Origin: Saccoglossus kowalevskii
Lineage: Eukaryota > Hemichordata > Enteropneusta > Harrimaniidae
NCBI RefSeq assembly: GCF_000003605.2
Contig: NW_003120922.1
Location: forward strand, 677,756-741,755
Direction: 5' to 3'
Length of the DNA: 64,000 nt
Under the pieces are notes generated by a model. It was not told the origin of the DNA and made no database searches. It worked only from the letters and a program-made list of their open reading frames with translations. The position numbers and the translations under genes were made by a program. Positions 1 to 64,000 of this stretch are shown here, one piece after another (position 1 is the stretch's first letter; every line of letters starts with the position of its first letter).

Positions 1-3000
1 TCTTCATGTGTCTAGGCAATCAAATTATATAAATATTTACCGAATTTATATATACATATATTACATAAAAAAATACTTCATGTTCTGTTTCAAAGAGAAT
101 AAATTCAACGCGACGACCGTGAAGTGTTTGAGATAAATGTTCAACAAAACGTGTTTCTGTTTTGACTCACAAGGTCGCAATGATGAAAAAAGCACTGTAC
201 AATGAAATGCCAGAGCATCAGTCCTAGAAATGTGACTCTTCTTCTGAATACCCAGTGAATTATTTTCAATACACATTGGTAGCTAGAACGCATGCGCTCG
301 CGTTTAAATTGTTACTTGGCTGTGTGCTTTAATCAAGATTTAAGCTTTCAAACTTGACTGAGCAGACCACAATTAACTTGTTTCTGAGTATTTGTAAAAA
401 TAAATGCTACAACCACCTCTTCTCCATTATTTCTTCCTGACAACCAGCGTCAGTGGTAAGGATTTAAGAATCTCGAAAAACTAGGAATTAACAGTTATTG
501 TACCCAATGATGTCAATGTAGTAATCGCGTTGAAAGTGAAAGAAAAACCGCAACGACAGCGAGTTTCACTGTGCAGTTTATCATTGCTAATTCGGAACCC
601 GATATTAACGATACTTGTTTCCAGCAGTTTTATATTATCAGATTCAGGTGATTTTTTTTTTCAATTGCGTAATACTACATTTAATATGATGAGCTCTAAT
701 GGCACACTTCGCTTTATAAGTAGCGTAGTTATGAAAACATTCAGTGATGCATTGAAACGTATGATATAAAAAAAAAAGGTTTCCAGTTTGTTTCATCTTC
801 CCGTCGAAACGAGTGTGTTCTCAAACTAGTTGATAACTTCGTAAGAAAACCGCGATCTCGGCATTTTGCTTCTTTTCAAGCTTGAAACGCCAAAGAAACA
901 TTTTCTTAAGTATTAAACGTGTTCGTTTTGATTGTATATATTAGTATATTGGACCTCGTTGCCTCAAGTGCCTTTTTTTATTTTTTTTCTGCAATTTCTG
1001 TTTCCTCTTCATTTCGCGTGAATTTATTTACGTTATTCAAACTGTAACGTACTGACAGGAGGCTATCCGATTGAAGTAAATTAATTACAATCTTAAGCTC
1101 TTCGGATATATGAAATGGTTGATTAGTATCGCCTTGAACGTTAGCGTTTACAAATTAAATCGAAAAAAAAAAGATTGCCGCAATCCAAAAGAACACTACA
1201 TGGTTTTGAATATCTCGAAATTATGATTAGTTTAACCGTATATAGGAGTGTGAAAGAAAGAAAGATTAGTTTAATTGAAAGTATAATTTACGTTTTTGTA
1301 AACCGATGTGGGCAAACGCCATCGAAATTTGTTGAGTCGACTTTTCGCTTCAACAATTAATAGAAGCCGACCAACGTCCCGGTCTAATAGCTCAAGATAC
1401 GATCGATTGATTTTTAATAGTAATCTAAAACCGATATATTGGACTTCCGATAAAAAAAAAACTCGTTTGTAGTAAAGGTGAAAAGATGAAATAGCTATTC
1501 ATCAAGCAAGTGAAAATGACAAGGATATCTTCTCCGGTCATATAATCACTGATGTTGAATGGGATTTAACGTCAAACTGACATTCACATCAACTGGGCCA
1601 TTTAAGAGCAGCACTTAAGAATTCACTTGTGCAATTCAGATAAATTCACCAAACAACTGCTCCTTTTCCAACATTAATTGAAAAGGAACAGCTGAACCCA
1701 ATTGTTTGATGACTGTAATGGACGAACAGGTAGGGGTTGCGGCATGTCTGAACATCGACAACAACATCAAATATCAATATAATCTGAACCATCATGTCAC
1801 TGTCCGATATTTGCATATTTCTATTATAATTAATATATGTATACCAGATAAAAAAGCAGTTTATTGTTTATAAATAGAATTATAAATAACGTATGTTATA
1901 TCTCTCTATTTAAATAACGAATTTTGAATGATTTTTTAATATCAAATACATTGATTGCAAAGAAAATCAAACAACTGATATTCATCATCAATCACTAACA
2001 TTGGCAAAGTGGCAAGAAACCCCGGGATACTTTGTGATTTTACTTCCAGTGGATGTATTAATGAAATAACTCATTACAGGCATTTTTTGAGTAATTCATC
2101 GCACCTTTAGTTGAAGACTAATTAGTCTGATTAACAATATTAACAATATTATGATCGAGGATAATCCCACAAAACAGACATAATAATATCTACGGTGCAT
2201 TGTTAGAGAGGGTAGCCGAAAAGAAGATTTGTGGTCAAGCCGACGATAGCATTGAAATAACGCGAGATACCGCGAGACCGGAAAATTAGCGTGAGAATGT
2301 GCTATACAAATAAATCCAGCTTAATAAGTACGCTGTTGCCGAGAGCGCACCATGCGTACATTTAATTACGGAACGACTACGCATGCCAAAGCGTAATGTA
2401 GCAGCCAGATCGAAGGTGATTCTAACAAGTGCCAGTGGCGTAACAATGTCAGTCGTCTTTGTGTAGTTTTGTTTAAACTTCAGGAAATTTATGTATGCCT
2501 CAGTTGTCAAGTGTAATTAAGTTATATCCGAGTTATCCAAACAATCTTTTCATATAAATACAATCAAATAACGCAGTTAGCACCAACTTTGTCAACAAGT
2601 GATCTACAGATGTTTGTAGCCAACGTACCAACATCGATAAATATACAGAAATACTACTAAACTTAGCCTGATTGTCAGATTAAATACTTAAACTGTTTCT
2701 TGCCTTTATCAAACACACGTCAAAGTAACGAGCGCTACTTGCACGCGTTGACAATGTAGGTCGCGGTCGTATTAGACTGCGTGATTGCGAGTCCGTACAG
2801 ACAGTGACAGTTTAATAGGGGATCCCATTGGATTCATGTGAATACGTTATAATCGGTTGTCCATGTCCATCCATGCGTGCATGTAATTGTGACATCTCAA
2901 CGGATCTTCACTTCCTTGAAATGTCGTTTCAGATTGTTTCAAAACGTGTATACATAAATCTGTGCCGCTATCAGTTAAATAAAATATACACAACACTAAC

Positions 3001-6000
3001 AAAAATTAAACTTCATGTCTGAACACCTCAGTGTAGTTACAACTCAGTGTAGTTACTTTTGGGCTCTTGGCTCTATTACAAAAATATAATCGCTCCGTAC
3101 AGACCAGCATGTCAGACTGTCCTATTTCGGTAACGTTGGTGTCGATCCACCGATTATGATGCCAACTTGCTACACAGACTGGTCGTTAGTTAGCTTCATC
3201 CATTCGTTCACAACGTGGCATGCACCTGCCGCACTGCGCCCTATCGTGCCAGTTTCTATCCGCGTCACGAAATCTACAGCGAGACACACAAATGTCCATC
3301 CTGAATCAGTTCGATACTTTCATCGCGCATATACCTAAACAAATACAACACTTCTCATTCCATTATCGCTAAAAAGTCTCCGACCCAGTGACTTATTAGT
3401 CATGGCAGTCCATTTACAGTTCTGAATTTTCTAACGGGACATGACGTTTTTTTTTTATTGAATCAGTCGCCTCTGTCAGTACTATTCAGAAAAAAAGATT
3501 CGCGAGCAGCTTTAGGAATAACTAGTAGTATAGTGAGTAGGTACGAAATCTAATCTGACGAGTAGATTAAAATAGATAATATTCTATCAAGCATCGTTAA
3601 TCTGGCTAAAACGTTGGCGCTAATCAAATTTATGTTGACTAATAGGGTAATGTGACTGATGCGCTGAATATACGCAACTAAAAATGTTATGCCCCACAGG
3701 TGCTTATGCAGTCTGCTTTTGGCAAACCATTTTAATGACGATCTTCAGCAAAATTGAAAATTGGATACGTACTTTCATTGCCGATGTCTAGCTATTACCA
3801 CCATTGTTGAACGATTTTTTTTTGGGGGGGATACTAATTATCTTTTTAAAGAAAACGGGCCAATGCAGACGATTGGAGGGTAACCTTTACTGCAGTCAGG
3901 TTTGCTCTTATCTTGCCGCCAAATTATTCGAAAATCATATAATTGTAAGACTACAATTTACCTTAAATTACCCTGGATTAAAATTGTCACATTCACGTGG
4001 ATCATAACTAAGGTAATCAGATGAAAGATTACCTTGAACCTTGACCTTCTGGTCGTGTTTATTTACTTGATTTATTCAAACTCGACGTTACATATTAGAC
4101 AAACATTATTAAATGTGTTGAATGGCGACAGTCAACAGTTATACCAATCTGTACCATCGCAGATCGAGTTAGTAAAATCAACGTTGACAATTCTCAAACA
4201 GTACGCATCGCTTATCCGAACTGGCAATATTAAACTCTTGTGTGTTGTCAGTAGCAACACAGTTCGATAAGTGGACATCAGTCGCGTACTTGTCATTGAT
4301 TAAATTATTGTTTTTACAAAGAAGATTTTGAAGAAGAAAAAAAAAACACGTTTCGTTTCTACAAAACTAATGTATAATTTCTATTATAAATCCGCGAAAA
4401 TGCACGTCACGGCTCTTTATCCATCTTTTCTGCTGTCGTAGATACACACCAACGGCGTTGTTAATAATGAATGGGGGAAGACAAAAGAATTCGTGAAAAG
4501 CAATCCGGATATTGATTTGCAAAAGCGTCGATAATACTCAGTAATTATGGTAAAATTTCATTCCAACCGAAACCATACTTTAGTTAAAAGGCTACTCGAA
4601 TTAAACGATTTACTCTTTTACGGTGTGGAATATAACCATGCTTCCTTTCAATCGTGTACACCCATCACCTAGGCGTAATAATATAAACTTAGGTTATATA
4701 ATATGTACTTCGTTACATATCTACTATGACACGTTATGAAAGTTTTTTTTCTTCTTCAATGTCACGTGTGTTTAAATATGAAGCAACTTGAATTATAAAT
4801 TCAAAACATTTTGTTAGTGTAGCAACCAACAGGTACAATATTTAAACACAGCATATTCCACTACATTTGATACGAATAATGTAAAAACAAACTTACTTCC
4901 GTGAATGCTTTCGGCTGAAAACTTAAAATGCAACACGAATGAAATACTAAAACAGTTTTACTGTTAAATTGTCTCTATTGATATACCGCTTGGCAATTCA
5001 GAACACGCACGACGAATCGACAGTGTCTGCCGTCTCGATGGTGTTTCTGTATTATGTATTGCGTTATATTGCCCCACACCGTCTATTGAACTTGTATTTG
5101 ATGCCTTCAGTTGACAATTACGCGGGTGTTAGCAAACAGCAGCGATAGCGTAATAGTGTAGTTGGTGGTTCTACGATGTTTTGACTGTTAGGGCAGTGTA
5201 GAAAATCAGTTACAATCTTCGCATTGACTCGGATCCACGCATAACTAGATGCCTTGAAACTATCGAGATGACATACAGTGTATTTGTACTCATTGTAACT
5301 TGACAACCATATACGCTCGGTATCACTGTAATGGCATCGTAGCTTCAACCCGCTGTTTACATAATTGATTATTCACAATTCGTCCTCCCATTACGTTGAA
5401 GATAGCATACAAACTTGATGCGAAAAACACATACAAATCTGTTTCCATCGTATAAAATATGTTCAATAACGTGGATATGTACTCTAGTAATATCCTTCAA
5501 ACGTAAAATGTTATTTTTTTCTACAAACATTTTTTTCAGTGTGGTGTTTATTCGTTTACATGATGCTGTTAATGCCGACAGAATAATAAAAGAAAAGTTG
5601 ACAGGATAATCTCCAGAATTTAACACCATTTATTTCTTTCGTTCATTTGCATTCACCGCCGTGGCAGATAACATTAACCAAACACTTACATATATACTCG
5701 AGAAAAGAATTTACTTTTCAGATTCTGACAATTCAAGTATGATGAATCAATTACGTCATTGTGCGCATGTCTCGTTACGTCACGTGTTATTTAAATAAAT
5801 CGACGAGGCTGTTTTTCAAGATACTGCCGTACCAAGCAGGACGTTTGTTAGTTTGGTAAAGGGGACCTCGCAGTTCCACTGATTACATCGCAGACTATTT
5901 ATTAGCATTCAGAAATGTTTCTTGCACAATTAGCACAACGTGGTGAGCACATGCATAATCCCAGCATGCATTCGTGCTTACAGATGTCACCGCTGGCTGG

Positions 6001-9000
6001 ATTTTACCATATTTTCGCCGATTGGCAAAATTAACAGGCAAAGGAAGAGTCAAGCGTCCCGAGTTATCCACAATGACATATCATTAAGCGGCCGGTGTAT
6101 TACGGAAATGAGATAATAAGTCAGTCCATGTAAGAAACAACAATCAACATAAATGGACGCTGAGTTCTCGTTGACAGCGAGAGAGCTACGATAACAGTTT
6201 TTCTCATTTAAGAGTGTTATTTTCTCATATGTCATTGCGTTCACTGTTTCAAATACCATGTTTTGATAGCTCATTACAATAGGCGCGATGACAGGGAAGA
6301 GTGAAACACTGTTTGAGAAACAAAACAACCCTCGTGATTTCTTTCAACGGCGGGAATCATTGCGTTTTTCTTTCTGTCAATTGCAGCTCTCATGAATGTG
6401 CCCTTCTATTCAACACCAATAGCTGACTGTAGCAATTTGACTGATGTTAGAGAAGAAGATAGATTGTAAATAAATAAATACAATTTAAATCGCATAGGCG
6501 AATTCGTTTATATATAGTTCCCACCAAAAATCGGTTCATACCCCGAAAATATTTCAACGCTATACTACTAAAAACAATACGAACGAGATATTTTTTTAAA
6601 TAGACTGGAATATATTATTTTTAAAACTGTCACAAATCACGAATACGGTACAATTGAGAAAATTACATTATTACCACTACAAGTGCTACAATTTCAGATA
6701 CATATCTATCTTATCCCGCAATTACCTTCCGCTAAAATTCAATAAAATAACGATAGCAATTATTTCGACTGTTATGTACAATATGTTTAATAGTTGTTGC
6801 CGAACCCATAATAGTATATCTGTTGGTGATTAATAGCTTACGTCACTAACATTTGTATATTTCGAAGTTGCGGTAATATCCAACAACACATTTTGAGTTA
6901 CCCAAATGGCGAATAACACACGCTGCGTAGCGACTGGGACCTTGCGTAGCGCATGGGGCGCTTTAAATTGGTTGAAACATCACCGTGTATTATCACTCGA
7001 GGAAAAAAAAAACATCACATTATACCGTGACAAAAATGACATTCCGCGAAAATGACGTCAGTACAACTACTTATTTTTTCGCCTACTCATTTTTGGCGCG
7101 GTTGAGGTGCAGTTGTTGGAATGTATTATGTTTTAGTCTGAATTCTTTCCACAACTCAGCTCTAAAGGTAAATAAGAATTTATACAAGAATTCCGCCATT
7201 AATTGAACTTGACAAATGGGGACACGTGTGTCTTTGAAATGAAACCCGCTAAAATACCTCCTTTTTATGTGATACGCGCGAGACTCAGTGTAATATGTAA
7301 ATATAACGAAATGACCGTCTCTATGGTCAGTCCAATTTCAACAAATGTGCGCATGCATGGCAAAGTGGCAAGGCACCTACAATAAAATCCACCCGGGGTG
7401 TTTAGAATTTCTTTTCAATGTCCGCAATTCGTATATTTGGCGATCATAAGAGATAAGAGATATATATTGTAGTTAGCAGTGCGATTTCTGAGCTTGATTT
7501 CATACTAAGCCGAACGCGTTGCCATGGTTACTTAGTCCTCAATGCAATATGCGTTAAAGCGAATTTTCGTGTCTGCTGGCCCGTAGCTTTATCGTTCCAC
7601 GCAACACCGACAGCGCTGCAAAACTCCCGTTAAAGTTATATAGGGTTTAATTTACGTCATTAGGACAATCACAGCGAGGGTAAATTCATTCTTCACCCGC
7701 CTAAAGCTAAGACTATACCAAAGCATAATCTTTTCATTACCAGAAGATTTTTTATTATCATTCCGAAAGATTATTCTCCCAAATCGGCTACTTTTGGATA
7801 TTATTTAAATGAATTTACGAATTTGATATTGCCTTCCTCAATTTGTCTGAACAGTTCCTTTTTTATGTTCATTGATGTACTCGAACATCATTAACCAATT
7901 GATATTAATTAGTCAACGCATCTACACTTGAACGCACGCACGTTTTTTTTTTTAAATGTACGTGCAGACATGTTTATGGTTCGTAACAAATATGCCAACA
8001 GATGCAGGGGGGTGTCGAGATGCAGTTATTAGACATTACAATGTGGTTACCAGGACAACACCAATATTTAAATCATTCTACATGGGTTCTTATTCAATTT
8101 GTATAAACATAAAATTGGGCTTAGTTTCCCTTGTTGTTACCAACATGTGAAATCGACGCCGCTACAATCGCGAGACATAATAATAGTAACATTACAAGCC
8201 GGTAAGTTAGAAAAAAAACTACACACATTGAAAAGTGGCTGCGGCGGTAGTAATGCTCCTTTTTTATTTACGTAAAACACTCTGCAGGAAATTACTCGAA
8301 TTTTGTTCTCGTCAATTGAATTCAACGCAGTGGGCTGTCTTTCCACACTACTTATATCCAATATAGTTCTCAAAACGCTCAATGGGTGTGGGAACACCAC
8401 CAGTGATAAGTACATAACCTACATATATTTCATTATAACTGTAGTGTCGTGTATCGTCACGGGCGCTCCTTTCTTGCATTTGGACCTTCTAAGAATACTA
8501 ATCTAACACGTGTATAATTTCAGAGTTTCTTTAGTCACGTGACCAAACTGTTTCAAGTAAATTTGAGGCACGATTCATAGCGTAGGCTGTATAAACAAGG
8601 CTGGCATGCGGAGATTCTGTGACAGAATATTCAGTGAATATAATATGTACATGTACCAGAAGCATCAATGGTAGTTTCTTTTTGTATGAAAACGAGCTCA
8701 TTCTATTCAACTGGAGAGCCACACGACTGTTTCTTGTCCCCCCCTAAAGTGTTCCATTCTGCACCTCCGTCGCGTCTAATGTTCCGCTAACCTATTTAAA
8801 AATGCCTATTGGAAGTGTAGATGAGATGGAGTATAAAACACTCCTATTGGCAAACCAAGTATCGTGGCTCGCTCACTCTCAACGCGAATACAGCGGCCGT
8901 TTGCGAATAAGCTCGATGGTGAATATAAATACAAATTATTTAAATACGTCATTACGTATGTAGAAACTGTGGAAATTTTAACACGTTCTTTAATACATAA

Positions 9001-12000
9001 AGATATTAGAAACTTATAAGATATAAATGCGAACCTGGTGCTGTCGGCCATTTTGTTTTTTGTTTCAAAATATTTAAACATCAAATTATGAAGTAAAGAG
9101 TACAATTATGTTGTGTGGTGTCTTGGAATAATTTCACATGTCTGGGTTCAACGCATTAAAGTAACTGCTCAGAGACGTCGAAACATTTAGGAATTATAAT
9201 TATCTTCTTAGTCATTCTACAAGAGTTTTGATGTTTGTTCTGCAGCGGCGCAAATATGGCGGAGAACATCAAAGTCTATCTTGTAACACAGCTGTATATT
9301 TCTATGTCATCGTTTGTATGCAACTACGAAATCATTTCTACGGTATCGGGGCTACTTTCTTGGTAATATAACCAACTGATGATATTTGGCCAGTAGGAGG
9401 ATGGGGAGGAGGAGTAGAAAGAAGGAGATGCGGAGGCAAGTATTAACTGGATAATACAAAAGGATGATTTCGATTCGTGGGAGTATGGCGCCTACAGTGC
9501 GAGGTAACAAAAGGGTGCGTGATTTTTAATTGAAACGCTATAAATTAAAAAAAAAAATGTGTCATCGTGCGTAACTTCTTTATAGATATTTATAGATGTA
9601 TTTCTTCGGTTAAAAAACACCCTCTATGCAACGTGACATATCACACAAACAGATAAGTTTTTTTTTGATTTCTAAGTAATGTACACAATTATTGAAATAT
9701 CATTCATGAGCAGAAATTGAACGATGATACGTGGAAAGCCACGCATGTAACGCAAAACTAAACCGAACTATATTTTTTTCTTTAAATGGTGAAAAGGTAA
9801 AAAACGCAATCAGATAATGCAAACATCCGAAGTTTTATTAAAACCGATATTACGTTTTTGAAAACTGTTTTACTGTAATTTAGCTAATTTCAATTCATTC
9901 ACCAATGTGTGCCTCTCATTCGAAGAAGCGTACATAATTCTCAGCCCTTTAACAATTTATTGTAATAAAATAAATCGTTATAAGATGGAGTTTGCAAAAA
10001 TCCGGTGAGAATATACTATTCAAGAACACGTTTGATTATTTTTATATTAAGCGGTAAGATGAAAACAAAAGTTTTAATTTTAGGATTTTTTATTCATGTC
10101 AGTACTTAACTAGTTACCATATTGAAAATAGGGTTTACTATATAACCAAATTATTATTATTACATTATACATTTTTGAATATGAATATTAAAAAGGTGTG
10201 TATATTTCAATTGAAACAGTTCATGTAGAAATTAAAGTTACATAGACCCATTATCTACGTCCGAGATGTAAGTGAATTTATTCATGCTACGACGGTTATA
10301 CAAGCCCAAAATTAAATAAACTCACATAGCAATTTTCTATGCGATTTGAAACATAATTCCAATCTTAGTTACGGCGTACATATGTATGTACGAATATAAC
10401 ACAACTACGACATCGTGGGTGTAGTATATCGTGGGGTAAACCTCAAATCACATGTTGACGATGAAATGACAATGTGTTTTTCCCAGCGTGGATTTATAAA
10501 TTGATATGACCATATTAGGCAAATATCACATCCAAATATTAGTATATATAGTATATGTACACTGGTTATGATGTTTATGAAACAGAACGTAAATAAGTGC
10601 CTTCATAAAGTACGGAAACAAATATTGCTTTAACATGCTTGTATCACCTTCTCGACTGATAATATTCAACCATTCCATATTTGGGCATGTGTCGTTCGCA
10701 GTAAGAGGGATTTTCCACGCATCAGATACTGCATTAAAGGTTAAACCACGGAAATTAAAGACGAACAAATTGATTTCTGGGAAATTATTCTCAACGCGAT
10801 TGTTTAGCAAATTGAAAAAAAGTGCATTCTTCAAAGAGGATAACAACTCTATCCAATGAGAAAGTTGTCAATGATTACTCGTCTTGTTGAAGTCCGGAAT
10901 TGATTTATGCATATTTAATGCAAATTAAACGAAAACCATTAAATGGCATGTCGGCAACGCAGCCGGAAGACTCACGGGATGTTGACACGAGGTGCAAGCG
11001 CGATGGATTTATAGTTGAATATACGAGGAGTTGTGTCAAATACAGAGTCGATCTGATTTATTTTAATACACCAAACGACTCTTTGCTGTATATCGCGTGT
11101 GTTGTTAACACGTTGTATCAGGCTAATTTCATGTTTGATCGTAAAATTTCTCGTGTTGTCGTCGACTTGGTTAAATGGAAACAGATACACCTGATTGCAA
11201 GTACACTATCAATACTATTGTAGGAGGCGACTTGTAATTTTAATCTGGGAGGTTAACCGAGATTTATTTTGAACAGACAACCCTTTTTTTTCGTTGATTT
11301 ACAGCCAAGTTAATACCAACAACCGACATCGTTGTAGACAGTCTTTGTCGGCAATGTCAACAAGAACACACTCAAGTAATATGAGAAGGAAAATTCCAAT
11401 CATTTTCATTTAATTGGTCTGTGTCAGAGGTTTGTTAATGTTGAAGAGACTCCATTGAGATGCAACAGTGGGCTTCTGAATTGTCGAGTACCCATATATG
11501 TTTTGTATCGTTATACATCGATTCTTAAGTAACATACACAACCTCCCTCCTTTTAATTGGATTTTTTAATTAGTTAATATTTTCAGCGTAATTAATGGCA
11601 TCAGAACAATGAACTTATATTATATAATATTAAAACCGAATAAATCATAAAATCTCAAAAAAGCCCCCAATTAAACTTATATACATTATTATAACTATAA
11701 AACATTAATATATTGATTAAAATTGAAATATTGTTTACGTCCTTGATTCTAACCTGATCATCAAGACGAGGATACCGATGGAACCGTGTAGGTATTAATG
11801 CAACGTGGGCAGTATGAACAATTACAGCGGCGTGTAGAGTGCTTGACATAAGTAAACAGGAATGCGCACATCTGAAGCCACTATACGCATTCAAGTTGGT
11901 GCATAATTTCCAGCCCATTGTCTACGTCAACTGAGCAAATAAAATGCAAAAGAGTAGAGAATGAGTATAATAGACATTTCTCCTCTCTCTCCCACGGGCG

Positions 12001-15000
12001 AGATGTTCCACATTAGTTGAGGATACGCGGTATCTTACGTGTCTTGGAGTGGATTTTAAAAAAATACCACAAAATACGTCATTAAACAAATGGAACTTTA
12101 GTTAAAATTAGTAGATGCAGTGTTTTTAACACAAAATGTAGATCATGATTTCTGCTGAAACAACGTTTCTATGAACAGCGATATCAGAACATCCAATGCC
12201 GCCAGTATACCCAAGCGCCACGCTCAATACGATGCAATTATGGAAAAGTGATTTCCTTCCCAACAGGGATATCAACTATTCAGTTAAGTTGATTTGCCAT
12301 TGTGCGCTTCCATTGATAGATAATCTGGAAATGTAATGTAATACACTTTGAATAAGTTGGAATGGAAACATATCCAAGAGACATTCGCGATGTTCTTTGA
12401 TTTTTCATTTTACTGCTAAAACAGATCACTGGCGGTTAAATCTGGCGTAGGGTTTCTAGGTTCTGTATGCAAATTATCATTATCACAACGTGTTCTACGC
12501 ATTGTTGCAATTATATTTTTCAGTGACTGACTTCTCAGGCGCGTAACTTGTAATTTATAATTACAGACGCAAATAATATTATTTTGTTAAATGGTATTTA
12601 CTACATCCATTATGGGTTATTTTTTTTCCATGACCGACAAAATATATATACCCATTCGTTACCATACGAAAGACGCATTTTGACATTTTTTCTCATATTT
12701 TTACAAGTGCTGTAATAAGGTCTTGTCCGGCCTTATTGTAATAATCCATGCATTTTTACATCGTATGGGTTGTGCATATAGATTAAAAACAGCCTACGCT
12801 TCATACGCTGGGTTAACGTAATACATGAGCGTATGGGGGTGAAATTGACGATAATAGGATCGACAACCACAGAATCGGAAACATTTAAATTGGCCAGACA
12901 GTTATTTCATCACGACCACCAATCTGCATAATTATTTTCCATATAGCATCACTATATTAAGCAACGCTCTCCAAGCTGATCTGTTCTGTTTGCTTGACAT
13001 AATTAGAATATTCATATACATTCAAACTCTCCGCGGTTTTAATAGTTTAGTCTACTATGTTTTGCTAGGTTGTGTCTGTATATCTGCTTAATTATAATAT
13101 TGTCAATGTATAGTTTAAGGCATACCTGAAAGGGTTCACCACGTCCCCGGCGTATAGGTGTAATACTACGTCATCACTTTAAGACGAAATACGAGGAAAG
13201 AGAAACTAATAAACTAATTGGTATGTAGGACAAGTATCTTTGAGACAGTGGTTGGTAGATTAACCTCTGCGCATTTCTCAAGTTACTGATCCGGTGATGC
13301 ATTAAATGGTGTGATAACCGGCGCAATGCAGCGAAGAGATTAGGTATACGTATGTGTGTCTCTCGTTATGAAATTCTGAAACCACCTTATAATTAGCGTG
13401 TTTTGTAAACCACCCATAAATGTGCTAACACAGTACCCATTTACATTGTCCCGACGGTGTGTGCGAGCTCTCCGTGAATGAAGCTTCAGTTCATTCGCAA
13501 CGTACTAAGCATTCACTGTCAAATATCATTGCATGTTCAACACCGTCCTAGATTCAATATTTTCCTTATATTGTCTCCTTATGTACATTCTTCGACCCAG
13601 CAACGCGAGGCAGAGTTGTCTTGGTAACCAATAATTACATATTTCTTTGCTACCAGCACTGTTGACAATTCAGTATTAATGCAGCTTGAGGTGTCTTCCC
13701 ATTGTCTGTGTTAGATGAATAGCGTCCAGCAAGAGTGCATTTACTTGTCGTTGTGGGGAAAACAGACTTGACAATTCATCTGTCAATTAGGCTTAATTAT
13801 TTCACTGATCTATATATTTTGATTTTTGTTGTTGAAAATATCCCCATACCCAAGAGCCACGTGACTGCGATATTAGCTTTAATTATATTTCTACTCTCTA
13901 GGTATCTGCACCATTAATAACGTTATATATATTACCAGTGTGAAGTTCACAGTGACCCTGTGACGTCACAAAGTATCTCTGAAATCATCTTGTGCTTTGC
14001 TATTCAATAACATCAACATAAACAATAATGCTTGAAATCATCTGTCGCAGTGAAAACAGCAAAACAACGTTAAAATAATGGTATGACTGGCGTTTACAGG
14101 CTGCTAATTAAAAAATATATGATCGGGATATCAATAAATTGATATTATTATGAAAATTAACACGACTGAGTATTATGATAGTATAGTTGAAACTTTGGAG
14201 GTGTTCACAGTGCCTCTGCGTTATCTGACCCATTTGATGATGTAATCATTGTACGAGTGGATGAATTCCCCTTTGCAATTATAGATGCAAATAACTCTGA
14301 TATTATTCGTTGATTTGACGGAAAGTTTAAGGATTCGGAGCAGATTTATTGTTTCTTCATGAATAATATAATTGGCAGAGAATGGAATTGCAATTTCAAT
14401 TAAAACAGAGTTTGACATCCATAAAAACAGCATGAGCTAATAAACCTGACTTCTGATAAAATAAACGTTCAATAAATAACGACTGCGTGTATCTTAGAAT
14501 TGGTAATGTGTTATTAACATCATATTAAACAACTGGGAGAATTTTCTACTACGCAATACATTGTGATATACTCTTTACCATTAATGTTATACACCGAAAA
14601 TATACAAAGTTAGTTCCAAGTAAATTACAAATAATTGAAGATTAGAAAAAAAAAAGATATTTGGTTTACTCCAAGATACGGCATCTATAATTGATTAAGT
14701 CGGCAATGAATGTTGGGTTATCGCGCATACGGTACAAATAAATGTATGTATGTATGTAGTTAATATCTGGGTCGTATTAAAACGTTGCTAGCAGAATGAG
14801 TTTATTACACAGTCATTCTATTTCAGTGTTGGTTTTATCTGCCGTATGCTTCCGTAAATGAGCTTATACGTTTCATGGTTTTAGCACTGCGCACGTTATT
14901 TCCAAATTGAAAACAATTGTTAATAACACCCAGGGACGTCAGACCCACTGGGCATCATAATCTGAGAAGAGAAAGTGACATTCTAAATAATGAATAGATC

Positions 15001-17955
15001 ATAGTTGCAATATTCATGATCTAATAATAGAGTTGGGTCATCTATATTCATCATTATAAAAATGAAGATAAAATTAAAAGAATTAATACCATCAACATGT
15101 GTCATATGTACAAACATATTAAATATTTTAAAGTCACATATGTGAGGGTTTCCAAAATTTGTATAACAGATATCTAGATTTCAATAGCATCCCTGGTTCA
15201 TATTGTATGTATCTCGAAACGTGGATCATTAACTTTACGAATGTGATGTGTATGCAAAACTAAAGATACACATGATGAATGGGCATTATATAGATGTCAT
15301 CTTTATCTGTCGAGTCAAAGGACACGCTATAGCGTTAACTATTGCGACTCTTTCCCGCTCAATGCGATTGAACTTCTAAAGTCAATTCATAGTAACTAAG
15401 AAAACGTTTTTTTCTATACCAGTCACGGTACCATACTGACGTCATTCCAGTATGAAATTTGGATGTTTAATGAAAAGGTAATGTTCTTGACATTTCGTCT
15501 TTAGGAATAGTAGGTTGCCATATTAACAAATTCATTACACTTTGTTTCAGTCAACAAGTTGTAACATTGACGCAGTCTGATGAATGCATTTCTACATATG
15601 TGCTCTTGAAAAATATTTGACTCACTTTACGGTTCCTCAATACTAAGTTAGGTAGAAAATCGCTCTATTTTGAAAGCGTGCAAGGGATGGCATGCTTGTA
15701 TTTCGAACTGTTTTATTTAATGTGATACGAGAAAAAGCGAGCCTTGCATTCGTGAGTGGAATTTCGGCGATCAGCAACGGGGTTTTGAAATGGCGAATTG
15801 ATACATTTAGAGAACTTAGCTGAGTCAACAGTCCCATAACTGCGAGTACCAGTGTAGTAAAATCGGCTTTAATCTTATCAACATAAGCGATGATGCCATG
15901 AATTATGTGATTTAAAAAACAAAACAAAAAAACTAAACAGCCTATTTTTATTTAAAACATAATGGGGGAAAAATTGACTTGTTTGCTCAATTTTCAAAAA
16001 GCAAGAAGATGATAAGAAACACGCAGTCAAAAAAATGGTATGCTTAAGCAGTGATATATTTCTTTGTCAATTTCATGTTTTGCCAAGTCACGACGGAAAT
16101 GAACTAATTGGTTGATCATGACTTCCTGTTTAACAACGAATGTCTGCGTGGTTGTATAGCGTTATGGTGGTTTCGCGCATGAGCAGCTAGGGATTAAATT
16201 GTCCACGAAGCTAGAAAGACTGTGTTCACTGGATCGCATTGAGAGTAACGACGTATTTGTTATGTTGATTCGAATGACGCAACGATCAATCTACTTACCC
16301 AATCATGAACGCAGAGGTTTCGTGATTGCCATTCTAATTAGTGACATCACCCTACTAATTCAGCAGTTCAGTGAATGTTGTACAATGGCAAAATTTAGAT
16401 GTTGATGTATAATTGGAGGTGTTTAAAATGACTGTATATTGTAGAGTTACTGTATGTACTATTTATCGGTCTATCCCTCGGTTGTTTCACTATATCCGAA
16501 TAATTGCTCAGTTACGTGTATAACGTATCTGTCACAAATACAAAGTAATATACGATAAAATAAATATATCCCTCAATTCAATAGCAATTGTTTATATAAA
16601 AAAAACATGAAACATTTTAGAATATTGTTCCTACATAACTCCACCACATTCACAGAAATGAAACGTTATATTATTCTAGCGGATCGTGTTCTTGATTCAC
16701 CTTCCAGTAAAGGCGAGTTCTGAAAATTCATGCAGTATCGCGGTTGGAACCGTAACCATTTTTATCTCGGCTCTCTGCGTAAATGCAAATCCGCATGAGT
16801 TCAAAATCAAACTACCACTGAGTCACATGTTTGCGAGTCCTATGGCAAAGTCGGCTTACATATATTTTTTTAATATTAATATTTTCAGTGTTTAGTATAA
16901 GCAGTATATTCATATAGACTGAATGTCATACTGTGTTGCCACCGTTACGTGCCAGGGGATGTTCGACACTGTCGTGTGTACAGACAGTTAATAATGCTGA
17001 GCAATGGGAGACTGTTTCCGAATGAAGTATCATTCACCAGATTATATATACAGTACCTTCCTTGCGTGGACTGCCCATAATATATTATAATAAGGCTTAT
17101 GAATATTCAAAATAATGCACATAAGCAGATTGCCGAATTGAAGAGGATAATTTAGAACCAGAATTAGTATAGACAGCTTAACGCAATGATCCCGGGACCC
17201 GCCGTAGGCGGCAGTATTTTCATGCGAGGTCAATTTTGGATCACCAGGTCATTCCTAAACGCGTAATTAGGACTGAGACGAGAATCAATTTTGGGTGCCA
17301 GAAATCAACCAAAGACGCTTATTTGGGTATAATTTGCGCTGTCAAGACAAAGTTCAGGTTAATAAAATAAGATTGACGACGTTTTCCCAGGAGAAAAAAG
17401 TGAATTATTTGTTGAAAAATGGATACGCACAAATTGTGACGTCGACTCAACGCATACAATGCAGCGTCATGGAAATTGTCTGCAGTACACGTACACGCAT
17501 CTTTCGATGACGTAGGTTATTTTTCTAGCCAGCTCAGGACGCCGCGCCGTACACACATTGTACTAATAGAAGGTAAGAGCTCTTGCCCTTTTCCACAAAT
17601 TTTAATATATTCTTAACAATTGCTTTACCTATAAAACTCTGCACACCATGCTATGATCATTCAGTGTTTTGAACTAAACGACTCACCGCTTAGCAAAGTC
17701 AATTTTCAGGATTTATTGGCACACAATGTCATGAATCAGGGAATCTAATGGCCAAAAATAAATCGCCAAATATTGCATCGTACATAAATGAGGACAGCGA
17801 TTTATTAGGCCTATGTCCTGTGAACTCGTATGATTTGTGTGATGTGCACATGCACGGTGCGACTAGTAACAATTACCTAACGTAGCGGTCCTTCACGCCA
17901 CAGTTGTCACGATGCATTTCAATAAAATAGCATCTAAAACCAAAATAAGGCCGAC
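1..17955. other. long gene-free stretch
   Basis: No exon or RNA gene that I can support in this 18 kb. Open frames of 60-107 codons occur on both strands, often overlapping each other, and show no recognisable domain, repeat or convincing splice context. Small structures seen: an imperfect inverted repeat at about 1647-1711 (a CTCCTTTTC arm paired with GAAAAGGA), a purine-rich run at about 9395-9437, and a short (TATG)n at about 14744-14757. CpG is common throughout, unlike the domain that follows. A first exon of the peptide gene at 21.7 kb could lie here, but I could not identify one. Confidence 0.5.
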
Positions 17956-18130
17956 ATGTGTAAATACTTGTACATTAGTCTGGTCTATGCAGCCAGCAAT
18001 AATGAAATTGTAAGAATGGCATTGGCAAAATGATGACCTCGGATGTAGCCATGTCTAGGGCATGGATATGATTTATAGTCGTCCACTAATGTAATGTTAT
18101 AGTGTCTATGAAGTATGTGATCTTCATTAA

Positions 18131-18349
18131 TCATTTGTGACCACGCCATTGATTATATAGGCTACCACACACTGTATAATATTGAGCAGAAAGCCATGCA
18201 ACAAACTGCATTTCATTCACCACATTGGCATAGCTGGCTGTACTCATTCTTACTTTTTCATGATCATTGTTTGGCCCACTACAATTTTCTTGTGATTTAG
18301 GCGGATTTTTGTCACATGCAATAAGCAGCAAGAGCAGCAATGTGTACAT
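18131..18349 (-). CDS. small ORF with signal-peptide-like start, doubtful
   Basis: A 72-codon frame begins MYTLLLLLLIACDKNPP, which looks like a short secretory or lipoprotein-type signal. It also contains a possible splice donor (AAA|GTAAGA) after about residue 32. It lies inside the CpG-depleted domain, downstream of the stop codon of the minus-strand gene at 19631, so it would fall in that gene's 3' untranslated region. The leucine run comes from a CTG/CTT-rich stretch and may be chance. The remainder has no recognisable features. I list it only because a hydrophobic start followed by a donor is unusual in this window. Confidence 0.15.
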   Translation of the reverse strand: MYTLLLLLLIACDKNPPKSQENCSGPNNDHEKVRMSTASYANVVNEMQFVAWLSAQYYTVCGSLYNQWRGHK

Positions 18350-19630
18350 CAGAGTGCTTTTATCATGCTTGTGTTGTTGCTATTGTAGATAAATGGCCAC
18401 AGCACGAATGTACATAACTGTCATTTATTAGGCAGTAACTGATAGGGGCCTATTCCTTGTGCTGATGTCTACATACACATACACATCAGTGAAAGTTTTG
18501 CTGTCGCCAGCTGCCATTTTTGAAATGATGCCATCGATCAACAGTTCATGCCACTCATCTCAACCTTAAACAATGACATGTGTTGTCATTTGTTATAAAG
18601 GCCAAATTTTATTTTTATGGAAATGAGTTCCCTTTTTCTAAAACGAACAAAAGTTGATATTAATATCATCATGTAAGAAAACAATTGTTTAAAATGATTG
18701 TATTTGATGTAGACTGAACATGTTGGGGAAAAAATAAATCTAAAATAATAAAATCCCTGCCTAACTACCCAATATTTTTTACCCTAATACTGGAAACACC
18801 AAATTTGTTTTTCATTGGCCTCATAATGGTTTGAGATCTTTTCAACATGATCGACATAAATAATGAGGGATGAACTGGTATTCTGTACAAACAGGTCCAT
18901 GCATTTACATTCAGTTTTTCTGGTTTGATGTTGACTCATTTACAGCCCTGTCATTGGTGATACCAGGATTTTACTCCTTATAGCATGTGTCTTATGCAAA
19001 CCAACAATGCTGTCTTTGCACATGGTCAATTCACTTGGGTTATATGTCAGATGGCACATTGTCATTGCCATGCGTTAAATTCATTACTTTTACGAGTTAT
19101 ATCAGTCTGATGGGATTGATATCATCAATGATATTCCTATGAAGTACAATTACATTTGATATAGTCTCTTTGCACTCACTTTATTTCCTATTCATTCTAA
19201 ATGGACAGTTGCATGAACATACAATACCCTAAAAGTAAGGGGGTATATTTGTACGACACCCTGTAATTTTGCATGATATGGGTCTATAATACTGTCTTGT
19301 ACAATGTTGTAAACAGTTAACTACTGGTTTTGTACAGTTTATTGTTGCTGCATATATACAGACAACAAGATATAATATGACTACTACCAAATTGGTTGTG
19401 ATACCTATCATTTTGGTCTTCCGTCAACACTTGTGTGCTTTTGCACCATGAGTCGCTTCATGCACATCATACCAGATTTAATCATGACACTCTGTTGACA
19501 ACACTAATTTACCTCATTATAATGTTAATGTGCATAACCTGTGTTAATTTTCAATGAGAGGATGCTTGAATGCACGGCAGTGCTTTCAGCTTCCTCTCGC
19601 CAGTTATTTACAATGTGCCTCAAGATTTAA

Positions 19631-19748
19631 TTATGGAAGTCCAACCATTTCCAAAGCATTATCTATTTCAACAATGTTCTTCCTATTGAAAATTCCTCTA
19701 CTCAACACCTTACTCAAATCATTCATTACCTTTATATAATCCTCACAA
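19631..19748 (-). CDS. C-terminal exon of an unrecognised protein (partial)
   Basis: Reading the minus strand from the edge of the assembly gap gives 38 codons ending in TAA at 19631-19633. The peptide includes CEDYIKVMNDLSKVL and then SRGIFNRKNIVEIDNALEM, finishing VGLP. Alternating charged and hydrophobic residues suggest amphipathic helices. It sits in the CpG-depleted domain and shares strand with the coding-like piece on the other side of the gap. The two pieces are in different frames if the gap length is taken literally, so either the gap size is an estimate or an intron lies inside it. I do not recognise the family. A helical-repeat or coiled-coil protein is conceivable, but that is a guess. 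Confidence 0.5.
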
Positions 19749-20275
19749 NNNNNNNNNNNNNNNNNNNNNNNNNNNNNNNNNNNNNNNNNNNNNNNNNNNN
19801 NNNNNNNNNNNNNNNNNNNNNNNNNNNNNNNNNNNNNNNNNNNNNNNNNNNNNNNNNNNNNNNNNNNNNNNNNNNNNNNNNNNNNNNNNNNNNNNNNNNN
19901 NNNNNNNNNNNNNNNNNNNNNNNNNNNNNNNNNNNNNNNNNNNNNNNNNNNNNNNNNNNNNNNNNNNNNNNNNNNNNNNNNNNNNNNNNNNNNNNNNNNN
20001 NNNNNNNNNNNNNNNNNNNNNNNNNNNNNNNNNNNNNNNNNNNNNNNNNNNNNNNNNNNNNNNNNNNNNNNNNNNNNNNNNNNNNNNNNNNNNNNNNNNN
20101 NNNNNNNNNNNNNNNNNNNNNNNNNNNNNNNNNNNNNNNNNNNNNNNNNNNNNNNNNNNNNNNNNNNNNNNNNNNNNNNNNNNNNNNNNNNNNNNNNNNN
20201 NNNNNNNNNNNNNNNNNNNNNNNNNNNNNNNNNNNNNNNNNNNNNNNNNNNNNNNNNNNNNNNNNNNNNNNNNNN
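19749..20275. other. assembly gap
   Basis: A run of 527 N. It interrupts the minus-strand gene; open frames drawn across it are artefacts of the unknown bases. Confidence 0.99.
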
Positions 20276-20354
20276 ATTCTTTCCGATCAAGTACTTTAAC
20301 ATCACCCTCTTGATTCAAATGACATAACTGGAGACTTAAGACATCACCTACTTC
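20276..20354 (-). CDS. internal exon piece of the same minus-strand gene (partial)
   Basis: On the minus strand a splice acceptor (TGTTATAG, with a second AG four bases later) is followed by an open frame reading GDVLSLQLCHLNQEGDVK and then VLDRKE before running into the gap. The frame stays open for the whole 75-79 bp, lies in the CpG-depleted domain, and has the same style of sequence as the C-terminal piece at 19631-19748. The acceptor choice is uncertain. The AG at 20355-20356 gives a phase-0 exon starting EVGD; the AG at 20351-20352 gives a phase-1 exon. Protein family not recognised. Confidence 0.42.
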
Positions 20355-20434
20355 CTATAACACACAACACCATATTCACATAGTTGTTCATACATGTATA
20401 CATTATCACAGCAAAATCAATTCTATAAATTTAC

Positions 20435-20489
20435 CAATTGTCTCAAGCAAATCATTTGCCCATATTAAGTATAGCTTTTTGTAAGCCAT
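20435..20489 (-). CDS. possible preceding exon of the minus-strand gene
   Basis: A 55-bp segment bounded by TATTAG on its 5' side and by the donor ATTG|GTAAAT on its 3' side reads MAYKKLYLIWANDLLETI and would join in phase 1 to the exon at 20350 through an 84-bp intron. The ATG immediately after the AG could also be the translation start. Two other frames across the same bases are also open for about 20 codons, so the choice is weak. It is offered only as a candidate link. Confidence 0.18.
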
Positions 20490-20640
20490 CTAATACTTGT
20501 GGCTTGTGTTTCAATTACATAACGTTAGTCCAAATATGTCAGCTATTATTTGAACACTCAGGAAAAACAGAATCCCATTATCAAGGTCACATCTATATTG
20601 CGCTGGTCATGCTAACTCTGGATCAATAAACAATTAAAAC

Positions 20641-21733
20641 ATACTGCATTGTTAGACTCTTCATGCCAAGGGGGATACACTCTTTAATTAATTTCCCCGT
20701 AGGCACACGTACTAGCCTTGAATTAAACCAAACTTACATGTAGACTACTTATTCGCAATTATAGTATATCAATACATATCAACATCGGCCAAAATACACC
20801 TCGGGCAATGAATGAGGCTATAAACCTAAGGCACAAACAACTATGCGTAAATATTGAGACGAATCCAGATACAATTAGCAATGGGTTAAATATTGTTTAA
20901 TTCTAAGAAAACGAATTCTGAAATGATATGAAAAGATACGATAGATATGAAAATGTACATTTCAGATCAACGCAAACGACGCCATTAAACCGAATTCTCA
21001 TAGCACTCGTTCGTTCGCCTTACAGCGTCAACAAGTTCGCGGCGTCTGTGTGAGGTGATGTGCGTACAAAGTTGTTCGACAACCGTTTTAGTTATTCCAG
21101 AGAATAGATTATGATAGTGTAAAACCTGTTTATATATGGGAAAAACACAAATGTCTCAACATAAACAGAATTAAGATATATGAATTTTCGTTTATGCTCA
21201 GTGTATCTAAAATTCCACCGCGTTTGTTACGTGTATGTTCTCTTTTACTATGTGCGCTTCCAAAACGCTTCGTTGCAGTTTTGAGTTACGGCATTTGAGG
21301 GATTAGTTATATCCATAAAACAGAAGTTATAATGGTTTAATATAAAAGCAATAAAACATTGGTCGGCTAGGTATACCGCGAGAGTTTCCTTTTACTGTTA
21401 TGTCTGTGTCGGACTTCAATACACAATCCCGTAGTTTTTCCATACACTGGCAATGATTTGGTGCTTAACTAACTAACTTTTTAGTTCGTAGAATAACACC
21501 CAGTTCAGTTTAAGTATTATATTGATATGTTTAAAACAAAATCGCAGATTGAATTCCCGAAATATATACTGATTACATGCAAGTCAGTATAACGAATTTC
21601 CCCCATTAACATTCGATTATTTTCTGGCGGTTCACAGCCAGAAACATAGGACATGTTTTGTTTTTTATTATTTCCACGTCCACGCTGCTATTATAGATGC
21701 AATAATGCTCTGCGTATATATTCAATTTTCCAG
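20641..21733. other. non-coding stretch upstream of the peptide array exon
   Basis: CpG returns to normal frequency here. No ATG on the plus strand opens a hydrophobic signal-like frame that ends in a splice donor in the phase the array exon requires. The last bases before the exon (TATTCAATTTTCCAG) form a good polypyrimidine tract and acceptor, so at least the end of this stretch is intron. A 7-bp inverted repeat (TTCTGGC/GCCAGAA) lies at 21622-21643. The in-frame ATG at 21653 lies inside this intron and its residues do not resemble a signal peptide. Confidence 0.5.
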
Positions 21734-22372
21734 GTTGATGATACAGACGACAAAAGAAGTTGGAAAGCAGGGTTAATTAAAAAAGATGATACGGAGTTAG
21801 ATAAAAAGTGGAAAGCAGGACTTTTTAAGAAAGACGAAGAAGACGCAGCGGACGATGAAAAACGCTGGAAAGCGGGACTTTTTAAAAAAGACGATGAGAA
21901 AAGGTGGAAAGCTGGTTTGTTTAAAAAAGATGTCTACGACGATGAGGAGGAAAAGCGCTGGAAGGCAGGCCTTTTCAAGAAGGATGACAGTAAACGTTGG
22001 AAAGCGGGTTTGTTTAAGAAAGACGCTGAACTAGACGCAGAAAAACGCTGGAAGGCAGGCCTCTTCAAAAAAGACGAAGACGACGCCGAAGAATCGAAGC
22101 GCTGGAAGGCGGGTTTGTTTAAGAAGGACGCAGAGGATGAGAAACGATGGAAGGCCGGCTTATTCAAAAAAGACGCAGAACAAGACAAAAGATGGAAGGC
22201 AGGACTTTTCAAGAAAGATGACGATCTTGATGAAAAGAAATCGTGGAAAGGAGGCATTTACAAAAGGGACGCTAAACGATGGAAAACTGGAATTCTTATT
22301 AAGAGGAATTCACCGGAAACGGAATATGACGTTGATAATAAAATCTTGGAAGAAATTGAAAAAGACTACGAA
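21734..22372 (+). CDS. multi-copy secreted peptide precursor, array exon (WKAGLF-type peptides)
   Basis: This phase-0 exon of 213 codons runs from the acceptor TTTTCCAG to the donor GAA|GTAAGT. It encodes twelve tandem units. The first peptide is SWKAGLI, then come nine copies of WKAGLF, then SWKGGIY and WKTGILI. Nearly all are preceded by KR (two by KK) and followed by KK or KR. Spacers of 2-9 residues are almost wholly D, E, A and S, for example DEEDAADDE. Prohormone convertases cutting at the dibasic sites would free hexa- or heptapeptides with a free C-terminus; no glycine is placed for amidation. A non-repetitive acidic tail (about residues 185-213) ends EEIEKDYE. All four alanine codons and several Gly, Leu and Phe codons are used in the copies, so the protein, not the DNA, is what is preserved. 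The exon lacks a signal peptide, which must come from an upstream exon. Peptide family not recognised. A repeated cationic host-defence precursor is the main alternative. Confidence 0.85.
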
Positions 22373-22559
22373 GTAAGTGTACACAACTTGCCAATACATT
22401 GCATCTATTTTTAATCGTTCCGGGCTTTTGGGCGTTGAGTCCTACATGAACAATAAAAAATACGGAGACCACTAATAACAATTTGCTAAATGATTAAGTT
22501 CATGAAATAAAACATTCACACCGATGAAAACTTAAAATATAATTAGATTTGTTTTTCAG

Positions 22560-22577
22560 CGAGGTGAACTGCCTTAA
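22560..22577 (+). CDS. alternative terminal exon of the peptide precursor (RGELP-stop)
   Basis: A strong acceptor (TTTGTTTTTCAG) 187 bp after the array exon's donor is followed, in the required phase 0, by RGELP and a TAA stop. Joined to the array exon it would end the precursor at ...KDYE-RGELP. An ATTAAA that could serve as a poly(A) signal occurs at about 22707. It competes with the two-exon tail at 29333-29960; the two could be alternative splice forms, or one may be spurious. Five codons carry too little information to judge by sequence alone. Confidence 0.22.
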   Translation, partial: RGELP

Positions 22578-25500
22578 TGAATATCTCAATATGTTTACTA
22601 GTGATAAGAATCGTTTTATTAGTCTTAAACCAAGCTATTAATATATTATGTGATAATGCCTATTTTGACAAGGTTAGGTTTGGTTAGTTTTGGTTTTACA
22701 CTGCTTAATTAAACGGTCCTGACCTTACAAATTTAAACATTTGATGTCTAAAATCTTGTACAAGTACGTGAAATTGTTAACTGCACATACAAGCGAGCTT
22801 CGTGGACGAAAATCTTTTAAATCGATACAGTTTGAAGTGTCCCTTAATAGAAATGACACTACACTAATCCGGTGTTATTGCGATGCTGTTTGGTCGTGTC
22901 AAGTACTATACCTGATATCGGGTATTATGAATCGTTGAGATATAATACAACATTCGTATAAGTTGAGTCAACGCATTAATCACAGGCACAGCACCCAAGA
23001 GATTGAAAATGACTTTGTTAATAATTTCAGCTCGTTTCGTGTTTAGCCCCGAGGTAGGAAAATTGTAATCGGCAATCAAAAACAATAAATTGTATTGAAC
23101 AAAAAAACTATCAACAAGTTCAGCGTAATGACTGAACAGAGTTTTCTTAAGTAACATACAATGTTTCAATTATTAAAAATTATCTTGAAATTGCGCCCCG
23201 GTGTATAATTCAACTGAAAGCAATCTAGCAAAAATCCATGTACAATCACATGGGGCTGGCATTAAATGCTATCAATCAGATTCAATGAAACTTTAGATTT
23301 GACCATTTAGGTTATACAATAGCGAAAGTTGATATTGTGCTCCAAAATTGAATAATATTAAACTATAACGCTATTGCACGTTTTGCTTTACGAAAAGAAT
23401 ACATTACAATAAACGATTTTGTTGATTAAAAGTAGCTACTTTGATTCCAGCCATGTGGCATACGGTGTGCTCAAAAATACATACAATTATTCCCTAATTA
23501 ACAATTGCTAGAAATATACATCGTACTGTTCCACTCTCATGAGACGGGATACTGTCGCACATCGTCCTATTCGTTAAGCGCACCCCACGACACTTGTACC
23601 GCGCGTGGAATAAGTTGTTTGTATTTGCTTAAAAAAATTGAAACGCGCTCTGCACGACGACTGTTGCGTTTCAGTTTGTTAACAATAGTAGCATGAATGC
23701 AGCCAATGCGTACTTAAAGAGATCAGTGTTTTCTATGAATGATGTTCGCGATGGCTCAACGCATTGAGGCATGGCTGACTGTATTCTATAAATTCTAAAT
23801 CGAAAAGCGTACGACAGTCAACGATTTTGAAGGAATTTGTTCAGCCTTCATCACTTACATATTTTGTACATCTGGATTGTACATTATACCGCCAAAAGCA
23901 GCTGACTAACATTTTGTATCAGTTCGCGCATAATGATAAGCTCATTTACATATAAATATAACATTCGTTGACCATTGTAAATCAATTAAACAATGGATGT
24001 CGTTATATTGGACTGACTACGTTAATATTCTGTGTCGTTACTACACCCTCATGGGAGATGAACTCAGAGATAAACCGGAACGAGTTCAGTTTATAAGAAA
24101 ATAAAATCACCCCAAATATATTTGAATTCTGGTAAAACAGCTCATACCACAATTTTATAACGCGAACCTGCCAAATATTACGCGACAAAACGTGTTCGTG
24201 CTCATATAGTGGGAATGTCTACTCATTCACAAAAGTAAAACATTGCTGTCAAAAGCAACATCGCAGCCATATCCATCTCGGTCTGTGACGATGGCGTGTG
24301 ATTACATCTAATTCTCCAATAACCTTTAGTGAAAAATTACTAAACGCTTTAGTACACATGTTTAACTTCAGAAAACAACGAATATTTACAGAAAGCAGTC
24401 ATTACAGTTATGAACTGTCAATTGTTTGCACAATGTCCAATGCTACATTTTGAATTTGTGTATTTCGACATTTTGTCAACAATTTTGCTCCGATTTCTTG
24501 CCATACAGTCACCCGCTTTGGTCTCTCAGGAGATGGCTCTTGGAGATAATTGAATCAAAGTCATGTATGACATTCTACGTGGCGTTGCTGTCACCCAACT
24601 CCTTTCAATTACAATGGCATATTTTACTAAAAGATTCCGACGAAAAAAAGTTGCTCAACGTTTTTCATTGCGCGGTAATCGTACGGGTTTTGTGGGTTGA
24701 GTAGTATTAGTATGGATCGCACGTTTTCTACGACGCATTCCATCTGATGTGCCAGCCTTGACTACCAAGCAAGTCTCTTTTATCTCTATTCATTTTACCT
24801 TACATTAGTTTTGAATTAGAATTTAATCAATATCGTCATTGAGTCGCTAAACGCCATGAACGAGCCGGCAAAGCGAACTTCGTGTAATGTGGAATATAGG
24901 TCGGTTCAATGATGTGTCTCGTTAAAAAGCGAGAATCAAAGCTGCGGTTCATGCGAAGCAGTGCGAGTCTAATCGTATAGTACTGCAACGCACTATAATC
25001 CCCAAAACTAAATTGTACGTTTGTATTATGCATACGTTATTAAGTGATTATCTTCGTATAAAATATTATAACCAAGTAAGTTCGTATCTTATGTGTCCAT
25101 CCAATGAACCCCGGCACTTGAATCTCTCTTTATTCACGTATACGAAATGGAAATTGCATGCTTATGATAATTATGAAAATTTATGAGAGCAACTGAGAGT
25201 TCGCATTAATTTTAAACAAACGGAATTTTCTGTATATTTACGGGGAAAAAATAGAAACAAAGACCACTTGCAAAAACGCCTGCCACAGGTGGCCACATAT
25301 GATAATATTTTTTGCATGCGACGTCAACGCACCTATATACTGCAGTACCTTCCGAGTTTGTACAGTAGTAACTATCATTTAAAAATACTAATTTAAACAG
25401 TAGATCGGAACAGTAAATAAATACCGTCCCCAGGGTTTGATGATTTAAACGTATCCTACTACCTCCGATTAAACCGTCTATTCGAGAGAGCTCGTTTAAT

Positions 25501-28500
25501 TTACCCCGAAGCGTAAACGTGGCAAGAGACATTTTCGCTGGTGGAAAATTGTTGTCGCTAAACTAAATTGGTCCTCGGAGAGTTGGCGTTTATAGTAATT
25601 TGTTATACGCTAGGCATTGAAAGCACGATGGTCAATGCCATTAATGGTCTACTTTCGTAGGACGAGCTCCTCAGACAAATGCCGATAATTTGTTTATACA
25701 AAACGAGCTATCAGAGGAGGTTATCATTATTCAGATTCGTTATCGTTCATGTCGTTGCTGTAACACTCCTGAAGATAAATTAAACTGAGTTGAGAAGAAC
25801 GGCAAGCACATGCAGCATCATGAACATATATCCCATAATATTCCACATTATATCCCACATGCGTTTGCAAAATGTCCGATATTTTCTTGGTGGCCGCTCA
25901 GAACTTGTTTAATGTATGTATATTAAGCTATATGATAAATGTAATTGTGTTTAAAAAAAATCATCAAAAACACGAATGTTCATGCATCATATATTTTTTC
26001 TCATCATATCAGGTGAAAAAAAGTATAATGACAAAACACGTCTATCTGCTTTGATTGAGCTGTCAGCCTGGTGTTTATCGTGGGTGAACACAATTTTAAT
26101 TCTCGTTTAAACAACAAGTTTAATATAAATTTAATCATTGTAACGTAGACGGGTTGTTCTAATACATCAAACTTGAAGACCCACAAAACACGTATTGTTA
26201 TGAATTAAGACCATAAAAACCATATTTTAGAAAACTTTTAGCTATTCAAATTCAACCGAACTAGGAATGGTGTCTGCAATTAAATCAATACTTGTCTTTA
26301 TTGAAATCATAAACAGATTAATACTCTTTATTTATTAATTAAGATCAATATCCATAATCCTTTTTCATTTATATTGATTTAAGATTTGAAGCCAGTGTAT
26401 TTAAAAACCGTACCAGCGCTGTATTCATGTTGCGTTTCATAGATATTCCCTCAGGGTCGGGGTAATTATCGTCCGAGTGCGTTTAGCCCCTTCAGTCTGC
26501 ACACTGAGACAAATCGATGTAATGCGCTAATCTTACAGATGGAGCAGCTGTTTTTTCAGTAACGTAGACGGAGGTCATTTTTTTGATCTTATAGAACATA
26601 TTAATAGTCGTCTTATTTAGAAAATATGAAATGCGTATTGTGAGTATGAAAGGGATTAAAATTGTTTATAACTATATTGCCTACACCTGTTATTACATTC
26701 ATTTCGAAGGAATATGTAATAGCGGTAACCGATCAGTTATATGACAGTTCTGTAAGGTGTTTACAAAATGTTGACGATGGTACAATGTGGTGATTTGAAC
26801 TTTAGGTAAAACTGAAAAAAAAGACACGTAAAAACAATCTGCTAATGGAACTATTAAGGTGAAGGTATTTTCCACTTACATAAAGTATTAACTCTTTACG
26901 ACATTGCGGTATAAAAAGCGATAACTGTTGATAGCTCGTTTAGTTTATACACGGCGCCCCCATTGTTGTTGATTGTGGGATGATCGATGACCCTGTTCTG
27001 GGTTCAAAACCATGTAAATTTTTTGCCATCTTCTGTGTCAGTTTGTTTTAATCAAATGTTGAAACAAGATTTGCGTGATTTTGATAAAAACTAAACTTAT
27101 CTACGCTTTGCCCAGCTCAAACTCACAATTGAATTAACAATAACCCCCTACCCAAAGGTCTACACTTCATCTCAAACAACTTACCCCAAACAGATCATTT
27201 CAACAACTGACGTGAATGAAATACACAACCACGTAGGGCGTTTCAGGGAAAACTATTTTACAAGATCCATGTTTGGTTGTATTAACGCCCTGATTGCCAC
27301 TGATTTGCAGATACGTTATATTGAGTGGTATTTAAGGCTTGAAAAACGATTCACATTCATTAATAAATAACACTACACTGAGAAGGTCAACTAGGGTTAA
27401 ATGGAAAACTCATTAAACACTCCTAATCGTGTGTGTGGGAATTGTTTACCAGCACGTGCCTCATGGTTTTAGCATTGTCCATTTCCATGCACATATACGA
27501 TCTCTATGTTGAAGACAACTATGTTGCCCGATCCGAAAATTAAAATAGAACTCACAAACATTTCGATAGGTGGTGATAAATTACGTCATTGTATTTAAAT
27601 CTATAGATCAGCTGATTACCAGCAATACAATTGATTACGACAGAGGAGTGTACCTCGTTAAGTTTCATGTTCGAGTGGGGAGAGAACAATTAAGGCTTAT
27701 TGATCGAGTCCATCTGTCATGACGTCACACTTGATTTATCGCGGAGCTACATATAAAAATAGCATTTTAATACCAAATATGGATTGTTAGGTTCATTTCA
27801 TCTTCTCTCATATTGTCCTAGGTAGGTCTTTCGTGACATATCGTCTGCAGACTTTTTATGGATTCTCTATTTGAAATAAACAAAATAGACACCATTATCG
27901 ATTTGAATCTACTTGTTTATTTCCTAATTGAACGCACGGATTTGATGAAGCATTTATGTTAATCTCATATATTTCTATCTTGAGATCCGTTCGTCGCTGA
28001 AAGGGTTTTCAGAATTGCCCGTGTTATATCATCAATATAATTGATAGACGTGTCTACTGTCCATCATATGTCCATCAACATTGTGCAGTCTTACTATCAA
28101 GTTACATGACACTTACTACGCAGCATAGTGACACTCACGCAATGTTTCTGGCACAGTGGATTCAGTACAACAGAATCTTACATTAGCTTAATTGAGGAAA
28201 AGTCAATATTTTGTATACAGTATAACCATCTGACATTTTGAGTATTTTCCATGCTAATTGTTTTTGTAGTTGCCTCGAACTGATTTTAGTGACAATTTAA
28301 CCCAAGCTAAACGTATATAATCTGGTATCAGATATTATCATAAATTACGTGTGTAATTATACCTACCATTAGTAGCATATACCTATGTTTTCCATAATTG
28401 TTGACATATAATTCATGGGTATATTTAAAGTAAAACCTAATAACCGATTGCCCAAATCAGGAGATTTCTTAATTGAAAGTTACACACAGGTGGCGGGAAG

Positions 28501-29332
28501 TACGTCCATGAGTAGCCCCGATTAATGTAGTAAAATAGATGTAAAACTTAAGAATTATTATTCCTAAAATAAAAGGATAAATGAATATATATTGACAATT
28601 TGCATATTAAAGGTCAAGTACAAAATTCAAAAAATAAAATTAAAATTAGTGTACTTCAACTCTGTTCCACATTTATCAAATATATAACAGGCCTGATGGT
28701 TAATTTAGTCATGATTATAAGTTCCCATTGCAACATGTGAAACTGTTCCATTTGTTTGCGGTTCCCTAGAAGAGAGCTCTATCGAGTCATTAAATTGATT
28801 TTTCTCAGTGTTTTTTATTCTATTTCAAACGACTTTCTCGGCAGTTTCGGTAATGAGGAGTTATTTTATCTGCCGGTATTCCGCTTAATTAATGTGCATG
28901 TCTCTTTTTGAAGTTTGTATGTACGCGTGTCTTTGCGTTGTTGACCTCAATACTTGACAGAAGTGAAGCTTTAGTACCGACAAATGTTGGTCGTAGAACA
29001 AGCGTGTGGTTTCAATTTGACAGTACAATATACGTCTGTTATTTAATATCCGTGATTCAATGTCTTCATTCCTTTATATTTCTAAGTTTGTTTATTTGTT
29101 AACACGCTGCGCTAGAATATACACTAAGGCATTGAAAACACAAATCATTTTTTTTTATTTATATATTTCAATTAAAAATACAAATTTAATTGAATATTTG
29201 GAAAATAGTTAAATTTTAATGAGTTGAATTAGCTCTGTGCATTACCGAAAAAACCCGAGTAGGCTAGTAATGGAAGAGTCATATCAGTTTATTGTCTTAT
29301 AATTACTAATTAATGTAATCTACATTTCACAG
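22578..29332 (+). other. probable 7-kb intron of the peptide gene, or intergenic
   Basis: No coding exon that I can support. If the exons at 29333 and 29917 belong to the peptide gene, this is its large intron (from 22373). A possible decayed tRNA-like box pair (TAGCTCGTTTAG near 26932 and GGGTTCAAAACC near 27000) hints at a SINE head but is weak. The rest is ordinary AT-rich sequence with short chance frames. Confidence 0.4.
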
Positions 29333-29414
29333 GAACTTAATGAGCTCACATCGTGTATAGTTGCGTTGAGGGAATTGGGATACGAAGTTATGAAACCAGA
29401 CATGCAGCAACAAG
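29333..29414 (+). CDS. candidate internal exon of the peptide precursor
   Basis: An acceptor (CTACATTTCACAG) and a donor (CAAG|GTACGC) bound 82 bp that read, in phase 0, ELNELTSCIVALRELGYE followed by VMKPDMQQQ. The phase matches the donor of the array exon at 22372, and the sequence looks strongly protein-like: an amphipathic helix with one cysteine. It ends in phase 1 and fits the next exon exactly. If it belongs to the peptide gene it extends the acidic tail after the peptide copies into a conserved-looking C-terminal domain. It could instead belong to a separate small gene whose upstream exons I have missed. Confidence 0.45.
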
Positions 29415-29619
29415 GTACGCATCGAAGATGCCAGACATGTGTATTTTTTATTGATTTGGGAATAAACAGAAATATTGCAAGCTGCATTTTGATCGCATGG
29501 CATTCATTATCGAAAAAATACCCATAATATACTGAAATCTTAAATGTTATACTATATTCTCCTAAATCTTGGCATTCGTCTGTTTTGATATTTAACAATA
29601 ATGATGGAATGTTTATACC

Positions 29620-29856
29620 CGCCCTCTAGTGACGTAGTCATTCGATGACGTAAATCAGTGACGTAAAGCCTGTTCACAATGTCTATATTAATTTGATCTG
29701 TAGTCATCCGTCAATAAGGATTACTTTTTGAGATATTTTATTATATTTTAGATGATAAACGACTACACAACCAAACCAGTTTGATTTGAACGACACTGAT
29801 TTCAAAAATATACGTCATTTTGACGTCACAGAAGCGATGTGTCCTTAGAGGGCGCG
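29620..29856. mobile_element. MITE, CGCCCTCTA family, copy 1
   Basis: A segment of about 237 bp ends in inverted CGCCCTCTA / TAGAGGGCG termini. Inside are CAGTGACGTAA, CTGTAGTC, ATTTTACTACATTTTAG-like and ACGTCATTTTGACGTCA blocks. These recur in the same order in the second copy at 41129-41644. There is no coding capacity, so it would be mobilised by an unlinked transposase. It lies in the intron between the two candidate C-terminal exons of the peptide gene, on the left flank of a 20-base T run. The left terminus read on the minus strand (TCACTAGAGGGCGG) closely resembles the bilaterian CTCF core motif. Confidence 0.6.
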
Positions 29857-29916
29857 TTTTTTTTTTTTTTTTTTAGGAATGGCGACTAATAGAGTTTATT
29901 TTCATGTTTATTACAG

Positions 29917-29960
29917 GATGCTATATCAGCGCAGACTACGCCCTCTATTGTGAATCGTAG
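29917..29960 (+). CDS. candidate terminal exon of the peptide precursor
   Basis: After the acceptor TTCATGTTTATTACAG the sequence continues the phase-1 codon from 29414 as glycine and reads GCYISADYALYCES, then TAG at 29958-29960. Two cysteines nine residues apart, plus one in the preceding exon, suggest a disulphide-bonded tail. Paired C-terminal cysteines are known in luqin/RYamide precursors, but those carry amidated RF/RW/RY peptides and this gene does not, so the similarity is only structural. A possible ATTAAA poly(A) signal is at 30156-30161. Assignment to the peptide gene rests on matched phases and strand, not on transcript evidence. Confidence 0.42.
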
Positions 29961-31958
29961 GATGCCAGGATGGTAGAACAGGAAATGACATCACAATGCA
30001 AAATACAAATGGAAACGGACTGTATTTTTGAAGCACACTGTACAATGTAATTTTATCGGCATAAATCGCACAAATACGGATGATTATATCTGTGTTTTTT
30101 TGTTGTTATATAAACGAATAATTTGAAAAAAAAAAACTACTTATCAAAGGTGGTTATTAAACTGATGAACGGAGGTTGAACAGGTGTTATAGATTGGTTC
30201 TAAAGTTTGGGATTTGTAAGATCATTAATATTTAATACGTAAAACATAAAACATGTGCAGCCATGTTGTGCATGGAATTGAAAATACTTCGTTCACAGTA
30301 GACGAATCCCAACATTTAAAACCAGAAAAAATGAGGCATGTTAACAGTCAGACAATTTTTGGCAGTTACCTAACAAAGAAAAATATCAGTTCTCGATAGC
30401 AACTGAAACGATATAGATTTGAAAACATTGTCTGTCTGTTGTTGTTGTTGTTTTTTTTTTTTGTGCATATCATCTCAAACATTGAAACATATTTCAACAA
30501 GTTGTAAATAACTCCCAAATACTCTGCTGCCGTTAGATGGCGCTATTGTCTTTGTCAATAACTAGCAATTGGAGGTTATGCAGATAAACAACATGTTTTA
30601 TATTTAGTTTATGAGGGAATACCTTTGTCCTAGTAGTAACGGGCTCTGACAGCCAAGCACTGACATGTCAAACTTGGGATATAGTATCCTGATTTGTTTG
30701 TTTGCTCAGTGGTTACTCAGCTTGGATCTACTTGGGATAAAAACTTATTCTGACATGACATGTTCAATCAGTAATAGTATGATATCTTAATGAACTTGTC
30801 ACATTGATTTTTCAAATAACTTTGATATATTACGACATGTTACACAATCTGCGATCCGCAGTTCAGGGCATGTACACGGAATCCTTTATCCCATACTCAC
30901 TATTATTGTATTTAGAAATGATAATGTGGTTGCCCCCAAATTTGTGTATTTTTCCTTTTGATTTGTTGTTATTCTAATTATAAATATGTTTAAATTTGAG
31001 AATTTCTGAACCATTAAAGAGGATTCTATGCATACGAATATGAATAGCCCATTTCTTTTTGCAGTGACATTGTTTTATACGTTTTGTTTACTAGGGTTTT
31101 ATGGCTTTCTTCAAACAATGTGTAGGCAACTGATAACACACATATATATGTATATAAGCCCTCCACTTTTTATTCGTTCCATTGGTTGTAATTAACTATA
31201 TATTGTGTTGCTCGCTTTTGAATGCTTCCGGGAGTAAACATAACCGTCTCAATTATTCAGCCGAGTACAGATTCGTTATTTATACACACTGCTGTCACAT
31301 ACGTGAGATGTTTATCTGTTTTGTGCGTCACAACCGAGCGAAGATTATTACAATACCCGACAACGTGTGAACTGTGGCGATTGTCGGGGAACAATTAATG
31401 GTAATTAGTGCCGGTGTTCATAATCTTTAGGCGGGGTTCAGGGCAATGTTCACGTAAATGGTTAAAAAAGGCATCTTACAGAAGAGAGTATGAAAATGAA
31501 AAATGAAAAGTACTAAGCCATTTCACAGAAAATATACATATATTAGAACAACGGGATAGCCACAGTGGATATATTTGCAACAACTCACACAATATATTCT
31601 CATACTGTTCTATGTAGTATTCTGTATAATTGAAAGTTTAGTACTATTTTCATGAGTGTGATTACTTACCAACTTGCTTAAGACTTTTAGAAAGTCTTTT
31701 ATATTAGTTGTGTAATATCGTCAGAGGTGAACGTTTGTTGCATTTCTGCAAGGACATAAGTTGTTTTCACATTCCGGCACAATTAACCCATGGGTATATC
31801 TACATACATATATTTCATTCCATCGGAAGAGAATCTTTTTTTTTTATTTAATTTGCGCAATTCAATGAGTCCGCTCATTTAATTATTATCACTGTATAAG
31901 ACTGTCCGATACAATATTGAAGTTCGTCTGGAAACGCAATCGTTTACTGAACTTTATA
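29961..31958. other. possible 3' untranslated region, then non-coding sequence
   Basis: The first 200 bp may be the 3' end of the peptide gene. After that I see no gene. A 30-bp block at 31606-31635 (starting TGTTCTATGTAGTATTCTG) recurs exactly at 33724-33753. A (TTG)n/T run lies at about 30438-30462. Confidence 0.45.
31606..31635. repeat. 30-bp exact dispersed repeat, copy 1
   Basis: Starts TGTTCTATGTAGTATTCTG and is identical over 30 bases to 33724-33753, same orientation. Flanks do not match, so it may be the surviving core of an older interspersed element. Confidence 0.6.
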
Positions 31959-32273
31959 NNNNNNNNNNNNNNNNNNNNNNNNNNNNNNNNNNNNNNNNNN
32001 NNNNNNNNNNNNNNNNNNNNNNNNNNNNNNNNNNNNNNNNNNNNNNNNNNNNNNNNNNNNNNNNNNNNNNNNNNNNNNNNNNNNNNNNNNNNNNNNNNNN
32101 NNNNNNNNNNNNNNNNNNNNNNNNNNNNNNNNNNNNNNNNNNNNNNNNNNNNNNNNNNNNNNNNNNNNNNNNNNNNNNNNNNNNNNNNNNNNNNNNNNNN
32201 NNNNNNNNNNNNNNNNNNNNNNNNNNNNNNNNNNNNNNNNNNNNNNNNNNNNNNNNNNNNNNNNNNNNNNNNN
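31959..32273. other. assembly gap
   Basis: A run of 315 N. Frames drawn through it are meaningless. Confidence 0.99.
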
Positions 32274-32967
32274 AAATATGGTTATAGAGGAAAAAAACAA
32301 TACAAAAAAAAAAAAAACGTAAATTTGGCTGGAACAATTGCATATGCACTTTGTGTGTATCCTGGAGGACACTTGGGAACTCAATCTTGAAAATTGGTTT
32401 CCGTAATCAGTTTCGCCCCAAAGCATATTATATTAAGGTCACTTCTTTGCCTAGTTTCGTATAAGACGTATCTTCATTTATAAATGCGTTGCTTGTGGTG
32501 TCTTTTTGAGATAGGATCCGTTTCTGTTTTCTAAGAAGTAGAATGGGGTAACTTCAATATAATTTGGGTTCAGCAAGGTATAAGTCTAATTGCGTTTTCA
32601 GTCACATATATCATTGCTAAGTAAACAAATCTCAGAATATGTTACTAAGTACCTCTAATCATGCATAATGTCGGTCGCCCTCTATGTTGAGATTGTATCA
32701 AATTTACTGGGTTCATTAAATACACCGATCTCCCAGTTCATCAATACGTTTGACTAAAATTGTATATAAAAACATTGATTTCATTTAAATTGCAGGTTTT
32801 CACATTTTTACGAAAATATCGAATATAAAACCCAGTCATTAAGTAATGTGTTGTCAGCATTGAAACATGTTTTCCTAATCTAGTGCAAATTGAATAGAAC
32901 AATGAATAATTTAAGCCACACAACTAGCCAAGGAATTTGACAACGCAATTAGTATCAATATCATTGG
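32274..32967. other. non-coding stretch
   Basis: No gene seen. An A-rich run follows the gap, and an isolated CGCCCTCTA occurs near 32677, resembling the ends of the MITE family elsewhere in the window but without a matching partner. Confidence 0.5.
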
Positions 32968-33135
32968 TTAAAGCGGGGGGGGGGTCGTCACCTGCGCATG
33001 CGTCAGATTGCCATGGTGTGTCACTGTTTACAAACAAGCATCTATGCATGAGCCTTTGCGTTTTTAGGGTGTGTTGTTATCGTCGCTTGAAACTCGATTC
33101 CCGCGCGTACGCAGGTGACTACCCTCCCGCTTTAA
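32968..33135. mobile_element. short TTAA-flanked MITE
   Basis: About 168 bp with long imperfect inverted ends. The left arm reads TTAAAGCGGGGGGG then GTCACCTGCGCATGCG; the right arm, reversed, reads TTAAAGCGGGAGGG then AGTCACCTGCGTACGCG. Both outer ends carry TTAA, the target site typical of piggyBac-type elements. The interior has no coding capacity. The high GC and CpG content of the arms contrasts with the surroundings and suggests a fairly recent insertion. Confidence 0.6.
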
Positions 33136-34210
33136 GCAAACATGTAAACTATTCATAAAGGACATACGGGTCGCACAATTTGGTCATCAGGTTATTAGTA
33201 AACCCACTCTACGTTGAAAAAGAAAAACAAAATTGTAAAAATGTTATATACCGACAAGATCGTTATAAATAAATCATATTTATAATATTATTATTTTGAT
33301 ATATACAATCCATTATATTATGTTTTTGTTTGTTTTTCTTTTGTATTTAATTTCTCGTTTCTGATATCGTTGCTAATGCTATTTTTATGTTTTTTTTTTA
33401 ACTAAACATATTCGTACAGACACCAATCAAAGATTATCGCACATGTCGATATCTTGTTATTGCAGCTCCCGCTTCCCGTTCATATTAATGCCTTCCATTC
33501 ATTAGAAACGAAATAAAAACTTATAAAAGCCATATAATGCTCGTGAAAATAACACCTGTATACGCAGAGCACCACACCGCCAATACATAAAGCATATACT
33601 TCTGAGAACACGTGTTTGGATCTATTTTGCAATTAATTACATCGCTGATAAATACACAACAGTCTTTCTGTCTTACACTGTGACTACTGGTTATTATCAT
33701 GGGGGCGGTAAAGTGTGGTGGAATGTTCTATGTAGTATTCTGTATAATTGAAATACAAGTCCATACTTGCGATATACATGGAAAACCCCGAATAGCAAAA
33801 ATAACTGCTAGATGGGGGCGCCCTTTCAAAGAATCTAAATTCCATCTACAATGTACAGCTACAGGTATAACACAAGGCTATAAAGGGTGCCCTCTGGAAG
33901 CTACCAGAACATTTGCATACTTGATTTCCGTCACTTGGGAACAGTTTCATTTTAATTAATGATATGTTTATTTTTGTCGCCATCAGTGTGTTTATTAGTC
34001 CGACATGTAGGCGTGAGTAGGCCCTCGCCGACTAACAGTTGGGTTTGGAGCTCCGCGGAGGGCGCAACTCATGTGTTTATGGTTTCGTAAATATACTGAT
34101 AAAATCCGTGGCATTACATCGTCTCTGAAAAATCACAAAACAGACTCTTCTCGTCTTACACAGCATTAAAAAGTAAACTTTCACCATGGCGTAAATAATT
34201 CCTCTGAAAA
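33136..34210. other. non-coding stretch
   Basis: No supported gene. The 86-codon open frame at 33699-33959 has no recognisable domain. The second copy of the 30-bp repeat lies at 33724-33753. Two CTCF-like GCGCCC/GAGGGCGC words occur near 33818 and 34063. Confidence 0.45.
33724..33753. repeat. 30-bp exact dispersed repeat, copy 2
   Basis: Identical to 31606-31635, about 2.1 kb away across the second gap. Confidence 0.6.
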
Positions 34211-34406
34211 CGATGTGTTGATACTAAATTGCCACAAACACAAACATAATGATGGGAACTAATGTACAAGCACGGAAACATGTTTTGAAGAAAAGACAAT
34301 AGCGGGCGCTCTACACACATCATTGTCGCATCTTTGATGAAATGTGTTCGGTATAAAATATCGACTTGCCGTTACAAATTTACGATGTGTTGATACTAAA
34401 TTGCCA
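34211..34406 (+). repeat. local tandem duplication, 172-bp period (first part)
   Basis: A 24-base word beginning CGATGTGTTGATACTAAATT occurs at 34211-34234 and again at 34383-34406, 172 bp apart. Between them lies a 147-bp block (34236-34382) that has a near-identical partner at 34583-34729. The structure looks like a tandem duplication followed by replacement of part of the second unit by unrelated sequence. Confidence 0.75.
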
Positions 34407-34582
34407 TTGTTGCCAGATCTTCTCAGGTTTTACTCGGGATACCCTTCAGCAAATGGACTTCGGCGCCGGACATCTTATCTTGGCGCCGGTTAAACAGAAG
34501 AACTGCCTCTTATTATTCCGCTAATATACAAAGATGCCGCAAAGTTAACAACAGTAGAGTCTAACCTCCAAAGAAAATTTAT

Positions 34583-34729
34583 AAACACAAACATAATGAT
34601 GGGAACTAATGTACAAGCACGGAAACATGTTTTGAAGAAAAGACAATTGCGGGCGCTCTACACACATCATTGTCGCATCTTTGATGAAATGCGTTCGGTA
34701 TAAAATATCGACTTGCCGTTACAAATTTA
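34583..34729 (+). repeat. 147-bp direct repeat, second copy
   Basis: Matches 34236-34382 with only two visible differences (AATAGCGGG against AATTGCGGG, and AATGTGTTC against AATGCGTTC), an offset of 347 bp. The high identity implies a recent duplication or gene conversion. No coding capacity. Confidence 0.85.
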
Positions 34730-37173
34730 ACGCAATCTGTTTTTTTCTCGTTCAAAATATTAATTCGAATACAATTATTTACCTTTTTTTTGGACATTGG
34801 TCATCATCTTTTCAGGGTTTTTGTCCTCACTGCGAAATATTATTTGCGGGTCATCTAGTGTCTGGAAAATGCGAAACATGATTGTGGAAAATTGTTATAG
34901 GATTTGATATTAAAACATTAGCAAATAAGAACACTTGTGCATCTCTATTTTAGGTTTTGTATATTGTTAATTTTGTTAAATATCGGCTTTTAAAATTGTA
35001 TTTAGAAGGCCATCATAACGCCAAAGAATGGCTGAATCAATTTGTTGTCATCAATAATGTTTTTCAGCAATATTTATTCGACGGGAAAGCTATTAAGTGA
35101 AATCGACACAATGGGTGAATGCACACAATCCAATCATTTTTACATTAAAAAATATTGAGTGTGAAAACACAAAACATTTGAGATATGGTGAGACGGTTTT
35201 ATATAGGGTTGCATGAAAACCAGTATGAAATATGACCACATTGTAAAAATATAGGATATGTTTTAATGGCACTCAATGCAACGAGCTCGTGTTTTGTATT
35301 TTTGCACGCGTTGTCATTGAACGTAATTCGGTGTTTAGACTACTGTGCTTCAATTCTTATATACGTTAAGAGCACAACATTATTATTTATTTTTTTAAAA
35401 AAGATAATTTGTTCGCATGTTATCAGTCAGAAAAGTTATTTGTGCTATGGCTGATAATTTCACAACAGATTTGCCGATGACCAGCCGATCTCGAAGTTTA
35501 ACCCAAGCAGATTAAATTGAATGAGTTTCTAGTGAAGAGATAGAAGAGTTTACTGTAAAATTACAGTCCCTCTATATAGCGGCAAAATGTTGTGAATATG
35601 TTTGGCCCCCAAGCGGCGAAGTCGGTTGAACAAGTCGTTTTTATGGTGTTTCGCTTCAGCCTCCAGATAGATGTACGGAAAAAGGATGTATTTGTTTCAA
35701 TGGTACCCTCTGCTTACGTTATATGAGCAATATTGTCCAATTATTGAAACATGGGGTGATAAAGAATTGGAATAGAGAACGGCAACGAGTATAAGAACAT
35801 GGCACACGAAAGAAATGCAGGACCGTCTATCCTATGTAGCGCCCCCTACGGGTAAATGATGCAATTATTAAAACCTGCCGTTAAAAAGGGCGCGGTGGAC
35901 CAGGGCACTGAATAACAACACACTGCAGGTTGAAATCGACTACGTATGATACATTGGCAACGCGATAGCAACGGTGTACTCCACATCATCGTCCTCGCTT
36001 CTCCGTCACACTGGCTTAGGTACAGCGACGTTAATAATATCACTGCCTCGGTTGGATGATATGTTACCATGGAGACCATCATCTGAAGATCATCTTTCGC
36101 AGTGAGTACACGTGTCACTTAGGGTCAATGTTCGGTGTGTATGTACGTTTCAGCGGGTTGTAATGTCTGCCATATGTCTGTATGTTATATGTACATTGTC
36201 ATTGTCGGTCGCAGTATTGAACGCTTCTAAAATAGATGACCCAATTTATTTTAAAATTCATATTAATATTATTTGCGGTTGATGTTGTACTACACATTAT
36301 GAGGTATATTGGGTATCTGCTTGGTATATATTATATATATTTAAAAAGTGGTGAGTGATACGCTGCTAGAATTAGAGGGTATTGTACGAAGTGGTTAGCA
36401 TATTGGAGCATCACACAGTCGGAATTGACACGAACATACGCTAAGGGCAATAGGGATATATCGTGACAGGTTGCTTTAGCACGCGTCGCGATTTGGATTG
36501 CGAATATCTCGGCTGCAATACGCGCCCAGAATGCTCCTCCGCCCAGGTCAGAATTGTGGAAGTACAGCAAGTGATTGGAGCATTGCGCTGACAGCAATAC
36601 AGCGATAAATGACAATATATGGAGGCAATACGCAAGTGGCTTCAGTGACACATGGCCGACATTGCAACCATATATCGGAGACTGGGACAGCACATGTGCA
36701 CGACAGAATAAAGGTGGTGGATGGTCGATAACGACTAGATGAACGTAGATGGTCCATTTCCCTAATAAATGTTAGCACTGGGTTTAAATACGATGTGGCA
36801 GATGCCGTTCCGTGCACTATTAGTTCAACGAAGCGTGAACGAATAGTGGTGTCAAAAGCTGAGCACCCGCGCGCTTTCAGAACTGACACTAATGGTCGAG
36901 ATGTTCGCTTAGATCAACATCGTTTTAATCCTCAAGCCGGAGTTGCCATAATGAGACGAAAAGATATCACCAAAAAGTCAGTTAGCGTCACGTGCCGTGT
37001 AATGGGACATGGGTTATACAAATGATGTCACGTAGCCGCGTGAGCTGTCAGCTTGATGATTTTTAAAAGGCTAGAAAAACACGCTAATATTAAAGTCGAT
37101 AATAATATTATGTGATATTTGTCTTTTGAACCAGAACAAAAATGCTCTTTACTGACAGAGACAATTAATAAAA
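34730..37173. other. non-coding stretch with a GC-richer segment
   Basis: No supported gene. The part at about 36400-37030 is richer in GC and has open frames on both strands (such as 36331-36693 and 36548-36889 on the minus strand), as expected from composition alone. None shows a domain or exon boundaries that agree with one another. Confidence 0.45.
35839..35852 (-). promoter_or_regulatory. CTCF-like site
   Basis: Read on the minus strand, CCCGTAGGGGGCGC matches the commonly quoted CTCF core (CCASYAGRKGGCRS) at 13 of 14 positions and is followed by TA. CTCF is found across bilaterians, so a functional insulator or boundary site is possible. A single 14-base match in 64 kb is weak evidence alone. 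Confidence 0.35.
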
Positions 37174-37358
37174 TACTGTAAAATGACAAATTTTCACTGG
37201 GTTTAAATTTCGCTGATTCAGCATTTCAGGAATATTCACAGTTTTATCATTTAATAATGTGTTCTATGCTCAATTTTACATATTCACTGGGTTTTAATTT
37301 AGTGCATTTTCCAGTCAGCGAAATAAGTAAAACTAAAACCCAGTAAATAATTTTACTG
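37174..37358. mobile_element. imperfect foldback element
   Basis: The left arm (37174-37219, with CACTGGGTTTAAATTTCGCTGA) pairs with the right arm (37312-37358, with TCAGCGAAATAAG ... AAAACCCAGTAAA). A third CACTGGGTTTTAATTT lies at 37285-37300 in direct orientation. The outer sequences ACTGTAAAAT / ATTTTACTG also pair. No coding capacity; probably a decayed non-autonomous transposon. Confidence 0.45.
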
Positions 37359-39141
37359 TTTTTTGAGACGTACAATGTTCTACTTGGAAATTATAATTTC
37401 CAGTTTCTTGTTTTAGGGTCCCTGTGAAACAGCTTGCAGCTGATGGGGACTACCATGTTTAAATGAGAGTAAATACATTTAAGTTAAACAAAAATTAACA
37501 ATACTGCAAAAATAGAAAACAAAATACTAGATACCAATTAATCTCATGACTTTGGGCGTTGTAAGTAGACCAGGAATCATGATACCCGTAGAGTGGTTCG
37601 ACTACGCCATTAACAAAGTATATGTTGCTAATTAATAATATTTTTTTAATAAGTCGACATTCAATAGGGCGTATCACCCGAACACTGAATACTGCGCAAA
37701 CAGACAGCGATGTGGGATGTACACAGATGGCGTCCCTTTGTAGACATTGGTAGCTGCTGCTGGTGTCTAAAATCATGAATAACTGTATCTTATGTCGCAA
37801 TTGAATTGTCATGCAGGTTACTATGGGAAACCGATTTTACCGACGCACCATTAGATTTTGTGAGAAAGGTATGTACGCTTTGGAATAAAACAAACTATAA
37901 AAAATGCGACAGGCGGTCATGCGTTGTTTTATTTTAATTCAATACTGAGGTCTTCATACAAAATGGATAATTGCCGTATTTTAAACCCCACTAGTAAAAT
38001 GTTGTGCTACCACACCATAACAATCGCAATCGTCACGGTAAATTAATTGGAGCTAACACCGAGAATACCGAGTAACAACTTTATTCACTTTAGCCTGTAT
38101 CTCGCTTACGCATTTAAAAACCAACTGTGCCGTCACTATGATTTCGACAGACAGGCACATCAAAGGTAATCCAACAAGGAGGTGCATCGGGATTCGATGA
38201 CAATGTCCCACCTGATCAATGTATACATCTATTTTGTCATAAGCGGAGAATAGACATGAAAGAAAGACAGATAGACAATGTTTGTGTATAAATGTGGTTG
38301 TTTGAGCGAACGTTGGATTTTTACAAAATGGCGGATCCGTATAAAAACTGTTGTCATGATGCATACTATGATTTTGACGAAGGAAACGATTTTATGCATT
38401 TATTATAAACGCTGTCTCAACTATGTAAATAAATTCCGTTCTCATTTTTAACAGAAACGAACATTTTAATACTTGTTTATGGTCACGCAGCTGAAAGATT
38501 GTTCCGTGAAAATTAAAAACTGTACTATTTTCTGGGAATATAAATGAACATGTTTACAGTATAATATATTGTGGCGCGAATTAATTTTTGCTGAAAGTAT
38601 TTTCACGGGATTTTATTTTCACAGATTTATTCCTTCGGCAAATATCAATTCTAAGTTGAAATATAGTTGCGCCCTCAAGCGAGTAAGCGCTGTTGTGGCG
38701 TAATGGGTTAATTGACGTCATTCACAAATTTCGCTGGTTCTCATCGTTCCTTGCGAACGGTAAGCAGGACGCCAGTAACAAATAATCACTCTTGTCCGGA
38801 ATTGCAGCTCTAGATTCAGAGGACTGAGTGGCGTAATTTGAAAACAATAACGTCATATACAGTTTGCCTGCTTAGACTTCACATTTGAGAAAGTGATAAC
38901 AAACGAAACGGTTTAATTAGAACACAGTTTGAGAACTTGACGAACCAATCAGAATGCCGCAACCGCAAATTCAATCAATATTAATGTGGACGCGACTGAA
39001 CACCTAGATCTCATTGACGGCGAGAGAGCCACGAGACTTGGTTAACCCATCAAATATTGTTCTATTCAATCTCGTAATTGCGTTCACAGTATTGTCAGGG
39101 AAGGATGTAGACTGTGACGTAGTGTTGTGTGAACTCAGGAT
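37359..39141. other. non-coding stretch
   Basis: No gene supported. Open frames at 37495-37812 and 38053-38364 (minus) have no recognisable features. A GCGCCCTCAAGCGAG word near 38670 resembles 41765 (GCGCCCTCTCGCGG), both followed by AAGCGCT or TAAGCGCT, a possible pair of very decayed repeats. Confidence 0.45.
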
Positions 39142-39526
39142 CTTTATTCGGATTGTGACATCGGAAAAACGAAGTATAGAGTGTATTGAGTAAAATGGTT
39201 ATCTATGGGCTTTGGCCGCCAAGACCAGAGAGCAAACAAGTGAAATCAGGCATATTTGTGTGTGTGTGTCTGAGTCAGTCCCCAGTATGAAGTAACATGT
39301 CTTTTATAAGGTAAATAACGTGATCCAAATTGATACATCACATGGCTCATAACACATCTTATGATAGGACAGTGATTCAATACACCCGCATAGGTTTCCA
39401 GAAAATACATTGAATAAAAATACAATAGTGATTTTAGCTCCTCCACATCGTGGCGAAATGCTCTACAGGTTGATTTGTCGCAAGTGATAATGTTTTACGA
39501 ATTGTATTATTACACGTGGTGCCATA
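39142..39526. repeat. dispersed repeat, copy A
   Basis: About 385 bp clearly homologous to 61961-62290 in the same orientation, from CTTTATTCGGAT to ACGTGGTGCCATA. The best-conserved part includes GTGATCCAAATTGATACATC, TATGATAGGACAGTGATTC and CCACATCGTG. Copy A carries extra pieces, such as GGCTCATAACACATC and a stretch before GATAATGTTTTACG. The minus-strand open frame inside it is shared with copy B only because the DNA is shared. Confidence 0.8.
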
Positions 39527-41128
39527 CACTGTCAGATGCCCATATACCACATACTTGCTAAAAGCGATACGGATATTGTTTTAGAAACCACGCTTGTTGA
39601 TAGCAATGTGAAGATACGCTTGATATTGTTTCAATACAGGCATCTCCCGTGGAAATTCTGACAACAATGCCTATGATGGGTGTCCATACGAGCGATGTGA
39701 CAGTATCATAAATACATAGGTCGGTGGAACATTGGGCGTTATGCCACTATTTGAGAGGCGAAAAGACGTCCCCTGACTATCTCGCTATCAATGAGATCTC
39801 GCTATCAGTGAGATCTCGCTATCAGTAAGGTCTCGACAGCTATTTGCAACTTACCTAAATCCATGATTGACAGCTACGTGCGAGACGATCTGAATACTGA
39901 ATACTGGACAACAAAAACACCAATCAGAGAGAACATCGTATTCATTCTAACTTAATAGCGAAGAGTGACTGACTGTGCAGTAAAATAAACCAGATATTGT
40001 TGAGAGAGAATACAGAACTGTACAAATAGAAATATTAATTTAAATATTAATAATCACTGCAATAAAAATACAAATCTGCAATTCGAACGGATGTGACAAT
40101 AACCATACCTCTTTATGTACAGGGGATTGATTTGAATAATTACAATTGTACTATTAAGTAGTTTATGCAGAATATTGTTTTCAAACGAATGTTGAATACC
40201 CCGAAATCACTTTCAGTTGATCAAGTATTGCCAGGTGGTATAAATGACGTAATCTATGGTACATTTTACACTTATAGAATACATAATATTTCACTGGGGT
40301 GAATTAAATTATGGTTTTAAAGATATGCATATTTTTTGTCGATTAATTTTAACCAAACTGTCTGGCAATATGGTGCTGAGAACAACGTGGAGAATATTTA
40401 GGACACCCTTTTTTGTTAACACTGCTAAGTATTTTTGAGAGCGTCTCGTCGCCATTGGCGTAAAGGTTGTTAAAAATGATGATCAAAATATATTACATGG
40501 AATAAATATACTATACTACTATATACGTCTAAAAAGACGTGTTGATCATACCCCGTTGAAAGAGAGAGCGAAAGAGAGATCCACGCGATATTGTATTATA
40601 CCTTTCGTCTATCTTCACACTCGTTATTTCATGGTTAGATGGTTATATAGGTCAGGGGAAAATGAACGCAATGACAGAAAAAAAAGAAAACTCTATTTGG
40701 CCAGCAAAAAAAAAAACAAGTCTCGTGGCTATCTCGCTCTCTCGGTATCTCGGCGGCCATTTTTCATAAAGCATTCTATTACTACTACCATTGTAGAAAA
40801 ATATAACTGGTGACGTAACCATTAACTTTTGTTTCAACTGCTTCCGCTAGCATGCGTTGGCGGATGTCACTGACGACCGATGACCACATTAACTTCATGA
40901 CGTATCTGTTTTTGAAAAAAAAACAGCCATCGAATATGTTTATGGTGGTGTTCTTTAGGGTAATTATGGCGTCAACTCAACAGAACAACAGACACCAGTC
41001 GATTAGCTGGTGCCGTGTGTGTTATTCTAGCAAAAATGAATACTCCTTTGTTATCAAAATATTGGCAGCTTGTGGGTCATCATATACTGACATTTAAGTA
41101 GTTTTACAATATATTTTACACCGTATTG
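39527..41128. other. non-coding stretch
   Basis: No gene supported. A tiny tandem repeat lies at 39781-39834. Short open frames at 40556-41097 (plus) and 40652-40837 (minus) are unremarkable. Confidence 0.45.
39781..39834 (+). repeat. 17-bp tandem repeat, three copies
   Basis: CTCGCTATCAATGAGAT, CTCGCTATCAGTGAGAT and CTCGCTATCAGTAAGGT follow one another, ending in CTCG. Each unit contains the small palindrome-like ATGAGATCTC. Confidence 0.85.
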
Positions 41129-41644
41129 TGCCCTCTAGAGACGAATCGCTTCAGTGACGTAAGAGGATGACACGAAGGCCCGTCGATGTCGTTTTATTCT
41201 GTAGTCGTCTATAAACAAAAAGATTATGTTTGAGAGATTTTACTACATTCTAGATAGCGAGCGACTGCACAGCCACAGTGTTCGACTTGAACGACATTTC
41301 CTTTCACCCATATTCTCGAGAGCGGAACTATGTAACAGAACCATGTATTTCTATCGGCTCTGTCTGAGCTGGTGTGGAATGCCACATCAAGAGCCGATGA
41401 AAAAGGCAAAAGCCGAGAAAACAACACAAACTCAACTTTGAAATACGCTTGAGCAACCAAATTTACCGTATACATGTTACACATGTAGAGATAATATAGT
41501 TACCATATTCAGGGTAGTCTCAACAACTATCCCAAAGAACAGATTTCTTCACCGAGAAGGTTGCCAGGTGGTGGAAATGCCCGGATGTCGGCCCGAGAAT
41601 ACGTCATTTTGACGTTCACAAGCACTCCCCAGCTAGAGGGCGCC
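41129..41644. mobile_element. MITE, GCCCTCTAG family, copy 2
   Basis: A segment of about 515 bp bounded by GTGCCCTCTAGAG on the left and AGCTAGAGGGCGCC on the right. It matches copy 1 (29620-29856) in its left part (CAGTGACGTAA ... CTGTAGTC ... GACTTGAACGACA) and right part (ATACGTCATTTTGACGT ... TAGAGGGCGC). It carries about 280 bp more interior sequence. Either copy 1 is an internal deletion or copy 2 has an insertion. Both ends resemble the CTCF core motif when read outward. No transposase is encoded. Confidence 0.6.
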
Positions 41645-44600
41645 ATTCATAGCGATGGTCAACGCGCTCACGAAATAGCATGAACCAAATGATAATTTTC
41701 TGAATTGAACGGACTGATATAATAACGTGGTACCTTGATAGTGGTCACCCTTTCCACCTTGTCGCGCCCTCTCGCGGCAAAGCGCTTACATAACGCCTGA
41801 AAAGAGATCGTTCGTACAGCGTCACGGGTGTTTTAAAGGGCAGCCATCTTTCGCTTATTCTGGTTTAAGAGAGGTTAATCATACTTTGGAAAACCAACAC
41901 CTAAATTAAAATAGCAATACACAGTTGCTACTGTGAATGACGTTGTTCTTATTTAACTATAACGACGGTATTACGTGACGTCAGTGTATCGAGTCGTCGC
42001 TAGCGGGCTGGAGGTTAATTTATGTATGCATATTACACTGTATATGCCGTTTGTGACGTTTTGTGACGTCAGCCATACATTGAACGTTAATGGCCACTCA
42101 GCGAAGATGGCGATTCGTATTCACAAGCGCTTGCACCGTGTTAAGAGCATGCGGAAAGTCAGGTAAACTTCGAAGCTTTCAGCGCTTTTCGTCCTAAGTA
42201 AACCTAGTATGCAACAGTAGACTCCCTACGTGTCGACGGTGCCCGATTGACGCCTGTACAGCGCATCACACTGCCATACTGCCATTATAATAGGAGGATA
42301 GTCACACAGTTCTGTCACTGTGACGTAGTTCCATTGGCAGACATGGAAGTGGTTCAGTTGCAACGCTCACTATAATACTTGCAATCATGGGAGATGGTCG
42401 TGACTTTCAACTATCGCCCGATACACTAATTAATTTTAAAATGTTATTAGAAATCAATTTGAGAATGTAATTATTTCCAATTATTTCATTTCCCGCACTT
42501 TGTATTCAATAACCACTGCTAAATATTCATTTAACCCTGACTTTTGAGAATAGTAATCATAACTCCGGATCCGTCCTATTAAACAGTGATTTTGAAAATC
42601 ATTAACTGTTTTTAGCACGTTTAAGTAAGTTTTGTTTAATTAACGCTATAAAGTGTAATTTATTTTAGGATAAATATAGAAGTATTTGTTAGATAAACGT
42701 TAAAGCCCAGTGCGCATGCTCTTCGAAAGACCGGAACGTAAGTAGAAATCGTACTACGCTGACAAGTCAACTTAGACATGCCTAACGAACTGACAATGTC
42801 TGCGTGAAAATAACGTGCAGTATGGCTTTCAGCCAACCTGTCACACTGGCATTTATCGCATTTACGTCAACCACTTGTGCTCGCACCGCATATTTTAACC
42901 CCCTATTTCAGCGCATCACGGTTGTGATCGGATAGACCATGGATAACTCCATGGATAGACAAAATCACCCGGGTAATCCTATGTTTTATTGCAATATTTC
43001 TTTTAAGAAATCATTTTGCAACGAAATTAACTCCAAGATGCGGGCAAGGATGGTAGTTTGTCTTATCACGTTCAGTGCGATTGAACGGTGATAATTACGC
43101 GACCCAGCTGCCTTGAATTTGCGAATGTGTAAATAATACTATGTTGTGTGAATGCTGCAAATATCGTACTCTATTTAAAAAAAACAACATGTAATAACAT
43201 ATATAATATTTTTTAAAAAATGTTTTTATATTTGACATCCACTTAATCACTTGAATAAACACACACACACCGGGACACACACACGCGTTGATGCTATGAT
43301 CAACCGGTTTGGGTTCGTTCACACTGCTGTGTATAGTAACGGCCACCAGTCGTTAAACAGTAATTGGTCACCTGTTGGACCCATTATACGTGACGTCACA
43401 CGACACAGCTTGTAAATAATCGACCACGAAACGGAGATGCATTCGTAGAATTAATCAGCAAATATTATGCAGCGAAACGTTCGCATATTGACAATGTTAA
43501 TTTCCAGGTCGGTAAAGTAATGCATACGACTATGTTAAATTTACAGGTTAGTAATAAAAGGCCAAGGAACACAGGCCGACAACGTGAGTTACAGCGGAGG
43601 CAAAGTATTAAAAATATCGATGATGACAGATCGACGAAATCTGCACTAAATTATACCGACAGGCACTGCAATTTACCAGGTGCATTGTCGCTTCAAATTA
43701 ATTATTTTTGAGAGCTTTTTGGTACAGTATATGTATCAATCGAGTACAAATTATTATTTGCGAACAGCAGGAAATCAAGTCAATTAGCATACCTGCATGG
43801 GGTATCAATGGAAAACACATCTGCGACAGACTTATCAAAACGCCCCGAGCGCTCGTTAGTTTGTTTCCACTACACATCACAGACAGTCGGGTATGATAAT
43901 TATATGTAAAATACATCAATAAGACTGAATAAATACGGTTACGTCCATGTTATAATACGTATGATTACTGTAACCAATAAAGTAATGAAAGTTGCATTGT
44001 CTTAAACGTATTTCGTGGTGGTATTAAGTGTCGTGATGAAGTGGCCAATTATTTTCCCCAGAGTAACACGCATGCACGCCGATAATCATATTGCACGAGC
44101 GCACGCGATAAAAACCACGTGCACAAACACATCTGCACGCTGACAAGCGCGTGTGCATGTCAGGATACTAAAAACGTTGTTATACGGACTACAACATTCA
44201 TTCCAAATATTACTATTATTTGGCACTGTATGTTGATCATTACATTGGTTTTTAATTTATTCTGAATTAAAAACGTTCGATGAATTCCTTCCTGTGTTCC
44301 TTTATTACGTACAATAACATAAATACACATGCGTATTAGTGGAGCTTTTCATCGAGTTCTCTTTTGTGTAAAGGCAACATTTTTAACTTGTGGTATTAAA
44401 TAACAATATTATCTTAATAAACTCATCCATATTGCATCTGTAATCAATCCGCAATGATTATAACAAATTCGTAAAGTTGTAACTGATTTATTTTCTATTT
44501 TAACATCATTTAAGAATCATGTGTTTAAATTGAAGACAAAGTTATTTGTCACTTCGTGCAACAGTATTGTTCGAGTCAATATCCAAGAGGAAACGCCTTG

Positions 44601-47600
44601 ATTGATTGTCCTTATCGGAAAAAAAACAAAAACTTTTGTGTTGTGTCATTGCTAAACAAAACCGGTCGTGTAACATGCCGCTGACTATGGATTACGATTC
44701 CTGGTTACGAATAATAATTGCTTACGTATTTGTTTTTGGTGGCTCATTATTGTATTCTAACAGTCTTGGGTTGCAAAATCACACTTCGTGTTGTATTATT
44801 GCCGGTAACAATAGGACACGATTCCCGTTAATGACAGATGTTATGATGATAATGATTGAGGAGGATAATTACAAATTAACAAATTTAGATTCGATTCGAG
44901 TAATTAAATAAACAACGGATAAGCGTATGACACATCATCCGGGTAAATAACCACCTAACTGGTTGAAATCAGACTGCATATATATATAAAATGAATAACT
45001 AAATTAACAAATAATTACATAATATCTGATTGTTCATATGCACAGTAGATCCATAGATTTGTGAAATCGATAAAACTGGTATGTGTTTGTCACGATGAAC
45101 ACTTTGGTAGCTGGCCATTTCCTGAAAGTTACTCGAACCCCTACTTCTAAGCAGATGTTTTCCATGATGAAACAAAATATATAATCTATATAATTTATTC
45201 ATTCGTTCTCGCATCTGTTACTTCGTTTAATACCACTACAGTGTAACAGCAAATTAAAATGCCTCGTTTACTGACAGACATGAGAAACATCGCCCTCTGG
45301 CGTCGACTTATCAAAGTATCATCACAAATCGCAAAAGCTAATGTTTATACTCTAAAAGGGGTGGGGGCTTTTTTGTTAACCAAAAGTAAGCTTCTATCCA
45401 AACAAAACGACCCTGCAGCAAAACTGGCTTATGTACTGCACTTCAATTATTATAATTTAATCTATGTAATTTTGAGCAAAAATAGCGTATAGAACTGAAC
45501 AAACATACGGGTTGAATGTTATGATGGTATAGTAATGATATGAATACGTATGATTTTTTTAGTGTGATCAACGTTTTACTCTGCAGCTATTTGTGTGCTA
45601 CTATTATATGTTTATGTTACATTGAGTCATATGTACAGTAGATCCATATATTTTATCGGCTATACACGCGTTACACTATGACTTGCAGCGTAATTCTGAA
45701 TGTTCCCTGGAGGGCAATGACGGTAAGAAAGCGACACCTGCGAGTCTGGTTGCCATGACAACGTTTCTCGGGTTACTGTCGCCGATTAGTAAAGTATTGC
45801 ACGTTTCAATGAACTTGACCCCCTTGTTCTAGTATATGATATCTACAAGGTGACTCAGACGCATTCTATTCCGAGCGAACTTCCTTCTTATCTTTTACGA
45901 CGTCATCCCTTGGGGGACAGCGTATCATTAAGGCGGGGACAATAAATAAACCAGTGTAACAACATGTACGTATTTGAAAGCAGACCGGAGAATATTACAG
46001 TCTCCACGACTAGTTGGCGGTTGCAGTGCCATGCGATATTTTTGTTGAAGTACGTCATCATGTCCACCATTTTGTTCATCATTGTTCGTAGCTAGTCTTG
46101 TCATAAGTGTCAATATAATACTTCAAATATATATTTTTTTCTTTTCAAATATATATATACATCTATAATGTCACTACTTGGCCGGTAATAATTTGAATTG
46201 CACTGCAACAAATTCTGATGCGTTGGCAATTGTTTGGGCCGTTGACACGAGCTACGAACGAGACTACAATTTGATGAAGTAGTCAAACAGAATACCGCTC
46301 TCACTAGAAACATTCGTAAGGACAGCATGCATTCTTCTGTCACCGGGGGCACGGGGATTTGTCAACTATCAGCGAAACCCCTAGGGCGAGCACAAAGAGC
46401 GAGAACGCGGACTCACCCCCGAGCATGTCAAACCAATGTAACAATAAGTTACAACAACGTCAAAACTTATACGGATTTTAAGCTACAAATAATTTAAATT
46501 TGAAAAATCCTCATAAAAGCTGAAGTATGTATATTTTCAAACCTCATCCATGAACACTCTATAAATAGATTGCAAATATTATTGGACTGGAACGCGTTTG
46601 AGCAATTCTCCCTGCTCCAGAACTGAGCAATCACACTGTTGGCGCTGATTAGTTGTAATATAGGGCATTTGACTCAGGCTAAAAACGGCTTATAACGCAA
46701 TAAATTCGGTATATACCCCTCTCCTTTCCCCATATACATCGAGTCTATATATCAATTGCAGGTCTCGGCCAAATACAATCAATACGTTTCAGTTTAAGCG
46801 CGCACGAGTCGCCACTCATTTTCAGTGTTTAAGCGCAGGGAATCTTTGATAGACACACAGTCAAATAGAAGCACGGCTAAATACGATAGATATACAATAT
46901 CTATAGTCAATAGTCAATTGGTGTGGTATTTTCTAAATATTGCTGGCAAAGAATTGGCGACTGCATAATGCTTTAAAACATTGTATGGGCGGAAATTACT
47001 GTCGTCTGCACGAATCCTTATCGGCTATTACAGTCTGCCGCCGATATAATATAACTAGACAAACTAGGATTTTAATTATTTACAAATGACGTCATCGTAC
47101 GGCACATTAGGTTTATTGAAGTTTATTTAAGGACCGGGATTTGAATACCCCCAATAAGATAATGATCAATTCAAGATAGAAGCCTGAAGTCGATGGATTC
47201 TATCACGATTTAGACGTACTACACGGAGAATTTCACATCTGAATGGCTTCAGAAGGTCCTTTACCGGAACACTAAAAAGGATCAATCGAAAAAGTGACAT
47301 CGATGGCTTTACACACGCACAGGCGACACCTGTTCGTGTGTTTATAGAACGGGATTGACTGGCACACGAGTGACAATTTGGAGGTCAATACACTTCGTAC
47401 ATATGGAACTTATTATTTGGATGGCGATGCTCACTGCACATTCTTATAATGTCACGTCGTATTTGGTAGTCGTAATGACGTTGTTTGAATTATTTAAAAT
47501 ACAGGCACTCGTTCTAAGGAATCACCGCGCGTGGTCCTATGATGTCATGCATGGAGCTAATCTCCCACGTAACTGCGTCCTACTGCCGCATTGAAACATA

Positions 47601-48883
47601 CATATAATGATTGTTCGCTACAAACAAAACAGCATTTATTGTCCATTAGCACATACATGCACCTTCTTGCAGGTGCATGAACGATTGAACTTTAAAAATT
47701 ACCGCTGTGTCGCTGAAGTGTGCAGCTTTATGCTGCAAAACATATATTGATTAATGAGATTGTATACAATTCACCTGACTAAACACCTTGTCACGCAAAA
47801 TGCATTAAAACTCGAGCCGTCGGTGTTTTCCTACGCGCGGTCACAAAGGTTACCGTGTGCGATCGTGTTGGAGCAATAGGCTGCAATTGCTCTAAAATAC
47901 GTCATGACTGGCGAAAAAAAAAAGTCTACATCTTTGTTCAGTATGTAATTCTTTTTTGCGTACAGAGGCCAAACAAAATTATTGGGGATCTGCGAAACCG
48001 TTGTTCTAAGGGAGTTTTGAAGACTGTGTGTTCTGCAGGGATCACGATATCAGTGTCTCGCAAAGTACGTGAATACCCACAATTCTATATAGTTTGTAGT
48101 TACAAAAAGTGATTGGTAGAAGTTTGGTAAATGTTGCCATTTTTTTTCTTTGTTTTTCCAAATTGCTGAATAGTTAGCTGCCAGATGGTACTTTATTTAG
48201 AGATTATATTTCCAAATATTCACACCATTTTAAGCACAACTACAACTTGTCGGACTTTGTTTCCGTTCTGCTCACACATTGCAAAACGTCATTTTGAAAT
48301 AAAAACAGACTCCCCGTGAAGAATGTAGAAGGGTCCAAAATAGTTAGCCAATGAAAAACAGTGAATTCAATGTTCAAAGGCGTTAATCATAGAGAATACT
48401 GCGTAATTTACAATGCTGTGTGTCGGTTGTAAACTTTTGTTTCCACTTAATCTGCAACTAGAATTAATGAACGCACCATCAACCGAATATCATAATGTCC
48501 TTTTTATTTACCACAACTGACGTCTATTAAGTAAATCACGATATTACCGATTACCGATATTCTATCAAACACCAGGGAATCAGTGATAAATTCTACTTGA
48601 TACAGTTGTATTTGTGTTTTGTTTTCATAAAAAATAACACGGCAATCAACACAAGCAACTACAAATAAGTAGAAGTAAAAAAAAATAATCGTCTTTCTCC
48701 TAATAGTATTTGGTCGCGACTCTTTTCTCTGAAATGGCGACAGATTAACCTTAGAAGATACTCTCCGTATTAGTATCAATTACACTGTGTTTTTGACAAG
48801 TCTCTAGTTGTAGAACATGACCTAGCTGAACAAATTGGGTTAACAAATTGGGAGATTATCTCCAAATGAGGAGACTTTTGTAC
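41645..48883. other. long non-coding stretch
   Basis: No gene that I can support firmly. One exon-like segment at 43547-43679 is listed separately. A short CA-rich patch is at about 43258-43285 and a GATC-free AT patch at about 46125-46160. Isolated CGCCCTCTGGCG (45290) and GGAGGGCAATG (45710) resemble the MITE ends but have no partner. Confidence 0.4.
43547..43679 (+). CDS. exon-like segment, doubtful
   Basis: Between the acceptor AAATTTACAG and the donor ACCAG|GTGCAT lies an open 133-bp segment in phase 0 reading VSNKRPRNTGRQRELQRR and then a polar stretch with DDDRSTKS. Hydrophilic, basic, without a recognisable motif. Several frames in the next 250 bp are also open on both strands, so local composition may explain it. 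No partner exon was found at a sensible distance. Confidence 0.15.
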
Positions 48884-48908
48884 TTTTTTTTTTTTTTTTT
48901 TTTTTTTT
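48884..48908. repeat. 25-base T run, possible retroelement tail
   Basis: An uninterrupted run of 25 T. The 340 bp to its right (to about 49250) are low in CpG and richer in GC than the surroundings. A minus-strand retroinsertion with a poly(A) tail would look like this, but I see no clear RNA polymerase III boxes or target duplication. Confidence 0.4.
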
Positions 48909-49396
48909 AAATATTTTTTGTGCCAGGCGACAGTTCCGGAAATTGAGTGCCACTGTTGTCTCTCCTGACTTTCTTTTTTTTGTATGTGCAAATTGCAAGT
49001 GCTAGTGCTGACACATAGTGCATTTTTGCCACTAAAGTCATATTCATGTTTTGGACTACATGACAGGGCTGTGTGGCCATCTCTCTGTCAAATGGCAATA
49101 TGTAATGCGCTATCCTGGTGTCAACCAGGCCCGGTCGAACACAAGCACCTGCGGACCTTAACCAAGGTTCCCCCAAAGTCGCATTCGTTAGTGAATGAAT
49201 CTCGGCCAGTGGAATTGGCCTGCCCATTGAGTCTGTGGCACTATGCTACCAGTGACTTTTCTACTTTATGTATACAAAATATTACATAACAAAAGTGATT
49301 TTTTTCTGAGCATTTGTTGCCAAGCCCTTGATAGATGTACAATTTTTTTTTTTTTTTGGGGGGGGGGGTCTCTTCTGTATGCCCTCAAGCCTTATT

Positions 49397-49397
49397 T

Positions 49398-49484
<87 letters not shown>

Positions 49485-49549
49485 TTTGTTTGTTTGTTTG
49501 TTTGTTTGTTTGTTTGTTTGTTTGTTTGTTTGTTTGTTTGTTTGTTTGT

Positions 49550-49608
<59 letters not shown>

Positions 49609-49640
49609 TTAATTTGTTTATTTATTTGTTTATTTATTTT
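49397..49640 (+). repeat. compound microsatellite (TTTA)22-(TTTG)16-(TTTA)15
   Basis: Pure TTTA runs from 49397 to 49484, then pure TTTG to 49548, then TTTA to 49608. A broken tail of TTTG/TTTA words reaches about 49640. The three long plus-strand open frames here (IYLF... and CLFV... periodicity) are products of the repeat, not genes. A T16-G10 homopolymer pair lies just upstream near 49342-49368. Confidence 0.97.
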
Positions 49641-50514
49641 GGTCAATTGATAAATCAATCAAACAATCGGTACTAAGTTATTATTTTATCTAGTGATGTT
49701 GAGTTTGAATCAATTGCGCGATGTGTTAAAAATATATCATCAGGCTGCAAGTAGTATACCACTGTGACTGCATTGTCACGCGTGGGGTTCCCGTCTCTAA
49801 GTTTCATTAATTAATAACCACATCTGGTGTACCTACAAAAAGATCATACATACAGCTTCACTAACAAGAAATTTTCAAACCGGGCACGCACAGTCATATA
49901 CGTCGTCAACCGATCGATGTACCACGTGACAGACTCCTGAAAACCCTCCATTCTATCAGTGAACTCATTTTTCCCATCCATACAAAGCTCACTCATCTCT
50001 GATCTGTATGGCCCTCAATCAAACGCCATGTCGTCATCGTTGGTTGCCAGGCAACAAATCTAATCTGGTGGTCTCCTATCTTTTAGGACAGATTCAAATT
50101 AGTTGGAGAATACAGAGTGCATTTTCTTATACTGAATTGTGTCTGGCTAAAGAGAACTAGTCTATGGGAAATTACTAATCTTGTAACGTCTGTAGATGAA
50201 CTCAAATCCCTTTCACGGGACACAGTGTGCGAGCAAACATGATAATATGGCTCAAAGTTCTAACTACGCCTGCCGAGAGTGTATATTACTCTCCAATCTA
50301 ATCCGCCATTCAGACCAAGAATAAATCATTTCCCGACCAATTGGAAATTCAAAGTATTGAAGGGTTTCACGATTGCTATTTCGTAATTGCAGTAAGAAGT
50401 GGGACTCTGCTTCCATCACCCTCAGATAGGGAATTGTACTTTGATGCGTCACAATGTCGCGACGTATACGACTAGTGTAGATTGTTGGTTTACATGAAAT
50501 TTGAATGCGCGCCC

Positions 50515-50655
50515 GTGTAGCGGTTGTGGCGCCGCGTGACGATTGTGGCGCTGCGTGACGTTTGTCGCACTGCGTGACAACTGTGGCGTAGAGTGACGAC
50601 TGTCGCGACTATGGTGCTGTGTAGCGAATGTGGGACTGTGTGACGACTGTGAAGA
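50515..50655 (+). repeat. degenerate 19-bp minisatellite (GTGACGattGTGGCGctgc)
   Basis: About seven diverged units with the pattern GTGACG-(A/T)-TTGT-GGCGC follow one another, for example GTGACGATTGTGGCGCTGC then GTGACGTTTGTCGCACTGC. GC-rich and CpG-rich, in contrast with the repeats around it. Confidence 0.75.
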
Positions 50656-50690
50656 ATCATGTGTGCCGGCTTAAGCCCATAAAACAAGAC

Positions 50691-50691
<1 letters not shown>

Positions 50692-50764
<73 letters not shown>
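50692..50764 (+). repeat. (TAA)24 microsatellite
   Basis: Seventy-three bases of uninterrupted TAA. Confidence 0.97.
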
Positions 50765-51420
50765 CGAGTCAGATCCCTTATGCAGGTTTTTATGAAATTA
50801 AATGTTATGGTGACCATAGACAATGAAATAGTAAAACAAATAAAAGAAGAAAAAAAGACATATGAAATTTTAATAATACTAATAATATGTAAACTAATTG
50901 ATAATCACTTAAAATATTATGATAATAGCTTTTCTTAAATTTTAATTTTGAAAATTGATTGATTTTCCTATTCTCAATGCAACGGGTAGACTTAATTTTA
51001 AAAGAATACCAATCTTATTTATGATCAGCATATTCATTTTTTTTTTTAATATGATTATTCCATGTTAAATGTTTGTCAATTTTAACCGCAAAATAAAGGT
51101 AGCTAATTCAGTCTCGTTCACAACGTTGCTTTGTATCGATTATAATGCGATATAGCCCACTAATGTATGACTTACCACAAAATACAACGTCACATATGAC
51201 GTCACATATGACTTAAAAGATTAACTTGTAAACCAGTACACACTAATCTATGCACATATATGAAATATGAAAGTATGAAAATACATACGATAGTGCACAG
51301 TAATATACGTCACATTGCACGTGACATATAGTGCACAGTAACAAAGGGCGTGTTACATAGCAACATATCTGACATCGAAAACAAGAGATATAACCCGTCC
51401 GGGAATCGTCGTATGGACGT
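50765..51420. other. non-coding stretch between tandem arrays
   Basis: AT-rich, no gene. A 12-bp word (ACGTCACATATG) is tandemly doubled at about 51188-51212, just ahead of the minisatellite. Confidence 0.5.
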
Positions 51421-52990
51421 GTTACATGTAATATAGTACTCAGTAACACTTAATATACTATACAGTAACACGTAATGTAGTACACAGTAACACATAGTAT
51501 AGTACACAGTAAAACGTAATATAGTACACAGTAACACCAAATATAGTACTCAGTAACACTTAATATACTATACAGTAATACGTAATGTAGTACACAGTAA
51601 CACATAGTATAGTACACAGTACACAGTAAAACGTAATATAGTACACAGTAACACATAATATAGTACTCAGTAACACTTAATATACTATACAGTAACACGT
51701 AATGTAGTACACAGTAACACATAGTATAGTACACAGTAAAACGTAATATAATACACAGTAACACCTAATATAGTACTCAGTAACACTTAATATACTATAC
51801 AGTAACACGTAATGTAATACACAGTAACACATAGTATAGTACACAGTAAAACGTAATATAGTACACAGTAACACGTAATATAGTACACAGTAACACTTAA
51901 TATAGTACACAGTAACACTTAATAGTACACAGTAAAACGTAATATAGTACACAGTAACACCAAATATAGTACTCAGTAACACTTAATATACTATACAGTA
52001 ACACGTAATGTAGTACACAGTAACACTTAATACAGTACACAGTAACACTTAATATACTATACAGTAACACGTAATGTAATGCACAGTAACACATAATATA
52101 GTACACAGTAAAACGTAATATAGTACACAGTAACACGTAATATAGTAAACAGTAACACTTAATATAGTACACAGTAACACTTAATAGTACACAGTAAAAC
52201 GTAATATAGTACACAGTAACACCAAATATAGTACTCAGTAACACTTAATATACTATACAGTAACACGTAAAGTAGTACACAAAAACACATAGTATAGTAC
52301 ACAGTAAAACGTAATATAGTACACAGTAACACATAATATAGTACTCAGTAACACTTAATATACTATATAGTAACACGTAATGTGATACACAGTAACACAT
52401 AGTATAGTACACGGTAAAACGTAACATAGTACACAGTAACACGTAATATAGTACACAGTAACACTTAATATAGTACATAGTAACACTTAATAGTACACAG
52501 TAACACGTAATATAGTACACAGTAACACTTAATATAATACACAGTAACACGTAATATAGTACACAGTAACACGTAATATAGTACACAGTAACACTTAATA
52601 TAGTACACAGTAAAACTTAATATAGTAAACAGTAACACGTAATATAGTACACAGTAACACTTAATATAATACACAGTAACACGTAATATAGTACACAGTA
52701 ACAAGTAATATAGTACACAGTAACACTTAATATAGTACACAGTAAAACGTAATATAGTACACAGTAACACCTAATATAGTACACAGAACACTTAATATAA
52801 TACACAGTAAGACGTAATATAGTACACAGTAAGACGTAATATAGTACACACTGACACTTAATATAGTACACAGTAGCACCTAATATAGTACACAGTAACA
52901 CGTAATATAGTAAGCAGTAACGCGTAATATAGTACACACTAACACTTGATATAGTACACAGTAACATGTAGTATAGTACACAGTAGCATG
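51421..52990 (+). repeat. 22-bp minisatellite with 110-bp higher-order period
   Basis: About 70 units of 22 bp, with the core GTACACAGTAACACTTAATA. Because 22 is not a multiple of three and the unit lacks stops on the minus strand, all three minus frames stay open and produce false ORFs of 100-116 codons. In the left half, variant units recur in fixed order, so the marker ATATAGTACTCAG appears at 51431, 51541, 51658, 51768, 51964, 52226 and 52336. Four of the six steps are 110 bp or 110+7. The right half is more homogeneous. Confidence 0.95.
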
Positions 52991-53330
52991 GTACACGCTA
53001 ACACTAACATAGTACACAGCAACACGTGGCACGTTACATTGTTACACGTGAAATTGTATACAGTAACACGTGACATGGCTACACGTAGCCTAGTACACAG
53101 TAACATGTGACAGTGAACAGTAACATATGATACAGTAACATTCTATACTGGACAACGAAATGACACAGTACACACCACTTTATGACACAGTACACAGTAA
53201 CGCAAAAGTGGTGCTCAGCAACATGTGACAGTACAGATGGTGCACTAATATGTGACGTAGTACACATCACACAGAATACATCGAAGCAAAATGACATTAC
53301 AGACTACAGTAACACGGAATATACGTGAAT
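52991..53330 (+). repeat. degenerate edge of the 22-bp minisatellite
   Basis: Words such as GTACACAGTAACA, CAGTAACATGTGACA and ATGACACAGTACACA continue at irregular spacing, as expected of the decayed margin of an array. Related words (ATATGACATATTGTGCAGTAAC and similar) reappear weakly at about 54285-54440. Confidence 0.7.
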
Positions 53331-54533
53331 GGCGTAGTGCGAGGTACACAAGTTCAACATGGCTGTGGGCAAGTGATTGGAAAACGCAGCGGTCGTACAA
53401 TATGACAAATCGTTCAATTAGTCGAAACCTTCAAACTATAAAGTTTGACATTTAGAACCATATTTCACAAAAAACTAACTGACTAATGTACAGGGTTATA
53501 TTTTAATTGAAGTATGCCGCTTTTATAAGCCCATTTCCAACTAGATATGAAAATAATTTTTACCACGTGATTAAAATTGCATAGGCAATTTGCTGTTGCT
53601 CAGTTACGAGTTATATACATTATCAGTCGACTATTCTCCAAAATCTCGTTTCGCTTTATATCTCGTTCGCTAATAATGCATTGCACTATTGAGATATATA
53701 ATGATTTCTCGTTGATACCATTCAGTTTTTTTTTAATAAAAATAAACACAATACCCGCGTTACAGACCCTAGAACGTGTATTGAAATGTTTCTCCATCTT
53801 TTCACGTCTGCTCGGGTGGGTGTTCGCAGCACTATAAAGTAACCGATATACTAGCCACGTACAGCAAATGCTGGTTAATTAGCATAAATGTGCCTCATGC
53901 ACGGCGGGCATGTTTACCACAATTTGTCGAATGAGGATAAAATGTAAACTTACTACCAATTTTCATTTGAATCCCTTTAATGCACTTTCATGCTTTTCTT
54001 TGAGAATCAACGTGGCTCGTCATCAATCTCTTACGTACTCGTTATGCATCAACAATCGAGTAAAGCGCGATAGTCGTATATTTCTATGACAGTCGAAAAG
54101 CTGGGACTCACTTTGCAATTAAATAGGATTTCGTATTTATACTCTCATATGCGTGATATAAATGAAAGAAGTCTGTAGGTGCATTGAATACAGTCTTGGT
54201 GGAACATAAGATTGGTATGGAATCAAACATGTGTGATTTAATATAGTCAATCATGACAGTTACACTGACAATTCAACTGGTAACAAATGACATATTATGC
54301 ACGACTATGGCATAATATGCAGCAATTCCACATATGACATATTGTGCAGTAACGTAAGACATAATATGCACTCATATATGACGTAGTACATAGTAAGCCG
54401 TGACGTATTACGCAGAAACATATGACATGACTAAAATAACGTATACACACTAAAATGTGACATCATAAAAAGTACCGTATGACAAATTACTTGGTAGCAA
54501 CGTAACAGAGCCACTACACAGTAGAATAATATG
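53331..54533. other. non-coding stretch
   Basis: No gene supported. The last 250 bp contain scattered GACATAATATGCA-type words that look like a second, more decayed margin of the minisatellite. Confidence 0.45.
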
Positions 54534-54663
54534 AGGTTATTACGAGGATACCTCAAAGTATGCACGAAGACAGTACAGCGGGAGTATCGACCGACACGCA
54601 GCTGAGGTCGATGCGACGACGTACTGTCTGAGTGCATACTTTGAGTTACCCTCGTAATAACCT
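54534..54663. repeat. 130-bp hairpin, 43-bp arms
   Basis: The left arm (54534-54576, AGGTTATTACGAGGATACCT...) and the right arm (54621-54663) are inverted repeats matching at 39 of 43 positions, separated by a 44-bp loop. The loop contains its own 7-bp stem (ATCGACC/GGTCGAT). The size and near-perfect pairing fit either a very short foldback transposon or a transcribed small-RNA precursor. It lies in AT-rich flanks (TAATATG on the left, TTATTAATAT on the right). Confidence 0.85.
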
Positions 54664-57340
54664 TATTAATATACATATTTTCCTTCCAAGGATACGTCTT
54701 GGGAATGCCGGAATCCAAAACGTTTAGAACAGAAGCAGCGAGCTTCTTTGTGTGGAGTCCGGTCAAACTATGGTGGCAGCCATGTTTGTTTTTATTATTA
54801 GAGGACGCTCACGCGCGTAATCTCGTAATTTCCTAATATGGTAGGATGAAATTACCCCGTGAATACAGCAAAATTACGGCACGCTGTAGATTGTGGCGTT
54901 ACGGTGACAGATGTATAATTATAAACTATATGTACTATTCAATTTATTGTAACAAGTGCATCAATAACCTTCATTACAATTCCTAAATGAGTTCAATCGC
55001 TAGAGATTACGATGTCAATTATTCGAGATCCCGTTCAAACAACGAGCTGCGCTTTCAAGAGTAAATTAACGCCTGATAAAAAAAAATTCCCTTGTCCGAG
55101 CTTTTTTCAACATTGAACACATCACTGTCTGCATGTATCTACGTTGAGGAAATAGACGATTTGCGGCTTTCGACCGTACGTGATATATTGTACGATTACG
55201 TCAGTGACGCGTCAGGCTCGTTTGGAGTTCGTACATGACGCACTTCGTCAACAGTTTATGTTTATCAACATTTGTACAAAGCGACGGTACATTTCCAAAC
55301 ACTTGTTAAACCAAATATTTTTTTGGAGGATTATGTTAGCTGTTTCATAACAACCAACTATAAACAAGGACGACAAAATGCAGGATCATTACGATGTATT
55401 CAGATAAAAAAAAAAATACTGCGTGACACGTGAATTTGTATTATTGAACTAAACCATATTTTGACGATTTTTAATAACAAAATAACTTTCACCGTTCTAG
55501 ATAAAAAATGTACATATGAAGTGCATTCTAAAAATCACCAAAAAGTAAAAGGTCACTAACATTTTGTTATTATTTTATTTTACAATTTTACAATTTATCA
55601 CAAAAATATGGCAGCATTCGGAAAATATTTCTGGGATTTCGAAAAATCGTAAAATATCGGACAAGATAAACATGTAAATACACTTTCCGATTGAAACTAT
55701 TTTATACATCTGCATAGCATTATTCTAAAAAAAAACTACATACTGACAAATATGTTGCTATTTTGCGTGTCGCCAGAGGTACTAAGTAATTTAAGTTGGA
55801 ATATGAAATTAAAATTCCAAACGTGAACGAGGTTGTTTAATTCAATACCCCCTAGGCCGTCTTAAAGATGAATGACTGGTGGGGTATAGACGGCTGTGTA
55901 ATGGGATTTGAAGTAGCGTGTTGAAAAAAAAGAGTAATACCAAAGTGTCGTCTGCGTACTCAGCTGTTCATCAGAAACTGACCTTTGACACTTATTTAGC
56001 TCTATCAAATGTATTGTGTATTCGCTCGCCAATGTTTGCACGTGACCCCTGTGCCCTTGATGCGATTACAAATAATATTACCGTTATTTTGTGTCATTTA
56101 GGGATGTATAAATAGTTATGACGGTGTCACAGTCGTGATTTGACACGAGGACATTTTGGAGAAAAATATTTGGCGCAAAATATAGAACAAAAACAAAAAG
56201 CCACATCAAATGAAATTATAACCTGTATCCTTCTGATACTAAAATGATTAGCATTTCGGCACAACATGTTCGAAAGCAGAAATATTATTCTTCCCAAATG
56301 TCTGCTATGTTTTAGAGTACGCACCGTTGTCAAATTTAAAAGATTTAAAAGGAATATCATAATTTTTATTTAATTATTCGCATGTGTTATACTTGTAGAA
56401 AAGGCAATACTTTACTTTTTTTTAAGGCAATATTAAATAGTAACGAGATACGCTAATGAGAGATCTATCTTTCATTAACCGGAAGGAAAACGGTTGACCA
56501 TGAATAATGGATTTATAGTAAACCATGTTAACGGAGTATGAACTTAACTCTTGTCGTTGACACGTTCTTCCACACCATCTAACTCGTTACAGCTACCAAT
56601 TACGAGAAATTGAAATTCGTTACTGATTCTTAGTTATATATTTAAGTCATGAATTTCTTGGCGTGATGCCAACTTTCAATTCCTATTCTGGCGTGCTTGT
56701 TGTCACGCCTAAGACGTATAGTATACCACTTTTAAGATACTTGTTGGTTAACACGGTTAGTGATATATTATTGTCTTATTGTACCTTATTACATTTTTAT
56801 GATATGATATGACGTATATGCGAAGTGTTTTCAAAAATTGATGATGCGGAACTTATAAATTTCAAACGCTGAGTCTGGATCGAAAATTCTCCTAAAACTA
56901 CAAAATACTGATAATTTTTTTAATTATCTTCCAGTATTATTACAATATACTTCAAGACGCTTCATATCAAATCACAAAGTTCACGAAAGCATTGATCACC
57001 ATGGCTACAGCCCGTGTTTTACATGTGATATTGACATGGCCTTGCAATCTGCATTTCATGACAGGCGGCGTGGAAACGTGACTGTCACACTGAAAAATGT
57101 GGAAATCTATAGCGAACAATTTACGGTATTGATTAGCATTGGTTATTTGAATAGAAAATGCAAGGAACTCGCCTGTGGTGTTTGAACAACTCCCGGGGTG
57201 TATGCGTAAACCTGAAGGTAGACATTGACAGCAGCAATGTATTTTGTTTGGCAAACCTAAACAATCTAGAAACATGAGATGATATAATAATGTTAAGGAG
57301 GCGCAACATTACACTTTTTAATGTTATCGGATTAGACAGG
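54664..57340. other. non-coding stretch
   Basis: No gene supported; open frames at 54431-54766 (minus) and 56967-57275 (minus) have no recognisable features, and the former overlaps the hairpin. Confidence 0.45.
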
Positions 57341-58092
57341 CCAGTCTGGGAAACTATTGGTACAGTTCGTTTTTCACGGATATTATCGATATTATCATCT
57401 AATAATGTCTAAGTTAGACATATATCTGTTGAGTAACTATTGGGGCAGTTGGTTTTTCGCCGATATTATCGATATTATAAAAATGTCTATGTTAGACATC
57501 TCTGCCAACATTTTATTTGATTTTATCAGACTATAATTATCCGATAATATCGGAAAAATACCATCTTCCCCAACAGTTTCCCAGACATGGGTGTCATCAA
57601 CTTAGACATCGGTGAAAAACGAACATCCTCAATAGTCGCCAAGACAATGGTATCATCGTCTAATAATGTCTAAAAAAAGTCTAAGTTAGACATCTCTCTT
57701 TGGGTAACTATTGGGGCAGTTCGTTTTTCTTTGACATTATCGATAATATAGATATTATCGTCTAATAATGTTAGACAGGTCAATCTGGGCAACTATTGGA
57801 GCAGTTCGTTTTTCGCCGATATTATCGATAATATTGTTATTATCTAATAATATAATAGTCTAATAATGTCTAAAAATGTCTATGTTAGACATCTCTGCAA
57901 ACATTTCATTTGATTTTATTAGACGATAATTATTCGATAATATCGGAGAAAAACGATCTTTTTCAATAGTTGTCCAGACATGGGTGTCTAACTTAGACTT
58001 TCTTAGACGATAATATCGTAGAAAAAAAAACGTAACATGAGTTAGTGATGCCAACATTTCATTAGATTTTATTAAACGATAACTATCCGATA
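57341..58092. mobile_element. nest of foldback elements
   Basis: The end sequence AACTATTGGGGCAGTTCGTT, followed by TTTCGCCGATATTATCGATA, appears near 57351, 57434, 57706 and 57790. Its inverse (GAAAAACGA ... CAATAGTT or CAACAGTT ... CCAGAC) appears near 57552, 57612 and 57950. A central AATGTCTAAGTTAGACAT palindrome recurs at least four times. The unit 57341-57590 (CCAGTCTGGGAAACT to TTTCCCAGACATGG) is the clearest single foldback, with arms of about 60 bp. At least one further copy is inserted next to or inside it. No coding capacity. Confidence 0.7.
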
Positions 58093-61000
58093 ATGATTTA
58101 TATGACATTGGGGAGCCTGCATAATAATGTTTGTTGTTTAAATTGAAAAATGCTTGTCAGGAAATAGAAACTCTGGAAATAAAGGTAGTTTTTTTTCAAC
58201 GAATAAAATAAGGTGACTGTTATATTACAGGATTAGCGGAGAAGGTGAGGGCATGGCTCGATGTATTTGATTTTATCATGCACCAGGTGATGGAAACAGA
58301 CACACGCATCTTTGCTTTTATTTGTAGATTGCCGTTGCTGAGTTAATCACGGTCCGGAGAGTCAAATGTGAAGCTAATTATAAGATTGTATTAGTTAGAC
58401 CATTCAAAGTACAGCTTGATTTTTTTTGGTTCAAATTGTATATATATGCGACTCTAACTACCTTTGAACTCTACATGGTAATTGTAAATGTGATCTGCTG
58501 GTCTTATATGACATTGATTCTAACAATATTATAGTATTCCTGCCCACCTAAAAGACAATTGTATTCGGTCACTGATATTCCACACTGCGACGAATTCACA
58601 ACAGATGGGTTTGACATGTTCAGCATGACAGATACTGTTGCTATACTAAATCATTGGCGTGTACATTTAGTATATAATCTCATGTTCAAGCCACTTAAAA
58701 CAACTGTACAAACAAACACATATGGTACCGCTACCCTTATGGGTCATACATTGTCAAGCAGGAACGCCGCTATTTAGCTGACAAAGCACGTCATGAAAAG
58801 TGCAGATAGTACAACAATTTCAATTACCATTTGTTCTATAACGGATGACCACGCTGCACTATAAATTACCTAGTTTTTTTTTCTTTATTATTGGACATTG
58901 AGACATTGATTTACCATTTTAGTCCCTATTAAATAAGTCTGCTGTGTTTGTTTCTTCAAAAGTCCGCAATGACAATTTACAGAGGTGCTGAAAATGCTGT
59001 CAAGTGTGATGAAATATACTCCCCATTATGCATATTTTTTTGTGTTTTATTCATTAAAAGACACAACCGTGTGCTTATGATTTTCTTAGTTAATGATATA
59101 GTATGTTTACTAACAAAGTGTGGGTTGCAAAAAACACCACTATTCTAGCAAAACACTAAACTATTTAGCAATTTTGACAAACAAGAAGAAAAGAAAAATA
59201 TTTTGAATAAATTGTATTTTCACAGATTACTGTGAGCTGGTGACATTCATTAAACGTTTTCCAACCAATGTATATATGTATATAACTGTGAACTGGCATT
59301 TGTAACATCATATACTAGTGACATTTGTAACATAATAGACATTATGGAGTTGTGGACGTATAATGTTACGAATATCACATGTTACGTATATAATGTCACA
59401 TAAATTACAAAAATATTAAATTACGTATATTGGAAACCTAGTATGCTGCAAATATCCCATAACTGAACAGAACTTCTCATATTCTATTTTTTTTATAGAT
59501 AAACGAGTAACATAAGTCACAGCAATTTTACGTAACTTTTTTTTTAATGTCTATATTTGTGTTTCCGCACTAGAATATGTTATATTTTGTTTTACATTTT
59601 GGTAGCCGAATCTTTAGAACGTAAATTGAGCAAAATTCGCTTACACTCTCTGAAAAAAAGCAGTGCTCGTTGAAACTGCATCTGATATATGATCATTTTG
59701 ATGTTAAAATTGGAACAGAGATATACATAAATTTGCATAAGGTAGATGATTTTCGTGAAATCTTCTGTAGCCAATGGTTTGACGTCCAGTAAAATGTAGA
59801 TGACTGGTAGGCATCTGAAGAAGTCTTAAAAATTATCTTTGTTACTTGACCGTCTGATTAATGAATTATTTTGTAGACGTGCAGATATGCAAATTTGCTT
59901 TGATGAAAATGCGCGTTGTTAATTTTAATCATTATTTATTTTTGGCTTATCTAGGATAGAGATCTGAATTTTTTTCAGAATAATAAGATCTATATAAGGA
60001 TCCGAGAAATGTCATGTTGACACTTTTAATCAGAAATATTAATTGATCCCCACCGATTGGCGCCTGTACTGTCCATATTGAGTTCTAGGCCGTGTTGAAT
60101 GATTTGAGTTATTTCACTTAAGATCAGAGGTCATGGTCACGTTGACTTGATAGATTGATCAGGGACTTTGATTTCGTCGTATCAACATTTCAATGCCCAT
60201 GTTGATTGATATCCGAGGGACGTACACGATATATCATCGTGTTTAGGTTGGATTCATTTTCTAAGGCAGTATCTCACATATGTCTTAATGATATGTGTTA
60301 ACGCCGTGCAGGGACTAGATAATACTGAATGAACCATGCTGATCATGGTTTTTCTTACACTATGTAATATAAATCACTAACAAATGTCTATTACGCAATC
60401 ATCTATTCTCAAAAAAATATGGCCATAAAGAAAAAAACCTGCTCAGAATGGGATTTTCGAAACAAAGGTATACAACACTGCATATGCACAACGCTTCAAT
60501 TTATTCCCTAATGGTATTTTCCCTAGTGCATGGTATGTGTACCATTTCATCGCTACGCCCGTTAGTAATAAACAAGCGTCTTAACGAATGAGCTCCAATT
60601 GCAATGAACTAGACCAATCAACGAGGGAAATGTTTTAATTGAATACAAATGAATGAGTCGTGATTGCCTTTGACACGTTGGAGGACCCCTTAAGTCTGAA
60701 GAGTTTCGCAACGAACCGACGCTCAATTGACCAAATCGATCCGCTGTATTTGCAAAACATATTAGATATTCGCGATAGTGAAATTATTAGACGACTAAAG
60801 CAAATGTTTAAACATTGTGAGCTAGACTGATTAGTACAATTCCTATTTGACGGTTATCAGTCATGGCTATTACACCGATTTTTAATTTACATAGTGATGT
60901 TTATTTCCTCTGAACGCGAGGCTAATCTGGATAATCCGAAAACATGCACTAATTGCTCGTGTATTAGTTGATGACCTTACTACTTACAGCTGGCAATTAG

Positions 61001-61960
61001 ATAATGTGTTTTGTGTATGGGAGGTTAATCAGTATATACACCCACAAATACACATCATCATCCTAGAAGATTTCGCGTACGTCATACTATCATACGTTGT
61101 CCTGAGATACAGAGCATCCCAGAATACCGTACCATATGAAATAAAACATACATCTTTAGTAATTATTTTTTGATGCCGCATGTTGATGAACTTATTGAAT
61201 CTATAAGTATCGTTGTTGTTCTTTATTGCAGTAGAAATAGAAAATAAAAAAGAAAATTTATCGAAAAAATAGACTTGTCTTGCGAAAAAAAAGCAGCTGT
61301 TACTTCATTATAATCACAATGCGAAGTGTTTAGCAAGATACTATTATATCAAACAACGATGTAATAATGCATGTTTTTATTCTTATTGCATTTTTAATCT
61401 TTATATAATGTTGGTTAAATGTGAACGTTGACGGGATTGCTGAACATTCGTTTATAATTTTTCTTTGTTTTAGGTATCACCCAGCATGGAGATACCATAT
61501 AAAAGGCGGTGGTGCTTACATGCAATTCGAAATTGTTCATTGCCGTATCGGCTACCTTAGGTAGTTTGGTTCATAAATTGTTGATTAGCTTCCATATTTG
61601 TTTCTTATTTTCAAGTAAATTTTGTCATTCAAGCAACGCTCTGTGTTGTCTACTATTGCCTATATATCGCATTCATTGATCATTATTGTCAAACATTCCG
61701 GACGGCAGCGAGAGGATTGTATTTTGTTAAGACGGCGACGAAGCAGTTCTATTTCTTGTAATTCGATTGCAATCCAATTGTATGTATGGATCAACAATAG
61801 ACCGGGCACATAACTTATTTTCACCCGGTATAAACTGGTGTGCAGTATCTATGAATGATTATTGATTTATTTCAATTACATGAGCCGGATTACCTTCTAG
61901 TATCATCGGTATGTCAATAAATAATTTGGACTTTGCCTCGGAGCGGTATGAACCGGTGAC
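58093..61960. other. non-coding stretch
   Basis: No gene supported. The frame at 58559-58777 (plus) is preceded by an acceptor-like ATTATAG and reads fairly naturally. But it has no partner exon or domain, and its length is common by chance here. Confidence 0.4.
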
Positions 61961-62290
61961 CTTTATTCGGATGGTGACATCAGGAAAACGAAGCCTAGAG
62001 TACAAAAGTTGTATCAGGGCGTTGACCAAACGGCCAAACACAGAGAGCAAAACAAGTTGACCAGGTCCGGTGTATATGTCCGAGTCTGTCTCTCTAAAGT
62101 AGCATGTTTTTTTATAAGGTAAATCATGTGATCCAAATTGATACATCACACCTTTTATGATAGGACAGTGATTCAATACACCCGCATAAGTTTCCCCTGA
62201 AAATACATTGAATAAAAATACAAAAGTGATTTTAGCACCTCCACATCGTGATAATGTTTTACGGACTATATTATAACACGTGGTGCCATA
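61961..62290. repeat. dispersed repeat, copy B
   Basis: Homologous to 39142-39526 in the same orientation, but about 55 bp shorter. The 145-codon minus-strand open frame across it (61859-62296) begins within the repeat and continues into unique sequence. The shared residues (ETYAGVLNHCPII) reflect shared DNA, and I do not regard the frame as a gene. Confidence 0.8.
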
Positions 62291-64000
62291 AATCAAACGA
62301 TGAAAATTAACAAAATCAACGAAAATCCAGGACGAGGTTCTAGCTTAACTTATTAATCTGCTCGCCACTCATGTCAAGAGTCTATATCACACTGTTTTGT
62401 TATGTACACTGCAAAAAAAAGTAAAGTCACTGTCTGAATTGGATAATAGTTTTTACAGACATAAAATCAACTAAGTTGAAAATAACAACCTTCTCTATAA
62501 ATATTTTGGAATATATTAAATAAAAATCGCCCCACCATTGAATTTACAGTGTGTGTATATTAAATAATGACAGTGTTATTAAAAAAGAACGCATTTGAGA
62601 AAAAAAAAAGTGTGCGGCATGTTACCGTTTAACTAATGGTTTTCTGGGGCAAATAAGTAATTGTGTGGTTTCCGTGGATACTCAGCGACTGTGAGACAAT
62701 TATGTTGCTAACATCTGATGCACAATCAAGTGTTTATATAAATGCAATGAGTTCAATATTTGTTCGGCGGCAATTCAAATGTCTAAAGCAACAGAATGTT
62801 AACTCCATGGCGACACCTATCAACATGTATTTACGTTTTTGTTTAACTATATATACTATACGTTAATAAGGGTAAATGAAACTTTGAAATTGAACACACG
62901 TTTCTTCGTGAAATATAATTAATTTCCATTTTCTAATGTAGTATATACATTCTCTAAGGTGACGTGTACTGAGTTTAAACTCGCGTTATCCTGAGATATA
63001 AATGAATGGAATGAAGACACAAATGTGAAAATGTTTCAATTATAAAATGGGAATAGTGAACGACGGAAAAAATATAGTAGTCTACATGCATTCTCGCCGT
63101 TCCTTTCAACTTGTAGAGATAGCGATCAGGCCATACTAATCATCATGTTTGCGTTTGAGGCATTTGTTTGTGGGTGGGTAGTAGAGTAATGCTAACAAGA
63201 TCATTAACAACTTTACCAAACGTGCAAAATGTCTTTAATCGTAGATTTCTGCAACACGACGAGCTGATGACAATAAAACTGCATGCAAGTCACGTGATTT
63301 ACGTTTGCTACAGATGGAGATATCAATTACATGGCGGCCGATTGAAAATAAGTTGCAAGCGACAGAGGCCGAGCCGCGAGTCGGTATTCCCTGATTGCTT
63401 AGTGCGTCTGTCACATCGCTGCTAGATCGTGAAATTGAAAACACCAAAATAGAAACCATAATTTAAATGTGTGTGTGCTTCGGGGCTTCGCTGTAAAATA
63501 AGATAGAAGACTTTTGAAACATTTATTGCCATCGCCTAGGCAACGTAGATGCCATCTGTATATGTACGGATTCGCCATCATTTCTGTAAAAGCTCTCAAG
63601 TTATCACCGAGATGAGCTATATGCGGACATACCGGTTACTCAAATATTTGCTTACTCAAAACGTCGGTCGAAATTGACTACAGGCCATTTCGGGTCAGTT
63701 AGGCCATTTTGGGTCAGTCAGGTTGTTTGCGCGTACGCATCGCCAGAAATGAGTGGACAAGATGGCCGACTTCCGCCCTGGCCAGTGTTCCCCAGTCAAA
63801 TAAACATCACAGGATGTGCCATAGAGAATGCATTGCATAAACATATATTAAAACAAAATTTAATTTTGAGTTTAAATTTTTCATTTTTTCACTTTTGTGT
63901 GCTTCGTAATAGAGAGGTGACGTTCCAAGCTTTCGATATGTTATAGATGTTTCCATTAAAACTCCACCATTAAATGCCCAACTTGCCGAAAAACCTGATG
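62291..64000. other. non-coding stretch
   Basis: No gene supported. A CACTGCAAAAAAAAGTAAAGTCACTG word at about 62406 resembles the end of a DNA transposon, but no inverted partner was found nearby. A 15-base direct repeat (GGCCATTT(C/T)GGGTCAGT) is doubled at about 63683-63720. Confidence 0.4.

Follow-up and report, generated by a model that had tools for sequence, protein, structure and literature searches.

A Saccoglossus-type acorn worm is predicted here to carry the gene of a secreted, multi-copy signalling-peptide precursor of the neuropeptide type, a reading that as a whole is given a probability of roughly three in four. Its central feature is an exon on the plus strand of the window (the whole stretch of DNA analysed, 64,000 nucleotides, C1344:677756-741755) at 21734-22372, which reads open over 213 codons without a stop and is in phase 0 at both of its proposed ends. 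The exon encodes 12 WK[AGT]G[LI]x units set apart by acidic spacers; all 12 have KR or KK at both flanks, and nine of them read exactly WKAGLF. These nine are units 2 (21809-21826, KK-WKAGLF-KK), 3 (21866-21883), 4 (21905-21922), 5 (21959-21976), 6 (21998-22015), 7 (22049-22066), 8 (22103-22120), 9 (22148-22165) and 10 (22193-22210), all on the plus strand. The other three, on the same strand, are WKAGLI (unit 1, 21761-21778, KRS-WKAGLI-KK), WKGGIY (unit 11, 22244-22261, KKS-WKGGIY-KR) and WKTGILI (unit 12, 22280-22300, KR-WKTGILI-KR), with an extra Ser ahead of the Trp in units 1 and 11. Each of the 11 inter-unit spacers, which are 2–9 residues long, contains Asp or Glu and none contains Lys or Arg, and Gly precedes the C-side dibasic in 0 of the 12 units. 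An earlier note on this DNA had claimed twelve dibasic-flanked units with nine exact copies, acidic spacers and a layout leaving the C-terminus free, all of which were reproduced by these counts. When the residues of the exon protein were shuffled 5000 times WKAGLF was never seen, and no 6-mer reached more than 4 copies, against the 9 observed. Tandem Repeats Finder places four overlapping or partial arrays within the exon, with 70–82% matches.

The nine identical WKAGLF cores are written in nine distinct DNA sequences. Nei-Gojobori counts over all pairs of these cores gave pS 0.96 and pN 0.04, the latter arising from multi-step paths between codons for the same residue, and over all 12 cores pS was 0.88 and pN 0.11. 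With synonymous sites near saturation and residues identical, selection on the peptide is indicated rather than recent copying, because duplication or gene conversion would leave similar DNA. The peptide has also been kept while the spacers vary, in a comparison that lies within one gene.

The acceptor region of the repeat exon (21714-21733, plus strand) ends in TTTTCCAG, is followed by GTT in phase 0, and scores 3.8 in a simple home-made scheme, placing it in the top 2.2% of the window's 2991 AG sites on that strand. At the other end, if the exon is internal, a GTAAGT donor on the plus strand at 22373-22378 (context GAA-GTAAGT) reaches 8.7 bits under an approximate scoring matrix. If this donor is unused, 13 further codons on the plus strand (22373-22414) would add the C-terminal tail VSVHNLPIHCIYF before a stop at 22412-22414, with an AATAAA beyond it at 22452-22457; the window has 78 such hexamers on its plus strand, or ∼0.07 expected per 60 bases. 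A following or last coding exon was sought downstream with acceptor, acidity and hydrophilicity filters, and none stood out. The 3' end is either the donor at 22373 with a further exon, or the stop 13 codons on, and the splice is not certain. Correct splice sites had been claimed previously; the acceptor scores well, but use of the donor is less sure, with no next exon recognised.

A candidate signal-peptide exon, MKIVTTLALLLVMIASYQSSVLADDEQ, begins 1,151 bases upstream of the window on the same contig (C1344:676605-676685, plus strand), in the 10-kb segment examined there (C1344:667756-677755). The listing of ATG frames gives MKIVTTLALLLVMIASYQSSVLADDEQVG followed by a stop at 8850-8939 of this segment, and the exon DNA, ...GATGAACAG, is followed by GTAGGT. 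It encodes MKIVTTLALLLVMIASYQSSVLA and then DDEQ, directly after which lies the phase-0 donor, strong at 10.2 bits; the hydrophobic core scores 3.27, an A stands at -3 relative to the ATG, and the predicted signal peptide has a conventional ...VLA cleavage motif, as judged by rule. The repeat exon opens with VDDTDDKR, so that the acidic stretch runs on across the proposed junction. The intron between the two exons would span 22,803 bases, and the precursor so far would comprise 240 residues including the signal peptide, with 61 Asp or Glu and 63 Lys or Arg.

The signal peptide was called from its hydropathy and the score of its donor, against controls whose thresholds were fixed after the exon had already been seen. 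The same thresholds admitted three weaker candidates in the rest of the plus strand of the upstream segment, and none in the upstream part of the window. The control sequence (115.6 kb), comprising the minus strands of the upstream segment and the window and the plus strand downstream of the repeat exon, gave 20 candidates, the best donor among which scored 8.0 as opposed to 10.2; in three of the 20, two of them being one frame, the hydrophobic core was stronger (3.51, 3.51 and 4.19), but their donors were weaker. The 65 kb downstream of the signal exon contain 175 acceptors with a score of 2.5 or more, and among these the longest phase-0 reading is that of the repeat exon (226 codons with read-through), the runner-up of 86 codons sitting in a TTTA array. 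We infer that the two exons are joined in one gene, though the signal exon could instead belong to another gene, and additional exons are possible. The earlier note had made its reading depend on a signal-peptide exon in a transcript; what is present is a candidate exon in genomic DNA, with a predicted junction. The candidates within the window are all weak, such as those at 10059 (MKTKVLILGFFIH) and 17956 (MCKYLYISLVYAASNNEI), with donors of 5.2 and 5.7 bits, and were superseded by the upstream exon, and an in-frame ATG at 21653 (MFCFLLFPRPRCYYRC...) has a hydrophobic core judged by eye to be too short. Among the controls, a signal-peptide-like frame on the minus strand at 18254-18349, MYTLLLLLLIACDKNPPKSQENCSGPNNDHEK, has a fair donor (8.0) and may be chance or part of another gene.

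Joining of ...GATGAACAG to GTTGATGAT would give a two-exon transcript, whose chain would enter the secretory pathway by way of the signal peptide. Prohormone convertases would then cut the KR before most of the Trp residues and the KK or KR that closes each unit, the basic residues would be trimmed by a carboxypeptidase, and nine WKAGLF per chain, together with SWKAGLI, SWKGGIY and WKTGILI, would be stored and released. Since Gly is absent ahead of the C-side dibasic in every unit, these peptides should have a free C-terminus. Their calculated [M+H]+ values are 721.403 for WKAGLF, 774.451 for SWKAGLI, 810.415 for SWKGGIY and 830.513 for WKTGILI. The peptide may then modulate neural or epidermal activity through a G-protein-coupled receptor, the least supported step of the scheme, with a receptor-mediated signal being the most likely use. 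A secreted signalling peptide had been proposed before; its precursor part is strengthened by the signal exon, the conservation at residue level and the lack of a structural match, while the signalling use is something we infer. Within the precursor reading, WKAGLF itself is given slightly better than even odds as the released form. The main competitor, which shares the same secreted precursor, is that only KR is cut, releasing a longer WKAGLFKK-D form with an acidic tail. The flanks are indeed asymmetric, with 10 KR and two KK on the N side and two KR and 10 KK on the C side (Fisher p 0.003, although the copies are not independent), and Asp comes straight after the C-side dibasic in 11 of the 12 units. 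The asymmetry of the flanks may mean that KK is not cut as KR is, and for convertases a KK with Asp after it is a poorer context than KR. However, the tails following units 1 to 10 vary from 3 to 9 residues, with only the leading Asp and their acidity in common, while the WKAGLF core is fixed, and units 11 and 12 have KR at their C side. Ordered cutting would account for the asymmetry, with KK being retained a less likely cause, and the longer form is rated as unlikely. PC2 and PAM are reported to be expressed in S. kowalevskii, together with many neuropeptides, in the part of the source available (PMC10508912).

The same layout could also serve host defence, the acidic spacers of the precursor neutralising cationic antimicrobial peptides, and multi-copy layouts do occur in some antimicrobial precursors. 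The core is cationic, but at six residues with one Lys (three in WKAGLFKK) it is short for a membrane-active peptide. Furthermore, net charges counted by eye for the KR-to-KR fragments of units 3 to 9 lie between about -3 and +1, and acidic and basic residues are close in number over the whole precursor, which makes an antimicrobial role improbable.

It is slightly less probable again that the product is a secreted charged-repeat protein of a structural, mucus or adhesive kind that is left uncut. Alternating acidic and basic blocks and the candidate signal peptide would both suit such a protein, but the spacer lengths vary and paired-basic sites lie at every unit boundary. A match to a structural family had been named beforehand as one of the results that would overturn the peptide reading, and none passed in the libraries searched: Pfam at E up to 10 gave a sole row, Fibrinogen_BP, whose 10.2 bits (E 0.22) fall far short of its cut-off of 50, and no PDB chain or entry of the prokaryote-oriented NCBIfam library matched with an E of 1 or below. 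An open frame that arose by chance, or an unexpressed relic, in either case without connection to the signal exon, would fit exons 22.8 kb apart and the one genomic match, but a relic is not expected to retain nine identical peptides, saturated synonymous sites and 213 codons with no stop, and this explanation is very improbable.

A single locus was found in the genome. A protein search of the 572 Mb assembly, in which 25 candidates were scored, yielded just one match with an E no higher than 0.001. The degenerate pattern KR-WK[AGT]G occurs at 11 places in the genome, nine of them in the repeat exon, and the two stray matches are near chance since the reversed control also gave one. The first (C2918 near 401335) reads KRWKTGIEKGQ in frames that look retroelement-like by eye, and at the second the ORFs listed across the site use other frames; no repeat array accompanies either match in the 3 kb examined. 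Scanning for the exact DNA of KR-WKAGLF-KK gave no hit in prokaryote genomes or viral contigs, which is uninformative on other animals.

A search of the running text of open-access papers gave no relevant use of WKAGLF, KRWKAG or SWKGG: among the matches listed, WKAGLF occurred in an immune-repertoire context, KRWKAG only as similar strings, and SWKGG in unrelated uses. In the main text of PMC4062910, WKAG, WKGG and RWK are all absent, and that of PMC10508912 has no word starting with WKAG, in a test that misses letters inside longer words. The part of PMC10508912 available names VIamide, luqin, WFMRFamide, NNFamide, TRH, achatin and others in S. kowalevskii, and cites Jekely (2013) for the neuropeptides of this species. 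Within open-access full text the peptide appears to be undescribed, as the earlier note had proposed; a prior listing is possible, for instance in the Jekely (2013) catalogue. The kind of gene, a multi-copy secreted peptide precursor, is known, whereas the peptide family appears to be unnamed within the searches made. More tentatively, with odds falling a little short of even, WKAGLF may be the mature ligand of an undescribed family with a free C-terminus and a receptor of its own, restricted to hemichordates or to acorn worms.

No further protein-coding gene was recognised in the window, where the Pfam scan covered ten chosen longer ORFs (36331-36771, 36548-36913, 40439-40813, 54431-54808, 61859-62344, 63590-63943, 10529-10867, 10891-11220, 37498-37836 and 56970-57308). 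Eight of the ten had no row at E up to 1, and two fell below the cut-off (best E 0.023). ARAGORN found no tRNA and there was no Rfam match at gathering scores. The window also holds a minisatellite at 51424-52985, with ∼71 copies of a 22-base unit and long repetitive open frames on its minus strand, the TTTA array at 49397-49639, whose ∼61 copies give a YLFI-repeat reading frame, and runs of N at 19749-20275 and 31959-32273 that may be assembly gaps.

The mitochondrial contig of the assembly (C4830, 17,037 bases) was recognised through COX1, found by profile, with the other protein genes named by eye. COX1 is inverted relative to its neighbours, nad2 precedes nad1, nad5 adjoins cob, and the minus strand carries nad6. 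Parts of two published accounts of S. kowalevskii describe a COX1 inversion, a transposition of ND1 or ND2, and nd5 next to cob (PMC2697986; PMC3121625). In the contig, ATA stands at Ile and AAA at Lys positions, as judged by eye with no alignment, and nad1, cox1 and cox2 contain one AGA and no AGG; the code given in the same partial sources is AUA for Ile, AAA for Lys and AGA for Ser, with AGG absent (PMC2697986; PMC3121625). Gene order and genetic code together place the animal in or near Saccoglossus.

A strongly residue-conserved, multi-copy peptide without a named relative would be either a signal peculiar to its lineage or a candidate for the missing ligand of an orphan receptor. With six residues the predicted peptide is easily synthesised, and with a single locus found in the genome the prediction is directly testable. 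A free C-terminus would, moreover, let WKAGLF evade searches that are based on amidation motifs. Acorn worms serve as an outgroup for inferring the origin of the chordate nervous and neuroendocrine systems.

Vertebrate bombesin-type peptides end in WAVGHLM-amide, and the bombesin type is not known to be multi-copy. WKAGLF bears a faint likeness to it, with Trp followed a few positions on by Gly and hydrophobic residues, but no kinship is claimed, and the bombesin type is, in the part of the source available, amidated, unlike WKAGLF (PMC12002301). The starfish corazonin ArCRZ, HNTFTMGGQNRWKAG-NH2, has the letters RWKAG in common with the present precursor, but is a peptide of 15 residues in which WKAG forms the amidated end, according to the portion of the report available, and the likeness is most likely chance (PMC9974683). 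Membership of the tachykinin, bombesin, corazonin or TRH types is not claimed because the amidation Gly is absent in all 12 units. Pedal peptides of the pedal peptide/orcokinin type have a free C-terminus and are multi-copy, with a motif far longer than WKAGLF.

Pedal peptides are named in the part of PMC5627052 available, where TRH-type precursors are also described, with six copies of pQHPamide in human and multiple copies in echinoderms. These resemble the WKAGLF precursor in holding many copies of a very short peptide, but carry pyroglutamate and amide ends, neither of which WKAGLF has. The GLRFA of Apostichopus, from the sister phylum, is very short and secreted, comes from a precursor with a signal peptide and is, in the part of the source available, listed without an amide, as predicted for WKAGLF; unlike it, GLRFA is single copy, of another sequence, and flanked by a dibasic site on one side and a monobasic site on the other (PMC3432112). 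The same source, again in part, describes an example of the multi-copy neuropeptide precursors of ambulacrarians, the NGIWYamide precursor of Apostichopus, which has five copies between KR sites. Its peptide is amidated from Gly (the repeat being NGIWYG), whereas the WKAGLF units have no such Gly and the sequences are unrelated. The two precursors are nonetheless alike in pairing a signal peptide with identical short peptides between dibasic sites, and are of comparable length, 238 residues for NGIWYamide and 240 for the WKAGLF precursor before a further exon or tail (PMC3432112).
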